From Sporosarcina sp. NCCP-2716 (GTDB lineage: Bacteria; Bacillota; Bacilli; Bacillales_A; Planococcaceae): a DNA stretch of 64,000 nucleotides. The notes beneath the pieces are model-generated. The model saw only the letters and a program-made list of their open reading frames with translations, was not told the origin of the DNA and made no database searches. Of this stretch, positions 1-64,000 are shown in pieces. Each line of letters begins with the position of its first letter. Within the stretch, counting starts at the first letter, position 1. Both the position numbers and the translations under genes were made by a program. The stretch lies in the NCBI RefSeq assembly GCF_023707985.1, contig NZ_BRCF01000004.1, positions 124,001 through 188,000 of the forward strand, given 5' to 3'.

Positions 1-14
1 TCTATGTATATCAG

Positions 15-47
15 TTGTTTCCAAAACTGAATGTGGTACACTATAAC
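15..47 (+). promoter_or_regulatory. Possible promoter of the antiporter gene
   Basis: TTGTTT at 15-20 is followed after 16 bp by TACACT at 37-42, a plausible SigA-type pair about 40 bp before the antiporter start. This is read by eye only. Confidence 0.35.
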
Positions 48-81
48 GAAATTTCACCGTGGAAGGAGTGGCGAAAACCGA

Positions 82-2013
82 ATGATAGGATCACTAACGG
101 CCGATCTCATGCTCGTCGTTCTGATCGGCATCCTGTCCCAATGGGTGGCCTGGCGGTTCCGGCTCCCGGCGATCGTCGTCATGGCGATTGCAGGACTCCT
201 CGCCGGACCGGTCCTCGGCTTCATTAATCCGAAAGAGTCGATGGGGGACCTGTTCAGTCCGATCATCTCCTTCGCCGTGGCCATCATCCTGTTCGAAGGG
301 AGCCTCAACCTCGACTTCCGGGAGATCAAAGGATTCAGCAAACCGCTGACACGCATCGTGACGGCGGGAGCGTTCATTGCGTGGATCGCCGGATCGCTCG
401 CTGCGCATTATTTGGCGGGCCTCTCGTGGGCAGTCGCATTCGTCATCGGCGGCCTGTTCATCGTCACCGGCCCGACAGTGATTTTGCCGATGCTCCGGCA
501 GGCTAAGCTGAAACCGCGCCCGGCGGCACTCCTGAAGTGGGAAGGGATCATCGTCGACCCGTTCGGCGCGCTGCTCGCGGTCTTCGCTTTTGAATTCATC
601 AAATTCATGAACGCCCAGGTGACGCTCGGTGCGCTCGGCCTGTTCGCGGCCGCCTCGCTGTTCGCGGTATTCATCGGCTGGGCGTCCGCCCGCATCCTCG
701 GTGCGGCATTCGAAAAAGGGGCGGTCCCGGAGTTCCTGAAGGCGCCCGTGCTGTTCGCCGTCGTGCTGTTCGCGTTCGTCGTATCAGACGAAGTCATGCA
801 CGAAACCGGCCTGCTCGCTGTCACGGCAATGGGAATTGTCATGGCCAACATGCACCTGACGTCCATCCACGATATCCGCCAGTTCAAGGAGAACATTTCC
901 GTACTCCTCATATCGGGCATCTTCGTCATGCTGACGGCGTCGCTCAACCCGCACGTGCTCATCGAGATTGCGGACTGGCACATCATCCTCTACGTGCTCG
1001 CGATGCTGTTCATCGTCCGGCCGCTGTCCATCTGGATTTCGACCATCGGCACCGATCTGACGTACCGGGAGCGGCACCTGATCGGCTGGATCGCCCCGCG
1101 CGGCATCGTGGCGCTCACCGTATCCGGCTACTTCGCATCGATCCTGCTCGAGAACGGTTATAGAGACGCGGAACTGCTGACGGCGCTGACATTCGCGCTA
1201 GTCCTGTCGACCGTCGTCCTGCACGGCTTCTCCATCGGACCGATCGCGCGCCGGCTCAACCTGACAACGACCGACGAATCGGGTGTCCTCATTGTCGGCG
1301 GCACGAAATTCGGAGCGGAGCTCGCTAGATCGGTTGAAGAGACAGGGAACGCCGTGCTGATGATCGACAACTCGTGGGCAGGGCTGTCCCACGCGCGCAA
1401 ACTCGGAATGCCCAGCCACGTCGGGGACATCCTCTCGGAACAGACGGAGTACAATCTCGACCTGACCCCGTACCGCTACATGCTCGCGATGACGAAAGCG
1501 GATACGTACAATGCCCACATTTGCGCCGACTTCCTGTATGATATCGGCCGTGAGAATTTATTCCAGACGGCATTCCATGTCGGCAAAGGGGTCGAATCGT
1601 TCAATGTGACGGGCGGACGGACGCTGTTCACGCCGGCGCTGTCGATCTACGACCTGGAAGAGCGCATGAATCTCGGCCACGTGTTCCGCAAGACGGCACT
1701 GTCCAAACAATACAGCTACACGCAATATTTGAGGGAGCGCGATGACCGCTCCGTCCTGCTGTACATTCTCCGGGAAGACGGCAGCGTGGTATTCTACACG
1801 CCGAACGAAGAACTGCAGGCGTATGCAGGGGACACGGTCGTCGCCCTGTCGCATCCCGTCAAGCAGATCGAGCGGGCGAAGGAGCGCATTGCGGAAGAAA
1901 GAGGCGGGGATGAAGCGGCGCTCGCGAATGTCGAAAAGCGTTTCCTGGAAGAGTCGGGAAAAGGAAAATCCCCTCTGCCGGGAGAAGCACCACCGCCGAT
2001 ACAGCCAGATTGA
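82..2013 (+). CDS. Cation/proton antiporter, CPA1 type with C-terminal RCK-like domain
   Basis: A 643-residue integral membrane protein expected to exchange Na+ or K+ for protons at the cytoplasmic membrane. The first ~400 residues hold about a dozen hydrophobic segments. A soluble tail from about residue 405 begins with a Rossmann-like GVLIVGGTKFGAELA motif typical of RCK/TrkA-N nucleotide-binding domains, followed by a smaller TrkA-C-like part. I chose the ATG at 82 because GGAAGGAG lies at 61-68; an in-frame ATG at 31 would add 17 polar residues without a clear ribosome site. It stands alone, with its own candidate promoter. NhaP-type K+/H+ antiporters with RCK tails are the closest family; the transported ion cannot be read from sequence. 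Confidence 0.85.
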   Translation: MIGSLTADLMLVVLIGILSQWVAWRFRLPAIVVMAIAGLLAGPVLGFINPKESMGDLFSPIISFAVAIILFEGSLNLDFREIKGFSKPLTRIVTAGAFIAWIAGSLAAHYLAGLSWAVAFVIGGLFIVTGPTVILPMLRQAKLKPRPAALLKWEGIIVDPFGALLAVFAFEFIKFMNAQVTLGALGLFAAASLFAVFIGWASARILGAAFEKGAVPEFLKAPVLFAVVLFAFVVSDEVMHETGLLAVTAMGIVMANMHLTSIHDIRQFKENISVLLISGIFVMLTASLNPHVLIEIADWHIILYVLAMLFIVRPLSIWISTIGTDLTYRERHLIGWIAPRGIVALTVSGYFASILLENGYRDAELLTALTFALVLSTVVLHGFSIGPIARRLNLTTTDESGVLIVGGTKFGAELARSVEETGNAVLMIDNSWAGLSHARKLGMPSHVGDILSEQTEYNLDLTPYRYMLAMTKADTYNAHICADFLYDIGRENLFQTAFHVGKGVESFNVTGGRTLFTPALSIYDLEERMNLGHVFRKTALSKQYSYTQYLRERDDRSVLLYILREDGSVVFYTPNEELQAYAGDTVVALSHPVKQIERAKERIAEERGGDEAALANVEKRFLEESGKGKSPLPGEAPPPIQPD

Positions 2014-2101
2014 CCGAAGCGGCAGCGAGCGGATTCCGGGTCAAGGACCGTCCTTTCTGATAGGATGAAGAAGGAGAAAATTACTAGGGGGTACGGTCAT
2101 T

Positions 2102-2665
2102 GTGAAAGTTTTGTTTGTGGACGGGACCATTATCGGCAGCAAAACGGGCGTCGTGCTCGATACTGTCGAGACATATATCGAGGAAACGGGCTGCGGATTT
2201 GAAATGGAGCGGCTCAGTTTCGCGGATTATGACCATCAGTTCGTCGACGGGCGCCCGGCCGACCAATACAACGAAGACATGCAGAAGCTCGTCCGCAAGT
2301 TCGAAGAAGCGGATGGCTATGTGATTGCGACACCGGTATTCCAGGGCTCGATCCCCGGCGTGCTGAAAAACGCGTTCGACATGCTGCCGCCGCGCACGAT
2401 GCGGTACAAACCGGTATCGATCGTCGCGAACGGGGGCACTTACCAGCATCATCTCGTCGTCGAGAACCAGATGAAACCGATCCTCGACTACTTCCGGTGC
2501 CTCGTGACGCCGAACTACGTCTACACGCACCGCGACCATTTCGACGAAACGGGCAAAATCATAGACGAAAACGTCCATGACCGCCTGAAAGAACTCGCCC
2601 GTGTATTCGTGAAATACACGGAAATGGGCAAGTCCCTCACTGTCGGCATGATCGACGAACAATAA
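2102..2665 (+). CDS. NADPH-dependent FMN reductase family flavoprotein
   Basis: A 187-residue cytoplasmic protein of the flavodoxin-like NAD(P)H:FMN reductase family. It opens with a beta strand and a serine-rich loop (residues 1-15, FVDGTIIGSKTG) in the usual phosphate-binding place. The segment TPVFQGSIPGVLKNAFDMLP (about 79-98) matches the conserved TPeYngsiPgvLKnaiD region of the family. The start is GTG at 2102, preceded by a G-rich stretch (CTAGGGGG). It is followed by a strong terminator, so it is probably monocistronic. Such enzymes reduce FMN, azo dyes or quinones; the physiological substrate is not visible here. Confidence 0.85.
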   Translation: MKVLFVDGTIIGSKTGVVLDTVETYIEETGCGFEMERLSFADYDHQFVDGRPADQYNEDMQKLVRKFEEADGYVIATPVFQGSIPGVLKNAFDMLPPRTMRYKPVSIVANGGTYQHHLVVENQMKPILDYFRCLVTPNYVYTHRDHFDETGKIIDENVHDRLKELARVFVKYTEMGKSLTVGMIDEQ

Positions 2666-2674
2666 GCAGGAAAC

Positions 2675-2711
2675 GCCCGTCCGCACCGGAATTCCGGCGG
2701 GCGGGCTTTTT
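2675..2711 (+). terminator. Rho-independent terminator after the FMN reductase
   Basis: GCCCGTCCGC and GCGGGCGGGC flank an inner CCGGAATTCCGG, and the stem is followed by TTTTT. Confidence 0.85.
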
Positions 2712-2777
2712 GGTGGATGAAACCTGAAAAGCATGCGGCGATTGCGTATAATGGACACAACTGAAAGGGGATTCAAC

Positions 2778-4949
2778 ATGGCAAAATCACTCGTACTTGC
2801 AGAAAAACCATCCGTCGCCCGCGACATCGCGCGCGTGCTCGGCTGTCATAAAAAAGGGAACGGCTTCCTCGAAGGGGACCGGTACATCGTCACATGGACA
2901 CTCGGCCACCTCGTCACCCATGCAGATCCGGAAGGCTACGGCAGCGAATACAAAGAGTGGAAGATGGAGCACCTGCCGATCATCCCGGAACCGTTCAAGC
3001 TGACGCCCATCAAACAGACGACGAAACAATACAACGCCGTCAAAGCGCTGCTGCGCCGCGATGACGTGAAAGACGTCATCATCGCGACAGACGCCGGGCG
3101 CGAAGGGGAGCTCGTCGCCCGCTGGATCCTCGAACTTGCGAAAAACCGCAAGCCGATCAAGCGACTCTGGATTTCATCCGTCACCGACAAGGCCATCACA
3201 GACGGTTTCGCGAACCTGAAAGACGGCAAAGCGTATGACAACCTGTATGAAGCGGCCGCTGCGCGTGCGGAAGCGGACTGGGTCGTCGGCATCAACGCGA
3301 CCCGTGCGCTCACTGTGAAGCACAATGCCCAGCTGTCGACCGGCCGGGTGCAGACGCCGACACTTGCGATGATTGCGGAACGCGAAAAACAGATCCAGCA
3401 GTTCCAGCCGAAACCGTACTGGGGCATCCAGGCGCTGACCGAAGCCGGCCGTTTCACATGGCGCGATGCGAAAGGGCAGACGCAAGTATTCGATGAAACC
3501 GTCATCAACCGGAAATTCAGTGCGCTTGAATCGGTCACGGAAGGCCGGATCACCGACGTCAATGCGACGCCGAAGTCACAGCCGGCGCCGCCGCTGTTCG
3601 ACTTGACCGAGCTGCAGAAGGAAGCGCACCGCCGCTGGTCATGGTCCGCGAAGGAAACGCTGTCGACCTTGCAGAACCTGTATGAGCGCCACAAAGCGGT
3701 GACGTACCCGCGGACGGACTCGAAGCATCTGACGGGCGACATGGAAAATACGCTGAAGGACCGGGTGAAAGCGGTCGAGATCGGGCCGTACCGGAAAGCG
3801 GTGAACGCACTGCTGCGGAAAGGCGCGCTCAAACCGCAAAAAGGTGTCATCAACGACAGCAAAGTGTCCGACCACCATGCGATCATCCCGACGGAGGAAA
3901 GCCCGTCGCTGCACGCGTTGTCCGATACCGAAAGCCGTCTGTACGACCTGATCGTCAAACGGTTCCTCGCCGTCTTCTATCCGCCGTTCCGCTATGACCA
4001 GCTGACGGCTGAACTCGAAGCGGGCGAAGAAACGTTCGCATTGAAAGGCCGGACGATCACCGATGAAGGCTGGAAAGCGGTCTATTCATCTGATGAAGAA
4101 GAAGCGGACACCGACGCGCTTCCGGCGCTGAAAAAAGGGGAGACGCTGCAGATCCGTGCCTTCAACCGGACGGAAGGCAAGACGAAGCCGCCTGCCCGTT
4201 TCAATGAAGGGACATTGCTCGCCGCAATGGAAAATCCGTCGCAGTTCATGGCTGGGGAGTCGAAGGAATTGATCAGAACAATCGGCGAAACGGGCGGACT
4301 CGGCACCGTGGCGACGCGTGCAGACGTCATCGAGCGGCTGTTCGGCATGTTTGTCATCGAAAAAAGAGGGAATGACATTTACACCACTTCCAAGGGGCGC
4401 CAGCTGCTCGAGCTCGTCCCGGAAGACTTGAAGTCACCCGCGCTGACAGCGGAATGGGAGAACGACCTGTCCAAAATCGCCGCAGGCAAGCTGAAGAAAG
4501 ATCAGTTCATCCGCGGGATGGTCGACTTCTCGAAAAAGACGATCCGTGATATCCAGGCGGACGATAAGAAATTCAAACACGATAACGTCACCGGCAAGAT
4601 GTGCCCGGACTGCGGCAAGCCGATGCTCGAAGTGAATGGCAAGCGAGGCAAGATGCTCGTCTGCCAGGACCGCGAGTGCGGACACCGCCAGACCGTCTCC
4701 ACCTTGACGAACGCCCGCTGCCCGAACTGCAAGAAAAAGCTCGAGCTGCGCGGACACGGCGACGGCAAGATCTTCGTCTGCAAATGCGGCTACCGCGAAA
4801 AACTGTCAGCGTTCGAAAAACGGCGGGCGCAAAGTACAGGTAAAAAGGCTGATAAGCGCGACGTCCAGAAGTACCTTAAGAAGCAGGAGCACGAAGAACC
4901 GGAAAACACTGCAATGGCGGATGCGCTGAAGAAACTATTCGATAAGTAA
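2778..4949 (+). CDS. topB: DNA topoisomerase III
   Basis: A 723-residue type IA topoisomerase that relaxes or decatenates DNA by single-strand passage. Residues 1-130 form the TOPRIM domain (LAEKPSVARDIA, then DAGREGELVARWI with the acidic metal-binding residues). The central catalytic domain contains LYERHKAVTYPRTDSKHL, where the Tyr of YPRTD is the nucleophile. The C-terminus has cysteine-rich zinc-ribbon-like motifs (CPDCGKPM, CPNCKKK, about 611-675). The ATG at 2778 follows AAAGGGG and starts exactly at the family N-terminus MAKSLVLAEKPS; the reading frame runs 15 codons further upstream without support. Length is normal for Bacillus TopB. It lies alone between two intergenic gaps. Confidence 0.97.
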   Translation: MAKSLVLAEKPSVARDIARVLGCHKKGNGFLEGDRYIVTWTLGHLVTHADPEGYGSEYKEWKMEHLPIIPEPFKLTPIKQTTKQYNAVKALLRRDDVKDVIIATDAGREGELVARWILELAKNRKPIKRLWISSVTDKAITDGFANLKDGKAYDNLYEAAAARAEADWVVGINATRALTVKHNAQLSTGRVQTPTLAMIAEREKQIQQFQPKPYWGIQALTEAGRFTWRDAKGQTQVFDETVINRKFSALESVTEGRITDVNATPKSQPAPPLFDLTELQKEAHRRWSWSAKETLSTLQNLYERHKAVTYPRTDSKHLTGDMENTLKDRVKAVEIGPYRKAVNALLRKGALKPQKGVINDSKVSDHHAIIPTEESPSLHALSDTESRLYDLIVKRFLAVFYPPFRYDQLTAELEAGEETFALKGRTITDEGWKAVYSSDEEEADTDALPALKKGETLQIRAFNRTEGKTKPPARFNEGTLLAAMENPSQFMAGESKELIRTIGETGGLGTVATRADVIERLFGMFVIEKRGNDIYTTSKGRQLLELVPEDLKSPALTAEWENDLSKIAAGKLKKDQFIRGMVDFSKKTIRDIQADDKKFKHDNVTGKMCPDCGKPMLEVNGKRGKMLVCQDRECGHRQTVSTLTNARCPNCKKKLELRGHGDGKIFVCKCGYREKLSAFEKRRAQSTGKKADKRDVQKYLKKQEHEEPENTAMADALKKLFDK

Positions 4950-5030
4950 AAAAAGCTGCCTTCGTCTCAAGGAAGGCATCGCACTGCTGGTATATAATGA
5001 AACTAACAAAACTCGTCCGGAGGTGAGCGT

Positions 5031-5600
5031 ATGGTATCCATTACAAGTTATCCATCGGTGACCGCACCCATGCAGAACGGCCAGGCCGGCCGACTGCGAG
5101 CGGAAACCGCCTATACCCGGGACGCCGCCTACACACGCGGCAACGAAGAGAAGCGGGAAGCGGCCGTCCGTCAGATGCAGTCAGCCGTTGAAACACAGGC
5201 TGCAGAACCATTCCGCAAACTCGGCGCCGGCCAGCTGAAGCAGGTCGCACTGCCGCTCGGCGAAACGCTCGAAGAGACGATCGACAGCTGGCGGAACGTC
5301 CGCCGGGAAGCGCTGTCCGCGTCGGAGCCGGCAGAGGTGGACCACCAGCTCGCCGCAGCCGCTTCCGCGAAAATCATGGAAGCGCAGGCACAGCTCGCAC
5401 TCGAAGACCGTCTCCGCTCGGCCCAGCTTGCCGAAGCGGCGCTCGAGGAACGGACGGAAGGCATGATCCCTGCACAACCGGCAGTGACCGGAGCGGAACG
5501 CGACCTGTACGAACAGGCCGCCGCTGCCTATTCCGTACAAACGGGAGCACGGGAACAAGGCTACGAAGTCGCCCAGCCCGCGTATTTCCTGACGGCATAA
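5031..5600 (+). CDS. Hypothetical protein, helical and Ala/Glu-rich
   Basis: A 189-residue protein I do not recognise. It has a good ribosome site (CCGGAGGTG) 7 bp before ATG 5031 and a terminator right after its stop, so it is a real single gene. It is rich in Ala, Glu, Arg and Gln, has no signal peptide or membrane segment, and is predicted by eye to be mostly helical from about residue 35 to 150. The N-terminus (SITSYPSVTAP) and C-terminus are less charged. No catalytic motif is visible. The codon use resembles neighbouring genes, so there is no sign of recent transfer. Confidence 0.7.
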   Translation: MVSITSYPSVTAPMQNGQAGRLRAETAYTRDAAYTRGNEEKREAAVRQMQSAVETQAAEPFRKLGAGQLKQVALPLGETLEETIDSWRNVRREALSASEPAEVDHQLAAAASAKIMEAQAQLALEDRLRSAQLAEAALEERTEGMIPAQPAVTGAERDLYEQAAAAYSVQTGAREQGYEVAQPAYFLTA

Positions 5601-5615
5601 GTGATAGTGAATCTG

Positions 5616-5643
5616 GACCCGCCCATTTGTGGCGGGTCTTTTT
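5616..5643 (+). terminator. Terminator after the 189-residue hypothetical gene
   Basis: An 8-bp perfect stem, GACCCGCC with GGCGGGTC, has a 7-nt loop and is followed by TTTTT. Confidence 0.9.
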
Positions 5644-5667
5644 GGATAGAGGAAGGAGCCGGAGCAC

Positions 5668-6141
5668 ATGGCGAAAAAGAACAAGCACATCAAAACGAAC
5701 GCAATCCGCATTTTGGAATCGCTTGGCATCCCGCACGAACTGTTGGAGCGGGATCTGTCGGAAGACGCAAACGCGGCGGCGGACGGCGGTAACGAGGCCG
5801 ATGTCTACAAAACACTCGTCGCGACAGCGGGCCCCGAACGCTATTATGTCTTTGTCATCCCGGTCGTCCGCGAACTCGACTTGAAGAAAGCAGCGCGGGC
5901 GGCGGGTGAGAAGAAGATCGAAATGCTCCCGCTGAAGCAGCTCACCGCTGTCACAGGCTACGTGCGCGGCGGCTGTTCCGCGATCGGCATGAAAAAACAG
6001 CTCCCCGTCTTCATCGACGAATCCGCCGCAGCCAAGCCGTCTCTATACGCCAGCGCCGGTAAACCGGGTTTCCAGATGAAACTGAAGCCTGATGATTATG
6101 CCGAAGCGACCGGCGGGACGTTTGTGGATTTGTGTAAATGA
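5668..6141 (+). CDS. ybaK: Cys-tRNA(Pro) deacylase, YbaK/EbsC family
   Basis: A 157-residue cytoplasmic enzyme predicted to hydrolyse Cys-tRNA(Pro) formed by mischarging prolyl-tRNA synthetase. The YbaK fold is clear: KTNAIRILESLGIPHE at the N-terminus, YVFVIPVVRELDLKKAARAAGEKKIEM in the middle with the conserved lysine, and YVRGGCSAIGMKK (about 106-118) matching the GG.sPiG.kk signature. The start ATG follows GGAAGGAG by 8 bp. Length is usual for the family. The gene is followed by the first GCTCATAAA tandem array rather than by a terminator. Confidence 0.92.
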   Translation: MAKKNKHIKTNAIRILESLGIPHELLERDLSEDANAAADGGNEADVYKTLVATAGPERYYVFVIPVVRELDLKKAARAAGEKKIEMLPLKQLTAVTGYVRGGCSAIGMKKQLPVFIDESAAAKPSLYASAGKPGFQMKLKPDDYAEATGGTFVDLCK

Positions 6142-6169
6142 ATAGTGGGTGCCCGGCTGTTGTGCGAAC

Positions 6170-6298
6170 GCTCATAAATCTTGGAAAGCGCTCATAAATC
6201 TCAAAAAACGCTCATAAATCCGCTGAAACGCTCATAAATCGCAAAAAACGCTCATAAACTCGCAAAAACGCTCATAAATCGCAGAAACCGCTCATAAC
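6170..6298 (+). repeat. Tandem array A1: seven GCTCATAAA units, exact 20-bp period
   Basis: CTCATAA begins at 6171, 6191, 6211, 6231, 6251, 6271 and 6291, so each unit is exactly 20 bp. The core CGCTCATAA is constant. The ten bases between cores vary but end in AAA plus C, G or CC. It lies 28 bp after the ybaK stop and points with the gene. The gene-free stretch 6142-6582 holds this array, a C-rich segment (6297-6370) and a hairpin element. Confidence 0.95.
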
Positions 6299-6378
6299 CC
6301 CTTCCGTCCGCGGCCGGCCCCTGTCCCGGCGCGCACCCTCGGGCCGCACCAAATGACCTTCCCCCAATCTACAAGACC

Positions 6379-6419
6379 TTCAGCTTGTGTGCTTTGCTGC
6401 GCAAAGCATTTTCTGTGGG
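6379..6419. repeat. Covarying hairpin element, copy 1
   Basis: The stem TGCTTTGC (6390-6397) and GCAAAGCA (6401-6408) has a 3-nt loop and is flanked by CAGCTTGTG and TTTTCTGTGGG. The same flanks with compensatory stem changes recur near 21366, 22572 and 43571. Confidence 0.75.
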
Positions 6420-6582
6420 GCATGCAGGCCGGGGAGATCACCCACTCCAGTCCGGAAGTGCTCGGCAACAGGCAGGCAGCGCCCACGCCAGCTCCCCGGG
6501 TCCCAATCCCGCCCGCACCGACATATGCTACAATAAACAGAGAAACTTTGCCGGCGTACATCATCCGGCGATAGAAAGAAGA

Positions 6583-7221
6583 ATGCATATGCTGACTTTA
6601 CGCCAATGGCGGTGGATCTTTTTCATAGTGGGGCAGATGATTCTCGCCCTCGGCATCGCGATGACCATTAAAGGGCAGCTCATCGGCATCGGGCCGTGGG
6701 ATGTTCTGCACGTCGGGCTTTATCAGAAAATCGGGCTGACGATCGGGTCGTGGAGCATCCTCACCGGGCTGATCATCGTCCTCGTGACGGCCGCCGCGCA
6801 AAAAAGGTGGCCGAAGTATGGCACGTGGCTCAACATGCTGCTGCTCGGCTCGTTCATCGATCTGTTCAACTGGCTGCTGCCGGACGTCACAACAATTCCA
6901 GGCGCCGTCGGAATGTTCGTCGCGGGTGTCGTCATCATGTCGTACGGCATCGGCTTATACGTCTCGCCGAACATGGGCGCAGGGCCGCGGGACAGTCTCA
7001 TGCTGCTTATCGTACACAAATTCAATGTGAGCGTCAAAGTCGTCCGGACATCGATCGAAGTCATCGTCGCGCTGCTCGGCTGGGCGCTCGGGGGACCGGT
7101 CGGGATCGGGACGGTCATCATCGCCCTGCTGATCGGGCAGTTCGTCCACTACGCGATGCCCCAATGCCAGCGCCTGCTGCTGCGGGCCGCGGGAGAACCG
7201 GATACGGAAGCCCTTCTATAA
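6583..7221 (+). CDS. YczE/YitT-like integral membrane protein
   Basis: A 212-residue polytopic membrane protein with about five or six hydrophobic segments (WIFFIVGQMILALGIAMTI, WSILTGLIIVLVTAA, and others). The motif IGIGPWDVLHVGLYQKIGLTIGSWSI (residues 29-54) is characteristic of the YczE/YyaS group. YPNMGAGPRDSL-like residues follow in the middle (SPNMGAGPRDSLMLLIVHK). Two starts are possible, ATG 6583 and ATG 6589, two codons apart; the upstream AGAAAGAAG supports either. A strong terminator follows. The function of the family is unclear; a role in export or stress has been proposed for relatives, but nothing here decides it. Confidence 0.8.
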   Translation: MHMLTLRQWRWIFFIVGQMILALGIAMTIKGQLIGIGPWDVLHVGLYQKIGLTIGSWSILTGLIIVLVTAAAQKRWPKYGTWLNMLLLGSFIDLFNWLLPDVTTIPGAVGMFVAGVVIMSYGIGLYVSPNMGAGPRDSLMLLIVHKFNVSVKVVRTSIEVIVALLGWALGGPVGIGTVIIALLIGQFVHYAMPQCQRLLLRAAGEPDTEALL

Positions 7222-7226
7222 GACAC

Positions 7227-7258
7227 AAAGCACAGCCCTCCATCGGCTGTGCTTTTTT
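7227..7258 (+). terminator. Terminator after the YczE-like gene
   Basis: AAAGCACAGCC pairs with GGCTGTGCTTT, giving an 8-bp GC-rich core extended by A-T pairs, followed by a T6 run. Confidence 0.92.
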
Positions 7259-7309
7259 CATCCGCTGCTTCATACGCTAGGTAGGAAGAGTATAGAAAGG
7301 GTGGTTGCG

Positions 7310-8383
7310 ATGAATGGAACAATTACAGAATCGATGGGAACAGCCTATACAGGGGACGGCATCATCCACAAATATGAACACCTGATCCGCGAAGCCGGTA
7401 CGACAGTGTTCATCAAATCCCCGCCGACATTCGCCCTGTCCGGCGTGCTGAACGACATAGCCGCCCTCTACGTGAAGCGCGGATTCGACATCGAGCGGTT
7501 CCGGAGTCCGCTGCACATCGAGAAGACCGACGCCATCTACGTCAAAGAGGCCGGCGTGCTCTATGTATCGGCATCCGGCCCGGTTGCCATGGAACCGAAC
7601 GATCTCGGCGGAAAACACCGCATCGTCAGTTTCTACGATGTCTATGACGAAGCCAAACTGCGTTCCGTCAATCCGTCGGTCGCTGCGCTCACCGAAGAAG
7701 CGGCAGCCGCGCTCGAAACGGCACTTACTGCACTCGCCGAAGCGAAAGCCATCCATGACGAATGGGAAGCGGTCAACATACGGCGCATGGACTGGCCGGA
7801 GCACGCCCGGATCACCGAGTCGCTCACCGCCGGCTTGTTCGGCACGATCCGGCTGAACAAGGATGCCGCCGTGACACACCGCATCATCGGCTCCCTGTCC
7901 GCAAAAGGAGCTTACGACTTCATCCCATCCATCACGAAATCGGCGAAGCGCCGCATCCTCATCAAGTCGCTGCCCGGAACCGGCAAGTCGACAATGATGA
8001 AAGCCCTGGCGGCGGAAGCGGAGAAACGGGGAATCGACACGGAATACGGCTGGTGCGGTCTGGATGCGGGCAGCATCGACGTCATCCAGTTCCCGGAGCT
8101 CGGCGTCTGCCTGATCGACGCGACGGAGCCGCACGTCTACGATGTCGAACGGGAGGGGGATGAAATCCTCAATCTCGTCGGATTATGCATGAAAGACGAA
8201 CTCGCCGAACGGCAGATCGACGGCATCCGGACACGCTACAAAGCGACGATCGGCCTGGCCGCTGACGCCATGCACGCGTACGCGCGGCGCATGGGCCAGA
8301 TCGACGCCGGCATGGACAGCGCGCTCGATCAGAAAGCGTTCCACGAAAAGTCGGAAACCCTCATCGGACTGCTCCCGATCTGA
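7310..8383 (+). CDS. P-loop ATPase/nucleotide kinase-like protein with a duplicated domain
   Basis: A 357-residue cytoplasmic protein of the PRK06851-type P-loop family, whose function is not known to me. A Walker A motif, SLPGTGKSTMMKAL, lies at about residues 222-235, followed by hydrophobic beta strands and a conserved GVCLIDATEPHVYDVER segment. The N-terminal half aligns with it: FIKSPPTFALSGVLNDIAAL (about 37-56) sits where ILIKSLPGTGKSTMMKAL would, so the first copy has lost its glycine-lysine loop. I chose ATG 7310, 8 bp after AAAGGG, over GTG 7301. It is monocistronic after a terminator. Confidence 0.75.
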   Translation: MNGTITESMGTAYTGDGIIHKYEHLIREAGTTVFIKSPPTFALSGVLNDIAALYVKRGFDIERFRSPLHIEKTDAIYVKEAGVLYVSASGPVAMEPNDLGGKHRIVSFYDVYDEAKLRSVNPSVAALTEEAAAALETALTALAEAKAIHDEWEAVNIRRMDWPEHARITESLTAGLFGTIRLNKDAAVTHRIIGSLSAKGAYDFIPSITKSAKRRILIKSLPGTGKSTMMKALAAEAEKRGIDTEYGWCGLDAGSIDVIQFPELGVCLIDATEPHVYDVEREGDEILNLVGLCMKDELAERQIDGIRTRYKATIGLAADAMHAYARRMGQIDAGMDSALDQKAFHEKSETLIGLLPI

Positions 8384-8455
8384 CGCACTTCGGTTCCGGG
8401 TACAGGCCGGACTGTGCTACACTAAGAGCATCACGTGTCTGAAAGGGAGATCAGT

Positions 8456-9646
8456 TTGTCACACATACTCAACGAATTTCTAGACGAAAACCTGCAGGAG
8501 CTGAAAGACCAGGGACTGTACAACGAAATCGAACCTGTCGAAGGCCCGAACGGCCCGATCATCAAAATCAAAGGCAAAGACCTTATCAATCTTTCATCCA
8601 ACAACTACTTAGGTCTCGCGACAGATGAAGACCTGAAAAAGCTCAACATCGAAGCAGTCAAGAAATACGGTGTAGGTGCTGGCGCTGTCCGGACGATCAA
8701 CGGAACGCTCGATATCCACATCGAACTCGAGAAGAAGCTCGCTGAATTCAAAGGCACCGAAGCGGCGATTTCATTCCAATCGGGCTTCAACTGCAACATG
8801 GCGGCCATTTCCGCAGTCATGAACAAAAACGACGCCATCCTTTCCGATGAACTCAACCACGCGTCCATCATCGACGGCTGCCGCCTCTCCGGAGCGAAGA
8901 TCATCCGGGTGAAGCACCAGGACATGGACGATCTGCGTGCGAAAGCGAAAGAAGCGACGGAATCCGGCCTATACGGCAAAGTGATGTACATCACGGACGG
9001 CGTCTTCTCGATGGACGGCGATATTGCGAACTTGCCGGGAGCCGTCGAGGTCGCGAAGGAATTCGACTTGATCACGTACGTCGATGACGCGCATGGCTCA
9101 GGCGTCACCGGTAAAGGGAAGGGGACCGTCAAACATTTCGGTCTCGAAAAGGAAATCGATATGCAGATGGGCACTTTGTCAAAAGCGGTCGGTGTCGTCG
9201 GCGGCTACGTCGCCGGTACACAGAAGCTGATCGACTGGCTGAAAGTACGTTCCCGTCCGTTCCTGTTCTCGACGGCTGTACCGCCGGGCGACGTCGCAGC
9301 GATCATGGGCGCGCTCGATAAAATCAGCGCATCCACCGAACTGCACGACAAGCTGTGGGATAACGGTAACTACTTGAAAGCCGGCCTGAAAAAGCTCGGA
9401 TTCAACATCGGCAACTCCGAAACACCGATCACGCCGTGCATCATCGGCGAGGAGAAGCTCACCCAGCAGTTCTCCAAACGGCTCGCGGAAGAAGGCGTCT
9501 ACGCAAAATCGATCGTCTTCCCGACTGTCCCGAAAGGCACCGGCCGCGTGCGCAACATGCCGACCGCTGCCCATACGAAGGAAATGCTCGACGACGCGCT
9601 CGCTATCTACGAAAAAGTCGGCAAAGAGCTCGGCGTCATCCAATAA
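8456..9646 (+). CDS. kbl: Glycine C-acetyltransferase (2-amino-3-ketobutyrate CoA ligase)
   Basis: A 396-residue PLP enzyme of the alpha-oxoamine synthase family that cleaves 2-amino-3-ketobutyrate with CoA to glycine and acetyl-CoA, the second step of threonine breakdown. Visible motifs are [11 protein letters not shown], the glycine-rich [28 protein letters not shown], and [13 protein letters not shown], where the Lys is the PLP Schiff-base residue. I chose TTG 8456 because AAAGGGAG at 8442-8449 is 6 bp upstream and the length then fits the family; an in-frame GTG at 8435 lacks such a site. Its partner tdh lies 1.1 kb downstream beyond two opposite-strand genes. A terminator follows. Confidence 0.95.
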
Positions 9647-9650
9647 CACG

Positions 9651-9703
9651 AAAAGCTGCTGCGGTAAACGTCTCTCAGGACGTTGCCGCGGCAGCTTTTT
9701 TTC
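9651..9703 (+). terminator. Terminator after kbl
   Basis: AAAAGCTGC(TGCGG) pairs with (CCGCG)GCAGCTTTT, with an inner ACGTC/GACGT stem, followed by a T7 run. Confidence 0.9.
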
Positions 9704-9729
9704 TTGCAGATGAAATTTATAGGACATGA

Positions 9730-9900
9730 TCAGCGCGTCGGAATATCGACAGGGTGCGCCACTTCATCATGGTAAACGGTCGTAATCTCGCCATTCGGGA
9801 GTTCAATGTCATACTGTGTCCGGCCGTTCGCCCGTACAAGCACGATCATGCCCCGCTGGCCATCGTGCAGTTCGACAACTGTGTCTTCAACGTAATCCAT
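9730..9900 (-). CDS. Small hypothetical protein (56 residues)
   Basis: A 56-residue protein with start ATG (complement of 9898-9900) 6 bp after GGAGGG. It has no membrane segment. Its beta-rich sequence (MIVLVRANGRTQYDIELPNGEITTVYHDEV) suggests a small barrel or an SH3-like fold, by eye only. It starts 11 bp after the stop of the membrane protein gene upstream on the same strand, so the two form an operon. I do not recognise the family. Confidence 0.65.
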   Translation of the reverse strand: MDYVEDTVVELHDGQRGMIVLVRANGRTQYDIELPNGEITTVYHDEVAHPVDIPTR

Positions 9901-9911
9901 TGCAATCCCTC

Positions 9912-10580
9912 CTATTGGATAGTAGGTGAAAACCGGTCGTCCCGCTGAAAAATCGACGTGAGGACGTAATGCTGGATCCCGCGTGCATGCGCTGCGGCAA
10001 GTTCCTGTTCCCGGCGGCAGGCGGTCTGATCGCCGTGTTCCTTGGCGATACTTGCGGCAAGCGCGTGCGCCATCCACGGTTTCCGGATCGACTTCTGGAG
10101 AGTTTCGGCACGTTCTGTGTCGCCTTCCAACAGCACGGCGGCGGCCGTATAGTAGTTCACATAATCCGCTGTCGGCAAGTGGACGGCGAGCCGGTGGAGC
10201 GCTTCTGCGTCCTGCTGCCACACCGCGAGATTCGCAGCATACACCGACTGGACTTTCTTCTGCTTGTACGTCTGCAAAATCGTCTCGAGCGCCCCGATGA
10301 CCGCTTCGTCCGCTTCATGGCCGACCGCGTAGGCGTAGGCGAAGAGGGGGTTCGAGCGGTTCTTCGTCAGGAACGCATCGATCTTCCGGCGATCTTTTGT
10401 AACGTAAAGCACATACAGCGGCCAGCCCATCGTCACCACGATCCAGACGGTGAGGACGATTGCAAACACGGCCCAGAACGGAATATTCGCGAATAGCAGC
10501 GCTACCGTCAGCAAGACGCCGCCCGCGAACAGCGCCAGCCACTTTGCGAAACCGCGCACGGCAAATGGATTATCTTTCAA
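9912..10580 (-). CDS. Membrane-anchored hypothetical protein with TPR-like soluble part
   Basis: A 222-residue protein. Two hydrophobic segments lie at about residues 13-28 and 31-55. A helical, alanine-rich cytoplasmic domain follows, with repeated helix pairs (DEAVIGALETILQTYK, AEALHRLAVHLPTADYVNYYTAAAVLLEGD, ERAETLQ) that look like TPR-type repeats. The start is TTG at 10580 (minus strand), 8 bp after GGAGGG; a GTG at 10589 is only one base from that site. It is co-transcribed with the 56-residue gene. I cannot assign a function. Confidence 0.65.
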   Translation of the reverse strand: MKDNPFAVRGFAKWLALFAGGVLLTVALLFANIPFWAVFAIVLTVWIVVTMGWPLYVLYVTKDRRKIDAFLTKNRSNPLFAYAYAVGHEADEAVIGALETILQTYKQKKVQSVYAANLAVWQQDAEALHRLAVHLPTADYVNYYTAAAVLLEGDTERAETLQKSIRKPWMAHALAASIAKEHGDQTACRREQELAAAHARGIQHYVLTSIFQRDDRFSPTIQ

Positions 10581-10651
10581 GAGACACACCCTCCAGTTAC
10601 CTGTATTGTATCATATAATTCAGACAGCAATCCAGAATTCCATCCGCATGA

Positions 10652-10680
10652 TTGTTTTTATGAGAAGAACAGTTTATAAT
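10652..10680 (+). promoter_or_regulatory. SigA-type promoter for tdh
   Basis: TTGTTT at 10652-10657, a 17-bp spacer and a perfect TATAAT at 10675-10680, 88 bp before the tdh start. Confidence 0.7.
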
Positions 10681-10767
10681 CAATTCTATTGATAACAAGT
10701 GGCTATTTCAAGATAGAGGGAAAGTATGTCCTCTCCAAAAATACAAACAGGTGCAGGAGGCAGACAG

Positions 10768-11712
10768 ATGAAGAAAATCATGGTGACCGGAGCGCTCGGT
10801 CAGATCGGTTCGGAACTGATCGTCAAACTACGCAATGAATACGGCACGGATAATGTTCTAGCAACCGATATCCGGGAGCCGCAGACGGAGATGGACGGGC
10901 CGTTCGCCATCCTCGATGTCACGGACGGCGACAAAATGACTGCGCTTGCAAAAGAGTTCGGCGCGGACACGCTCATGCACATGGCAGCCCTGCTGTCGGC
11001 GAGAGCGGAAGAGAACCCGATGCTCGCCTGGAACCTCAACATGGGCGGCCTCGTGAACGCGCTCGAGACTGCACGCGCGCTGAACCTCCAATTCTTCACG
11101 CCGAGTTCGATCGGCTCATTCGGCCCGTCGACGCCGAAAGACCATACACCGCAGGATACGTTCCAGCGGCCGACGACGATGTACGGCATCAACAAAGTTT
11201 CGGGCGAACTGCTCTGTGACTATTATTACCACAAATTCGGCGTCGACACGCGCGGCGTCCGCTTCCCGGGCCTGATCTCTTACGTCGCACAGCCCGGCGG
11301 CGGCACGACCGATTACGCGGTCGACATCTTCTACAAAGCGGTCGAAGACGGGAATTACACGTCCTTCATCGCCGAAGGCACCTACATGGACATGATGTAC
11401 ATGCCCGACGCGCTGCAGGCGATCGTCGACCTGATGGAGACGGACGCGGACAATCTTATCCACCGCAACGCGTTCAACGTGACGGCGATGAGCTTCGACC
11501 CTGCCGAACTGGCAGCGGCCATCCGCAAACATATCCCGTCGTTCGAGATCGCCTACGACGTCGACCCGGTCCGCCAGTCGATCGCCGACAGCTGGCCGAA
11601 CTCCCTCGACTGTTCAGCGGCCGAAGCCGAATGGGGCTTCCAGGCAACGTACGACATGGACGCCATGGTCACTGACATGCTCGAAAAGATCCGTGAAAAA
11701 GTGAATGCCTGA
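10768..11712 (+). CDS. tdh: L-threonine 3-dehydrogenase, SDR family
   Basis: A 314-residue NAD-dependent oxidoreductase of the extended short-chain dehydrogenase family. It oxidises L-threonine to 2-amino-3-ketobutyrate, the substrate of Kbl. The Rossmann motif [12 protein letters not shown] is at the N-terminus. The catalytic Thr/Ser (PSSIGSFG) and the YGINK pair (Tyr and Lys) lie in the middle, and [10 protein letters not shown] and [11 protein letters not shown] follow as in the staphylococcal and Cupriavidus-type enzymes. The ATG at 10768 follows AGGAGG by 7 bp; 14 extra in-frame codons upstream are unlikely. It has its own promoter and terminator, so it is not in an operon with kbl. Confidence 0.93.
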
Positions 11713-11715
11713 TGC

Positions 11716-11745
11716 AAAAACGCCCCGCGCTGCGAGGCGTTTTTG
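11716..11745 (+). terminator. Terminator after tdh
   Basis: AAAAACGCC and GGCGTTTTT flank an 11-nt loop. Confidence 0.85.
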
Positions 11746-11760
11746 TATGGAGTGATAAGG

Positions 11761-11880
11761 GAGCGCTCATAAACTTCGGAAATCGCTCATAAATCTGGAA
11801 AACCGCTCATAAATCGCTGAAACCGCTCATAAATCTCAGAAACCGCTCATAAATCGCTGAAACCGCTCATAAACCCGCCG
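11761..11880 (+). repeat. Tandem array A2: six GCTCATAAA units, exact 20-bp period
   Basis: CTCATAAA starts at 11766, 11786, 11806, 11826, 11846 and 11866. The array lies between the tail-to-tail genes tdh and yjiH. It is followed by about 85 bp (11881-11965) that is strongly C-rich and G-poor on this strand, with no other recognisable feature. Confidence 0.95.
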
Positions 11881-11964
11881 CGCCACACACCCCGCCCAGT
11901 CCCGCGGCACCCCAAAAAATGCCCCAACCATCCCCCAGCCGCGCCAAATAAGCACTTCCCCCAA

Positions 11965-11999
11965 CCAAAAAACCCCCGATCCGCCAGGCGGACCGGGAG
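11965..11999 (-). terminator. Terminator of the yjiH gene
   Basis: On the minus strand, CCCGGTCCGCC and GGCGGATCGGGGG form a stem followed by TTTTTT. Confidence 0.88.
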
Positions 12000-12007
12000 C
12001 CAAACTG

Positions 12008-13363
12008 TTAAAACAGCAAATGTGCGACACCTGCCACGATCGGCAGGGCGATAATCGTACGGAGCAGGAAGATGACGACGAGGTCCCAAATGCCTACAGG
12101 AATCTTCGTCCCCAAGATCAGGCCGCCGACTTCGGATAAGTAGATCAGCTGGACGACGGACACAGTCGCGACCGTGAACAGCGTAATCGGATCCGTGATC
12201 ATGCCGTTTGCAAGAAGCGCCGGCAGGAACATGTCGGTGATCCCGACGACCATGAGCGAGCCGGCTTCAGCAGCTTCCGGCACGCCGAGCAGGTTGAGCA
12301 GCGGCACGAACGGCTTTCCGAGGATCGTAAAGATGCTCGTATACTCGGCGAGCATCGTCGCGATCGTCCCGAACGCCATGACGATCGGCGCAACACCGAT
12401 CCACATGTCGAGCACGTTGCGGAACCCGTCGCCGATCATCTGGCCGGCCGAACGGTTCTTATCTGCCGTAGCCAAGGCGTTTTCCAGCCCGTGGCTGACG
12501 ACGTTATACCCTTCCGGCATCTCTTCTTCTGTGCCTGTCTGCGGTGTCCCGTCGATGAACTCGTCGGGTTTCCGTGACAGCGGATAGATGCGCGGCATGA
12601 TGAGGCCGAGCACAAGTCCGACAAGTGCGACGGTTGCATAGAATGGGACAAAGTATGATTCGAGTCCGACTTCCCGGATGATGACGAGCGAGAACGTGAT
12701 CGACACGATGGAGAACGTCGTCGCGACGACAGCGGCTTCCCGCTTCGTGTAGAACCCGTCTTCGTATTGCTTGCTCGTCAGCAGGACACCGATCGTCCCG
12801 TCACCGACCCAGGACGTCAGGGCATCGATGGACGAGCGGCCCGGCAGTCTGAACAGCGGGCGCATCACTTTCACCATCATCGTCCCGAAGAACTCGAGCA
12901 GCCCGAAGTTCAGCAGCAGCGGCAGGAACAGCCCCGCGAACAGGAAGATCGTATACAGGAACGACACGAGGCCGTCCGGTGACAGCAGCATGCCGCCTGT
13001 ATTCTCACTCCAGACCGCCTCCGGTCCGATCGTGAATGTCACCATGACCGCGAATACCGCACCGACCACGCGGGTCAGTGTCCAGAACGGCGTCACTTTG
13101 AACAGCGTCTGGACGAACGGCGGTCTGCCATCCCCCTTTGCCGGGATGAACAGATAGATGACCGAACCGACCGCTGACACGATGATCAGCACCATCGCCG
13201 CGAACGGCATCGCAGGCTCGACAAGACCGGCCATCCAGTCGGCCAGTACTGCGATCGGAACCTTCCAATCCCCGCCGATCTTCATCGGAATCATGAACAG
13301 CAGAACTCCGATGATGGACGGCACTAAAAACAATAACCAATTCGATAATGACGCTTTTCTCAT
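12008..13363 (-). CDS. yjiH: YjiH family membrane protein (nucleoside-recognition/GATE domain)
   Basis: A 451-residue polytopic inner-membrane protein with about ten hydrophobic segments. A GATE-type motif region is seen in the second half (MIGDGFRNVLDMWIGVAPIVMAFGTIATMLAEYTSIF, then LNLLGVPEAAEAGSLMVVGITDMFLPALLA). The family is linked to transport, but the substrate is unknown. The start ATG (complement of 13361-13363) follows AAGGAG; 11 more in-frame upstream codons lack a site. It is transcribed alone on the minus strand and has its own terminator. Confidence 0.85.
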   Translation of the reverse strand: MRKASLSNWLLFLVPSIIGVLLFMIPMKIGGDWKVPIAVLADWMAGLVEPAMPFAAMVLIIVSAVGSVIYLFIPAKGDGRPPFVQTLFKVTPFWTLTRVVGAVFAVMVTFTIGPEAVWSENTGGMLLSPDGLVSFLYTIFLFAGLFLPLLLNFGLLEFFGTMMVKVMRPLFRLPGRSSIDALTSWVGDGTIGVLLTSKQYEDGFYTKREAAVVATTFSIVSITFSLVIIREVGLESYFVPFYATVALVGLVLGLIMPRIYPLSRKPDEFIDGTPQTGTEEEMPEGYNVVSHGLENALATADKNRSAGQMIGDGFRNVLDMWIGVAPIVMAFGTIATMLAEYTSIFTILGKPFVPLLNLLGVPEAAEAGSLMVVGITDMFLPALLANGMITDPITLFTVATVSVVQLIYLSEVGGLILGTKIPVGIWDLVVIFLLRTIIALPIVAGVAHLLF

Positions 13364-13475
13364 TTGAAGGCTCCTTATGTAAGTAATAATGCACAATATG
13401 TATATTTATTCATATTAATGAATGAATATCGATTTGTAAACGACTATTTTTTTCAAAGCCCTGTATGTATACCCG

Positions 13476-13500
13476 GAGAAAAGCCCGATAAACGGGCGTT
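13476..13500 (-). terminator. Terminator of the bshB2 gene
   Basis: On the minus strand, GCCCG-TTTAT-CGGGC is followed by TTTTCT. It lies 36 bp after the bshB2 stop. Confidence 0.75.
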
Positions 13501-13535
13501 CCGGGTCAATCCGCCAATGAAAGCGGTTACCGCAG

Positions 13536-14201
13536 TTAAAATGTATAAGTGTAGAAATGTTCTGTATTCAACCATTTTAGCGCATCGGGGTCCTTCGCGT
13601 CCAGACGTTTTTGCATATCTGCCATCATCCACACAGTCTGAGAGGCATGGGCATTCATGGCGCCGAGCTTCTTCTCGTTGACGCCTGACACGTCATGATG
13701 CACATCGGGGTGGCCGATCTGGTTGACGGTGTCGTTATCGAACGCGATCGTGTACACTTTCGGACGCTCGGACGCATCCATGCGGCGGACGGTTTCGATG
13801 ACCGCGCGCGCTGTCGCTTCGTGGTCGGGGTGGACGGACAGACCGGGGTAGAACGTGATGATGAGCGACGGATTCGTATCGTCGATCAGATCCTTAATCA
13901 TCTTCACCATTTTTTCATCGTCCTCGAATTCGACCGTCTTGTCCCGCAGACCCATCATGCGCAGATCCGTCAGACCCATCGCATCCGCGGACGCCTGCAG
14001 TTCTTTCTTGCGGATCGCCGGCAGCGTCTCGCGTGTCGCGAATGGCGGGTTGCCGAGGTTCCGGCCCATTTCACCGAGCGTCAGGCAGGCATACGTCACC
14101 GGGACGCCCATTTCAATATACGTTGCGATCGTGCCCGATACGCCGAATGCTTCGTCGTCCGGATGCGGGAACACGACCAATACATGACGTTCTTGTTCCA
14201 T
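13536..14201 (-). CDS. bshB2: Bacillithiol biosynthesis deacetylase BshB2
   Basis: A 221-residue zinc-dependent de-N-acetylase of the LmbE/PIG-L family. It removes the acetyl group from GlcNAc-malate during bacillithiol synthesis in the cytoplasm. The metal-binding motif PHPDDEAFG is at residues 12-20 and HPDHEA lies at about 125-130. The ATG follows AAGGAGG. The gene is 25 bp downstream of yojF on the same strand, the same pair as yojF-yojG of B. subtilis. BshB2-type enzymes may also hydrolyse bacillithiol S-conjugates. Confidence 0.93.
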   Translation of the reverse strand: MEQERHVLVVFPHPDDEAFGVSGTIATYIEMGVPVTYACLTLGEMGRNLGNPPFATRETLPAIRKKELQASADAMGLTDLRMMGLRDKTVEFEDDEKMVKMIKDLIDDTNPSLIITFYPGLSVHPDHEATARAVIETVRRMDASERPKVYTIAFDNDTVNQIGHPDVHHDVSGVNEKKLGAMNAHASQTVWMMADMQKRLDAKDPDALKWLNTEHFYTYTF

Positions 14202-14226
14202 CAGTCAACTTCCTCCTTCTGTATAC

Positions 14227-14577
14227 TTAATACGTGAACGGGGTTTCGCTGATCTCGAGCGCGACCGCGAGCTTGCCGTCCGGTCCGAGCCCGGCCATCA
14301 GCAGCCGTCCGTGTTCGTCCAGCTCATAATGGGTGATCCCTTGAGCATACACCCAGCCCGACGGCAGTTTCAGGCCGATCCGGTGGGGGGAGTCCCCGGC
14401 GACTTTCCCTAATTCATAATTCACGACAATATTGCGGATGAACGCACCCGCATTAAAGAAACCTTCCTGAAAATGCGAAGCATAAGAGCCGTTCGTCGTC
14501 TCCAGATGGAGATAGACATCTTTGCCCGCAAAGGAATCGATCAGCTTCTGAAGCTGGTCTTTTTCTGCAAGTTCCAT
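14227..14577 (-). CDS. yojF: YojF family protein (DUF1806)
   Basis: A 116-residue soluble protein matching the YojF family, beta-rich, without membrane segments. Conserved stretches include VYLHLETTNGSYASHF and GAFIRNIVVNYELGKV. It is always found next to bshB2-type deacetylases, as here, 25 bp apart and probably in one mRNA, so a link to bacillithiol is likely, though no activity is known to me. The start ATG follows GGAGGAATTT. Confidence 0.88.
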   Translation of the reverse strand: MELAEKDQLQKLIDSFAGKDVYLHLETTNGSYASHFQEGFFNAGAFIRNIVVNYELGKVAGDSPHRIGLKLPSGWVYAQGITHYELDEHGRLLMAGLGPDGKLAVALEISETPFTY

Positions 14578-14662
14578 GTAAATTCCTCCTCCAGCTGTTT
14601 TCCAAGCTGCAGTTAATTATATCGATTCCCGGATTGAATTGCGATTTTGCGGTTTCCGGATG

Positions 14663-14697
14663 AAAAAAAGCACTGAAGAGCGGTCTCTTCAATGCTT
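14663..14697 (-). terminator. Terminator of pdxK
   Basis: On the minus strand, AAGCATTGAAGAG pairs with CTCTTCAGTGCTT around a 4-nt loop, followed by T6. Confidence 0.93.
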
Positions 14698-14704
14698 AGC
14701 ACAA

Positions 14705-15538
14705 TCATACTTCAGTTGTTGTCACGTCGGGCGCGCCGAAACGGCTTTTTGCACCGTGCATGACCGGACCGACATACTCATTCAGCTTCCAGCCGTTCGC
14801 AATCGCAGCGGCGACGAATTTCTTCGCTTCGACGACCGCACTCCGGGTGTCTTGTCCGTTCGCGAGGTTCGCAGTGATGGCGGCGGCGAATGTGCAGCCG
14901 GCCCCGTGGTTGTAATGCGTGTCCGTCTTCTCGGATTCGAGCAGCAGGTGGGTCGTGCCGTCATAGAACAAGTCTGCGGCTTTGTCATGCTGCAGCTGCT
15001 TGCCGCCTTTGATGACGACGTTTTTCGCGCCGAGCGAATGGATCTTCTCCGCAACGGTCTTCATCTGCTCGACCGTGCCCGGTGTCTTCATGCCTGCGAG
15101 CTGGCCCGCTTCGAATAAATTCGGCGTGACGACTTCCGCGCGCGGCAGCAAGTACTCGATCATGGCGCCGACCGTGCCCGGATTCAGCACTTCATCCTCA
15201 CCTTTACAGACCATGACCGGATCGATGACGACGTGTTCCGTACCAGATTCACTGATCGCTTCCCCGGCGGTCTGAATGATCTCCTCCGTGCTGAGCATGC
15301 CTGTCTTCACAGCGTCGATGCCTGTCGAGAGGGCGGTTTTGATCTGCGATTTGACGATGTCGATCGGCAGGGAATAGACGTTGTGGCTCCAGTTGTTGTC
15401 CGGATCCATCGTCACGACGACAGTCAGGGCGGTCATGCCGTACGTGCCGAGCTCCTGGAAAGTCTTCAGGTCCGCCTGGATGCCGGCGCCGCCAGAAGTG
15501 TCCGACCCGGCGATCGTCAATGTCTTTTTCAGTGTCAT
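14705..15538 (-). CDS. pdxK: Pyridoxal/pyridoxine kinase (PdxK, ThiD-like)
   Basis: A 277-residue ribokinase-fold kinase that phosphorylates vitamin B6 (and in this clade sometimes HMP) with ATP. Motifs are LTIAGSDTSGGAGIQADLKTFQ at the N-terminus, VVIDPVMVCKG, VVTPNLFEA, and HGAGCTFAAAI with the catalytic region. It corresponds to B. subtilis PdxK, formerly annotated ThiD, and lies beside the ywd genes as there. The ATG follows AAAGGAG. There is a single terminator downstream. Discriminating PdxK from ThiD rests on overall similarity and context. Confidence 0.9.
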   Translation of the reverse strand: MTLKKTLTIAGSDTSGGAGIQADLKTFQELGTYGMTALTVVVTMDPDNNWSHNVYSLPIDIVKSQIKTALSTGIDAVKTGMLSTEEIIQTAGEAISESGTEHVVIDPVMVCKGEDEVLNPGTVGAMIEYLLPRAEVVTPNLFEAGQLAGMKTPGTVEQMKTVAEKIHSLGAKNVVIKGGKQLQHDKAADLFYDGTTHLLLESEKTDTHYNHGAGCTFAAAITANLANGQDTRSAVVEAKKFVAAAIANGWKLNEYVGPVMHGAKSRFGAPDVTTTEV

Positions 15539-15613
15539 TTTGTAGAGGACTCCTTTACGAATAGGGTATACTTAAGTGTACTCAAACAGAATCACAAACA
15601 CAAACAGTGCGGC

Positions 15614-15853
15614 CTACGCGCGGATGACGTTCAGGAGGATGAACCCGAGCCCTCCGGCAGCCAGCAGGACGACCGCGCTTCCTATATAATGGCCGCTTTG
15701 GACGAGCCCGGCCGTCAAGGCGAGCAGCAGGCACAGCCCTGCACCGAAAATCACGTACAGCACGGCCATCCCTGCGCGTTTCGAAGACTCGGGGACCGAT
15801 TCCCCGTCCTTCACAGCCGCCGTTATATGTTTCACTTTTTCACGCATCGACAC
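15614..15853 (-). CDS. Small membrane protein, two transmembrane segments
   Basis: A 79-residue protein with a charged N-terminal third (REKVKHITAAVKDGESVPESSKR) followed by two hydrophobic helices (about 30-50 and 57-75). I chose GTG 15853 because GGAGGGG is 6 bp upstream; the in-frame ATG two codons later is 12 bp away. It is a stand-alone minus-strand gene between pdxK and the divergent DUF4230 gene. Family not recognised. Confidence 0.65.
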   Translation of the reverse strand: MSMREKVKHITAAVKDGESVPESSKRAGMAVLYVIFGAGLCLLLALTAGLVQSGHYIGSAVVLLAAGGLGFILLNVIRA

Positions 15854-15943
15854 CGCAATCCCCTCCTTGGCGCCATCATACCACGGCGCAGGGAAGAACA
15901 TACATACCAAATGCGTAATCGTACAGGATAGGAGGAGACTGCC

Positions 15944-16726
15944 ATGCCACCGAACACCCCGCCCGACGACGACCGCAGACTGCAGGAAGTCGAGCGGCTG
16001 CTGAAGGAACTGAAAGCATCCGACGATGAAAAGGCCGTCACCGTCGAAGAAGCCGGCGGACGGACGAGGAAAGAACGCCGGAACGTCTGGCAGCTGCTCG
16101 GAGTCTTTTTCTCGCTCTGGCGCAAGTCGTTCCTGCTGATCGCACTCGCCGTCCTGCTCCTCGTCGTCACGCTGCCGTTCCTCGCTTTCTACCTGCTGAA
16201 GCAGGGGAGCACGGCGACGGAACAGAAGACGTCGTTCCTCGAACAGATCCGGGACCTGAACGAAATGGCGACAGCCGAAGCGTATACGAAAGTGATTATC
16301 GAACGTCAGGACAACGAACTGTTCGGCCAGAGCATCGGGCTCAACCTGCCCGGGACGAAGCGCCAGCTGCTCGTCGTTATCCCGGGGGCCATTAAGGCCG
16401 GCGTCGATTTCACCAGTGTGGACAAGAAGGATATCACGATCAACGAAGACGCGAAGACAGCGGAACTGACCCTGCCGAAACCTGAATTCCTCGGCGGTGC
16501 GGAAATCTTCTTCGACCAGGTGGAGGTCTATTCCTATGAAGGGGCGTTCCGCCAGAAAGCGGACATCGAAGAAGCCTATGACCTTGCGGATGAAGCGAAG
16601 AAGATGATCCGGGAAGAAAGCGCGGGGCAGGGCGTGCTAGAAACCGCGGAGCGCAATGCAGAACAGACGCTGCGCGAAATGTTTTCATTCGCAGGCTATG
16701 ACGTGACCATCAAATTCAAGGAGTGA
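15944..16726 (+). CDS. DUF4230 membrane-anchored protein
   Basis: A 260-residue protein with a charged cytoplasmic head of about 60 residues (coiled-coil-like [19 protein letters not shown]), one transmembrane helix near residues 65-87 and an extracytoplasmic DUF4230 domain. The pattern [31 protein letters not shown], then YSYEGAF, is typical of the family. The ATG follows GGAGGAG. The ung start codon lies 5 bp after its stop, so the two are co-transcribed. The role is unknown. Confidence 0.8.
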
Positions 16727-16731
16727 GCTGC

Positions 16732-17409
16732 ATGAAACCGACCTTCAAGAACGGCTGGGACCCGGTGCTCGAAGATGTATTCGACGCGCCGTTCTACCAG
16801 GAACTTCGCGGATTTCTGAAAAAGGAATACGCTGAGCATGCCGTCTATCCGGACATGCATGACATCTGGAATGCATTCCGGCAGACCCCTTATGAAACTG
16901 TGAAAGTCGTCCTGCTCGGTCAGGATCCCTATCACGGATCCGGCCAGGCGCACGGCCTCAGCTTCTCCGTGCAGCACGGCGTCCGCACGCCGCCGAGCCT
17001 GCGCAACATCTTCAAGGAACTCGAGTCGGACATCGGCTGTGCGAAACCGGCAGCCGGCTCGCTCACAGGCTGGGCGGAGCAGGGCGTCCTGCTGCTGAAC
17101 ACCGTGCTCACCGTGCGCGACGGCGAAGCACATTCCCACCGGAAACACGGCTGGGAGCAGTTCACGGACGCGGTCATCCGCAAGCTGTCCGACCGGGACG
17201 AGCCGCTCGTGTTCATCCTCTGGGGGAAGCCGGCCCAGGAGAAGAAGAAGCTCATCGATTTGACAAAGCATGTTACGATTGAATCCGTACACCCGAGTCC
17301 GCTCAGTGCGAGCCGCGGCTTCTTCGGCTCGAAGCCTTTCTCGAAGACGAACGGCTGGCTCGAGCAATGGGGCGAGGAGCCGATCGACTGGTGCCAGACC
17401 GACACATAA
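16732..17409 (+). CDS. ung: Uracil-DNA glycosylase
   Basis: A 225-residue family-1 uracil-DNA glycosylase that removes uracil from DNA in base excision repair. The water-activating loop GQDPYHG (about 63-69) and the DNA minor-groove loop [11 protein letters not shown] (about 185-195) are intact, as is the uracil-binding [12 protein letters not shown] 16732 lies 7 bp after AAGGAG; GTG 16723 overlaps the previous stop and is less likely. It belongs to the ywd block as in B. subtilis and starts a run of tightly spaced genes. Confidence 0.97.
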
Positions 17410-17434
17410 TCAGCCGAAGGAGGGCGTATCCATC

Positions 17435-17611
17435 ATGGCAGTCAATTGTTTCGAATGCCGGAACTTCTATGTGACATGGGAGCCGCAGCACCCGCGCGCC
17501 TGCAAAGCGTACGGCTTCAAGACGCGCGAGCTGCCGTCCGCCGTCGTGCTGCGCTCTTCCGGCATGGAATGCATGAAGTTCGAACCGAAGAAAGGGGGCG
17601 GCGGCCGATGA
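17435..17611 (+). CDS. Small cysteine-containing protein (58 residues)
   Basis: A 58-residue soluble protein with CFECRNF near the N-terminus and later CKAYGFKTRELPS and MECMKFEP, giving four cysteines (5, 8, about 23 and about 46) that could bind a zinc or iron ion. RBS GAAGGAGGG is 8 bp before ATG 17435. It lies 25 bp after ung and overlaps ywdI by ATGA, so it is translationally coupled. The function is not known to me; the spacing of Cys pairs suggests a structural metal site. Confidence 0.75.
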   Translation: MAVNCFECRNFYVTWEPQHPRACKAYGFKTRELPSAVVLRSSGMECMKFEPKKGGGGR

Positions 17612-17883
17612 TCGCAGTGGCCCACGTGCTGGATGAACTCCAGAAACAGCTGGCGAAAGCGAAGAATTCATCCGACGAACAGGAAATCCGGGAGTCGCTC
17701 GCGGCGATGCAGTCGCTGTGCGGGCTCGTCCTCGGCGCGAAAGACGCAGCGGGCAGCCCATCACCGGTGATCCGTCCGCCTGCTGCCGCACCATCCGTTC
17801 CGGCAGTGCCCGTCAGCAGCCCGATGGAAGGGAAGCTGCTGGAAGAGGAAGACGCAAACGGCGGATCGCTGTTCGATTTTTAA
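17608..17883 (+). CDS. ywdI: YwdI family protein (DUF5327)
   Basis: A 91-residue protein matching YwdI: a helical N-terminus ([40 protein letters not shown]) followed by a proline-rich, low-complexity linker and a short acidic tail ending LFDF. Start ATG overlaps the preceding stop codon (ATGA). Its position downstream of ung and before ywdK mirrors B. subtilis. No function is known to me. Confidence 0.8.
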
Positions 17884-17923
17884 TCCAAATAAACCGACAT
17901 CCACTAAGAAAGCAGGGAAAACC

Positions 17924-18304
17924 ATGCCATTTTTCATCATCGCTGGGGCGGTTAACGGCGCTATTGCCGTTGCGCTCGGCGCATTCGGCGCACACGCGCT
18001 CGCGGACAAATTGTCTGCCCATTATCTGGACATCTGGGAAAAGGCGGTCCACTATCAGATGTTCCACGCCGCCGCACTGCTTGTGGTCGGCATCCTCATG
18101 AGCCCGGCGCTGTTCGGCCCGTCGAACGCGCTGACGTGGGCCGGCTGGCTGTTCCTCGCCGGCATCATCATCTTTGCCGGAAGCCTGTATGCACTCAGCC
18201 TGTCGGGCATCGGCGTACTCGGCGCCATCACACCGATCGGCGGCGTTGCATTCATCGCCGGCTGGATCATGCTCATCGTAGCCGCTGTGAAATTCGGACG
18301 GTGA
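17924..18304 (+). CDS. ywdK: YwdK family membrane protein (DUF423)
   Basis: A 126-residue DUF423 protein with four transmembrane segments. It begins [24 protein letters not shown] with the conserved GAFGAHAL signature and continues [15 protein letters not shown], also typical. RBS AAGCAGGG is 8 bp upstream. It is the last gene of the DUF4230-ung-ywdI-ywdK run, closed by a strong terminator. Role unknown. Confidence 0.9.
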
Positions 18305-18307
18305 ACG

Positions 18308-18354
18308 AAAAACACCGGAAATCCTTGGTCCGCCAAGGATTTCCGGTGTTTTTT
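18308..18354. terminator. Bidirectional terminator between ywdK and gerQ
   Basis: An 18-bp perfect stem (AACACCGGAAATCCTTGG with CCAAGGATTTCCGGTGTT) with a 4-nt loop and T6 on the plus strand; A-run on the other side allows it to serve gerQ too. It touches the gerQ stop codon. Confidence 0.93.
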
Positions 18355-18746
18355 CATGGCCGCTGCGGGAAGTAATTGAGCTCTTCGTTGAACTCCGCAT
18401 AGTCGAAATAGATCATCGGGAACAAGAACCGTTTTCCAGTCCGCTGCTCGCTTAAAATCACATGATCGCGGCCGGCCGCTTCCACCATCCCGGTGACCGC
18501 TTTGACATTCGTGCCAGCTTCGGTCGCGTGCTCGAACGAAAAATGGAACGTCCCGACCTTCCCGCGGTTGAGCCGCAAAATGTTTTCAATGTACGATTCT
18601 TCCCGGAACGCACCCGCCGGCGGACGTCCGCTCGGGATCGTCACTTGCGGCGGAACCATCTGCTGTTGCTGCGGCTGCTGCTGTTGCGGCGCCGGATAGC
18701 CGTATTGCGGTTGCGGGTAAGATGGTGACCATTGATACTGTACCAA
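18354..18746 (-). CDS. gerQ: Spore coat protein GerQ
   Basis: A 130-residue spore coat protein needed, with CwlJ, for germination; in B. subtilis it is cross-linked by transglutaminase Tgl. The N-terminal 35 residues are Pro/Gln/Tyr-rich (QPQYGYPAP, then a poly-Gln run). The conserved C-terminal domain has EESYIENILRLNRGKVGTFHFSFE and LSEQRTGKRFLFPMIYFDYAEF. The start is TTG at 18746 (minus strand), 7 bp after AAAGGA. It follows cwlJ by 18 bp, so the two form the expected mother-cell operon. Sigma-E control is likely from the family but no promoter was assigned. Confidence 0.92.
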   Translation of the reverse strand: MVQYQWSPSYPQPQYGYPAPQQQQPQQQQMVPPQVTIPSGRPPAGAFREESYIENILRLNRGKVGTFHFSFEHATEAGTNVKAVTGMVEAAGRDHVILSEQRTGKRFLFPMIYFDYAEFNEELNYFPQRP

Positions 18747-18764
18747 ATTGTCATCCTTTCAAAG

Positions 18765-19184
18765 TTAGATGGTCGGGCAGTCCTGCTCGGTCGGCGAGAA
18801 GAAACAGTGTGACTTATAGCGCCCGGTATTGTACTGGCCGTACCACTGCGACGGGCAATCCCCGGCCGGCATGAAGAACCAGAGCGACCGCTCCGCCGGA
18901 TGGAACCGCTCGCCATTCACCGCACGTCTCGCAAGCTTCCGGTCCTGCTCACGGGCCCGCTGGTAGAAATAGCCCTTCGTCGTCGCCTCGAACCCTCCCG
19001 GACGCTGGAACACCATATCCTCCAGATTGCGGATATCCGTAAAGTCGAGGCAGCTGGCCCGCACCCGGTTCACGCCGACATTCCCCACCATCAGCATCCC
19101 GAGCTGGCCCTCGCCTTCCGCCTCCGCCCGCATCAGGCGCGCCAGCAGATCCAGCTGCTTGCTGTTCGTCTGAATCACCGCCAC
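18765..19184 (-). CDS. cwlJ: Spore cortex-lytic enzyme CwlJ
   Basis: A 139-residue SleB/CwlJ-type cell wall hydrolase that degrades the spore cortex on germination. It has the family signature LARLMRAEAEGEGQLGMLMVGNVGVNRV (with the catalytic Glu in AEAEGE) and RSLWFFMPAGDCPSQWY. The start GTG (complement of 19182-19184) has GAGGGGGG about 9 bp upstream; an earlier in-frame ATG would add 33 residues unlike CwlJ. It leads the cwlJ-gerQ pair. The upstream region contains repeat units and an insertion sequence. Confidence 0.93.
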   Translation of the reverse strand: MAVIQTNSKQLDLLARLMRAEAEGEGQLGMLMVGNVGVNRVRASCLDFTDIRNLEDMVFQRPGGFEATTKGYFYQRAREQDRKLARRAVNGERFHPAERSLWFFMPAGDCPSQWYGQYNTGRYKSHCFFSPTEQDCPTI

Positions 19185-19269
19185 ACGCTTCACCCCCCTC
19201 AAGCCATTCTTATGATGAACGACCGTCAAACATACCAGGTGGTTGGTGGAGCTCATGAAGTTGTGGAAG

Positions 19270-19314
19270 TGATCATAAATCATGGGAACCGCTCATAAAC
19301 TTGTGAAAGCGCTC
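19270..19314 (+). repeat. Left remnant of tandem array A3
   Basis: GATCATAAAT at 19271 and GCTCATAAAC at 19291 are 20 bp apart, and a third core begins at 19311 as GCTC, where the insertion sequence interrupts it. The continuation is at 21082. Confidence 0.9.
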
Positions 19315-19479
19315 CCTCCCTCTTGAAACATTGATGTATCAAGGGTTCAAGGTATGATTTGGGGAAGAAAAAATTTTTTTCAAGAGTAATACATCCAGTT
19401 CCTTTTATAAAAGTGAAAATATTGAAGAATGGTCGTACGCTGCGCTGTCGGGGATGGAGAGAATTTCCACCTCGGCGGG

Positions 19480-19650
19480 CTTTGTATACGATGCACTCTG
19501 GATCTCCGCTTGCCTTATACTGATGTACCCTCCCATGTCTCTTGGCGTCTAGGCGCTCACATTCCTTCGTCGGATCTAGTATAAGGCGGAGGCTGGCTAT
19601 GCTCATAAGGGGACTCGGTGGTCCTATCGTTTTTTCTTGCCTGCTTCTCC
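19480..19650 (-). ncRNA. Candidate bridge RNA of the IS110-family element
   Basis: The noncoding segment downstream of the transposase contains two guide-hairpin-guide loops. Target loop: GCTCATAA (19601-19608) equals the right half of the repeat target and CGTTTTTTC (19628-19636) is the complement of GAAAAAACG, the left half consensus; between them GGGAC and GTCCT form a hairpin. Donor loop: CCCTCCC (19528-19534) equals the element's end at 19314-19320, and CATTCCT (19560-19566) is the complement of AGGAATG at the other end (21076-21082). The donor loop is closed by GCCTTATAC/GTATAAGGC (19512-19520, 19579-19587). Minus-strand reading gives target loop before donor loop, as in known bridge RNAs. 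Ends are approximate. Confidence 0.75.
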
Positions 19651-19687
19651 GTGTCATCCTGTTGTTGTCTTTCGTCAGAAGAGATGC

Positions 19688-20965
19688 TTAAAGGCCTTCG
19701 GCCAATGCGGGTATATCTTGGATCATCCGTTGCGGGTCAAATGCTGTACGACTCTTACAGATGCCGAATAGGACATGCAGTAGCTTGCGGCAGAGGACAA
19801 CCATCGACTCTTTCTTCTTCAATGGATTCTCTTGACGCGTTGTGTAATACAGATGCAACTGACGGAATGCTGGATTGTGCTTAACCAATGGCAGTGCGAC
19901 GCGGTATAAGATGGCTCGGAGACGCCTTCTGCCACGCTTGGAGAGCCGCTTAACCCCCCTGTGCTGTCCTGATGAGCTTTCCCTAAGCATTAGTCCCGCT
20001 AATTTTTCTAATTGGCGTGGATGCTTATAGTGGGTGAAGCTGCCTACTTCGGACAGTAAGTCGATGATGGTGGGATTCGCGATACCCGGGATGGAGCTCA
20101 GGTACATGTATTCATCAGTTGCCTGAACCATCTCCGTCAGCTCCTTTTCCAACACGGCTAACTCCCGCTCAATCTGTTTGAAACGGGTGGTCAGGGACTG
20201 GATCTCCAAGCGGGCCATGATAGTTCCCTCAGACACGCCGATCGTCGTGCCGAGAAGGGGAATCAGTTTCTTCACTGACGCCATTTGGACAGACCGCAAT
20301 CCATCTGACTGTCTGTAGAGAGCCTTTAAGTCTTCGACAGATTTGCCGTCAAAGTCTACAGGGAGGGGCGTGTATTCCAAAACAGCCAAGGCCATTTTGC
20401 CGAATGAACCAAACACCTGCCGGAATTCCGGAAAGTAGATATCTGTCCAACGGATCAGCTTGTTTTTCAAGGCCGAGCGCTCTTCCACCAGGCGATTGCG
20501 AAGAGTGGATCCTACACGGAGTTCTGCTTCGACGTCCTGGAGGTGGCGAGGATAGTTGTACCGCCCGTCCTTAATGAGCTTTGCGATCACAATGGCGTCT
20601 TTCTTGTCATTCTTGGTCTGGAGATTATCGTCAAGCTCTTTGGACCGCTTGACGTGGATGGTCTGGACAGCCACGAAGGGGATTTTCCGTTCGTGGAGGA
20701 ACTGCCGGAGGTCCAGGCCATAATGGCCTGTCGGCTCCGCTCCTACCAGCACATCCGTCTTACCGAACTCCTTCATCGCCCGTTGAATCTCCTGTCGGAG
20801 AAATTCAAACCCTTGCCTGGATTGGAAGACGGGGAATGGCTTTTTTAATAGAAGGCCCCGTTCATCCACCATACAGGCGTAGTGGGTCTTCTTGGCGATG
20901 TCGATGCCGACCACTAATGTCTTTTCTGTCACTTGCATGATTTTCTGGTTTTGTGTATCATTCAT
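19688..20965 (-). CDS. IS110-family transposase (DEDD recombinase)
   Basis: A 425-residue transposase. The N-terminal RuvC-like DEDD domain shows GIDIAKKTHY (first Asp), VGAEPTGHYG (Glu) and NDKKDAIVIAKLI (two Asp). After a coiled-coil linker (FKQIERELAVLEKELTEMV), the C-terminal Tnp_20 domain has LSSIPGIANPTIIDLLSEVG and ESSSGQHRG, the region of the catalytic serine. The ATG follows GAGGAGG. The gene is full length and apparently intact, so the element may be active. Family enzymes recombine a 2-bp core using an RNA guide, without making terminal inverted repeats. Confidence 0.95.
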   Translation of the reverse strand: MNDTQNQKIMQVTEKTLVVGIDIAKKTHYACMVDERGLLLKKPFPVFQSRQGFEFLRQEIQRAMKEFGKTDVLVGAEPTGHYGLDLRQFLHERKIPFVAVQTIHVKRSKELDDNLQTKNDKKDAIVIAKLIKDGRYNYPRHLQDVEAELRVGSTLRNRLVEERSALKNKLIRWTDIYFPEFRQVFGSFGKMALAVLEYTPLPVDFDGKSVEDLKALYRQSDGLRSVQMASVKKLIPLLGTTIGVSEGTIMARLEIQSLTTRFKQIERELAVLEKELTEMVQATDEYMYLSSIPGIANPTIIDLLSEVGSFTHYKHPRQLEKLAGLMLRESSSGQHRGVKRLSKRGRRRLRAILYRVALPLVKHNPAFRQLHLYYTTRQENPLKKKESMVVLCRKLLHVLFGICKSRTAFDPQRMIQDIPALAEGL

Positions 20966-21081
20966 GTCGAGTCCTCCTCGGTATCCAATTAGGGGTCATT
21001 TCTTCTACGGAACATGACACCCCGCATCATACCAGGAGGGCTCTTTTTTGTGCAACCCCTTCAAAAGTTCAAAACAGGAAT

Positions 21082-21272
21082 GCTCATAAATTATGAAAAA
21101 CGCTCATAAACTCGTGGAAACGCTCATAAATCGCGGAAAACGCTCATAAACTCGTGGAAACGCTCATAAATCGTGAAAAACGCTCATAAACTTGTGAAAT
21201 CGCTCATAAATCCCTGTAAACGCTCATAAACTCGCAGCAACCGCTCATAAATCCTGATAAGCGCTCATAACC
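21082..21272 (+). repeat. Tandem array A3 (right part): ten GCTCATAAA units
   Basis: GCTCAT starts at 21082, 21102, 21122, 21142, 21162, 21182, 21202 and 21222 (exact 20 bp), then 21243 after one 21-bp step and 21263. The first unit is the half interrupted by the insertion sequence. The rest of the gene-free stretch to 21608 holds a C-rich segment, a hairpin element and about 200 bp in which I see nothing. Confidence 0.95.
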
Positions 21273-21365
21273 GTCAGCCAAACTCCCTGTACGCGGTACT
21301 CTCTAGCGCCCACTGGCCACGTCCGCCGCGCAGCATGCCCTTCCACAAGTCAAAACCAAGACTTG

Positions 21366-21402
21366 CTTGTGTGCTTCGCCTTGCGAAGCATTTTCTGTCG
21401 GG
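21366..21402. repeat. Covarying hairpin element, copy 2
   Basis: The stem TGCTTCGC (21372-21379) and GCGAAGCA (21383-21390) has loop CTT and is flanked by CTTGTG and TTTTCTGTCGGG. Compared with copy 1, a T-A pair in the stem is a C-G pair. Confidence 0.75.
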
Positions 21403-21608
21403 TGTATGACACTCCCGGATCGCCCATTGTTTCCAGAACGCACCTTCCGGCGAGCCGAAGCCCCGCTGTGGATTTCATTTTCACCATTTTTTCATCCCAA
21501 ACTTCGAGTTTGGCCCTTGAAAACAGGGCAAATTGCGATCTTTGCGATAGCTATTCCCTTTTGGTTGGAAACCAGATACACTCGATGAAAACAGAGAGGA
21601 TGTCAGCT

Positions 21609-22562
21609 ATGCTCTATAAAAAACGTCAGCCGCCGAAACAATTGAAAGGTCTTCACGCACTGGTCCGGAGGCTTCCGGCGTCCCATGAGAAATACCGATT
21701 CATCCAGGAAGAATTGTACAACCATCGCGCAGGGTACGGCGGGGAGCAGGAGTACGACCGCTGCATGCAGGAAGTGCGGACGGATTTCCCCCATGCGATT
21801 CTGAACGATCTCAGTCTCCTGCATGACAGCGTCCGGTTCCAGATGGACTCCGTTTTCATCGCCCCCGACCGGATCGTCATCAGCGAAGTGAAAAATGTGG
21901 CGGACCGGATCATCGTCAAAGGCAGTCCGCTCCAGTTCCTGAAAGAGACGCCGGCGGGCACGCGGACCGTGTTCCGCAGCCCGGCGGCGGAGCTTGAGAG
22001 GAAGATCCATTTCTTTGAGAGCTGGCTGGCCGCCCGGGGGATTGCGGTGCCGGTGACGGGGCTGATCACATTCGCGCACAATAATGAAATCGTCATCGAA
22101 GAGGCGCCGTCCATGCCGGTTTTATCCAATTACGAAGCGCCGTCGTATTTCCGGGAGCTGCAGATCGGGCAGCCGGTGCTTTCGGCGCCGGAAATCCGGG
22201 CGCTGGCGGATGAATTGCTCGTTTGCCACTTTGAATACAATCCGTTTCCGCTCGCCGCCCGTTACGGCATCGCTGCGGCGGATCTGAAACAGGGGATGCT
22301 TTGCGGCAGCTGCACGGCGGATGCCGTGCTGGCGGCGTCGGGCAGCAAATGGCGGTGCACGCATTGCGGAAAAGAAACGCGCGCGCCGTACACGCAGACG
22401 ATCGAGGAGTATTTCATGCTGGCCGGGGAGACGCTGACCAACCGGGACTTCTGCACATTCACCGGGCTGACGTGCCGCCACGTCGCCAAGCGGGCGCTGC
22501 AGAACCCGATCCTCCGCAAGATGGGGACACGGAAGGCGGCAGCTTATACGCTCGCCGAGTAA
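21609..22562 (+). CDS. NERD-domain protein with C-terminal zinc-ribbon-like region
   Basis: A 317-residue protein with a NERD (nuclease-related) domain at about residues 45-165: EYDRCMQEVRTDFPHAILNDLSL, FQMDSVFIAPDRIVISEVKN, where Asp and Glu-x-Lys resemble the active site of restriction-like nucleases. A later Cys-rich part (CGSC, then CTHCGKET, about 236-262) may bind zinc. The tail (EEYFMLAGETLTNRDFCTFTGL) suits a DNA-binding extension. I chose ATG 21609, 8 bp after AGAGAGGA. It lies alone between two tandem arrays and two hairpin copies. Nuclease activity and target are unproven; it could serve DNA repair or defence. Confidence 0.8.
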   Translation: MLYKKRQPPKQLKGLHALVRRLPASHEKYRFIQEELYNHRAGYGGEQEYDRCMQEVRTDFPHAILNDLSLLHDSVRFQMDSVFIAPDRIVISEVKNVADRIIVKGSPLQFLKETPAGTRTVFRSPAAELERKIHFFESWLAARGIAVPVTGLITFAHNNEIVIEEAPSMPVLSNYEAPSYFRELQIGQPVLSAPEIRALADELLVCHFEYNPFPLAARYGIAAADLKQGMLCGSCTADAVLAASGSKWRCTHCGKETRAPYTQTIEEYFMLAGETLTNRDFCTFTGLTCRHVAKRALQNPILRKMGTRKAAAYTLAE

Positions 22563-22571
22563 AAACAAGAT

Positions 22572-22613
22572 TAGCTTGCTGCGCTTCGCTCTGCGAAGCG
22601 TTTTCTGTTTGGG
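22572..22613. repeat. Covarying hairpin element, copy 3
   Basis: The stem CGCTTCGC (22582-22589) and GCGAAGCG (22593-22600) has a 3-nt loop, with flanks AGCTTGCTG and TTTTCTGT. A second compensatory change (T-A to C-G) separates it from copy 2. It begins 10 bp after the NERD gene stop and could also terminate it. Confidence 0.75.
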
Positions 22614-22670
22614 GAGGGGAGGGCGCCGGGGGATTCCGCTGTTTATAGGGATGTAGGCGGGCGCGTGGGC

Positions 22671-22901
22671 GTGCTCATAAACCGCGGGAAACGTTCATAA
22701 ACTCGTGGAAACGCTCATAAAATCGAAAAAACGCTCATAAATCTCGAGAATCGCTCATAAAACTGGAAAACCGCTCATAAATCGCGAAAACCGCTCATAA
22801 ATCTCAAAAACCGCTCATAAACCGGCGAAATCGCTCATAAATCCCAAAAAGCGCTCATAAACCGCTGAAACCGCTCATAAATCCTAAAAAACGCTCATAA
22901 A
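22671..22901 (+). repeat. Tandem array A4: twelve GCTCATAAA units, exact 20-bp period
   Basis: Cores begin at 22673, 22693 (GTTCATAAA), 22713, 22733, 22753, 22773, 22793, 22813, 22833, 22853, 22873 and 22893. GAAAAAACGCTCATAA at 22725-22740 matches both halves of the putative bridge-RNA target loop exactly. A C-rich tail follows (22902-22980) with repeated CCGCCCGCGCCG. The array is between NERD and the tail of hemQ. Confidence 0.96.
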
Positions 22902-22980
22902 CCTGCCGCCCGCGCCGCCGCCCGCGCCGCAGAATCCCTGCCCGCGCCGATACCCACCGCGCCCGCATCACCAAAACAAT

Positions 22981-23015
22981 AAAAAAACCGCCCAGCCCTC
23001 AAGGCTGCGGCGGTT
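22981..23015 (-). terminator. Terminator of hemQ
   Basis: On the minus strand, ACCGCCGCAGCC pairs with GGCTGGGCGGT (one mismatch), followed by T7. Confidence 0.9.
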
Positions 23016-23031
23016 CCACATGTATAATCCC

Positions 23032-23784
23032 TCACACGGCGAAGAAATCGGCGCGCTGGTCGTCCTGCAGAATCGTGCCGACGAAGAACTCGCCGAAGTC
23101 GCTGTAGCGGGCGCTCACTTCGTCGAAACGCATTTCGTAGATCAGTTTTTTGAACTGAAGCACGTCGTCTGCGAACAGAGTGACGCCCCACTCATGGTCG
23201 TCGAAGCCGACAGAGCCGGAGATGATCTGCTTCACTTTGCCTGCGTAGCTGCGGCCGATCAATCCGTGGCTGCGCATCATTTCTTTACGGACATCCATGT
23301 CGAGCATGTACCAGTTGACGTCGCCTTCGCGCTTCTTGTCCATCGGGTAGAAGCAGACGTACTGGCTGCGCGGCAGTTCCGGGTACAGGCGGCCGCGGAC
23401 GTACGGATTCTGGTACGGGTCTTCATCCGAATCGCCGCCTGCCAAGTAATTCGACAGCTCCACGACGGAGACGTACGAATACGCCGGAAGCGTGTAGTCC
23501 GCGATCGCGAGCTTGTTGAATTCGGCTTCGAGCTGCTGCAGTTCGTCCATCGTCGGACGCATCGTCATCAGCATGAAATCGGCTTTCTGGCCGACAATCG
23601 TATAGAAAGCGTGGGCGCCGGTCTTGTCCTCGTCTGCTTTGTTCAGCTTTTCGAGGTACGCGACGAATTCGTCGACAGCGTGCTGGCGCTCTTCTTTAGA
23701 AATCAGTTTCCAAGAGGTCCAGTCCATCGTGCGGAAGTCGTGTAACACATACCAGCCATCGAGCGTTTGTGCTGCTTCAATCAT
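23032..23784 (-). CDS. hemQ: Coproheme decarboxylase HemQ
   Basis: A 250-residue member of the chlorite-dismutase-like family. It converts coproheme III to heme b with peroxide in the Gram-positive coproporphyrin-dependent pathway. The segment [23 protein letters not shown] (about 129-151) holds the catalytic Tyr and propionate-binding Arg/Lys, and [15 protein letters not shown] (about 173-187) holds the proximal His. The ATG follows AAAGGAG; 43 more in-frame codons upstream are not supported. In B. subtilis pta sits next to hemQ, but here no pta gene is present before lipL. Confidence 0.95.
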
Positions 23785-23986
23785 GGGAAATCGAACTCCT
23801 TTGAAAGTGGGATGGGTACGGGCCGGCGGGCAGATTCCACCGCCGCGGCCGTGCTGCTTCCAGTGTACCATACCGGCGAAACCGCAGTGAATCATAGCGA
23901 CCTCTGTCACCAATTCGTCATGTGGAAGCGGGCCCGATAGTGGTGTACACTAGAAGGCATGACATTACCGTACAGGAGCTATGTGT

Positions 23987-24832
23987 ATGATGAAACCGAC
24001 AGACTCTTACCTGACCGTGCCGACATGGCGCTTTCTCGATGAATCCCTTTCCGCACGGACCCGTTCGGCACTCGAGTCGTTTGCAGCGGACGACACGCTC
24101 TGCCAGCTCGTCGGCCAGCAGCTGAGCCCGCCCGCCGTCCGCACGTGGGTGCATGACAACACGATCGTCCTCGGTATCCAGGACCACCGCCTCCCGCATC
24201 TCGAAGACGCGCTGCCCGTCATCCATTCCGCCGGCTACCGCACGATCGTCCGGAATTCCGGGGGCCTCGCTGTCGTGCTCGACCAGGGAGTCCTCAATAT
24301 TTCCATTGTGCTGTCCGAGCAGGCCGGCTCGATCGATATCCCGGCCGGCTACGACGTCATGCTCGACTTCGTCCGCCGTCTGTTACCGGAAGCGGGGGAC
24401 CGGATCGAAGCGTATGAAATCGTCGGATCCTACTGCCCGGGCAGTTATGACCTGAGCATCGGCGGCAAGAAATTCGCCGGCATCTCGCAGCGCCGGCTGC
24501 GCCAGGGCGTCGCCGTCCAAGTGTACTTGTGTGTCGAGGGCAGCGGCAGCGATCGCGCCGAGCTCGTCAGGCAGCTGTATGACAAAGGGCTCGGCGGGGA
24601 GGAGACGAAGTTCGCCTACCCCGATATCCGGCCCGAAACGATGGCTTCCCTCGCTGAACTGCTCGGCATCCCTCTCACCGTCACCGACGTGAACCTCCGT
24701 GTGCAGCAGCTGCTGCATGCGCTCGCCGGGGAAGTCCAAATGGGCGGCTTCCGTGAAGATGAAATGGAGTTGTATACGTACTACCTGCAGCGCGTCGTCG
24801 ACCGCAATGCCAAAATGATCGCCCGCGGCTGA
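23987..24832 (+). CDS. lipL: Octanoyl-[GcvH]:protein N-octanoyltransferase LipL
   Basis: A 281-residue amidotransferase of the lipoate ligase/LplA fold. It moves octanoyl (or lipoyl) groups from GcvH to E2 subunits in lipoate synthesis. RNSGGLAVVLDQGVLNISIVL, the Cys-containing EIVGSYCPGSYDLSIGGKKFAGISQRR (nucleophile Cys and conserved Lys), and YLCVEG fit LipL. Of three nearby ATGs, 23987 lies 8 bp after AGGAG. It is divergent from hemQ. The shared terminator with rsfA follows. Confidence 0.92.
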   Translation: MMKPTDSYLTVPTWRFLDESLSARTRSALESFAADDTLCQLVGQQLSPPAVRTWVHDNTIVLGIQDHRLPHLEDALPVIHSAGYRTIVRNSGGLAVVLDQGVLNISIVLSEQAGSIDIPAGYDVMLDFVRRLLPEAGDRIEAYEIVGSYCPGSYDLSIGGKKFAGISQRRLRQGVAVQVYLCVEGSGSDRAELVRQLYDKGLGGEETKFAYPDIRPETMASLAELLGIPLTVTDVNLRVQQLLHALAGEVQMGGFREDEMELYTYYLQRVVDRNAKMIARG

Positions 24833-24852
24833 AGAGGATTAATTCCAAAGAA

Positions 24853-24886
24853 AAACCGCCTATTAGTGAGTCATAGGCGGTTCTTT
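24853..24886. terminator. Bidirectional terminator between lipL and rsfA, overlapping the rsfA stop
   Basis: AACCGCCTA (24854-24862) and TAGGCGGTT (24874-24882) flank the last codons and TAA of rsfA, with A5 on one side and TTCTTTT on the other. Confidence 0.85.
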
Positions 24887-25498
24887 TGAGATTAAGTTTC
24901 CGTTCGTCTCCATCTGGAACGTCGGCGCGACATGCTCGCTGTCCTCGTTCAGCGTTACGAGACGGCGCGCACGGTTCATGATCTCGACGAACTGTTCGTA
25001 GTCTTCGCGGATTGTGCGGTTCTCCTTCTTCAGCTGCTCGATCGTCTTCTCGAGTTCGGCAGTCTGTTCCTGTGCGGCTTTCGCGGCCTGCTGCCAGCGC
25101 AGCGCATCCTGGTTTGCACCGCCTGAGTGATGAAGTCGGATCAGATAGGCGATGACCGTGTCCATCGACAGTGCGGACAGCGGCACCGAGGCTCCGCGAG
25201 GGTCTTCTTCACTTGGAGGTGCCTGATAGAGCGGGACGTTGCGCCGTTTGAAGTCTGTGCCGAGCACGCGCAGCGCCTGTTTGCGTTCCTTTTTCGCTTG
25301 GGCGAGCTCCTTTTCGTAATCCTGCCGGACGACCGCATTCCAGCGGAACCCGCATGCGGCTGCCGTCCTGTTCAGCACGTCCCCGACTTCTTCAAAAGCA
25401 CTCAGCTGCGTACTCCCTTCGCGCACGTGCCGCAGCACCGTATCCGCCAACAACTTATCGTTTTCTTCCAGCCATGCATCCTGTCTGATTTTCACCAT
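24863..25498 (-). CDS. rsfA: RsfA family prespore transcription factor
   Basis: A 211-residue protein of the RsfA family, a sigma-F-dependent regulator in the forespore of B. subtilis. The N-terminal Myb/SANT-like part (KIRQDAWLEENDKLLADTVLRHVREG, then RTAAACGFRWNAVVRQDY) should bind DNA. A coiled coil follows (QTAELEKTIEQLKKENRTIREDYEQFVEIMNRARRL, about 145-185). ATG 25498 is 8 bp after AGGAGG; TTG 25504 is too close. Position before ywfO matches B. subtilis ywfN-ywfO. Confidence 0.9.
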   Translation of the reverse strand: MVKIRQDAWLEENDKLLADTVLRHVREGSTQLSAFEEVGDVLNRTAAACGFRWNAVVRQDYEKELAQAKKERKQALRVLGTDFKRRNVPLYQAPPSEEDPRGASVPLSALSMDTVIAYLIRLHHSGGANQDALRWQQAAKAAQEQTAELEKTIEQLKKENRTIREDYEQFVEIMNRARRLVTLNEDSEHVAPTFQMETNGNLISKEPPMTH

Positions 25499-25674
25499 CT
25501 CCAATGCCTCCTAATAATGCGTTCTCGCTTTCTACCGACAGCATGGACAGCTTGCGCAGCGTTTATACAGAACAAAAGATTAATACTTTCAACTTCTCGG
25601 GAATGGGCCGATTTGCGCTGTCCAAATCGCGCCGGTTTGGTATACTGGAAGGAAACGTTGAACGGAGGTGCAGC

Positions 25675-26973
25675 ATGGCGTACGAGCACGAGAAACTGGC
25701 AGAAGAGAAGGTGTTCAAAGACCCGGTCCACCGCTACATCCACGTGCGGGACCGTGTCATCTGGGACGTCATCGGCACGCGGGAATTCCAGCGGCTGCGC
25801 CGGATCAGGCAGCTCGGCACGACGTATCTCGTCTTCCACGGGGCCGAGCACAGCCGCTTCCAGCATTCCCTCGGAGTGTACGAAATCGTCCGCCGCATCA
25901 TCGACAGCAGCTTTAGCGGGAAACCCGAATGGAATGAAGACGAACGGCTCGTCGCCCTGTGTGCCGCCCTGCTGCACGACCTCGGACACGGCCCGTTCTC
26001 CCATGCCTTTGAAAAAGTATTTGACCTCGACCACGAAAAGTTCACCCAGGCCATCTTGCTGGGTGACACCGAAGTGAATGCCGTCCTGCGAAGGGTCAGC
26101 CCGGACTTCCCGCAGCGCGTCGCAGACGTCGTGGGTAAGACATACAAGGACAAGCTCGTCATCAGCCTGATCTCGAGTCAGATAGACGCCGACCGGATGG
26201 ACTATCTGCAGCGCGATGCCTACTATACAGGCGTCCAGTACGGCCACTTCGACATGGAGAGGATCCTGCGCGTCATGCGTCCCACGGAAGAACAAGTCGT
26301 CATCAAGTCCAGCGGCATGCACGCCGTCGAGGACTACATCATGAGCCGCTACCAGATGTACTGGCAAGTGTATTTCCATCCTGTTTCAAGAAGCGCCGAA
26401 GTCATCCTCATTAAAATTTTGCACAGGGCGAAAGAATTGTACGAAACAGGGTATACGTTCCAACAGGACCCCGTCGCTTTCCGTAACTTCTTCGACAGGA
26501 CGATCACCCTCGAGGACTACATCTCGCTCGACGAAGGCGTGCTGTTCACCTATTTCCAATTGTGGATGAAAGAACAAGATCCGATCTTATCCGATCTGTG
26601 CGACCGGTTCATCAACCGGAAACTGTTCCAGTACGCGGAATTCGACCCGGCCAAAGAATACCGGAAACTGCTGCAGCTCGATTCGCTGTTCAGGCAGGCT
26701 GGCCTCGACCCGGATTATTATCTTGTCACGGATTCGTCCTCCGATCTGCCGTACGATTTCTACCGGCCCGGCGAAGAGAACGAACGCGTCCCGATCTACC
26801 TCCAGCTGCCGAATGGCGAGCTGAGCGAACTGTCCCGGTCCTCTGACATCGTCGACGCCATCTCCGGCAAGCGGCGCACGGACCACAAAATCTATTTCCC
26901 CGAAGACGTCCTGGAAGCACAGCAGGAAGACAACCCGCTGTACACCGAAATACTGCAGCTGCTGAAAAGCTAG
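25675..26973 (+). CDS. ywfO: HD-domain phosphohydrolase YwfO (dGTPase-like)
   Basis: A 432-residue HD-superfamily enzyme, likely a dNTP triphosphohydrolase or related nucleotide hydrolase. The metal ligands are visible: FHGAEHSRFQHSLGVYE (first His), ALLHDLGHGPFSHAFEK (HD pair) and the later QIDADRMDYLQRD (Asp). KVFKDPVHRYIHVRD and FQRLRRIRQLGTTYLVF are also typical of the SAMHD1-like group. RBS ACGGAGGTG precedes ATG 25675. The next gene ywgA starts 16 bp after its stop. Confidence 0.93.
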   Translation: MAYEHEKLAEEKVFKDPVHRYIHVRDRVIWDVIGTREFQRLRRIRQLGTTYLVFHGAEHSRFQHSLGVYEIVRRIIDSSFSGKPEWNEDERLVALCAALLHDLGHGPFSHAFEKVFDLDHEKFTQAILLGDTEVNAVLRRVSPDFPQRVADVVGKTYKDKLVISLISSQIDADRMDYLQRDAYYTGVQYGHFDMERILRVMRPTEEQVVIKSSGMHAVEDYIMSRYQMYWQVYFHPVSRSAEVILIKILHRAKELYETGYTFQQDPVAFRNFFDRTITLEDYISLDEGVLFTYFQLWMKEQDPILSDLCDRFINRKLFQYAEFDPAKEYRKLLQLDSLFRQAGLDPDYYLVTDSSSDLPYDFYRPGEENERVPIYLQLPNGELSELSRSSDIVDAISGKRRTDHKIYFPEDVLEAQQEDNPLYTEILQLLKS

Positions 26974-26989
26974 AAAGGAGCGTGCGCTT

Positions 26990-27493
26990 ATGCTTGCGGA
27001 ACACGCAAAGATTGTCCGGATGATCGCCTTGGCGGATGAAGTGAACGGACGGAAGAAACTACAGAAGATGGTATACATATTGAAGAAGCTCCAATTCGAT
27101 TTCGCCGCGAAATACGAACTGCACATGTACGGCCCGTACTCCGAGGAACTGACGCTGCGCGTGGAAGAACTGTGCGAGATGGGTTTTCTGGATGAAACCT
27201 GCACCGACAAAGGCTCGTACGTGCAGTACACGTACCAGGCGACCGAAGACGGCGTCAAGTTCTCGGAAACGTCCGATTTCCAGGCGGACGAGCTCGCACC
27301 GTGCATCAGCCGGCTGAACGGGCAGAGCTCCCGTTTCCTCGAACTCGTCTCGACCCTGCTCTACTTCGACCATCTCGAACGCACCGAACAGATCGAGAAA
27401 GTGCGCATCGTGAAAAACAAACTAAATTTCACTGATGACGAAATGGACGCTGCTTTTGATTTCATCGCAGAAATGGCGGCGTGCGTCGCATAA
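26990..27493 (+). CDS. ywgA: YwgA family protein
   Basis: A 167-residue YwgA-family protein. LQKMVYILKKLQFDFAAKYELHMYGPYSEELTLRVEEL (about 24-61) is the signature and resembles phage antirepressor/Panacea-like domains (GPYS..l). The function is unknown. It is 16 bp downstream of ywfO with GAAAGGAG, in the same operon, as in B. subtilis. Confidence 0.88.
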   Translation: MLAEHAKIVRMIALADEVNGRKKLQKMVYILKKLQFDFAAKYELHMYGPYSEELTLRVEELCEMGFLDETCTDKGSYVQYTYQATEDGVKFSETSDFQADELAPCISRLNGQSSRFLELVSTLLYFDHLERTEQIEKVRIVKNKLNFTDDEMDAAFDFIAEMAACVA

Positions 27494-27502
27494 ACGTATA
27501 GA

Positions 27503-27548
27503 AAAAGCCGGATGGGGCAGGGGAGACCTGCGTGCCATCCGGCTTTTC
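27503..27548. terminator. Terminator between ywgA and ywhB
   Basis: AAAAGCCGGATGG and CCATCCGGCTTTT make a long stem with a 20-nt loop; A- and T-runs allow use from both strands. Confidence 0.9.
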
Positions 27549-27574
27549 ATGTTTCTTGAATCAGGTTTCCTGAG

Positions 27575-27760
27575 TCATTGATCGCTGAGACGTTTTCCGG
27601 CAACCGCATAATGCGATTTCGGCATCTCCTCGATGAATACGACGACCTTCTCCTTCGGTGCATTGACGGTTTCCGCCACGGCCTCTGTCACTTTCTCGCA
27701 CAGCGCCCGCTTCTGTTCATCCGTCCGGCCTTCCAGCATCTTGACAGTCACATATGGCAT
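27575..27760 (-). CDS. ywhB: 4-oxalocrotonate tautomerase family protein
   Basis: A 61-residue tautomerase of the 4-OT family with the catalytic Pro directly after the initiator Met (MPYVTVKMLEGR) and the usual EEMPKSHYAVAGK ending. It matches B. subtilis YwhB. The ATG follows GGAGGGGG by 9 bp. It is divergent from ywhD. The physiological substrate is not known. Confidence 0.92.
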   Translation of the reverse strand: MPYVTVKMLEGRTDEQKRALCEKVTEAVAETVNAPKEKVVVFIEEMPKSHYAVAGKRLSDQ

Positions 27761-27828
27761 TCCAGTTCCCCCTCCCCGATAAATTCGGTATAGTATACAT
27801 AGTATCAGATAGAGAGGGGCATGCGGAA

Positions 27829-28359
27829 ATGGCAGACGAGCAAAAACCGAAACAGAAGATGGGCTTCACGATCATAAAGAACGACCCGACCGACGGACAC
27901 AAAGGATTCGGCATCGGATCACTGTCGCTTGAAAACGTGACGCCCGTCATGATCGATACGGAAGAGGGCAGCGCGTTCATCGAGATCGGCGCCATGCATG
28001 CGAAAAGCGATATCGAGCGGGGCATCAAGTTCACGAAGGACCGCGCCGACTCGGAAGGCGGCAAACTGTACTGGCTCGTCTGGGTCACGATCGATTTCAA
28101 TGAAAACGGTCCGTACTATGCTGGAGTGACGTCTTGCGAAATGATCGTCAACCGGGAGAAGCGCCGCGGTTACAAAATTTTGGCGGACCACGTCAACCGG
28201 ATGGACAAGTCGATGAAGCGTCAGATCCTCGTCGAGAACTTGGACGAAGCGTCGAAAAAGATCCTCGCCGACTTCCTGAGAGGGCACAACGAAGCGATGT
28301 GGGACAACAGCGAACCGAAGCTCCACATCGCCCTCAGCGAATCATCGCCGCATTTATGA
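27829..28359 (+). CDS. ywhD: YwhD family protein
   Basis: A 176-residue soluble protein of the YwhD family, conserved in Bacillales next to ywhB and pbpG as here. Recognisable parts are KMGFTIIKNDPTDGHKGFGIGSLSLENV and GAMHAKSDIERGIKF. The ATG at 27829 has GAGAGGGG upstream; the reading frame is open for 25 codons further upstream but those overlap the ywhB start. Function unknown. Confidence 0.88.
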   Translation: MADEQKPKQKMGFTIIKNDPTDGHKGFGIGSLSLENVTPVMIDTEEGSAFIEIGAMHAKSDIERGIKFTKDRADSEGGKLYWLVWVTIDFNENGPYYAGVTSCEMIVNREKRRGYKILADHVNRMDKSMKRQILVENLDEASKKILADFLRGHNEAMWDNSEPKLHIALSESSPHL

Positions 28360-28474
28360 AACCTTTATGACAAAAGTAGATTGCGAGAACATGTAGTTGA
28401 ATGTCATAGCGAAACGCAGTAAACTATAGACAGCTTGCAATTGTAGGCTAGGACACTCGGGCTCGCCCGACGAC

Positions 28475-28517
28475 AAAAAGCTTCCCGCCGTTCGACCCAA
28501 CGGCAGGAAGCTTTTTT
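28475..28517 (+). terminator. Terminator downstream of ywhD
   Basis: AAAAAGCTTCCCGCCGTT pairs with AACGGCAGGAAGCTTTTTT (one mismatch), ending in T6. It lies 115 bp after the ywhD stop. Confidence 0.9.
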
Positions 28518-28530
28518 CGTTGTGTGGCGG

Positions 28531-28865
28531 GGCTAAGCGATCAATTCCATCGCCGGACCGATCAATTAGCCCGGCTGAGCGATCAATTCGGGCCGCTAAC
28601 CGATCAATTCGCGCGGCTAAGCGATCAATTCCACCGCCGAACCGCTCAATTCAGCGCTCAAGCAGCCAGCGAAACCGCTCAAGCCAGCCGCCAACCGCCA
28701 ACCGCTCAAGCCTGACTCTTAAGCGCTCAAGAGGCCCGCCAAACGCTCAAGCACCATGCCCAAACGCTCAAGCAAGCTGTGAAACGCTCAAGCCCACCCC
28801 TAAAACGCTCAAGCCAGCCGGCAAGCGCTCAAGCACCACACCCAAACGCTCAAGACCCATCCAGC
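28531..28865 (+). repeat. Tandem array A5: mixed CGATCAATT and CGCTCAAG units
   Basis: CGATC/CGCTC starts at 28538, 28559, 28580, 28601, 28622 and 28643 (exact 21 bp, core CGATCAATT then CGCTCAATT). Then 28655, 28676, 28703, 28724, 28744, 28765, 28785, 28806, 28826 and 28847 carry CGCTCAAG at 20-21 bp, with one short and one long step. Two repeat classes are therefore joined in one block. It ends at the pbpG stop codon and fills the gap between tail-to-tail genes. Confidence 0.93.
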
Positions 28866-28867
28866 CA

Positions 28868-30925
28868 TCACTCAAAAAACGAAAACGGGAACAGCTCGAA
28901 CCCTTTTTCCTGCTTCGTCCCCTGCAGGCGCGACTCGCGCAGCGTTTTATCCGTGCATAACTGCTTCGGCACGTCGCGTTCCTTCACGTAGACGAGCCGC
29001 TGCTTCGAACAGCCGTCCACGGCGAGCCCGCCCGTCTCGATGTCGACGGTGACCCCTTTCACCCCGCGCGGCGGCAGGAACGGCTCGGGACGCTGGCCCG
29101 AATGCGCGGCTTCCATGAAGTCGATCCAGATCCGCTTCGACGCAGCCTTGTCCTGCGCGTCCTCGATCTGCCGGCCGACGTCATACCCGGTCCAGATCCC
29201 CGCCGTCAGCGTCGGTGAATAGCCGATCAAATACTGGTCGGAAAGCGTCGTGCCGGATTTCGCAGCATACGGCCGTGTCTGCGAGGCGCGCATCGACACG
29301 CCAGTCGACGTCAGGTAATCGTTGAACACCGGGTCGAACATCCCCGTCATCAGGTGGGTCAGCACGAAGGCGTTCTGCTCCGTCATCGCCCGTTTCTTCG
29401 TCTGCTCGGGATGCTCATATACGAGTTTCCCGCGCGAGTCCTCGATCGACAAAATGAGGACGGGGTCGATCTTCCTGCCGCCGGACGCGACCCGGTTGTA
29501 GGCGCCCGTCATCTCGAACAGCGTCACCGCGGACGTCCCGAGGGCGACAGCCGGCGACTCGGGGAATTTCACCTGGATGCCGAGCTTCTCGGCCATCGAA
29601 TTGTATTTCCGGTAGCCGATCTCCTCGAGCGTCTTCACCGCATAGATGTTGTCGGACACGGCGAGCGCCTGGGCAAGCGATATCGGATGATCGCCGAATT
29701 TTCCGTTGACGTTGCTCGGTTCATACGACGAACGGCCGTCGTCATACGTGAAGATCGTCTTCTCCGTCGACAGGAATGTCAGCGGATTAAATCCGTCTTC
29801 GAGCGCCGCAGCATACAAGATCGGTTTCATCGCAGAACCGGGCTGCCGTTTCGCCTGTGTGACCCGGTTGAATGGACTCTCGGCATAACTTCGTCCGCCG
29901 ACCATCGCCGTCACTTCGCCTGTTTCCGGTTTCATCGACACGAAGCCGATCTGCAGGTCGTTTTCCGGCATTTGTGCCGCGATGATCTCCTCCGCATTCT
30001 TCTGATGCGCGAGGTCGAGCGTCGTCTTGATGGTCCAGCCGCCTTCCGCCGGGTACCGTCCTTTGCTGATGAGGATCTTCTCGGCTTCCTGCCAGGCTTC
30101 ATTCAGAAAATACGGGGCGATGTCTTTCGTGTCCGCCCATTCCTCGGTCTTCAGCGCAATCGCTTCGGTCCCGGCGCGCTCCTGCTGTTCCGGGGAGATG
30201 AACCCCTGTTCCTCCATGAGCCGCAGGACGATCTTGCGTCGGTTCTCAGACTTCTCGAGGTTCGCAGCAGGGGAGTAGATCGACGGCCCTTTCGGAATTG
30301 CCGCAATCGTCGCCGCCTCCTCGAGCGTCAGCTTCGCCGCGGGCTTCGCGAAGAAATACCGGCTCGCCGCTTCGACGCCGTACATGCCGTGCCCGAAATA
30401 GACTGTGTTCAAATACCCTTCGAGAATGCGCTCTTTATCGTAGAAGATTTCCATGCGGTAAGCATAGAGGGCTTCGTTCGCTTTCCGGGTCCACGACTTC
30501 TCGTTCGTCAAGTACAGATTCCGGGCATACTGCTGGGTGATCGTGCTCGCGCCTTCCACTTTCCTCCGCGCTTTCACGTCTTTCAGCACGGCGCCCCCGA
30601 TCCGTTTGTAGTCGAACCCGCCGTGCCGATAAAAATTCTTGTCCTCCACCGCGACGAACGCATCGACCAGGAACGGCGACATGTCATCGAGGCCGACCCA
30701 GTAGCGCCGCTCGCCGGAAAACCGGTCGCCGATCTGCCGCTCGTTCCGGTCGACGAAGATGGACGCTTCCGGCACGCTCAGCGACGGCGGTCCTGCGATC
30801 TGCGCATACACCCGCAGGCAGACGAGCACGGTGACCACAGCCGTGCAGGCCGTGATCATCAGCAGTCCAGCAAAGCGGAAGCGCGCCCTGCGCCTGTTCT
30901 TCTTCACAAAATCGATCCGCCGCAT
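28868..30925 (-). CDS. pbpG: Class A penicillin-binding protein PbpG (PBP2d)
   Basis: A 685-residue bifunctional peptidoglycan synthase, in B. subtilis made in the forespore. A transmembrane anchor is at about residues 18-42. The glycosyltransferase domain has AVEDKNFYRHGGFDYKRIGGA (catalytic Glu) and GASTITQQYARNLYL. The transpeptidase domain has GSAMKP (SxxK serine), SDN and KSGTT. The ATG follows GAAGGA. Position between ywhD and ywiB mirrors B. subtilis pbpG (ywhE). The C-terminus is slightly extended past KSGTT by about 120 residues, as usual. Confidence 0.95.
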   Translation of the reverse strand: MRRIDFVKKNRRRARFRFAGLLMITACTAVVTVLVCLRVYAQIAGPPSLSVPEASIFVDRNERQIGDRFSGERRYWVGLDDMSPFLVDAFVAVEDKNFYRHGGFDYKRIGGAVLKDVKARRKVEGASTITQQYARNLYLTNEKSWTRKANEALYAYRMEIFYDKERILEGYLNTVYFGHGMYGVEAASRYFFAKPAAKLTLEEAATIAAIPKGPSIYSPAANLEKSENRRKIVLRLMEEQGFISPEQQERAGTEAIALKTEEWADTKDIAPYFLNEAWQEAEKILISKGRYPAEGGWTIKTTLDLAHQKNAEEIIAAQMPENDLQIGFVSMKPETGEVTAMVGGRSYAESPFNRVTQAKRQPGSAMKPILYAAALEDGFNPLTFLSTEKTIFTYDDGRSSYEPSNVNGKFGDHPISLAQALAVSDNIYAVKTLEEIGYRKYNSMAEKLGIQVKFPESPAVALGTSAVTLFEMTGAYNRVASGGRKIDPVLILSIEDSRGKLVYEHPEQTKKRAMTEQNAFVLTHLMTGMFDPVFNDYLTSTGVSMRASQTRPYAAKSGTTLSDQYLIGYSPTLTAGIWTGYDVGRQIEDAQDKAASKRIWIDFMEAAHSGQRPEPFLPPRGVKGVTVDIETGGLAVDGCSKQRLVYVKERDVPKQLCTDKTLRESRLQGTKQEKGFELFPFSFFE

Positions 30926-31024
30926 AGCATCGCGTCCTTCCTCTGTCAGTTATGTTCAGTATGAGAAAGAGACGGGCAAATTAAACGAAACACTGCGAAA
31001 AAGGGACATCCGGCGGGCAAGGAT

Positions 31025-31054
31025 TGAAAAAGACGCCGGCGAACCGCTATAATG
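31025..31054 (+). promoter_or_regulatory. SigA-type promoter for ywiB-argS
   Basis: TTGAAA at 31025-31030, an 18-bp spacer, and TATAAT at 31049-31054, 35 bp before the ywiB start. Confidence 0.65.
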
Positions 31055-31088
31055 GATAGAATATAGACTAATAAAAGGCGGTGAACGG

Positions 31089-31526
31089 ATGGGAACGCAG
31101 CCTCCACTCGTGCCGGTATCCATCGGCTTGAAATCGGAAATCCGGCATCCGGGACAGGAACTGGACATCATGGAACTGGATTTGCACGGGTCCATCATGG
31201 AAAAAGCGGGGAAACGGTACTTGCGCTACGAAGAGACGAACAATGGCGCTGTCGTGAAGACGACCGTGAAACTCGATCCGGAAGACGCCGTCATCATGCG
31301 GACGGGGGCGGTCCGGATGCGGCTGCCGTTCGCCCCGGATGGCATGCGGCTCGGCTCGTACGCGAACGGCCCGCTCGAACTCGATTTGAGAGTGGTCACG
31401 AATGCACTCGTCCTGACGGAAGACCGGAACAGCGGCGAGTTCCACGTCCGCTATGACATGCACGCGGAAGACGGACTGCTCGGAAGCTATGAACTGACTA
31501 TTACTTACGCGGAGGGAACACGATGA
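31089..31526 (+). CDS. ywiB: YwiB family protein (DUF1934)
   Basis: A 145-residue DUF1934 protein, an all-beta lipocalin-like barrel by family. It shows KYLRYEET-type repeats ([19 protein letters not shown]), a VRMRLPF strand and the ending [22 protein letters not shown] is 5 bp upstream. The stop overlaps argS by ATGA, so the two are translationally coupled, as in B. subtilis. Confidence 0.88.
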
Positions 31527-33190
31527 ACGCAGTTGAACAGATCCAGAACGAAGTGAAACAGGCGCTGCACGCAGCAGTGCTGAAGACCGGCCTGGCCGAT
31601 GAACAGGACCTGCCCGAAATCATGCTCGAAGCCCCGAAGAACAAAGCAAACGGGGACTATGCGACCAACATCGCGATGCAGCTGACCAAACTTGCGAAAA
31701 AACCGCCGCGTGCCATCGCGGAAGAGATCCTCGCCCAGCTCGACACGGCAGGGACGTCGATCGAATCCGTCGACATCGCAGGCCCTGGGTTCATGAATAT
31801 CGTCCTGAAGAAGGATTACCTCGGTGACGTCGTCAAGACGGTCCTCAGCCAGGGAGAAGCGTACGGCCGCACGGATACAGGTGCAAATGAAAAAATTCAA
31901 ATCGAATTTGTCTCGGCGAATCCGACAGGCGATCTGCACCTCGGCCATGCCCGCGGCGCCTCACTCGGCGACGCGCTCAGCAACATCCTCGATTTCGCCG
32001 GGTACGATGTCTCCCGCGAATATTACATCAACGACGCAGGCAAGCAGGTCGAAAACCTCGCCCGCTCCGTCGAAGCCCGTTATTTCCAGCAGCTCGGCCT
32101 GGACAAGGACATGCCGGAAGACGGCTACCAGGGCCCGGATGTCATCGAGATCGCAAAGCAGCTCGTCGAGGAGCATGGCGACAAGTTCGTCCATGTATCG
32201 GACGAAGAACGCTATGATTTCTTCCGTCAATACGGCCTCGAAGTCGAACTCGGCAAACTGAAGCAGGACCTCGCCGACTTCCGCGTTCCTTTCGACGTCT
32301 GGTTCTCGGAAACGACGCTGTACGAAGACGGCAAGATCGCCACGGCGCTCAACAAGCTCCGCGAAAACGGCCATGTCTACGAAGAAGACGGCGCCACGTG
32401 GTTCCGCTCGACCGATTTCGGTGACGACAAGGACCGCGTGCTTATCAAGAACGACGGCTCCTACACGTACTTGACGCCGGACATCGCCTATCACGAAGAC
32501 AAACTGCGCCGCGGCTTCGACACCCTCATCAACATCTGGGGCGCCGACCATCACGGCTACATCCCGCGCATGAAAGCCGCCATCCAGGCGCTCGGCTACG
32601 ACCGCGACACGCTCGAAGTCGAAGTGGCCCAGATGGTGCAGCTGTACAAGGACGGCGAGAAGTTCAAGATGAGCAAGCGGACGGGCAAAGCCGTCACGCT
32701 GCGTGAACTCGTCGAACTCGTCGGCCTGGACGCGACCCGCTACTTCTTCGCGATGCGCTCCGGCGACTCGCAGATGGACTTCGACCTCGACCTCGCCGTT
32801 TCGAAATCGAACGAGAACCCGGTCTACTACGCCCAGTACGCGCATGCCCGAATCTCGTCGATCCTGCGCGCTGCAGGGGATCAGGGCTTTGCAGCATCCA
32901 CGGAACACGTCGATCTGCTGACGTCCGAGAAAGAGATTGAACTTCTGAAAAAGATCGGCGACTTCCCGCAGCTCGTCGGCGACGCCGCACGCCTGCGCGC
33001 GCCGCACCGCATCACAACGTACATCCAGGAACTCGCCGCCGCGTTCCACAGCTTCTACAACGCGGAGAAAGTGCTCGATCCGGAGAACCGCGAGCTGACC
33101 GAAGCGCGTATCGCTCTGATCACCGCAGCCCGCACGACGATCGCCAACGCCCTGAAACTCATAGGCGTCAACGCTCCAGAACGCATGTAA
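31523..33190 (+). CDS. argS: Arginyl-tRNA synthetase
   Basis: A 555-residue class I aminoacyl-tRNA synthetase charging tRNA(Arg). The N-terminal additional domain is followed by [20 protein letters not shown] with the HIGH-type motif LGHA, then [10 protein letters not shown], and the KMSKRTG loop at about residue 383. The C-terminal anticodon-binding domain ends in [14 protein letters not shown]. The start overlaps the ywiB stop. An unusually long terminator follows. Confidence 0.97.
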
Positions 33191-33195
33191 AAACC

Positions 33196-33277
33196 GGTGC
33201 CTGTGCAGCACACAATTCGGACACTATTCGGAATAGTGTCGAAGTTGTGTGGCGCACAGGCACCCTTTCTTTTTTTC
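33196..33277 (+). terminator. Long palindromic terminator after argS
   Basis: A nested stem: GGTGCCTGTGC with GCACAGGCACC (11 bp), ACACAA with TTGTGT, and GACACTATTC with GAATAGTGTC (10 bp), about 27 paired positions per side, followed by CTTTCTTTTTTT. Confidence 0.88.
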
Positions 33278-33288
33278 ACACACTTCTG

Positions 33289-33294
33289 TATAAT
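33289..33294 (+). promoter_or_regulatory. Probable -10 box for the cobalamin leader
   Basis: A perfect TATAAT about 30 bp before the riboswitch. The -35 region is weak (TTTCTT at 33266). Confidence 0.4.
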
Positions 33295-33322
33295 GGCAAT
33301 GGAACACTAATACATACCAAAC

Positions 33323-33495
33323 ACGCAAAAAGGTGCCCCGTGAAGACGGGGTTAAAAGGGAAGCCGGTTCAAGTCCGGCGCGGTCCCGCCACTGTAAGTG
33401 CCAGCTCGTCCACAACTGCCACCGGCCGAAAACCGGGAAGGCGTGGAGCCGGGCGTCCGGAGCACAAGCCAGGAGACCTGCCTTTTTGTCGATCA
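33323..33495 (+). promoter_or_regulatory. Cobalamin (B12) riboswitch
   Basis: The aptamer consensus is clear: AAAAAGGTGCC, GGGTTAAAAGGGAAGCCGGT, AGTCCGGCGCGGTCCCGCCACTGTAA (in pieces), and GCCAGGAGACCTGCC. Helix P1 is CAAAAAGG paired with CCTTTTTG. It precedes the corrinoid uptake and salvage operon. Downstream I see no U-run terminator. TCCTCC at 33561-33566 is perfectly complementary to the btuF ribosome site GGAGGA at 33603-33608, suggesting control of translation. It is the only B12 switch in this window. Confidence 0.95.
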
Positions 33496-33614
33496 CCCGG
33501 TCCCTACGCGGATAGGCACGGTGAAATTCGGCGGATTCCGCCTGATTTCGTCTGCGCTCATCCTCCGTACATTTGAACGGGGGATTTTGTTTGGCAAAAA
33601 CAGGAGGAACCAAC

Positions 33615-34625
33615 ATGAAGAAACTATGGCAGCTTTGGCTGACCGCCGTGCTCGCCGTCCTGCTTCTGACCGCTTGCGGCGGAACGGACGATACGAAAGA
33701 CAAGAACGGTACGGACAACAGCGCAGCAACAACGGAACAATCGGACAGCGGCAAGGATTCCGGAAGTACCACCGAAGACAGCACGGACACCGTCACCTAT
33801 CCATTGACCATGACGGACGCGACCGGGCAGGAAATCACGCTTGAGAAGGCGCCTGAAAAAATCATCTCGACCCTTCCGAGCAACACTGAAATCCTGTTCG
33901 CGCTCGGCTTTGATGACGAAATCATCGCAGTCGACGACTACTCCGACTACCCGGAGGCCGCAGTCAATAAAGACAAAATCGGCGACATGAACTTAAATAT
34001 CGAAAAAATCATCTCCCTGAAGCCGGACATCGTATTCGGCCACGAAATGTCCCTGCCGGGCGCGGAAGCAGGCTTCCAGCAGATCCGTGACGCGGGCATC
34101 CAGCTGTTCGTCGTCAAGAATGCGATGAACTTCGACGAAACGTACGGCACGATCGAAGCGATCGGTGAAACGGTCGGCAAGAAAGGCGAAGCCGCCAAAA
34201 TTGTGGAAGACATGAAAGCGAAAGCGGACGAAGTCGCAGCGAAGACGAAGGACGTCCAGGACAAGCGCCGGGTCTTCGTCGAAACATCCGATGTCCCGGA
34301 AATCTATGCACCTGGAAAGAACACCTTCATGCAGGAGATCCTCGACAAAATTGGTGCTGAAAACGTTGTGACCGAAGAAGGTTGGGTCATGATCAGCCCG
34401 GAAGAGATTGTCAAACAGAACCCCGATGTCATCGTCGTCATGCATGACTACACACCGGATGTCGTCAACAGCGTCAAGAAACGGGAAGGCTTCGCGGACC
34501 TGACAGCGGTCAAGGAAGACCATGTCGTCCAAGTCGATGCCAACTTGACGAGCCGGACAGGCCCGCGCCTGGCGGAAGGACTCGAAGAAGTCGCCAAAGC
34601 GGTCTACCCTGAGGCCTTCAAGTGA
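33615..34625 (+). CDS. btuF: Corrinoid ABC transporter substrate-binding lipoprotein
   Basis: A 336-residue extracytoplasmic lipoprotein. The signal peptide ends with the lipobox LLTAC, so Cys at about residue 20 would be lipidated. A Thr/Ser/Asp-rich linker follows, then a type III periplasmic-binding (FepB/BtuF) fold with ITLEKAPEKIISTLPSNTEILFALG and VFGHEMSLPG. RBS CAGGAGG precedes ATG 33615. Cobalamin as ligand is inferred from the riboswitch and the operon. The stop overlaps the permease start (GTGA). Confidence 0.9.
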   Translation: MKKLWQLWLTAVLAVLLLTACGGTDDTKDKNGTDNSAATTEQSDSGKDSGSTTEDSTDTVTYPLTMTDATGQEITLEKAPEKIISTLPSNTEILFALGFDDEIIAVDDYSDYPEAAVNKDKIGDMNLNIEKIISLKPDIVFGHEMSLPGAEAGFQQIRDAGIQLFVVKNAMNFDETYGTIEAIGETVGKKGEAAKIVEDMKAKADEVAAKTKDVQDKRRVFVETSDVPEIYAPGKNTFMQEILDKIGAENVVTEEGWVMISPEEIVKQNPDVIVVMHDYTPDVVNSVKKREGFADLTAVKEDHVVQVDANLTSRTGPRLAEGLEEVAKAVYPEAFK

Positions 34626-35617
34626 GAAAGCCCCTGATCGCCTATACTGTGTCAGCCGCCGTCCTAGCCGCGGCGGTCTGGCTCGGTGTATCGATCGGCG
34701 CCGTACATATCCCGATCAGCACGCTCTGGAACCCGGGAACTGATCAGACATCCGCAACAATCCTATGGAACATCCGCATGCCGCGTGTCATCCTCGCGGG
34801 GCTCGTCGGCGCGTCGCTCGCGATCGCCGGCGCCGCGTTCCAGGGGCTGCTGAAGAACCCGCTCGCGGATCCCTACACCCTCGGAGTGTCATCCGGCGCC
34901 TCGGTCGGCGCTGTGATGACACTCTTTTTCGGCATCAGCCTGCCGTTCCTCGGCCTGTACACGCTGCCCGTTTTCAGCATGATCGGCGCCGCCGTCACGA
35001 TGTTCATCGTCCTCGGCTTCGCAAAACTCGTCGACCGCGGACTCAACATGGAGACGATCATCCTGACGGGCATCATTTTCGGGTCGTTCCTCGGCTCCGT
35101 CCTGTCGCTCATGATCGCACTCACCGGGGAGGAACTGCGCCAGATCATTGGCTGGCTCCTCGGCAGCGTCTCGATGCGCGGCTGGAACTACGTCTGGATG
35201 ATCGTGCCGTTCACGGCCATCGGTTCCTTCCTGTTGTGGATGAACCGCAGGGAACTGAACGCAATGCTGTTCGGCGAGGAACGGGCGAAGCATCTCGGCG
35301 TCGACGTCGCCCGCCGCAAGCTCGTCATCCTGATCGGCGGCTCCATTTTGACCGGCGCCGCCGTCTCGGTCTCGGGGACGATCGGCTTTGTCGGCCTCGT
35401 CGTTCCGCACATGACCCGCCTGCTGTTCGGATCCGATCATCGGCACCTGCTGACGCTGTCGTTCCTGAACGGCGCGTCGCTGCTCATCATCTGCGACCTG
35501 CTCGCACGCACGATCATCGCGCCGACCGAACTGCCCGTCGGTGTCATCACGGCATTCATCGGAGCACCGGTGTTTGCCTTCATCTTTTATCGACAGCGAA
35601 AAGGGGGCAATGCCTGA
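34622..35617 (+). CDS. btuC: Corrinoid ABC transporter permease
   Basis: A 331-residue FecCD-family permease with about ten transmembrane helices. Conserved parts are RMPRVILAGLVGASLAIAGAAFQGLLKNPLADPYTLGVSSGASVGAV and GFVGLVVPHMTRLLFGSDHR, the coupling helix to the ATPase. The start is GTG 34622, overlapping btuF. Its stop overlaps the start of the ATPase by one base. Corrinoid specificity is inferred from the operon. Confidence 0.92.
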   Translation: MRKPLIAYTVSAAVLAAAVWLGVSIGAVHIPISTLWNPGTDQTSATILWNIRMPRVILAGLVGASLAIAGAAFQGLLKNPLADPYTLGVSSGASVGAVMTLFFGISLPFLGLYTLPVFSMIGAAVTMFIVLGFAKLVDRGLNMETIILTGIIFGSFLGSVLSLMIALTGEELRQIIGWLLGSVSMRGWNYVWMIVPFTAIGSFLLWMNRRELNAMLFGEERAKHLGVDVARRKLVILIGGSILTGAAVSVSGTIGFVGLVVPHMTRLLFGSDHRHLLTLSFLNGASLLIICDLLARTIIAPTELPVGVITAFIGAPVFAFIFYRQRKGGNA

Positions 35618-37086
35618 TGCTGAATATTCACGGACTGTCCGGCGGCTATGGCAGAGGCCTGGTCGTCGACAATGTGTCATTTCAAGTGAGTCCCGGGGAA
35701 GTGCTCGGCATCCTCGGCCCGAACGGCAGCGGCAAATCGACCCTGCTGAAACTGATCTCAGGCGTCCTGCCGAAACAGACCGGAACGATCGAAATTGGCG
35801 GGAAACCGGCGGATAGCTACACCGCGAAAGAGTTCGCACGTGAAGTCGCCGTCCTGCCGCAGCTCCACGCCCACGCCTTTTCCCACACCGTTCGGGCTAC
35901 TGTCGAACTCGGCCGTTATCCATACCAGACCGGCCTCTTCTCGAGCTGGACGGAAGAGGATGAAGCCGCCGTCAGCCGCGCCATGGAACGGACAGGCGTC
36001 ATGCGCTACGCCGATACGCTCATCGAATCGCTCTCCGGCGGCGAACAGCAGCGCGTCTTCGTCGCCCAGGCGCTCGCCCAGCAGGCACCGCTCCTGCTGC
36101 TGGACGAACCGACGAACCACCTCGACATCGCCTACCAGCAGCAGCTTCTTGACACGGTCCGGAGCCTCGCTGCTGATGAAGGAAAGACCGTCGTCTCCGT
36201 CTTCCACGACGTCAACCTCGCTGCGCTCTACTGCGACCGCCTGCTGCTCATGCAGGACGGGAAGGTCTCGGTCATCGGCGCACCGCAGGACGTCGTCAAG
36301 GAGCCGATCATCCGCAGCGTCTACAAGGCGGACGTCGTCACGCAGCCGCACCCTGAGCTGCCGAAACCGCAGATGACGCTGCTGCCGTCAAAGCCGGAGC
36401 GCAAGGAACCCGCTTATTCAGTCGATGAAATCCAGTTCACCGTCACGTCCGACGCCGTCGTCCTCAACACGGCCGTTCCGCTGAAAACGGTCTCATCCGC
36501 TGTCCACAATCCGGGGACGGGCTGGTACCGGACGTTCGTCAACCGGCGCGTCGATGCCGCCTACAACGCGGACGACGTCAAAGGGGAAATGGCACACTAC
36601 TTGGAGACGGAAGGCCATCATCTGACCGACACGGTCGGCATGATGACCGCCGTCCATACGAAAGACGCGGAGATCCGGCGTTACATGGGCGACGGGTTCT
36701 CCGTCGTCATCGCCGTCACGGCAGGCGTCGGCAACGCCGTCGATGCGTCGTGCGCCGCCAAGCGCGAAGTGACCGCCGGGACGATCAACACATGGATCTT
36801 CGTCAACGGACGGCTGTCCGACGAAGCGTTCATCCAGGCAATGATCACCGCGACCGAAGCGAAAGCGCGTGCGTTGCAGAGTGAACGCGTGCTCGACCCG
36901 CTCACCGGCACACAGGCGACCGGGACGTCGACGGACAGCGTGCTCATCGCCGCAGTGCAGACGGGCGTGCAGCTCGACTACGCCGGACCGGTCGCGCCGC
37001 TCGGTAAACTGATCGGCACCGGAGTCTACGAATGCACCGTCCGGGCGATCCGGACGTACAAGGAGGCGAAAGGATGGACCAGCTGA
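35617..37086 (+). CDS. btuD-cbiZ: Fusion of corrinoid ABC ATPase (BtuD) and adenosylcobinamide amidohydrolase (CbiZ)
   Basis: A 489-residue fusion. Residues 1-250 form an ABC ATPase: Walker A GPNGSGKST, signature LSGGEQQR, Walker B LLLLDEPTNHLD and the H-loop FHDVNLAA. A linker (PELPKPQMTLLPSKPERKE) leads to a CbiZ domain at about 265-489, with NPGTGWYRTFVNRRVDAAYN and GVGNAVDASCAAKREVTAGTINTWIFVNGRLSDEAFIQA. CbiZ hydrolyses adenosylcobinamide to adenosylcobyric acid, so import and remodelling are linked in one chain. ATG 35617 follows AAAAGGGGG and overlaps btuC; its end overlaps cbiB by 13 bp. Confidence 0.92.
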   Translation: MLNIHGLSGGYGRGLVVDNVSFQVSPGEVLGILGPNGSGKSTLLKLISGVLPKQTGTIEIGGKPADSYTAKEFAREVAVLPQLHAHAFSHTVRATVELGRYPYQTGLFSSWTEEDEAAVSRAMERTGVMRYADTLIESLSGGEQQRVFVAQALAQQAPLLLLDEPTNHLDIAYQQQLLDTVRSLAADEGKTVVSVFHDVNLAALYCDRLLLMQDGKVSVIGAPQDVVKEPIIRSVYKADVVTQPHPELPKPQMTLLPSKPERKEPAYSVDEIQFTVTSDAVVLNTAVPLKTVSSAVHNPGTGWYRTFVNRRVDAAYNADDVKGEMAHYLETEGHHLTDTVGMMTAVHTKDAEIRRYMGDGFSVVIAVTAGVGNAVDASCAAKREVTAGTINTWIFVNGRLSDEAFIQAMITATEAKARALQSERVLDPLTGTQATGTSTDSVLIAAVQTGVQLDYAGPVAPLGKLIGTGVYECTVRAIRTYKEAKGWTS

Positions 37087-38042
37087 TCGCCCTGCACCTG
37101 GCTGCTGTGACGGCCGGCTTTCTTCTCGACCGGCTCATCGGCGATCCGCCCGGCTGGCCGCATCCTGTCCGCTGGATCGGGACGTGGATCAGCTGGCTGA
37201 TGAAGCGGCTGAACCGCGGGGAATACCGGACGGCGAAGGGAATGGTGCTGCTCATTGTAGTCGTCCTGCCCGCGAGTCTCGCGGCCGGACTGCTGACGTA
37301 CGCGGCGTTCTGGATCCACCCGGCGGCCGGCGCCGTCATGGAAAGCGTCCTCATCGCCGTGGCGCTCGCGCAGAAAAGCCTTGGCGACGCTGCGCACGAC
37401 GTCGCGGTTCCGCTCGCAGCCGGCGATCTGCCGGAAGCCCGCCGCAAACTGTCGTGGATCGTCGGAAGGGACACCGATTCGCTCGATGAACCCGAAATCA
37501 CCCGGGGCGTCGTCGAAACCGTCTCCGAAAACAGTTCGGACGGCGTGACGGCGCCGCTCCTCTTCGCCTTCCTCCTCGGCGCACCCGGCATTTGGCTGTA
37601 CAAAGCCGTCAATACGCTCGACTCGATGGTCGGCTACAAAGACGAGCGCTATGCGCAATTCGGGACAGCATCCGCCCGCACGGACGACGTCCTGAACTTC
37701 ATCCCGGCGCGCCTCACTGGGCTCGCCATCGTGCTCCTCTCGCCGAACCCAAGCGGCCTCCCGCTGAAATCCCGGCTTGCCGGCTGGCGGTCGGACGCCC
37801 GCAAGCATCCGAGTCCGAACAGCGGCTGGCTGGAAGCGGCCACGGCCTGGCAGCTCGGCGCCACGCTCGGCGGAACGAATACATACCGCGGCGTCACGTC
37901 CCGCCGGCCTCAGTTCGGCCCGGGACTCCGCCCGCTCTCAGCAATCGATATCGACAGGACTCTCGTCCAGCTCACCCGCGCCTCGTGGGCCGTCTGGGCG
38001 CTCGGCATCCTGATAGGAGGACTCTGCTATGCAATTGCCTGA
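37074..38042 (+). CDS. cbiB: Adenosylcobinamide-phosphate synthase CbiB
   Basis: A 322-residue membrane protein that attaches aminopropanol-phosphate to adenosylcobyric acid. Signature parts are GFLLDRLIGDPPGWPHPVRWIG at the N-terminus, GRDTDSLDEPEITRGVVETVSENSSDGVTAPL and NTLDSMVGYKDERYAQFG (about 179-197). Four or five hydrophobic segments are seen. ATG 37074 follows AAGGAGG and lies inside the end of the cbiZ region. It uses the product of CobD, encoded next. Confidence 0.95.
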   Translation: MDQLIALHLAAVTAGFLLDRLIGDPPGWPHPVRWIGTWISWLMKRLNRGEYRTAKGMVLLIVVVLPASLAAGLLTYAAFWIHPAAGAVMESVLIAVALAQKSLGDAAHDVAVPLAAGDLPEARRKLSWIVGRDTDSLDEPEITRGVVETVSENSSDGVTAPLLFAFLLGAPGIWLYKAVNTLDSMVGYKDERYAQFGTASARTDDVLNFIPARLTGLAIVLLSPNPSGLPLKSRLAGWRSDARKHPSPNSGWLEAATAWQLGATLGGTNTYRGVTSRRPQFGPGLRPLSAIDIDRTLVQLTRASWAVWALGILIGGLCYAIA

Positions 38043-39678
38043 CCACGGCGCGAACCCGCATGCGCTTTACAACCGTCTCGGCCTGATGCCGCCCGCATCG
38101 ATCACGGATTTCAGCGAAAACTGCAATCCCGCCGGCCCCCCGGCAGCGGTGTTCCAGCAGTGGGAGCAGCTCTACCCGGCCATCGCGCGGTATCCCGATC
38201 CTTCCGGCGAACCGTTTCTATCCGCCATCGCGGCCTACCACGGCGTCGCGCAGCAGAATATCATCCTCGGCAACGGCGCGGCGGAACTGCTGTCGCTGCT
38301 CGCAGCGCAGTACCGCGGAAAAAGCGCCATCCTCATCGACCCGGCGTTCTCCGAGTATGAAGCGACGCTGTCAGCGGCAGGCGCCCGAATCACCCGCATC
38401 CAGGCGAGGGAGGAAGACGGATTCGCCCTGCCTGCAGAAGCAATCGAAACAGCACTTCCGGACGCTGATGTGCTCTATTTGTGCACACCGAACAACCCGA
38501 CAGGCCTGCTGCCGAAGCGGGACGAACTGCTCCGCCTGATCCGCACCGCTGCGAAGCACGGCTGCGAAGTCATCGTGGATGAAGCGTTCATCGACTGGGT
38601 CGGAGAGGAGCACTCTCTAATTCCGTACCTGGATGAATTCCCGCACGTCACGATCGTCCGCTCCATGACGAAACTGTACGCGATCCCCGGCATCCGGCTC
38701 GGGTACGCAATCGCGAATTCAGAGCGGATCGCCGGCCTGAAACGGCGGGCACCACACTGGAACGTCAATGCCGTGGCCGCCCGCATCGGTGCGCTCTGCC
38801 TTGATCAAGAAGAATACAGGCAGAAAGCGGTCCGGTATGCGGCCTGCGAACGCCGCAAGATGATGGAATTCCTGGAAGCGCGCAGCTGTACCGTGCTCCC
38901 ATCCGTCACGAACTACCTGCTGTTCCAGCCGCCGGCGGGCATACCGGCGGACATCGTGTTCCGGCGACTGCTCGTCTCGGGAATCGTTGTCCGCCACACT
39001 GAAAACTTCAAAGGGCTCGACGGCCGCTGGCTCCGCATCGGCATGAAAACCGGGTATGAGATGAAAACCCTTCGCACAGCACTCGACGCTTGCTTGGCGG
39101 ACGGTACGCTCACGTTCATCTGCGGCGGGGTTCGGAGCGGCAAGAGTGCCTACGCCGAACAGCTCGTCCGGACGGAAGCGGAAAAGACCGGCGGCCGCCT
39201 CGTCTATATCGCCTCCGGCACACCGGGGGACGCCGAAATGGCCGCCCGCATCGCCCGTCACCAGCACGACCGGGCGGATGACGGCTGGACGACGATCGAA
39301 CAGCCGACCGACCTGGAGCGCGTGCTGCCGCAGCTGCAGCCGGGCGACCATGTCCTCTGGGACTGCGCGACGACGTGGCTCGCGAACGTCGCATTCGCAG
39401 GCTGGGAGACCGGAACGCCGTGTATCGAGCAGCCCGGCTGCCTCGAACAGGAACTCGAAACGCTGCTCGGCACTAACCGCGAGATCCGACGTATCGCCCG
39501 TCAGCTCGTCATCGTCTCGAACGAAGTGTTCGACGAAACGCTGAACACGGAGGAAGCGACACGTTCCTACACGCTCACACTCGGCTCGCTCCATCAGCGG
39601 ATTGTCGCAGACGCAGACATCGCAATCGAGATGGACAGCGGCATTCCTGTATACCACAAAGGGGGCGTCAGACGATGA
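38029..39678 (+). CDS. cobD-cobU: Fusion of threonine-phosphate decarboxylase (CobD) and adenosylcobinamide kinase/GTP transferase (CobU)
   Basis: A 549-residue fusion. Residues 1-360 are a PLP enzyme like histidinol-phosphate aminotransferase (DFSENCNPAGPP, RYPDPSG, NGAAELL, LCTPNNPTG, VDEAFIDW, RSMTKLYAIPGIRLGYA with the PLP Lys) that makes aminopropanol phosphate. Residues 362-549 are CobU: Walker A FICGGVRSGKSAYAEQL, the His-containing RIARHQHDR, DCATTWLANVAF and VSNEVFDETLN. CobU normally continues GxGIVP after SNEVG; this one diverges there. ATG 38029 follows ATAGGAGG and overlaps cbiB. Confidence 0.9.
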   Translation: MQLPDHGANPHALYNRLGLMPPASITDFSENCNPAGPPAAVFQQWEQLYPAIARYPDPSGEPFLSAIAAYHGVAQQNIILGNGAAELLSLLAAQYRGKSAILIDPAFSEYEATLSAAGARITRIQAREEDGFALPAEAIETALPDADVLYLCTPNNPTGLLPKRDELLRLIRTAAKHGCEVIVDEAFIDWVGEEHSLIPYLDEFPHVTIVRSMTKLYAIPGIRLGYAIANSERIAGLKRRAPHWNVNAVAARIGALCLDQEEYRQKAVRYAACERRKMMEFLEARSCTVLPSVTNYLLFQPPAGIPADIVFRRLLVSGIVVRHTENFKGLDGRWLRIGMKTGYEMKTLRTALDACLADGTLTFICGGVRSGKSAYAEQLVRTEAEKTGGRLVYIASGTPGDAEMAARIARHQHDRADDGWTTIEQPTDLERVLPQLQPGDHVLWDCATTWLANVAFAGWETGTPCIEQPGCLEQELETLLGTNREIRRIARQLVIVSNEVFDETLNTEEATRSYTLTLGSLHQRIVADADIAIEMDSGIPVYHKGGVRR

Positions 39679-40511
39679 AGGGAATCATGGTGATAGGAAC
39701 GTCGTCCGATGCAGGGAAAAGCCTGCTGTGCACCGCGCTCTGCCGGCTGCTTGCAAACGAAGGATGGCGCGTCGCCCCGTTCAAGTCACAAAATCTATCT
39801 CCCTATACAGAACGCGCTGAAGATGGCATCCCGATCAGCCGCGCGCAGTTCATCCAGGCACAAGCTGCACGTACGAAACCAGTCTCTGCCATGAATCCGA
39901 TCATCCTGCAGACCGGTGCGGACGGCACGCTGACCGGCACGTTTTGCGGGGAACCATTGGCGGAAACAACCGGCATGTCCTACCGTGAAAACTATTTCGA
40001 CAAAGCGATCGGGTCGATCCGGCAATCTCTGCAAGTGCTGGCATCCTCCTATGATCTGCTCGTCATCGAAGGAGCCGGCAGCCCGGTGGAGATGAATCTG
40101 AAAGACCGTGACATCGTCAACATGCGCGTAGCCCAGCTGGCCGATGTACCAGTGATCCTCATTGCCGACATCGACCGCGGCGGTGTTTTCGCTTCGATTG
40201 CAGGTACGCTCGCATTGCTCACGCCTGACGAGCGGCAGCGAGTGAAAGCCATTGTGATCAATCAATTCAAAGGAGATCCAGCCAGTTTCCGTGACGGAAT
40301 TGACTGGATCGAATCCTATACCGGTCTTCCGGTGGCCGGTGTGATCCCCTATAAGCCGGACCATGGTATCGCCGAGGAGGACGCATTGCGTCACGGAAAG
40401 TTGGACATGACGTCGCCGGATGCCTTCGAAGACTGGGCATCACACGTCCGCACCGCGCTCAACTGGCCGCTCATCCGATTGATCATCGGCATTGGCGGGG
40501 TGGGCGAATGA
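39675..40511 (+). CDS. CobQ/CbiP-like cobyric acid synthase, lacking the amidotransferase domain
   Basis: A 278-residue protein matching only the N-terminal synthetase part of CobQ (usual length about 500). It has the P-loop GTSSDAGKSLLCTALCRLL, APFKSQNLS, EGAGSPVEMNLKDRDIVNM, and ADIDRGGVFASIAGTLALL. The C-terminal glutamine amidotransferase domain is missing; after HGIAEEDAL only about 45 unrelated residues follow. The stop overlaps cobS by ATGA, so the short form is in a working operon. It may be a vestige, since salvage through CbiZ makes cobyric acid without it, or may use free ammonia. Confidence 0.8.
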   Translation: MKGIMVIGTSSDAGKSLLCTALCRLLANEGWRVAPFKSQNLSPYTERAEDGIPISRAQFIQAQAARTKPVSAMNPIILQTGADGTLTGTFCGEPLAETTGMSYRENYFDKAIGSIRQSLQVLASSYDLLVIEGAGSPVEMNLKDRDIVNMRVAQLADVPVILIADIDRGGVFASIAGTLALLTPDERQRVKAIVINQFKGDPASFRDGIDWIESYTGLPVAGVIPYKPDHGIAEEDALRHGKLDMTSPDAFEDWASHVRTALNWPLIRLIIGIGGVGE

Positions 40512-41269
40512 CCGGCATCCTGCTCGCCCTCCAGTTCTTCACGAGCATCCCGGTCCGCAGGGAGCTGCCGATGGACCGCCGCCACATCACCATCATGTAT
40601 GGTGCCCTGCCATGGATCGGCGCGCTCATCGGCCTCGTGCTCGCGGGTGTCCATGCCGCAAGCAGCTTCGCCGGGTTCAGCCCGCTTCTCACCGCTGTCC
40701 TGCTGCTTGCAGCCGGGATCATCCTGACAGGCGGTCTGCATCTGGACGGCGTCGCGGACACGAGCGATGCGTACTTCTCCTACCGCGATCAGCAGCACCG
40801 CCACGAAATCCTGGCGGATCCGCGCATCGGCGCATTCGGCGTACTCGGTCTGCTGACGGTCGTTTTGCTGAAATTCGCGCTGCTGTACGAGTGGGCGCTC
40901 ACGCAGCCGTCCGCCTGGTACTGGCTGGCGGTCATCCCGTTTTTAGCGAGAGGGACGATGACGCTCTACTTCGTATCGGTGCCGTCTGCGAAAGAAAGCG
41001 GCATCGCGCACTTCTTCTTAAGTAAAATAAGCAGCGGCCCGCTCATCGGCTGGACGGCCGGCTGCCTCGTGGCGGTCGTCGTGCTGCTCGGCTTCCTGCT
41101 CAAAACGACTGTGCTGCCGCTCGGGCTGCTCACAGTCATCGGGCTCGCCATCTGGCTGTATCGATCATGGACCGTCCGCCAGTTCGGCGGCGTCACGGGT
41201 GATTTGAGTGGGGCATTCATCGAAGGGATGGAGGTTCTGCTATGGCTGACGGTATTGAGCTTGTCCTGA
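40508..41269 (+). CDS. cobS: Adenosylcobinamide-GDP ribazoletransferase CobS
   Basis: A 253-residue membrane enzyme joining adenosylcobinamide-GDP to alpha-ribazole (phosphate), the last assembly step. Signatures are LALQFFTSIPVRR at the N-terminus, ILTGGLHLDGVADTSDA (acid-rich metal site), DPRIGAFGVLGLL and GGVTGDLSGAFIEGMEVL. About six transmembrane segments are present. The start overlaps cobQ (ATGA); the end overlaps the next gene by 28 bp. Confidence 0.95.
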   Translation: MTGILLALQFFTSIPVRRELPMDRRHITIMYGALPWIGALIGLVLAGVHAASSFAGFSPLLTAVLLLAAGIILTGGLHLDGVADTSDAYFSYRDQQHRHEILADPRIGAFGVLGLLTVVLLKFALLYEWALTQPSAWYWLAVIPFLARGTMTLYFVSVPSAKESGIAHFFLSKISSGPLIGWTAGCLVAVVVLLGFLLKTTVLPLGLLTVIGLAIWLYRSWTVRQFGGVTGDLSGAFIEGMEVLLWLTVLSLS

Positions 41270-41841
41270 TCCGGCACCTGCCGACAGCGGGAAATGGGCT
41301 CCGGCAGTATATCGGCTGGACGGATGAACCGATCGTACCGGTGCACGTGCTGCCGTCTGCAGAACAGCCGTCTGTCGTGTATGGCAGCGATCTGCTGCGC
41401 GCCCGGCAGACCGCCGCCCTGCTGTTTCCGGACGCACACTACCATCCGGATGCCGGCTTCCGCGAATGTAATTTCGGCGTATTTGAAGGGAAAACATATG
41501 ACCAGCTTGAAACTAATACACTATACCGGCAGTGGGTCGATGATCCGTATAACATCTCCCCGCCCGGCGGGGAATCGATGCAGCAGCTCGAAAAACGCGT
41601 CATTGCGGCGTTCCTAGGACTGCCGCCGGGCGCCCGGATCGTCACGCACGGCGGACCGATCCGCCTGCTGCTCGCCCGGTTCGCGCCGGAGCAGCGGGAA
41701 TTCTGGGACTTCGGCGTCCCGCACGGCAGCTGCCACCGGCTGTATTGGGACTCGGCAGCTGCCTGGAAGGAGGGGGAACGATGCATGTCATACTCGGCGG
41801 AGAAGCGAACGGCAGACGGCGATACGTCCGGGAACGGCTGA
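41242..41841 (+). CDS. cobC: Alpha-ribazole phosphatase-like histidine phosphatase (CobC)
   Basis: A 199-residue histidine phosphatase. The catalytic LVLIRHLPTAGNG at the N-terminus departs slightly from RHGET. YGSDLLRARQTAALLF, FRECNFGVFEGKTYDQLE and the second His in VTHGGPIRLLLA complete the family fold. It would remove phosphate from adenosylcobalamin 5'-phosphate or alpha-ribazole phosphate. It overlaps cobS by 28 bp with RBS ATGGAGG. The C-terminal about 25 residues are polar and overlap the next gene. Confidence 0.85.
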   Translation: MADGIELVLIRHLPTAGNGLRQYIGWTDEPIVPVHVLPSAEQPSVVYGSDLLRARQTAALLFPDAHYHPDAGFRECNFGVFEGKTYDQLETNTLYRQWVDDPYNISPPGGESMQQLEKRVIAAFLGLPPGARIVTHGGPIRLLLARFAPEQREFWDFGVPHGSCHRLYWDSAAAWKEGERCMSYSAEKRTADGDTSGNG

Positions 41842-42182
41842 TCGATCAGGCCGGGCAGGCCGTCTGGCTCGGCGAGGAAAGTCCGCTCGACCTATCTGCG
41901 GCACGGGTAACCGCGGCCGATGACACGGTCGTCGTGACGGGGCTCGAAACCTGGATGGCAGGGCGTCTGTCGGATGAAGACCGGGCCGCAGAGGAACTGC
42001 TTTCATTCATCCGGAACAGGAACGTGTTCGTCATAGTGACGGACATCGGCCGCGGCATCGTACCGGCCGACCCGGCAGCGCGGGCACTCCGCGACGCCTG
42101 CGGCCGGCTCACGCAGCGGCTGGTTCAGGAAGCGGAAACGGTCACACGAATCTGGTTCGGCATTCCGCAAAAATTGAAGTAA
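41781..42182 (+). CDS. Degenerate CobU-like protein without P-loop
   Basis: A 133-residue protein whose end matches CobU: VIVTDIGRGIVPADPAARALRDACGRLTQRLVQEAETVTRIWFGIPQKLK follows the family pattern GxGIVP, RxxRDxxGxxxQ and GIPxxLK. The N-terminus ILGGEANGRRRYVRERL occupies the place of GGxRSGKSxxAE but has lost the P-loop Ser-Gly-Lys-Ser, and the usual middle is shortened. The P-loop CobU in this operon is the one fused to CobD, which in turn lacks the GIVP ending. RBS AAGGAGGGG is present; it overlaps cobC by 61 bp. Confidence 0.75.
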   Translation: MHVILGGEANGRRRYVRERLIDQAGQAVWLGEESPLDLSAARVTAADDTVVVTGLETWMAGRLSDEDRAAEELLSFIRNRNVFVIVTDIGRGIVPADPAARALRDACGRLTQRLVQEAETVTRIWFGIPQKLK

Positions 42183-42197
42183 GGGAGAGGGTTACTT

Positions 42198-42791
42198 ATG
42201 AAGATCTATACGAAAACCGGGGATAAAGGGCAGACGAGCCTCATCGGGGGACGCGTCGACAAAGACAGCCTGCGCGTGGAAGCGTACGGCACGATCGATG
42301 AACTGAATTCATTCATCGGCAAGGCAATGTCGGAACTCGACCCGGCGACATGCCGCGACATTTTCGACGACCTCGAAGCGGTCCAGAACGAACTGTTCGA
42401 CGGCGGCGGCGACTTGGCGAACGTCATGAAAGAGCGCCATTACAAACTGTCCGACGAGCCGATCGAAGTGCTCGAGAAGCGGATCGACGAACTCATGGAA
42501 GAAGCGCCGCCTCTCGAGAAATTCATCCTGCCGGGCGGAACACCGGCCGCCGCCTCGCTTCATATATGCCGGACGGTCACACGCCGCGCGGAACGGGTCA
42601 CCGTCACCCTCATGAAACAGGAGGACGACGTGCCGGGCGAAGTGCAGCGCTACTTGAACCGGCTGTCCGATTACCTGTTCGTCGCAGCGCGCATCGTCAA
42701 CAAACGGGCGGGCGTGCCGGACAACGAATATGTCCGCAGTGCGAAAGTGTTCCGCACGGAGGACAAGAAGAAAGGCTCCGGCGGCGAGTGA
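42198..42791 (+). CDS. pduO: Cob(I)alamin adenosyltransferase, PduO type
   Basis: A 197-residue ATP:cob(I)alamin adenosyltransferase. It shows YTKTGDKGQTSLIGGRVDKDSLRVEAYGTIDELNSFIG at the N-terminus and RRAERV with LNRLSDYLFVAARIVN near the end. It makes the adenosyl form required by CobU/CbiB substrates and by the mutase IcmF encoded 9 kb downstream. RBS AAGGGAGAGGG precedes the ATG by 6 bp. The C-terminal tail is Lys/Gly-rich. Its stop overlaps the next gene (GTGA). Confidence 0.95.
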   Translation: MKIYTKTGDKGQTSLIGGRVDKDSLRVEAYGTIDELNSFIGKAMSELDPATCRDIFDDLEAVQNELFDGGGDLANVMKERHYKLSDEPIEVLEKRIDELMEEAPPLEKFILPGGTPAAASLHICRTVTRRAERVTVTLMKQEDDVPGEVQRYLNRLSDYLFVAARIVNKRAGVPDNEYVRSAKVFRTEDKKKGSGGE

Positions 42792-43486
42792 GCAGCCCGC
42801 GGAACGCGCTCGAAATCGGCGGCCTGATCGTCACGACGGACAACTCCGGCGGCATAGGCGAGAAGCCGGACGATCTCGTGGCGGTCCCGGACCGCATCAC
42901 CGCCCGGTTCGCCGCGCGCGTCTGCCTGCTTGAACAGTGGGCGGCGGGCGCCGAACCTGAAGCCGTCCTGCTGCACAATTTTAGCGGCGGGGCGAGCTGG
43001 GAGGCATACTGCACGGGAGTTCGTGACATTTTCGATGAAATCGGCGAACCGGCTCCGCCAATCAGCGGCAGCACGGAGACGAACATGGAGCTCCGCCAGT
43101 CAGCGCTCACGGTGACGTTCCTCGGCAGGGCGGCCGCATCGCCGTCCGGTTCATCCGGCGACTGGTTCACTTACGGCACGCCGCTCGTCGGCGAAGCTGT
43201 TCTGACGGAAGCGGCCGACATCGCGTCACTCGCCGTCCTGCAGGAAGTCCGGCGGCTGTGCATACCGATGCGCATCTGGCCCGTCGGATCCGCCGGCATC
43301 CTCGCCGAACTGATGATTGCGGACCCGGCCGCCGCTGCAAGAATCGCAGGCAGCCCGCTCGATCTGCACACTTCCGCCGGCCCGGCAACCGTCGTCCTGC
43401 TCCAGATTCCGGCAGCGGCCCAGCCCGCTGCCCGCAAATATTTCGGCCGCCAACTCCGCCCGCTCACCGTGCCGGCGGGGGAATGA
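42788..43486 (+). CDS. cblS: PurM/AIR-synthase-like protein, candidate alpha-ribazole kinase (CblS)
   Basis: A 232-residue protein with features of the PurM/ThiL ATP-binding superfamily: GGLIVTTDNSGGIGEKPDDLVAVPD near the start (acidic, Mg-ATP-like) and later PPISGSTETNME and VTFLG. From known Firmicute pathways, a protein of this type next to cobalamin salvage genes phosphorylates alpha-ribazole to alpha-ribazole phosphate where CobT is absent, as it is here. The start is GTG 42788, overlapping pduO. Assignment rests on fold-level similarity recalled by me plus context, so the function is tentative. It is the last gene of the operon. Confidence 0.65.
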   Translation: MSSPRNALEIGGLIVTTDNSGGIGEKPDDLVAVPDRITARFAARVCLLEQWAAGAEPEAVLLHNFSGGASWEAYCTGVRDIFDEIGEPAPPISGSTETNMELRQSALTVTFLGRAAASPSGSSGDWFTYGTPLVGEAVLTEAADIASLAVLQEVRRLCIPMRIWPVGSAGILAELMIADPAAAARIAGSPLDLHTSAGPATVVLLQIPAAAQPAARKYFGRQLRPLTVPAGE

Positions 43487-43497
43487 GCGGCTTTTTT
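43460..43497 (+). terminator. Terminator of the cobalamin operon
   Basis: CCGCTCA (43460-43466) pairs with TGAGCGG (43484-43490), which includes the stop codon of the last gene, followed by CTTTTTT. Confidence 0.7.
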
Positions 43498-43568
43498 GAA
43501 TCCGCGGGAAGTTCTCCGCACCTGCCACACTCCCAGTCCGCGCCAAGTCAGCACTCCGACAATTCAAG

Positions 43569-43612
43569 TTCTTCAGCTTGTGTGCTTTGCTGCGCAAAGC
43601 ATTTCTGTGGGT
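43569..43612. repeat. Covarying hairpin element, copy 4
   Basis: The stem TGCTTTGC (43583-43590) and GCAAAGCA (43594-43601) is flanked by TTCAGCTTGTG and TTTCTGTGGG, nearly identical to copy 1. It lies 40 bp before array A6. Confidence 0.75.
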
Positions 43613-43649
43613 CGGGAGGGCGCGTGGATCGCGCTCCGGGACGGGGGAG

Positions 43650-43920
43650 CGCTCATAAAACCGGGGAAACGCTCATAAATCGCGGAAAACGCTCATAAAT
43701 CCGTGGAAACGCTCATAAATCCGTGGAAACGCTCATAAATCGTGAAAAACGCTCATAAATCCGTGGAAACGCTCATAAATCGCGGAAAACGCTCATAAAT
43801 CCGTGGAAACGCTCATAATTCGCAGGAACCGCTCATAAATCTCGAATAACGCTCATAAATCACAAAAACCGCTCATAAACCCCGCCACTCCGCTCCTAAA
43901 CCGCAGCAACCGCCCATACC
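43650..43920 (+). repeat. Tandem array A6: twelve exact and two decayed GCTCATAAA units
   Basis: GCTCAT begins at 43651 and then every 20 bp to 43871. Two decayed units, GCTCCTAAA (43892) and GCCCATA (43912), follow. Spacers alternate between TCCGTGGAAAC and TCGCGGAAAAC types, giving a 40-bp higher-order repeat in part. A C-rich, G-poor tail runs to about 43975. It fills the gap between the cobalamin operon and fadF. Confidence 0.96.
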
Positions 43921-44000
43921 CACGCATGCCCATCGCCGCCCACACAAAAATCCGCTCCACACCGCTCAGAATTCCCTGCGATTTCAAAATAGTCGTTGAC

Positions 44001-44014
44001 TGAATGCTCATTCA
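44001..44014 (+). promoter_or_regulatory. Possible FadR/TetR-type operator upstream of fadF
   Basis: TGAATGCTCATTCA is a near-perfect palindrome overlapping a TTGACT (43996-44001). It resembles the TGAATGA..TCATTCA sites of fatty-acid repressor FadR, with shorter spacing. It is 93 bp before fadF. Confidence 0.45.
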
Positions 44015-44106
44015 TATCTTAAACTAGTAACTAGCACATCGACAATCTGCCTAATTTCGTCTAGACTAGTAAGAACATTCATACCATACAAAAAGGGGAG
44101 GACATT

Positions 44107-46257
44107 ATGACACCGTTACTGATCGCCAACTGGGTACTATTCCTGGCTGTTGTGGCGTATGGTCTTGCGCTATTCACATATGTCGTCAAAACACGCATCC
44201 AGTTCATCCGCCTCGGGCAAAAAGAGGAGTTCGACAACAACGTCCAGCGGCGCCTGAAAGAAGTTTGGGTCAACGTTTTCGGACAGAAAAAGTTATTGAA
44301 GGATAAGAAAAGCGGGGCCATCCACGTGATGTTCTTCTACGGATTCCTGCTCGTCCAGTTCGGTGCGATCGATCTCATCTGGAAAGGTCTGAAACCGGAT
44401 TCACACCTGCCGTTCGGCCCGGTGTATCCGTTCTTCACATTCTTCCAGGAAATCGTCGTCGCCGTCATCCTCGTCGCGGTCGTCTGGGCATTCTACCGCC
44501 GCTATATGGAGAAGCTCGTCCGTCTGAAGCGCGGATGGAAATCGGGGCTCGTGCTCATCTTCATCGGCACGCTCATGGTCTCGACCCTCGTCGCGAACGG
44601 CATGAACATGATCTGGCAGGGCCACGAAACGACTTGGACAGAGCCGATGGCGTCGGGAATTGCAACCGTTTTCAGTTTCCTGCCGCCGACCGCCGCCGCT
44701 GCAATCTTCTTCGTCGCCTGGTGGGTCCACCTGCTGACATTGCTGACGTTCCTCGTCTACGTGCCACAGTCGAAACACGCGCACTTGATCGCCGGGCCGG
44801 TCAATACGTACATGATGCGCTTTGACCGCCGCGGGAAGCTTGCGCCGGTTGACTTCGCAGCCCTTGAAGAAGTGGAAGATGAAGACGAAATGCCGACACT
44901 CGGCGTTGGCAAGATCACCGACTTCACTCAGAAGCAGATGATCGATCTGTACGCCTGCGTCGAATGCGGACGCTGTACGAATATGTGTCCGGCGACCGGC
45001 ACCGGCAAGATGCTGTCGCCGATGGACCTCATCACGAAACTGCGTGACAACCTGACGAACTACGGTGCGCTTACGACGAAACAGAAACCGTGGGTGCCTG
45101 CGCCGATGTTCAAGAACACGAAAGGCAACCAGATCGCACTCGCCGCAGGTCTTGAAGGCGCGTCAATGGACGACATCTACAACCCGTCCCTGATCGGCGA
45201 CGTCATCACCGAAGAGGAAATCTGGGCATGCACGACGTGCCGGAACTGTGAAGACCAGTGTCCGGTCATGAACGAACACGTTGATAAAATCATCGACCTA
45301 CGCCGTTATCTCGTCATGACGGAAGGTAAGATGGACGGGGATGCACAGCGCGCGATGACCAACATCGAACGCCAGGGCAATCCGTGGGGACTGAACCGGA
45401 AAGAGAAAGAGAACTGGCGGGATGCCCGTCCGGACCTTAAGATCCCGACGGTAAAAGAATTGAAGAAAGCGGACGAAGACTTCGAGTACCTTCTGTGGGT
45501 CGGCTCGATGGGCGCGTTTGACAACCGTTCGCAGAAGATCGCGCTGTCCTTCGCGCATTTATTGAACGAAGCGGGTGTATCCTTTGCAATCCTCGGCAAC
45601 AAAGAGAAGAACTCAGGCGATACGCCGCGCCGTCTCGGCAACGAGTTTTTATTCCAAGAGCTTGCGACCGCCAACATCGCAGAATTCGAGAAAGCGGGCG
45701 TCAAAAAGATCGTCACAATCGACCCGCACGCCTTCAACATCTTCAAGAACGAATACCCGGACTTCGGTTTCGAAGCGGAAGTATTCCACCATACCGAACT
45801 GCTGAACAAGCTCGTGAAACAAGGGAAACTGGAGCCGAAACACGCAATCGACGAAACGATCACGTTCCACGATTCGTGCTATCTCGGCCGCTACAACGAT
45901 GTATACGACGCACCGCGTGAAATACTCACAGCCATTCCGGGCGTCAACCTCGTTGAGATGAAGCGGAACCGCCAGGACGGCATGTGCTGTGGCGCCGGCG
46001 GAGGGCTCATGTGGATGGAAGAAGACGCAGGCCATCGCATCAATGTCGCCCGCACCGAGCAGGCAATGGAAGTGTCGCCGGGCATCATTTCATCCGGCTG
46101 CCCGTACTGCCTGACGATGCTGTCGGACGGCACGAAAGCGATCGAAGTCGAAGACCGTGTCGGCACGTACGACATCGCTGAACTGCTCGAACGCTCCGTA
46201 TTCGGCGAAGAACAGAAGAGCGAAGCGGAGACCGAGCAGGAACCGGTCCTCCAGTAA
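44107..46257 (+). CDS. fadF: FadF-type iron-sulfur oxidoreductase (electron acceptor for acyl-CoA dehydrogenases)
   Basis: A 716-residue membrane Fe-S protein like heterodisulfide reductase HdrDE/GlpC and B. subtilis FadF (YwjF). About five or six N-terminal transmembrane helices (residues 1-235) are followed by two ferredoxin-like clusters, CVECGRCTNMCPATGTGK and CTTCRNCEDQCPVMNEH. Two CCG-type domains follow, the last with CYLGRYNDVYDAPR and CCGAGGG. It probably passes electrons from electron-transfer flavoprotein to quinone during beta-oxidation. RBS AAAAAGGGGAGG precedes ATG 44107. It heads the acyl-CoA degradation cluster. Confidence 0.92.
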   Translation: MTPLLIANWVLFLAVVAYGLALFTYVVKTRIQFIRLGQKEEFDNNVQRRLKEVWVNVFGQKKLLKDKKSGAIHVMFFYGFLLVQFGAIDLIWKGLKPDSHLPFGPVYPFFTFFQEIVVAVILVAVVWAFYRRYMEKLVRLKRGWKSGLVLIFIGTLMVSTLVANGMNMIWQGHETTWTEPMASGIATVFSFLPPTAAAAIFFVAWWVHLLTLLTFLVYVPQSKHAHLIAGPVNTYMMRFDRRGKLAPVDFAALEEVEDEDEMPTLGVGKITDFTQKQMIDLYACVECGRCTNMCPATGTGKMLSPMDLITKLRDNLTNYGALTTKQKPWVPAPMFKNTKGNQIALAAGLEGASMDDIYNPSLIGDVITEEEIWACTTCRNCEDQCPVMNEHVDKIIDLRRYLVMTEGKMDGDAQRAMTNIERQGNPWGLNRKEKENWRDARPDLKIPTVKELKKADEDFEYLLWVGSMGAFDNRSQKIALSFAHLLNEAGVSFAILGNKEKNSGDTPRRLGNEFLFQELATANIAEFEKAGVKKIVTIDPHAFNIFKNEYPDFGFEAEVFHHTELLNKLVKQGKLEPKHAIDETITFHDSCYLGRYNDVYDAPREILTAIPGVNLVEMKRNRQDGMCCGAGGGLMWMEEDAGHRINVARTEQAMEVSPGIISSGCPYCLTMLSDGTKAIEVEDRVGTYDIAELLERSVFGEEQKSEAETEQEPVLQ

Positions 46258-46265
46258 GATAACAT

Positions 46266-46294
46266 TTGCGAGTTTCCAAGACTTGTTTTACAAT
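46266..46294 (+). promoter_or_regulatory. Possible promoter upstream of the thiolase
   Basis: TTGCGA at 46266-46271, a 17-bp spacer and TACAAT at 46289-46294, between the fadF stop and the thiolase gene. Confidence 0.45.
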
Positions 46295-46380
46295 TAGGAC
46301 AGTCGAACAGAACAGAATTGTTGAACAACAACAGGCCGGAGGGGGAGCAGCAGTGCTTCCCCTTTCTGCCGAATGAGTGT

Positions 46381-46402
46381 CGAGCGAGCGTTCAGTCGCT
46401 CG
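46381..46402 (+). promoter_or_regulatory. Inverted repeat, candidate TetR-family operator
   Basis: CGAGCGA and TCGCTCG are perfect 7-bp arms around an 8-bp centre, 49 bp before the thiolase start. A TetR-family gene in the same cluster is the natural candidate ligand. Confidence 0.4.
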
Positions 46403-46450
46403 TTCATCCGGGAAATGAAAACGCTATCAAAACATTGGGGGATGAATGAT

Positions 46451-47647
46451 ATGACGAAAACAGTATTGATCGACGGCGCACGGACGCCTTTCGGAAAAAT
46501 GGGCGGATCGCTGCAGTCGCTGACAGCGAGCGACCTCGGCGGAATCGCGATCGGGGAAGCACTGAAGCGTGCGGGCATCGCTGCTGAACAAGTAGATGAA
46601 GTCATCATGGGCACCGTTCTGCAGGGCGGCCAGGGTCAGATCCCGTCGCGCCAGGCAGCGGTCAAAGGCGGAATTCCGTGGAGCGTCAAGACGGAAACGG
46701 TCAACAAAGTATGCGCATCGGGCATGCGCAGCGTGACGCTCGCCGACCAGCTCATCCGCCTCGGAGACGAGGAAGTGATCGTCGCAGGCGGCATGGAATC
46801 GATGTCGAACGCGCCGTATTACTTGCCGAAAGCACGCCAAGGACTCCGTATGGGGGATGCGCAGCTCATCGACGGTATGATCCACGACGGCCTTTCCGAT
46901 TCCTTCGCGCCGGGCCACGCACACATGGGGACGTTCGGAAACAAGACGGCCGATGAATTCAGCGTCACCCGCGAACGCCAGGACGAATGGGCGCTCCGCA
47001 GCCACGAGCGCGCAGTCAAAGCGATGGAGGACGGCATTTTCGCGGAAGAGATCGTCTCCGTTGAGATTCCGCAGCGCAAAGGCGATGCGGTTGTCGTGAA
47101 CCAGGACGAAGCGCCGCGCAAGGAAACGTCACTCGATGTCCTCGCGAAACTGCGCCCGGCATTCGGCAAAGACGGCTCCGTCACGGCAGGCAACGCACCC
47201 GGCGTCAACGACGGCGCATGTGCGATGGTATTGATGAGCGACGAACGGGCGGCACACGAAGGCAAAGACGTCCTCGCGACAGTCATCGGCCACGCGGAAG
47301 TGGCGATCGAGCCGGAAAACTTCCCGCAGACGCCAGGCCTCGTCATCAACGAAATCCTGAAGAAAACCGGCAAGAGCGTCGAAGACATCGACCTGTTTGA
47401 GATCAATGAAGCCTTCGCGGTCGTCGCGCTCGCAAGCTCCGACATCGCGAAACTCGATCCCGAGAAAGTGAACGTCCACGGCGGCGCCGTCGCCCTCGGA
47501 CACCCGATCGGAGCAAGCGGCGCCCGCATTATCCTGACATTGGCCTACGAACTGAAACGCCGCGGCGGCGGTATCGGAATCGCTGCGATCTGCTCCGGCG
47601 GCGGCCAGGGCGACGCCATCATGATCGAAGTGCCGAAACAGGGCTGA
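46451..47647 (+). CDS. Acetyl-CoA acetyltransferase (thiolase)
   Basis: A 398-residue thiolase that cleaves acetoacetyl-CoA (or joins two acetyl-CoA). The active-site cysteine is in NKVCASGMRS (about residue 88), with EINEAFA, GHPIGASGAR and the second Cys in CSGGGQGD all present. ATG 46451 lies 9 bp after GGGGG; ATG 46442 directly abuts it. It is followed by tandem array A7 and then hbd in the same direction. By context it serves beta-oxidation or ketone metabolism. Confidence 0.94.
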   Translation: MTKTVLIDGARTPFGKMGGSLQSLTASDLGGIAIGEALKRAGIAAEQVDEVIMGTVLQGGQGQIPSRQAAVKGGIPWSVKTETVNKVCASGMRSVTLADQLIRLGDEEVIVAGGMESMSNAPYYLPKARQGLRMGDAQLIDGMIHDGLSDSFAPGHAHMGTFGNKTADEFSVTRERQDEWALRSHERAVKAMEDGIFAEEIVSVEIPQRKGDAVVVNQDEAPRKETSLDVLAKLRPAFGKDGSVTAGNAPGVNDGACAMVLMSDERAAHEGKDVLATVIGHAEVAIEPENFPQTPGLVINEILKKTGKSVEDIDLFEINEAFAVVALASSDIAKLDPEKVNVHGGAVALGHPIGASGARIILTLAYELKRRGGGIGIAAICSGGGQGDAIMIEVPKQG

Positions 47648-47653
47648 CCTGGC

Positions 47654-47930
47654 GGAGCGTTTATGAGCGCTTTTTGAGACTTATGAGCGGTTCCGCGAGT
47701 TTATGAGCGTTTTTCAGGATTTATGAGCGCTTTCCGAGATTTATGAGCGTTTCCACGAGTTTATGAGCGTATCCGCGAGTTTATGAGCGTTTTTCAGGAT
47801 TTATGAGCGCTTTCCGAGATTTATGAGCGATTCCGCGAGTTTATGAGCGTTTTCCGAGATTTATGAGCGATTCCGCGAGTTTATGAGCGTTTCCACAAAT
47901 TTATGAGCGTTTCCCATGATTTATCAGCAT
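47654..47930 (-). repeat. Tandem array A7: fourteen units, exact 20-bp period, inverted
   Basis: TTATGAGCG starts at 47661 and then every 20 bp to 47901, with a decayed TTATCAGCAT at 47921. This is the GCTCATAAA class on the minus strand, the only inverted block in the window. It lies between co-directional thiolase and hbd genes. Spacers such as TTTTTCAGGAT, TTCCGAGAT and TTCCGCGAGT recur in blocks of three. Confidence 0.96.
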
Positions 47931-47956
47931 TACCTAACCGGAAAGGATGACAATAG

Positions 47957-48808
47957 ATGAACATTCAGAACGTAATGGTGATCGGCGCCGGCCAGATGGG
48001 CGGCGGCATCGCGCAAGTGTGCGCGCAGGCAGGTTTCACGGTGTACCTGAACGACGTCAAGGAAGAATCATACGCAAAAGGCATCGCCGTCATCGAGAAG
48101 AATCTGGCCCGCAGCGTCGAGAAAGGCCGTATGACCGAAGACGAGAAGACAGCGGTCCTCGGCCGGCTGACGAAATCACTCGACATCCAGGACGCCAAGC
48201 ACGCCGACATCATCATCGAAGCGGCAGTCGAAAACATGGACATCAAGAAATCGATCTTCAAGCAGCTCGACGGCATCGCGCCGGCCCACGCCATCCTCGC
48301 GACGAATACCTCCTCGCTGCCGATCACCGAAATCGCGGCAGTCACGAAACGCCCTGAACAAGTCATCGGCATGCACTACATGAACCCCGTGCCGGTCATG
48401 AAACTCGTCGAGATCATCCGCGGCCTCGCGACTTCCGACGAAGTGTACCAGGCGGTCGAGGACATGACGAAAAAGTTGTCCAAAGTGCCGGTCGAAGTAA
48501 ACGACTTCCCGGGATTCGTCGCAAACCGCGTCCTCATGCCGATGATCAACGAAGCGATCTTCACCCTGCAGGAAGGGGTCGCGACAAAGGAAGCGATCGA
48601 CGAAGTGATGAAACTCGGCATGAACCATCCGATGGGACCGCTGCAACTCGCCGACTTCATCGGTCTCGACACGTGCCTGTACATCATGGAAACGCTGCAG
48701 GAAGGCTACGGCGATCCGAAATACCGTCCGGCCGCCCTGCTCCGTAAATACGTCAACGCCGGCTGGCTAGGCAAAAAATCTGGACGGGGCTTCTACTCGT
48801 ACGAATAA
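47957..48808 (+). CDS. hbd: 3-hydroxybutyryl-CoA dehydrogenase
   Basis: A 283-residue NAD-dependent dehydrogenase of the 3-hydroxyacyl-CoA family, oxidising 3-hydroxybutyryl-CoA to acetoacetyl-CoA. The NAD fold opens with VIGAGQMGGGIAQVC. NTSSLPITEIA, GMHYMNPVPVMKLVEII and NDFPGFVANRVLMPMINEA hold the catalytic Ser, His and Asn. Its product is the substrate of the thiolase upstream. RBS GAAAGGATG precedes the ATG; acd follows at 13 bp. Confidence 0.95.
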   Translation: MNIQNVMVIGAGQMGGGIAQVCAQAGFTVYLNDVKEESYAKGIAVIEKNLARSVEKGRMTEDEKTAVLGRLTKSLDIQDAKHADIIIEAAVENMDIKKSIFKQLDGIAPAHAILATNTSSLPITEIAAVTKRPEQVIGMHYMNPVPVMKLVEIIRGLATSDEVYQAVEDMTKKLSKVPVEVNDFPGFVANRVLMPMINEAIFTLQEGVATKEAIDEVMKLGMNHPMGPLQLADFIGLDTCLYIMETLQEGYGDPKYRPAALLRKYVNAGWLGKKSGRGFYSYE

Positions 48809-48821
48809 AGGAGACAAAACA

Positions 48822-49958
48822 ATGGATTTCCAGTTCACCGAAGAACAGCAGATGATGCGGAAACTCGTCAAAGACTTTGCCAAGGCCGAAATCGAGCCAT
48901 TCATCCCGAACCTCGAGGCGGATGAATTCCCGACCGAAATCCTCAAGAAAATGGGCGAACTCGGTCTCATGGGTATCACGATGCCCGAACAATACGGCGG
49001 CGCCGGCATGGATTTCATCTCCTACATAAGCGCCATCCATGAGCTGTCCAAAGTGCACGCGACGGTCGGCGTCATCTTGTCCGTCCATACGTCCGTCGGT
49101 CAGAACCCGATCCTCTATTTCGGCACCGAAGAGCAGAAACAACGCTACTTGCCGAAGATGGCGGCGGGCGAATGGCTCGGCGCGTTCTGCCTGACCGAAC
49201 CGTCCGCCGGCTCCGACGCCGGTTCATTGAAGACGCGCGCCGTCAAAAAAGACGGCGGCTACTCACTCAGTGGCTCGAAAGTGTTCATCACAAACGGAGG
49301 GGAAGCGGACGTCTACATCGTGTTTGCTGCCACCGACCCGTCGAAAGGGACGTACGGCATCTCGGCGTTCATCGTCGATGGCGACACGCCGGGCCTAATC
49401 ATCGGGAAAAACGAAGAGAAGATGGGCATGCACGGCTCGCGTACGGTCCAGCTGACGTTCGAAGACATGTTCGTCCCGGATGAAAACCTGCTCGGCGCGG
49501 AAGGCGAAGGGTTCAAGATCGCCATGGCGAACCTCGACGTCGGCCGCATCGGCATCGCCGCCCAGGCGCTCGGCATCGCGGAAGCCGCCGTCGAAGCGGC
49601 CACGGATTACGCAAAGGAACGCGTCCAGTTCGGCAAACCGATCGCCGCCAACCAGGGCATCGGCTTCAAGCTCGCCGACATGGCGACCGCCGCAGAAGCC
49701 GCCCGACTGCTCGTCTACCGCGCCGCCCAGCTGCGCGCCGAAGGCAAATCATGCGCGAAGGAAGCGTCGATGGCGAAACTGTTCGCCTCCCAGGCCGCGA
49801 TGGACAACGCCATCGAAGCCGTCCAGGTGTTCGGTGGCTACGGCTACACGAAAGACTATCCTGCCGAGCGCCTATTCCGCGACGCCAAAGTGACCCAGAT
49901 CTACGAAGGTACAAGTGAAATCCAGCGCATCGTCATCTCCAAACACCTGACAAAATGA
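48822..49958 (+). CDS. Acyl-CoA dehydrogenase (first copy)
   Basis: A 378-residue FAD-dependent acyl-CoA dehydrogenase, short- or branched-chain type. Signatures are CLTEPSAGSDAGSLKTRA, KVFITNGGEADVYIVFA, and the C-terminal [37 protein letters not shown] with the catalytic Glu in YEGTSE. RBS AAAGGAGAC is 7 bp upstream; it is 13 bp after hbd. It shares a family and about the same length with the second copy downstream but is separated from it by array A8. Confidence 0.94.
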   Translation: MDFQFTEEQQMMRKLVKDFAKAEIEPFIPNLEADEFPTEILKKMGELGLMGITMPEQYGGAGMDFISYISAIHELSKVHATVGVILSVHTSVGQNPILYFGTEEQKQRYLPKMAAGEWLGAFCLTEPSAGSDAGSLKTRAVKKDGGYSLSGSKVFITNGGEADVYIVFAATDPSKGTYGISAFIVDGDTPGLIIGKNEEKMGMHGSRTVQLTFEDMFVPDENLLGAEGEGFKIAMANLDVGRIGIAAQALGIAEAAVEAATDYAKERVQFGKPIAANQGIGFKLADMATAAEAARLLVYRAAQLRAEGKSCAKEASMAKLFASQAAMDNAIEAVQVFGGYGYTKDYPAERLFRDAKVTQIYEGTSEIQRIVISKHLTK

Positions 49959-49984
49959 TTTTGTTGAAATAAATTCCGGGGTGC

Positions 49985-50168
49985 CGTGAGCGCTCAAGGT
50001 TTAGCCGGAAACGCTCAAGCGCGCTATGAACCGCTCAAGCAACGACGCAAAACGCTCAAGCGCCAGCGTGAACCGCTCAAGCCCCGCGCCAAACGCTCAA
50101 GCGGCGGCACGAAGCGCTCAAGCCATCACAGCAAACGCTCAAGCACTGTCCAAAAGCGCTCAAAGCAC
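49985..50168 (+). repeat. Tandem array A8: nine CGCTCAAG units, 20-21-bp period
   Basis: CGCTCAA begins at 49991, 50012, 50032, 50053, 50074, 50094, 50115, 50136 and 50157. The core is CGCTCAAG rather than CGCTCATAAA, and steps are 20 or 21 bp. It separates the two acyl-CoA dehydrogenase genes. A C/A-rich, G-poor stretch follows to 50205. A reading frame through it (residues such as KRSS and NRSS) is not a real extension of the next gene. Confidence 0.94.
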
Positions 50169-50223
50169 CCAGAAACCACCCAAGCACCACCCACCAAACC
50201 CAACAAGAAAAGAGGAACCCACC

Positions 50224-51363
50224 ATGAATTTCCAACTGTCCGAAGAACATGAAATGATCCGCAAGATGGTCCGCGACTTCGCAGTCAAAGACGTCGCACC
50301 GACAGCTGCGGAGCGCGATGAGGAGGAGCGCTTCGATTGCGAGCTGTTCGACAAGATGGCGGAGCTCGGCCTGACGGGCATCCCGTGGCCGGAAGAGTAC
50401 GGCGGCATCGGCAGCGACTACCTCGCGTACGTCATCGCCGTGGAAGAACTGTCACGCGTCTGTGCGTCCACCGGCGTCACACTGTCCGCGCACACGTCAC
50501 TCGCCGGCTGGCCGGTGTTCAAGTACGGTACGGAAGAGCAGAAGCAGAAGTACCTCCGTCCGATGGCAGAAGGGACGAAGATCGGCGCGTACGGCCTGAC
50601 GGAACCGCAATCGGGCTCCGACGCGGGCGGCATGAAGACGACAGCGAAGCTTGACGGCGACGACTACGTGCTCAACGGCTCGAAGATCTTCATCACGAAT
50701 GGCGGCATCGCGGATATCTACATCGTCTTCGCGGTGACGGATCCGGAATCGAAGCACAAAGGCACGACGGCGTTCATCGTCGAAAGCGACTTCCCGGGTT
50801 TCTCGGTCGGCAAGAAAGAGAAGAAACTCGGCATCCGCTCGTCACCGACGACGGAGATCATGTTCGACAACTGCCGCGTGCCGAAGGAGAACATGCTCGG
50901 CGAAGAGGGCGAAGGGTTCATCATCGCCATGAAAACACTCGACGGCGGCCGGAACGGCATTGCTGCACAGGCAGTCGGCATCGCGCAGGGTGCGCTTGAC
51001 GCAGCGACCGGCTACGCGAAAGAGCGTGTCCAGTTCGGCAAGCCGATCGCAGCGAACCAGGGGATCGGCTTCAAGCTCGCCGACATGGCGACAGCGACGG
51101 AAGCTTCCCGCCTGCTGACATACCAGGCAGCTTGGCTCGAGTCGAACAACCTGCCGTACGGCAAAGCATCGGCGATGGCGAAACTGATGGCGGGCGATAC
51201 GGCCATGAAAGTGACGACAGAAGCGGTGCAAGTGTACGGCGGTTACGGATATACGAAAGACTATCCGGTCGAGCGCTTCATGCGCGACGCGAAGATCACG
51301 CAAATCTATGAAGGAACACAGGAAGTTCAGCGGCTCGTCATCTCCCGCATGCTGACAAAGTAA
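50224..51363 (+). CDS. Acyl-CoA dehydrogenase (second copy)
   Basis: A 379-residue acyl-CoA dehydrogenase. It has [54 protein letters not shown] and [38 protein letters not shown]. The start ATG 50224 follows AGAGGA by 7 bp and gives the normal family N-terminus [18 protein letters not shown]; the open frame continues upstream only through the tandem array. Different substrate chain from the first copy is likely (EGTQEVQ is common in short/branched-chain enzymes) but not provable here. Confidence 0.94.
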
Positions 51364-51379
51364 AAAGGGGGAGCGTCCA

Positions 51380-52012
51380 ATGGAACTGAAACACGAAGTG
51401 AAATCATCGGTCAAAGACGGCGAACTGATCGAAAAACGGCGCGACCAGATCATTGAAGGCGCCGTCCGGCTGTTCAAGGAGAAAGGCTTCCACCGGTCGA
51501 CGACGCGGGAGATCGCGAAAGCGGCCGGCTTCAGCATCGGCACGCTGTACGAATACATCCGCACGAAAGAGGACGTGCTCTACCTCGTCTGCGACACGAT
51601 CTACGACCAGGTGCAGAGCCGGCTGTCCGGCATTGCGGATGAAGAGGCGACGATCGACGGGCTGAAGCGGGCCATCGATGTCTACTACCGGCTCGTCGAC
51701 GACTTGAATGACGAGTTCGTCGTCATGTATCAGGAGTCGAAATCGCTGCCGCCGAAAGCGCTGGAATACGTGCTCGAAAAGGAGCGTACGATGACCGGGC
51801 TGTTCGAGACGCTCGTCCGCGCCTGTGCAGACGCCGGCGAACTCCGGATTTCCGGCCCCGCGATCCCGCTCGCGGCGCACCATATCGTCATCCAGGGCCA
51901 GATGTGGGCATTCCGCAGATGGGCGGTGCAGAAGCTGTACACGCTCGACGAATACATCGGATTCCAGACGGAACAGCTGCTGAACGGCCTCGTCAAACCA
52001 GCAGGTGAATGA
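51380..52012 (+). CDS. TetR/AcrR-family transcriptional regulator
   Basis: A 210-residue regulator. The N-terminal helix-turn-helix ([40 protein letters not shown], about 27-66) is typical of TetR proteins; the rest is a helical ligand-binding domain. It is 16 bp after the second acyl-CoA dehydrogenase and 31 bp before icmF. Acyl-CoA is the likely ligand and this operon the likely target, with candidate operators at 44001 and 46381. It is not clearly FadR itself. Confidence 0.9.
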
Positions 52013-52043
52013 AGAAAATAGAAGCAAAAGGGGTGCACGACCA

Positions 52044-55000
52044 ATGGCAACAGCAGAAACCCAGCAGGAAATCTACAAGCCGACCCATCACGTGCGTTTC
52101 GTGACGGCGTCGAGCCTGTTCGACGGACACGATGCGAGCATCAACATCATGCGCCGCATCCTCCAGTCGACCGGCGCGGAAGTGATCCACCTCGGGCATA
52201 ACCGCTCCGTCGAGGAAGTCGTCAACGCGGCGATCCAGGAAGACGTCCAGGGCATCGCGATTTCATCCTACCAGGGGGGGCACGTCGAATACTTCAAATA
52301 CATGCACGACCTCCTGAACGAGCGCGGCGCCGGCCATATTAAGATCTACGGCGGCGGCGGGGGAGTCATCATCCCGAAGGAAATCAAGGAACTGCACGAC
52401 TACGGCATCGCCTGGATCTTCTCGCCGGAGGACGGCCGCAAGATGGGCCTCCAGGGGATGATCAACCGCATGGTCGAAGAATGTGACTACGCGACCGAAG
52501 TGAAGGACGAAATGGTGTATTTGGAAGAGGTCAGCACGGAGACACCTGAAAAGCTCGCGAACCTGATCACCTATGCAGAAGAGCATTTCGACGATGAAGA
52601 CAAAAAAGCCGAAACGCTGCTGGCACGCGCGCGCGAGCTGTCGAAAGGCACGCCGATCCTCGGTATCACAGGCACAGGGGGTGCCGGGAAAAGTTCACTG
52701 ACCGACGAACTCATCCGCCGGTTCCTGCACGAACTGCCCGATAAGAAAGTCGCCATCCTGTCGATCGACCCGACGAAACAGAAGACGGGCGGCGCGCTGC
52801 TCGGCGACCGGATCCGCATGAACGCCATCTTCAACAAGCGCGTCTTCATGCGCAGCCTCGCGACACGCGGCTCCCGGACGGAACTGTCGGGCGCGCTGAA
52901 AGACGTGCTCGATATCGTCAAGACGGCGGGCTACGACCTGATCATTGTCGAGACGAGCGGTATCGGACAGGGAGACGCGGAAATCGACGAAGTGTCCGAC
53001 GTGTCGATGTACGTCATGACGAGCGAATTCGGAGCACCGACACAGCTCGAGAAGATCGACATGATCGACTTCGCCGACCTCGTCGCCATCAACAAGTTCG
53101 AGCGCAAAGGCTCGGAGGACGCGCTGTCGCAAGTGCAGAAACAGTACCAGCGCAGCCGCATGCTGTTCGACGAACCGACCGAATCGATGCCGGTGTACGG
53201 CACGATTGCGAGCCAGTTCAACGACAAAGGGACGAACACGCTGTTCGCCGCAATCGTCGACACGCTCAACCGCAAATGCGGAACGGACTGGACGACGTCG
53301 TATACCGAGTTCGTCAAAACACAGAAACAGAACGTCATCATTCCGAACGACCGCCTGCAGTACTTGCGCGAAATCTCGATGACCGTCCGCAGCTACCATA
53401 AGCACGCGGAACAGCAGGCGCACCTCGCGACCCGCCTGTACCAGCTCGAAGGGGCGATCGACGAAGTGCGCAAAAACGCACCTGATGATGCGCTCGTCGA
53501 GTCTCTCCAGTCGCTGCATGACAGTGTCCGGGACGAAATGACCGCGGAAACGCGCCGCATCCTCGACAACTGGAATTCGATGAAAGAGGCGTATTCCCAG
53601 GACGAATTCGTCACGAAGATCCGCGACAAGGAACTGCGCACGGCTCTCACGACGACGAGCCTGTCCGGATTGAAGATCCCGAAAGTCGCGCTGCCGAAAT
53701 TCAAGGATTACGGCGAAATCGTCCGCTGGGTGTACAAGGAGAACGTCCCGGGCTCGTACCCATACACGGCAGGCGTCTTCCCGTTCAAACGCGAAGGCGA
53801 AGATCCGAAACGCCAGTTCGCCGGAGAAGGGACACCGGAACGGACGAACCGCCGTTTCCACTACTTGTCGAAAGACGACGATGCGAAACGGCTGTCCACC
53901 GCGTTCGACTCGGTGACGCTGTACGGCGAAGACCCTGACGAGCGGCCGGATATCTACGGCAAAGTCGGCGAGTCAGGCGTCAGCATCTGTACGCTGGAAG
54001 ACATGAAGAAACTGTACGCCGGTTTTGACCTGTGCGCTCCGGCGACGTCCGTCTCGATGACGATCAACGGGCCTGCGCCGATCATCCTCGCGATGTTCAT
54101 GAACACCGCGATCGACCAGCAAGTGAAAAAGCAGGAGGAAGAGCTCGGCCGCACGCTGACGGTCGACGAGTTCACCGAAGTGCGCGAGGCCACGCTGAAA
54201 GTCGTCCGCGGTACCGTGCAGGCTGACATCCTGAAAGAAGACCAGGGGCAGAACACGTGTATCTTCTCGACGGAATTCGCCCTCCGCATGATGGGTGATA
54301 TCCAGCAGTACTTCATCAACAAAAAGGTCCGCAACTATTACTCCGTCTCGATTTCCGGCTACCATATCGCGGAAGCCGGCGCGAATCCGATCTCGCAGCT
54401 CGCGTTCACGCTCGCGAACGGCTTCACGTACGTCGAGTATTACTTGAGCCGCGGCATGGCGATCGACGACTTCGCACCGAATTTATCGTTCTTCTTCTCG
54501 AACGGGCTCGATCCGGAATATACCGTCATCGGCCGCGTCGCACGCCGCATCTGGGCAGTCGCAATGCGCGAGAAGTACGGCGCGAACGACCGCAGCCAGA
54601 AGCTGAAGTACCACGTCCAGACGTCGGGCCGCTCCCTGCACGCGCAGGAGATCGACTTCAACGACATCCGGACGACGCTGCAGGCGCTCATGGCGCTGCA
54701 GGACAATTGCAACTCGCTGCACACGAACGCCTACGACGAAGCGATCACGACGCCTACGGAAGAATCCGTCCGCCGCGCGATGGCGATCCAGATGATCATC
54801 ACGAAGGAACACGGCCTGTCGAAGAACGAAAACCCGCTCCAGGGCTCGTTCATCGCAGAAGAACTGACGGACCTCGTCGAAGAGGCGGTGCTGCAGGAAT
54901 TCGACCGGCTCAACGACCGCGGCGGCGTGCTCGGCTCCATGGAGACCCAGTACCAGCGCGGCAAGATCCAGGAAGAATCGATGCTGTATGAAATGAAGAA

Positions 55001-55313
55001 ACACTCCGGCGAACTGCCGATCATCGGCGTCAACACGTACTTGAACCCGAATCCGCCGTCCGAAGAGGACATCGACAGCATGGAGCTCGCGCGTGCTACG
55101 AAGGAAGAGAAAGAGACGCAGATCACGAACCTGCGCGCCTTCCAGTCTGCCCACGCTTCCGAAACGGACGAAGCCCTTGCGAATTTGAAACAGGTGGCGA
55201 TCACCGGCGGCAACATCTTCGAAGCGCTTATGGACACCGTCAAAGTCGCAAGCCTCGGCCAGATCACGAACGCCCTGTACGAAGTCGGCGGCCAATACCG
55301 GCGCAATATGTAA
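52044..55313 (+). CDS. icmF: Fused isobutyryl-CoA mutase IcmF (B12-dependent, with GTPase chaperone)
   Basis: A 1089-residue adenosylcobalamin-dependent acyl-CoA mutase. Residues 1-150 are the B12-binding domain ([16 protein letters not shown], base-off His). Residues about 190-420 are the MeaB-like GTPase: Walker [44 protein letters not shown] and INKFERKGS. Residues about 570-1089 are the mutase barrel ([36 protein letters not shown] [17 protein letters not shown], and [19 protein letters not shown]). It isomerises isobutyryl-CoA and butyryl-CoA. RBS AAAAGGGG precedes ATG 52044. It is the probable user of the B12 salvaged by the upstream operon. Confidence 0.96.
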
Positions 55314-55321
55314 CACGGAGC

Positions 55322-55347
55322 AGAGCGGGAATATTCCCGCTCTCTTT
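55322..55347 (+). terminator. Terminator after icmF
   Basis: AGAGCGGGAATA pairs with TATTCCCGCTCT, followed by CTTTCC; a strong stem with a weak U-run. Confidence 0.65.
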
Positions 55348-55446
55348 CCAATTGGCTGGGACCCCGGCGGGAAAAACGATTGACAGTGGATTTTATCCCC
55401 AAAACCCGAGTATACTATAAAGAATGGCCGAAATGAGGTGGGGAAG

Positions 55447-55614
55447 TTGAAGGTGGCTGTGCATCTTGTTATCATAATCTCACTAATCGTACTGACCTGG
55501 CTTCTCTACGGGCAAGGGCTCGGCGCAATCCCCTTCCTGCTCGCGGCCGCCTATCTGCTTGCGGTCACCTGGAAAGAGTTCAGGCGGTATCGCAGGAAAA
55601 GCAGGGTTTCGTAA
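55447..55614 (+). CDS. Small membrane protein (55 residues)
   Basis: A short gene of 55 codons: two hydrophobic stretches (VHLVIIISLIVLTWLLYG and LGAIPFLLAAAYLLAVTW) followed by a strongly basic tail (EFRRYRRKSRVS), so an inner-membrane hairpin with cytoplasmic positive end. The start is TTG 55447, 8 bp after GAGG, or GTG 55453. It precedes rpoE by 51 bp. I do not recognise a family; the topology and ribosome site support it as real. Confidence 0.6.
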   Translation: MKVAVHLVIIISLIVLTWLLYGQGLGAIPFLLAAAYLLAVTWKEFRRYRRKSRVS

Positions 55615-55665
55615 CATCCCCACCACCGATTACAGCAACGAAGTTAACGAAAGGGCGTGCATTCC

Positions 55666-56220
55666 ATGGACTTGACTGCCATGACAAAAGAACAATTACT
55701 CGAAGAATCACTCATCGACATCACATTCGCTATTTTCGAAAAGAGCCGCAACCCGATCTCTTTCAATGACCTGCTGCACGAACTCCAGCAGCTCACCGGT
55801 CTGTCCGACAGCGAGATGAAGTCGCGTCTCCCGCAATTCTATACGGACCTCAACGTCGACGGCCGCTTCATGGCCATGAACGACGGCCGCTGGTCGCTGC
55901 GCGAATGGTATCCGGTCGATCAGATCGAAGAAGAGACGGCGCCTGTCGTCAAAACGCGCAAGAAGAAGAAAAAAGCGGCGGACGATGAAGACGAAGAAGT
56001 CGAAGAGGAAGATCTCGAAGACGTGGAATTCTTCGAGGAGGACTACGAAGAACTCGGTGACGAAGAGGAAGAGGACGACGACGAGGAAGAAGCCGATCCG
56101 GACGAAGACGAAATCGACGATCCCGCGGAAGGCCTTGAAATCATCCCTGATGAAGAAATCGATATCGATGAAGAAGAAGATGAGGAAGAAGAGGACGACG
56201 AGGAAGAAGAGGAAGTGTAA
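55666..56220 (+). CDS. rpoE: RNA polymerase delta subunit
   Basis: A 184-residue delta factor of Gram-positive RNA polymerase. It raises transcription specificity and recycling. The N-terminal winged-helix domain (residues 1-90) has LLEESLIDITFAIFEK, NDLLHELQQLTGLSD and DGRFMAMNDGRWSLREWYPVDQ. The tail (about 105-184) is almost entirely Asp/Glu, as expected. ATG 55666 follows AAAGGGCG; GTG 55657 is the alternative. It precedes pyrG, as in B. subtilis. Confidence 0.95.
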   Translation: MDLTAMTKEQLLEESLIDITFAIFEKSRNPISFNDLLHELQQLTGLSDSEMKSRLPQFYTDLNVDGRFMAMNDGRWSLREWYPVDQIEEETAPVVKTRKKKKKAADDEDEEVEEEDLEDVEFFEEDYEELGDEEEEDDDEEEADPDEDEIDDPAEGLEIIPDEEIDIDEEEDEEEEDDEEEEEV

Positions 56221-56227
56221 TTCTTTC

Positions 56228-56262
56228 TTGACTTCAGGAGCCATCCGCTATACAATTCAATC
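56228..56262 (+). promoter_or_regulatory. pyrG promoter with GGGCTCC start site
   Basis: TTGACT (56228-56233), a 17-bp spacer and TACAAT (56251-56256). Seven bases after the -10 box the transcript would begin GGGCTCC (56263), the arrangement needed for reiterative G addition at low CTP. Confidence 0.75.
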
Positions 56263-56274
56263 GGGCTCCTTTTT
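56236..56274 (+). terminator. Terminator after rpoE overlapping the pyrG promoter
   Basis: AGGAGCC (56236-56242) and GGCTCCT (56264-56270) make a 7-bp stem with a 21-nt loop, then TTTTT. The pyrG -10 box lies in the loop. Confidence 0.6.
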
Positions 56275-56296
56275 AAAGGACAAACGAACGGATGTA

Positions 56297-58001
<1,705 letters not shown>

Positions 58002-58008
58002 GATCGCC

Positions 58009-58041
58009 AAAAAACCCCTTTCCGGACGGAAAGGGGTTTTT
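58009..58041 (+). terminator. Terminator after pyrG
   Basis: AAAACCCCTTTCC pairs with GGAAAGGGGTTTT around a short GGAC loop, followed by T-rich sequence. Confidence 0.92.
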
Positions 58042-58059
58042 GTGTGCGGCGGCAGCGGC

Positions 58060-58284
58060 GGGAACCGCTCGATTAACGCGGGTGACCGCTCGATTAGTGC
58101 GGCTGACCGCTCGATTCCCGCGGCTAACCGCTCGATTCCCGCGGCTAACCGCTCGATTGATGCGGCTAACCGCTCGATTCCCGCGGCTAACCGCTCGATT
58201 GATGCGGCTAACCGCTCGATTCCCGCGGCTAACCGCTCATTTAGCGCGTCTAACCGCTCAATTCCCGCAGCCACCCGCTCAATT
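58060..58284 (+). repeat. Tandem array A9: eleven CGCTCGATT units, exact 21-bp period
   Basis: CGCTC begins at 58066, 58087, 58108, 58129, 58150, 58171, 58192, 58213, 58234, 58255 and 58276. The core is CGCTCGATT or CGCTCAATT, with spacer CCCGCGGCTAAC. The period is 21 bp, not 20, so the reading frames through it stay open and encode 7-residue repeats on both strands. It follows the pyrG terminator. About 45 bp to the ywjG stop hold nothing I recognise. Confidence 0.95.
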
Positions 58285-58332
58285 CCAGCCGCCCGCGAAC
58301 ACACCGAATCACTCGCGGAATCCGACAGAACG

Positions 58333-58848
58333 TTACAAATCCATCAACATTTCATCATAAGAAAGTTTGACCGCCTCTGCGACAAACAACGCAGCGAACA
58401 AATACGGCAGCACGACGCGGTTACCCGTATCATCGGGCAGCAGCCCCTTCGTAATCCCAGTCGCTACGTAGACATCCGCGAGTTCCGACAATTCGTTCTC
58501 CGCGGAAGCCGGAACGTCGGCCACCACTGCGAACGCCGTGCCGTTTTCCGCAAGCGTCCGGGCGAGCCGCAGGACGTCTTCCTCTCCGGCATGACGGGCG
58601 AACAGCCAGACCCGGTCCATCGTCCCTGGTCGTTCATCTTCCGTCAGCGCAGCTGCACCGGCAAGCGGTTCGGCGCCTTCCAGCACATTCAGCACGGCTC
58701 CGCGCATCTCGCGCGTCCCGTGTACGAGCACCCTGCCTTCCCCGGCCGCTGCCTGCGCCAGCAGACGTGCCGTGTCTTCGATCGCCTCTTCCTGGCCGCC
58801 GGCAATCCGCTGCAGGACACCCGCCAGCTGAGTCGTCAGCATTTTCAT
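58333..58848 (-). CDS. ywjG: YwjG family protein (DUF2529)
   Basis: A 171-residue DUF2529 protein, opposite in strand to its neighbours and located between pyrG and spo0F as in B. subtilis. It reads like a SIS-type sugar-isomerase-fold protein (GRVLVHGTREMRGAVLN, VWLFARHAGEEDVLRLARTLAENGTAFAVVAD). The ATG follows GGAGGTGG. Function unknown. Confidence 0.85.
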   Translation of the reverse strand: MKMLTTQLAGVLQRIAGGQEEAIEDTARLLAQAAAGEGRVLVHGTREMRGAVLNVLEGAEPLAGAAALTEDERPGTMDRVWLFARHAGEEDVLRLARTLAENGTAFAVVADVPASAENELSELADVYVATGITKGLLPDDTGNRVVLPYLFAALFVAEAVKLSYDEMLMDL

Positions 58849-58996
58849 AATTCCACCTCCATGGATACCAGTATAGAGAATAACAAAAGGTTTCGCAGGA
58901 AAGGAAGGGTTTTCCCTAACAATGTCAAATATAGATGTATCACGCATGTTTCAGACCGATACCGAAATTATAAAATTTCTTTGAGGAGTGAACGGA

Positions 58997-59359
58997 TTGA
59001 AGAAGCTGTTGATCGCGGATGACCAAGCCGGCATACGGATGCTGCTCAGTGAAGTGTTCAAGAACGAAGGGTACGAAACAATCCTCGCATCCAACGGGGA
59101 AGAGGCTGTCCAAAAACTGCAGACGAGTAAACCGGACTGCATCCTGCTCGACATGAAGATGCCCGGACTGAACGGGGAAGAGATACTGCAGGAAATCAAA
59201 AGCCGCTGCCCGGACTTCCCGGTCATCCTGATGTCGGCATACGACAAAGCGGAAACGTCCGCGGCGGATTCCGACGTGCAGGCCGATCACTACTTCACGA
59301 AGCCATTCGACATCCACGATTTGCGGCGCACGATAAGCAAGCTGATGCAGGACTCCTGA
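58997..59359 (+). CDS. spo0F: Sporulation response regulator Spo0F
   Basis: A 120-residue single-domain response regulator that relays phosphate from sporulation kinases to Spo0B and Spo0A. The acidic pocket is ADDQAGIR (residues 7-14) with the phospho-acceptor Asp in CILLDMKMPGLNG (about 52), Thr/Ser in LMSAYDK and the Lys in FTKPFD. The start TTG 58997 lies 8 bp after GAGGAG; GTG 58988 overlaps that site. Length fits Spo0F (no output domain). Confidence 0.93.
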   Translation: MKKLLIADDQAGIRMLLSEVFKNEGYETILASNGEEAVQKLQTSKPDCILLDMKMPGLNGEEILQEIKSRCPDFPVILMSAYDKAETSAADSDVQADHYFTKPFDIHDLRRTISKLMQDS

Positions 59360-59464
59360 AACCCTGTCCCCAAGTGGAAGTGGACGGTGATTTTTGGTAT
59401 GATGGATGCGGTAAACAAATGACAACAGCACAATCCGGTCCATCACCTGAAGGAGGAACTATCC

Positions 59465-60322
59465 ATGGCACTCGAGTCGATGAAAGAAATGATGATCAAG
59501 GGAAAAAGGGAAGGCTATGCAATCGGTCAATTCAACTTGAACAATCTTGAATATACACAGGCGATCCTGAAAGCGGCACAAGCTGAACAGTCACCTGTCA
59601 TCCTCGGCGTCTCCGAAGGGGCAGCGCGCTACATGGGCGGTTTCACGACCGTCGTCAGCATGGTGAAAGGGCTCATCCATGACTACGGCATCACCGTCCC
59701 CGTCGCCATCCACCTCGACCACGGCTCAAGCTTCGATAAATGCAAGGAAGCGATCGACGCAGGCTTCACATCCGTCATGATCGACGCATCCGCGAAACCG
59801 ATCGAGGAGAACATCGCGATCACGAAGCAGGTAGTCGACTATGCGCATCCGAAGAACGTCTCCGTCGAAGCGGAACTCGGTCTCGTCGGCGGCCAGGAAG
59901 ACGATACGGTCGCGGAAGGCGTACTCTACGCGGATCCGGCGGAATGCAAACGGCTCGTCCAGGAAACGGGCATCGACTGCCTGGCTCCTGCCCTCGGTTC
60001 GGTCCACGGGCCGTACAAAGGGGAGCCGAACCTCGGATTCAAGGAAATGGAACAGATCTCGACTGAATCGGATCTGCCTCTCGTCCTTCATGGCGGTACC
60101 GGTATTCCGACGAAAGATATCCAGCGTGCCATTTCCCTAGGCACCTCGAAGATCAACGTCAATACAGAAAACCAGATCCAGGGTACGAAGAAAGTCCGCG
60201 AAGTGCTCGCGGCCGACCAGGACGTTTACGATCCGCGGAAATTCCTCGCACCGATGCGCGAAGCGATCCAGGAAACGGTCGTCGGCAAGATGCGCGAATT
60301 CGGCAGCTCGCAAAAAGCCTGA
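59465..60322 (+). CDS. fbaA: Fructose-1,6-bisphosphate aldolase, class II
   Basis: A 285-residue zinc-dependent aldolase of glycolysis and gluconeogenesis. Motifs are [40 protein letters not shown] (zinc His and Asp), [13 protein letters not shown], and [35 protein letters not shown] precedes the ATG. It is followed by a terminator before tal. Confidence 0.96.
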
Positions 60323-60370
60323 CGATCGGCACCATCCGAAACAATATGAGCTGTACCCGCGAACTCAGGG

Positions 60371-60407
60371 AAGAGCCATCCCGCCAGGCCGGATGGCTCT
60401 CCTTTTT
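60371..60407 (+). terminator. Terminator between fbaA and tal
   Basis: AGAGCCATCC and GGATGGCTCT flank a 9-nt loop; CCTTTTT follows. Confidence 0.88.
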
Positions 60408-60436
60408 CGCGAATCCAAAGGAGGAATTGACGAATT

Positions 60437-61084
60437 ATGAAATTTTTCATCGATACAGCAAACTTTGAAGAGATCAAAGAAGCACACAGCTGGGGCATCC
60501 TGTCCGGCGTGACAACGAACCCATCACTAGTCGCGAAGGAGAACATCTCGTTCCACGACCGTCTCAAAGAGATCACGGCACTCGTGCCCGGATCGGTCAG
60601 CGCGGAAGTCATCGCCCTCGACGCTGAAGGGATGATCAAAGAAGGACGCGAACTCGCAGCGATCGCTCCGAACATCACCGTCAAACTGCCGATGACGCCG
60701 GACGGCCTGAAAGCGTGCTCCGTCTTCGCATCCGAAGGCATCAAAACGAACGTCACGCTCATCTTCAGCGCCAATCAGGCACTCATGGCAGCCCGTGCGG
60801 GAGCTACATATGTGTCACCGTTCATCGGACGCCTCGACGACATCGGCCAGGACGGTCTGACACTCATCGAAACGATCGCGGACATCTTCACGATCCACAA
60901 CATCGACACGGAAATCATCGCGGCCTCTATCCGAAGCCCGCAGCAGATCACGAATGGAGCCCTTGCCGGTGCGCACATCTCGACGGTGCCGTTCAAAGTG
61001 CTGCAGCAGCTGTTCAGCCACCCGCTGACGGAAAAAGGGATCGACCAATTCTTGAAAGACTGGGAAGCCCGCAGCAACAAGTGA
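60437..61084 (+). CDS. tal: Transaldolase
   Basis: A 215-residue transaldolase of the short (MipB/TalC-like) group, acting in the pentose phosphate pathway. [35 protein letters not shown] at the N-terminus and the Schiff-base Lys in [14 protein letters not shown] are typical. RBS AAAGGAGGAATT is upstream. murA follows 19 bp after its stop. Confidence 0.95.
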
Positions 61085-61103
61085 TCGCGTAAAGGAGACT
61101 GAA

Positions 61104-62387
61104 ATGGAAGTATATAAAATACAAGGCGGCACTCCCCTTAAAGGCAGCATCAAAGTAAGCGGAGCGAAAAACAGCGCCGTAGCACTCATCCCGGCATCCA
61201 TTCTCGCGGACACCCCCGTAACGATCGAAGGGCTCCCCGAGATTTCCGACGTCCATACACTGCAGGCGCTCCTCGAAGACATAGGCGGCACGGTCAGCTT
61301 CCGTGACGGCACGATGACGATCGACCCGTCCGACATGGTTTCCATGCCGCTGCCGAACGGCAACGTCAAGAAACTGCGGGCGTCGTATTACCTGATGGGG
61401 GCGATGCTCGGCAAGTTCAAAAAAGCCGTCATCGGACTGCCCGGCGGCTGCCACCTCGGACCGCGGCCGATCGACCAGCACATCAAAGGATTCGAAGCGC
61501 TCGGCGCCAAAGTGACGAACGAACACGGAGCGATCTATCTGCGTGCGGATGAACTGATAGGCGCGAAGATCTACCTCGACATCGTCAGCGTCGGCGCGAC
61601 GATCAACATCATGCTCGCGGCCGTGCTTGCGAAAGGCCGCACGACGATCGAGAACGCGGCGAAAGAGCCGGAGATCATCGACGTCGCCACCCTGCTGTCC
61701 AACATGGGAGCGAACATCAAAGGGGCCGGAACGAACGTCATCCGGATCGACGGCGTGGAGAGCTTGAACGGTACGCGCCATACGATCATCCCGGATCGGA
61801 TCGAAGCCGGGACGTTCATGATCATGGCGGCCGCTGCAGGGGACGGGATTACGATCGACAACGTCATCCCGCTCCACGTGGAAGCCGTCACGGCGAAGCT
61901 GCGGGAAATGGGGGTCACCGTGGAAGAGGGCGAAGAGCAGATCTTCATCCCGAAAACGGAGGCACTCCAGGCGGTCGATGTGAAAACGCTCGTCTATCCG
62001 GGATTCCCGACTGACCTGCAGCAGCCGTTCTGCGTCCTGTCCACCCAGGCGGAAGGGACGTCCATGCTGACGGATACGATCTATTCTGCACGATTCAAGC
62101 AGATCGACGAACTCCGCCGCATGAACGCCGACAGCAAAGTGGAAGGCCGCTCCGCGATCATCAACGGTCCGACACCGCTCCACGCGGCGAAAGTGAAGGC
62201 GAGCGACCTGCGCGCAGGCGCATCCCTCGTCATCGCCGGCCTGATCGCGGAAGGCGAGACGGAAATCCAGGGCATCTCCCATATCGAGCGCGGCTACGGC
62301 GGGCTGATCGGCAAACTGCGCGGACTCGGTGCCACCATCGAGAAAGTCGAAGTGCCGGAAGCCGACGGTGAGCCGGGCCAACCGTAA
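61104..62387 (+). CDS. murA: UDP-N-acetylglucosamine 1-carboxyvinyltransferase (MurA2/MurZ type)
   Basis: A 427-residue enolpyruvyl transferase that starts peptidoglycan precursor synthesis. The repeated inside-out barrel fold is visible; [17 protein letters not shown] at the N-terminus and the catalytic loop [15 protein letters not shown] with the phosphoenolpyruvate-reactive Cys (about residue 117) are intact. By position after tal it corresponds to B. subtilis murAB (murZ). RBS AAAGGAGACTG is present. Confidence 0.95.
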
Positions 62388-62414
62388 AAACAGTGCAGCG
62401 CGCGTTTTGACCTG

Positions 62415-62423
62415 TGCTATAAT
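62415..62423 (+). promoter_or_regulatory. Extended -10 promoter for glpX
   Basis: TGCTATAAT (an extended -10 with perfect TATAAT at 62418-62423) lies 64 bp before the glpX start. No good -35 box is visible. Confidence 0.5.
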
Positions 62424-62486
62424 TGAGTGAACGAGCAACACGGGTACACAATCTGCAAGAGGCAGAAAACGGGAGGAATTCTAGAG

Positions 62487-63452
62487 ATGGAACGCAGTTT
62501 ATCGATGGAACTTGTACGTGTGACAGAAGCAGCGGCAGTGGCCGCATCGCATTGGATGGGACGAGGGCTCAAAAACGAAGCGGATGACGCGGCAACAACG
62601 GCTATGCGGACCGTTTTCGATACGATCCCGATGCAGGGCGTCGTCGTTATCGGCGAAGGCGAAATGGACGAAGCACCGATGCTCTATATCGGTGAAGAGC
62701 TCGGGACTGGCTCCGGACCTTTCGTCGACGTCGCAGTCGATCCGCTCGAAGGGACCAACATCGTCGCATCCGGCGGCTGGAATGCACTCGCAGTCCTCGC
62801 AATCGCGGACAAAGGAAATCTCCTGAATGCCCCGGATATGTATATGGACAAAATCGCGGTCGGCCCGGAATCGGTCGGCAAGATCGACATCAACGCTTCC
62901 GTAACGGACAACCTGATAGCTGTTGCAAAAGCGAAAAACAAGCAGCTCAACGAAGTGACGGCAACCGTTCTCAATCGTGAGAGACATCAGAAGATCATCG
63001 ACGAAATCCGGGAAGCCGGCGCGCGCATCAAGCTCATCAACGACGGCGATGTCGCCGCAGCCATCAACACCGCGTTCGAAGGGACAGGCGTCGACATCCT
63101 GTTCGGTCTCGGTGGGGCACCGGAAGGCGTTATTGCAGCAGTCGGCCTGAAATGCCTCGGCGGCGAGATCCAGGGAAGACTGATCCCGATGAACGATGCA
63201 GAACGCGAACGGTGCGAAAAGATGGGCATCGATGTGGACAAAGTATTGTACATGGACGACCTCGTGAAAGGGGACGACGCCATCTTCGCCGCAACAGGCG
63301 TGACGGACGGCGAACTGCTCCGCGGTGTCCAGTTCACGGGCGGCCATACCAAGACGCATTCTCTCGTCATGCGTTCGAAGTCGGGCACGATCCGCTTCGT
63401 CGAGGGACGGCACAGCATGGACAAAAAACCTCACCTTGTGATGAAAGACTGA
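62487..63452 (+). CDS. glpX: Fructose-1,6-bisphosphatase, class II (GlpX)
   Basis: A 321-residue lithium-sensitive-type phosphatase for gluconeogenesis. [43 protein letters not shown] (metal-binding Asp-Pro-Leu-Glu-Gly) and [24 protein letters not shown] are family signatures. ATG 62487 follows GGGAGG at 62471-62476. The opposite enzyme fbaA is upstream in the same block. A hairpin follows. Confidence 0.95.
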
Positions 63453-63467
63453 ACGGCCTCAAAATAA

Positions 63468-63496
63468 TTGCCCGGCACTCCTGCCGGGCGATTCTT
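63468..63496 (+). terminator. Terminator after glpX
   Basis: TTGCCCGGCA and TGCCGGGCGA (one G-U type mismatch) flank a 4-nt loop and are followed by TTCTTCT. Confidence 0.7.
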
Positions 63497-63580
63497 CTGT
63501 ACTTCGTACGCTCATTCTGATCAACCCCAACGAATTTTCATCCGAATCTAGTGACTATATGTTAAAGAGTGGTGCCGATA

Positions 63581-64000
63581 ATGACAATGATTACACTGGC
63601 TGACTTGGAGAACATGACGCTCAAGGAGCTCTATGCGCTCGCCAAGGAATTCAAAATCAGCTATTACAGCAAGCTGACGAAAAAAGAACTGATCTTCTCC
63701 ATCCTGAAATCGCGCGCCGAACAGGAAGGCTTCTTCTTCATGGAAGGGGTGCTCGAGATCATCCAGTCGGAAGGCTACGGTTTCCTCCGGCCGATCAACT
63801 ACTCGTCCAGCTCCGAAGACATCTACATCTCTGCGTCCCAGATCCGCCGGTTCGACTTGCGGAACGGGGACAAAGTGACCGGCAAAGTCCGGCCGCCGAA
63901 AGAGAACGAACGCTACTACGGCCTCCTTCAAGTGGAAGCTGTCAATGGACAGAACCCGGAAGTCGCCCGCGAACGTGTCCACTTCCCGGCGCTGACACCG
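63581..64000 (+). CDS. rho: Transcription termination factor Rho (N-terminal part)
   Basis: The first 140 residues of Rho; the gene runs off the window end. LENMTLKELYALAKEFKISYYSKLTKKELIFSILK is the Rho N-terminal domain, and GFLRPINYSSSSEDIYISASQIRRFDLRNGDKVTGKVRPPKENERYYGLLQVE is the cold-shock-like RNA-binding domain. The ATP-binding part is outside the window. The start is ATG 63581 (or 63587); the ribosome site (AAAGAGTGG) is weak. In Bacillus rho follows glpX as here. Confidence 0.95.
   Translation, partial: MTMITLADLENMTLKELYALAKEFKISYYSKLTKKELIFSILKSRAEQEGFFFMEGVLEIIQSEGYGFLRPINYSSSSEDIYISASQIRRFDLRNGDKVTGKVRPPKENERYYGLLQVEAVNGQNPEVARERVHFPALTP

What the first reader, a model, noticed from the sequence alone, without database searches (positions are those of the whole stretch)
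19480..19650. Putative IS110 bridge RNA programmed to the host's dispersed repeat
The noncoding end of the IS110-family element contains two loops, each with a guide, a small hairpin and a second guide. The target loop carries GCTCATAA (19601-19608) and CGTTTTTTC (19628-19636, complement of GAAAAAACG). Together they spell GAAAAAACGCTCATAA, present verbatim at 22725-22740 and close to consensus for the GCTCATAAA repeat. The donor loop carries CCCTCCC (19528-19534), equal to the element end at 19314-19320, and CATTCCT (19560-19566), complement of the other end at 21076-21082. Both loops fit the published architecture of bridge RNAs, here specialised for a repeat that occurs about 100 times in 64 kb.
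Basis: partly seen in the sequence, partly recalled or inferred. Interest (0 to 1): 0.93.

Follow-up and report, generated by a model that had tools for sequence, protein, structure and literature searches.

The report
Element's guide RNA re-aimed at repeats
A jumping DNA element in a bacterium carries a predicted guide RNA whose two target-reading stretches match a 20-letter repeat scattered through that genome, and the closest relative found carries a guide that differs where the other host's repeat differs, so the element has likely been re-aimed during evolution at abundant and probably harmless landing sites.

Summary
Supported. The strip 19490-19655, read on the minus (transposase) strand, is very likely the bridge/seek RNA of a 1771-bp IS110-family element (19312-21082): a covariance model built without the window or its nearest relative finds it at 151.7 bits, the only window hit. 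Guides were compared with flanks in 102 of 111 copies from 42 genomes: both target guides fit their own flanks better than shuffled ones (0 of 2000 each), though within target classes only the 3' guide does. The nearest relative (82% identical) keeps one guide and differs in the other (CGTTTTTTC v CGGAATTTC); each matches the commoner repeat variant of its own genome (128 v 13 and 6 v 38 sites). Other relatives aim at Shine-Dalgarno/start-codon junctions, a palindromic repeat or a GC-rich site; the window's lineage is nested among Shine-Dalgarno-targeting elements, suggesting natural retargeting. The mechanism is known; the hybrid build (long IS110-type transposase without subterminal repeats, downstream RNA with IS1111 guide order) and these targets look new. 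Transcription and activity were not testable.

The parts
19312..21082 (-). whole insertion sequence, 1771 bp (ends ambiguous by the AGC/GCT shared at the junctions)
   Evidence: ends located by comparison with 4 copies of the 82% relative; joined flanks restore the 20-bp repeat period; length
19688..20965 (-). IS110-family DEDD transposase, 425 aa, open frame
   Evidence: PF01548 1-155/155 and PF02371; NF033542 'IS110 family RNA-guided transposase' 204.9 bits, cut-off 140; PDB sequence search finds IS621 and ISCro4 transposases over residues 256-413 and 265-413
19490..19655 (-). predicted bridge/seek RNA, downstream of the transposase
   Evidence: covariance model R1 built from 28 relatives without the window or G226: 151.7 bits, E 4.7e-35, the only window hit at E up to 1; stems with compensatory changes
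19628..19636 (-). target loop, 5' guide: GAAAAAACG in the RNA; complement of the right-flank side of the target (CGTTTTTTC)
   Evidence: overlaps the top complement diagonal of an unbiased scan, RNA 22-28 with R+7..R+1
19601..19608 (-). target loop, 3' guide: TTATGAGC in the RNA; same sequence as the left flank TTATGAG|C
   Evidence: overlaps the top identity diagonal, RNA 47-53 with L-8..L-2
19611..19624 (-). small hairpin between the two target guides (GGAC/GTCC)
   Evidence: helix 2; inner three pairs kept in at least 55 of 56, one of them A-U to G-C in 3 of 56; the outer pair is unpaired in 49 of 56
19560..19566 (-). donor loop, 5' guide AGGAATG, reverse complement of the element's left end CATTCCT
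   Evidence: sequence; GAAGGAATG the same in 56 of 56 RNAs; changed together with the end in 7 of 7 readable clostridial relatives
19528..19534 (-). donor loop, 3' guide GGGAGGG, same sequence as the element's right end
   Evidence: sequence; GGGAGGGT in 56 of 56 RNAs
21076..21082 (-). element left end (transposase orientation) CATTCCT
19312..19322 (-). element right end GAGGGAGGGAG, 4 bp longer than in the 82% relative
21083..21271 (+). flank: tandem 20-bp repeat array (left flank in transposase orientation)
19251..19311 (+). flank: remainder of the same array (right flank in transposase orientation; start approximate)
22725..22740 (+). perfect 16-nt target for both guides, in another array (22673-22901)

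Best explanation
The strip 19490-19655 on the minus strand is predicted to be the bridge (seek) RNA of an IS110-family insertion sequence, and its target loop matches the host's dispersed 20-bp tandem repeat, so it would likely steer the element into that repeat. Shown here: the two target guides together spell TTATGAG|CGTTTTTTC; relatives in 42 genomes have guides that match their own flanks better than shuffled flanks; the closest relative found differs in one guide and sits in the repeat variant that is commoner in its own genome. Inferred: the RNA is transcribed and bound by the transposase; the donor loop holds the joined ends of the circular element (GAGGGAG|CATTCCT) while the target loop holds the two strands of the repeat; the transposase exchanges strands at the shared AG|C. 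Also inferred: changes in the target loop re-aimed an ancestor that targeted Shine-Dalgarno sequences to an abundant, intergenic and therefore probably harmless repeat.
For: Conserved RNA: model R1, built without the window or G226, finds the window RNA at 151.7 bits; 27 stated pairs are 91.2% paired over 56 distinct RNAs with 9 pairs changed on both sides (shuffled mean 5.2), against 22-44% paired and 1-4 such pairs when the partners are slid. Guide-flank covariation, one copy per genome (n = 42): 3' guide 5.24 of 7 matches against 2.96 +- 0.23 shuffled, 5' guide 4.93 of 8 against 4.07 +- 0.15 (best of 6 offsets in both), 0 of 2000 shuffles each. Host tracking: CGTTT v CGGAA repeat variants 128 v 13 in the window's genome and 6 v 38 in G226; sites within 2 mismatches of the window's guide pair: 132 at home, 9 in G226, 4-7 in four others (reversed-pattern control 0 at home, 2-7 elsewhere); of G226's pair: 27 in G226, 19 at home, 2-6 in the others. 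Within one genome (G157) 2 copies with guide CGGAGCAG sit at CGGAGCAG and 4 with CGGGGCAG at CGGGGCAG. Joined flanks restore the 20-bp period.
Against: The repeat-targeting class is small: 5 copies, 2 genomes, one lineage. Shuffling within target classes leaves the 3' guide signal (0 of 2000) but not the 5' guide signal (1054 of 2000), so the 5' guide evidence rests on differences between classes and on the window/G226 pair. The window's own site fits the 5' guide at only 5 of 8, with the register set by hand. In the complement scan the runner-up diagonals (14.0-14.2) are close to the best (16.3). G226's guide pair has 19 near-matches in the window's genome too. The window RNA alone does not fold better than shuffles (z -1.05). 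Several stem pairs are often unpaired (49 of 56 at the outer pair of the target hairpin, 29 and 17 of 56 inside the target-loop stem, 27 of 56 at the outer pair of the donor hairpin) and the number of pair types does not exceed shuffles (430 of 500 as high). Rfam has no matching family. Transcription, binding and activity were not testable.
Confidence: 0.92

Rival explanations
1. The element has a bridge RNA, but its presence in the repeat is passive: the guide resembles the repeat because both are simple and AT-rich, and insertion preference comes from protein-DNA contacts.
For: The 5' guide shows no within-class covariation (1054 of 2000 shuffles as high) and the window's site fits it at only 5 of 8.
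Against: The 3' guide tracks its flank even within classes (0 of 2000); single-base guide variants track flanks inside one genome (G157, 6 of 6); the window's guide pair has 132 near-matches at home against 4-9 in five other genomes.
Confidence: 0.05
2. The strip is only an untranslated region or terminator of the transposase gene, and its matches to ends and flanks are chance or leftovers of past insertions.
For: The fold of the single sequence is not unusual; the terminator scan finds one plus-strand candidate inside the target loop, within the number expected by chance.
Against: Donor guides invariant in 56 of 56 RNAs, compensatory stem changes, a 151.7-bit model hit, guide-flank covariation, and donor guides that change with the element's end in 7 of 7 readable, closely related clostridial elements.
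Confidence: 0.02
3. The functional RNA is transcribed from the plus strand.
For: The plus strand also folds, with lower energy (-55.8 against -47.9 kcal/mol; z -0.54 and -1.05). DNA-level matches of guides to flanks cannot by themselves tell the strands apart.
Against: Stem changes to G-U seen in the minus-strand reading (for example 5 and 4 of 56 in the target-loop stem) would be A-C mismatches on the plus strand; published IS110/IS1111 RNAs are described on the transposase strand, and the minus-strand reading gives the guide order that PMC11187229 reports for IS1111 elements.
Confidence: 0.03

Closest known systems
IS1111-group elements and their seekRNA (ISEc11, ISPa11, ISKpn4, ISPst6; PMC11187229)
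   Same: RNA region downstream of the transposase; top-strand complement (5' guide) precedes the bottom-strand match (3' guide); each element has its own target
   Different: Transposase 425 aa (IS1111 group: 330-350 aa per PMC11187229); no 11-13 bp subterminal inverted repeats found in the window element
IS110-group elements and bridge RNA (IS621; PMC11208160)
   Same: DEDD domain plus PF02371; transposase within the 395-455 aa range that PMC11187229 gives for the subgroup that includes IS110; two-loop RNA with target loop 5' of donor loop; dispersed repeats (REP) as known targets
   Different: RNA is downstream, not upstream; the order of the strand matches is reversed relative to IS621
ISEc21/ISMch6 (PMC11187229)
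   Same: A natural redirection of target by a few changed guide bases between related elements
   Different: There three altered bases and a single ISMch6 copy; here several target classes and a guide difference that goes with the two hosts' repeat variants
IS110 elements that insert in REP sequences, such as IS621 (PMC11208160, as cited there)
   Same: Use of abundant extragenic repeats as landing sites
   Different: Target here is the unit of a 20-bp tandem array, and the element's relatives use other target classes

Membership tests
IS110 family (both groups) | N-terminal DEDD/RuvC domain PF01548 and C-terminal PF02371 | tested here: met
   NF033542 above cut-off
Bridge/seek RNA | structured RNA in a non-coding end with a target loop and a donor loop, two guides each | tested here: met
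   (structure by conservation and covariation; the single fold is not unusual)
Bridge/seek RNA | target guides covary with the insertion site | tested here: met
   within classes only the 3' guide
Bridge/seek RNA | donor guides match the element's own ends | tested here: met
   invariant in 56 of 56 RNAs; compensated change in 7 of 7 readable of 12 clostridial relatives looked at, which are close kin
Bridge/seek RNA | RNA is transcribed, bound by the transposase and needed for transposition | not testable with these tools
   no transcript or activity data
IS110 group (IS621-like) | RNA upstream of the transposase, 5' guide pairs with the bottom strand | tested here: not met
   RNA downstream; order reversed. 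PMC11187229 notes that some IS110-group elements have a downstream region
IS1111 group | RNA downstream of the transposase | tested here: met
IS1111 group | top-strand complement precedes bottom-strand match | tested here: met
   definition from PMC11187229
IS1111 group | subterminal inverted repeats of 11-13 bp | tested here: not met
   window: best ungapped match 7 of 8, score 5, ten shuffles mean 3.5, maximum 5; of 42 elements only those of G230/G231 reach 10 of 11
IS1111 group | transposase of 330-350 aa | tested here: not met
   425 aa
Rfam RNA family | match to a curated family | tested here: not met
   0 matches at E up to 1 in 19250-21150

The most novel reading that the evidence does not exclude
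A hybrid branch of IS110 elements (IS110-length transposase, IS1111-style downstream RNA and guide order) is re-aimed in nature by target-loop changes from the Shine-Dalgarno/start-codon junction, where the element's own GGGAG(G) end takes the place of the ribosome-binding site, to host-specific landing pads; in the window's lineage the loop has followed the host's own 20-bp repeat variant. If so, bridge-RNA guides evolve to pick abundant sites whose use costs the host little, and guide order goes with RNA position rather than with transposase group.
Probability: 0.6. Interest if true: 0.8.

Novelty: new variant of a known kind. Interest (0 to 1): 0.68.

Why it matters
It gives a natural series of bridge-RNA retargeting events, with intact elements and known sites, for asking how these guides change target. 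It offers long-transposase recombinases with short, readable guides as candidates for genome engineering. The Shine-Dalgarno class suggests a way for an insertion sequence to sit between a ribosome-binding site and a start codon, probably without ending translation of the gene.

Tried and rejected
Rfam search of the window at gathering thresholds and of 19250-21150 at E up to 1: no bridge-RNA family. Single-sequence folding as a test: not informative. Promoter/terminator consensus scan: 5 promoter-like sites against 1.7 expected, 1 terminator-like against 1.9, not used as evidence. IS1111 subterminal repeats: not found in the window element. Paper searches for Shine-Dalgarno or ribosome-binding-site targets of IS110/IS1111 elements (5, 0 and 2 papers) and for the 20-bp repeat (1 paper) returned nothing that I judged relevant from titles and abstract starts; the library lacks most subscription journals and all preprints, so this is not proof of novelty. 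A first pattern for parsing the RNAs covered only 49 loci and was replaced by a looser one.

Rows dropped: of 117 relatives listed (the own copy not counted) I fetched 110; left out were 5 copies cut by contig ends and 2 with stops. Of 111 copies (110 plus the window) 102 were parsed; 9 were missed: 7 because my 5' anchor pattern did not fit (L080-L083, L145, L146, L180), one with N in the flank (L162), one cut (L181). L080-L083 carry guides and flanks of the Shine-Dalgarno class. For the window row I set the right-flank register by hand (after GGAG), following the restored 20-bp period. The tree used 51 rows (49 copies, one per guide variant per genome, plus 2 outgroups), and two long branches join doubtfully. 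The target-class labels were assigned by simple rules of mine.

Full report
What is there. The window's genome is placed in the same genus as G178; G178:C10 has the length (30,249 bases) and the same element and flanks as Sporosarcina luteola contig NZ_JAMBOI010000019.1, so the host is taken to be a Sporosarcina. The window holds an IS110-family element at 19312-21082 on the minus strand. Its transposase, 19688-20965(-), has 425 aa with the DEDD and C-terminal IS110 domains; by sequence the solved IS621 and ISCro4 transposases match its C-terminal part. It is the only copy found in its genome. The element splits an array of 20-bp repeats; joined flanks restore an exact 20-20-20-20 spacing if the right end is GAGGGAGGGAG, 4 bp longer than in the nearest relative.

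Observation. The repeat is real: 56 exact GCTCATAAA in the window against 0.27 expected, 62 GCTCATAA, 133 two-unit hits in the genome. None of the seven stretches of array that I checked in the window lies inside a predicted ORF of 90 or more codons; the one next to the element overlaps the start of an ORF (18765-19283) by some 30-50 bases. The number 'about 100' is too high.

The RNA. Of 261 genomes of the family, 48 have a transposase match at E up to 1e-100. I fetched 110 copies with flanks. In 109 of 110 the same RNA layout is seen downstream of the transposase; L181 is cut before it. A covariance model from 28 of these RNAs, without the window or G226, finds 19490-19655(-) at 151.7 bits, its only hit in the window at E up to 1. 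On 56 distinct RNAs a 27-pair structure (target-loop stem, target hairpin, two donor stems, donor hairpin) is paired in 91.2% of cells; 9 pairs show changes on both sides (mean 5.2 in shuffles, 1-4 when slid); the number of pair types does not exceed shuffles (430 of 500 as high). The window RNA alone folds no better than shuffles.

Guides and flanks. Of 111 copies, 102 could be parsed, from 42 genomes. They fall into four target classes: Shine-Dalgarno (49 copies, 22 genomes), a palindromic repeat AACTAACGGGGCAG|TTTAGTTGAA (35, 14), a GC-rich site (13, 4) and the 20-bp repeat (5, 2). With one copy per genome both guides fit their own flanks better than shuffled flanks (0 of 2000). Within classes the 3' guide still does (0 of 2000), the 5' guide does not (1054 of 2000). 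A scan of every RNA position against every flank position, with no guide assumed, put the 3' guide first by a wide margin (39.0; 99th percentile 7.9) and the 5' guide first by a narrow one (16.3; next 14.2; 99th percentile 9.1). Single-base guide variants follow flanks: in G157 two copies with guide CGGAGCAG lie at CGGAGCAG and four with CGGGGCAG at CGGGGCAG; L087, L096, L106 and L142 show further matched variants, L089 and L095 do not.

The host link. The nearest relative found (G226, 82% identity, 4 copies) keeps the 3' guide TTATGAGC and differs in the 5' guide: GAAATTCCG for GAAAAAACG. Its four copies have right flanks that begin CGGAA. The CGTTT variant of the repeat outnumbers CGGAA 128 to 13 in the window's genome and is outnumbered 6 to 38 in G226. 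Near-matches (up to 2 mismatches) to the window's guide pair: 132 at home, 9 in G226, 4-7 in four others, where the reversed control gives 0, 2 and 4-7; to G226's pair: 27 in G226, 19 at home, 2-6 in the others, control 0, 0 and 0-4. The repeat has at least one two-unit hit in 23 of 68 genomes of the genus.

Retargeting. On the transposase tree the two repeat-targeting elements form one clade (100/100) inside a supported set of 8 rows whose other 6 target Shine-Dalgarno sites (98/94). Root placement is for drawing only, so the direction of change is inferred. Not every element in a repeat-bearing host uses the repeat: G199 has 234 two-unit hits, yet its element aims at a Shine-Dalgarno site.

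Shine-Dalgarno class. In 32 of 49 copies an ORF of at least 50 codons (some run off the fetched stretch) starts 3-14 nt right of the element (mostly 7-9), against 111 of 930 random positions in the same flanks and 0 of 35, 0 of 13, 0 of 5 in the other classes. Left flanks mostly end in AAGGAG, and the element's own end brings GAGGGAG next to the start codon. That translation continues is inferred.

Donor loop. GAAGGAATG and GGGAGGGT are the same in all 56 RNAs. In clostridial relatives the left end reads CATCCTG and the guide CGAAGGATGG, in 7 of 7 where both could be read of 12 looked at, close kin of one another.

Strand. Matches of guides to flanks are symmetric between strands. The minus strand is preferred because stem changes to G-U occur in that reading and because published RNAs of this family are described on the transposase strand.

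Known and new. PMC11187229 (seen: abstract, outline, found passages, sections 6, 9, 12, 13) and PMC11208160 (found passages only) establish the mechanism, REP targets, programmability, one natural redirection (ISMch6) and the reversed guide order between the IS110 and IS1111 groups; the former notes some IS110-group elements with a downstream region. Here the transposase is IS110-length and subterminal repeats are lacking, while RNA position and guide order are IS1111-like. I found no print on Shine-Dalgarno targeting (titles and abstract starts only).

Verdict. Known mechanism, new variant: a hybrid lineage with several target classes, one of which follows the host's own tandem repeat.

Noticed in passing
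L076-L079, L084-L086, L090, L097-L099, L121-L126, L128-L131, L134-L141, L143, L144, L147-L161, L163, L178, L179 (junctions): Relatives insert between a Shine-Dalgarno sequence and the start codon; 32 of 49 parsed copies of this class have an ORF of 50 or more codons starting 3-14 nt right of the element, whose GGGAG end sits at the ribosome-binding position.
   Followed up: partly
L087-L089, L091-L096, L100-L120, L127, L132, L133, L142, L177: Relatives insert in a palindromic repeat AACTAACGGG..TTTAGTTGAA, with single-base guide variants that often follow the flank.
   Followed up: partly
L164-L176: A fourth target class, TCC..GGGAG|TCGCCGCC, of unknown nature.
   Followed up: no
6170-6298, 11765-11873, 22673-22901, 43651-43879, 47660-47908: Intergenic tandem arrays of 20-bp units TTTATGA(G/T)C plus 11 variable bases, with hits in 23 of 68 genomes of the genus (1 to 342 two-unit hits); in the listed hits of G166, G170 and G172 GAGC and GATC units often alternate. 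Function unknown.
   Followed up: partly
19312-19322: The right end carries an extra GGGA compared with the nearest relative, possibly a slippage duplication after insertion.
   Followed up: partly
left ends of L018-L024, L026, L031, L032, L036; junctions of L012-L015: Clostridial relatives have a changed donor end (CATCCTG) and, where readable, a matching changed donor guide; L012, L014 and L015 have an ATG shortly after the right end.
   Followed up: partly
33314-33499: Cobalamin riboswitch, 116.1 bits.
   Followed up: no
21363-22562: Gene with a nuclease-related domain (NERD, PF08378) lying between two arrays of the 20-bp repeat.
   Followed up: no
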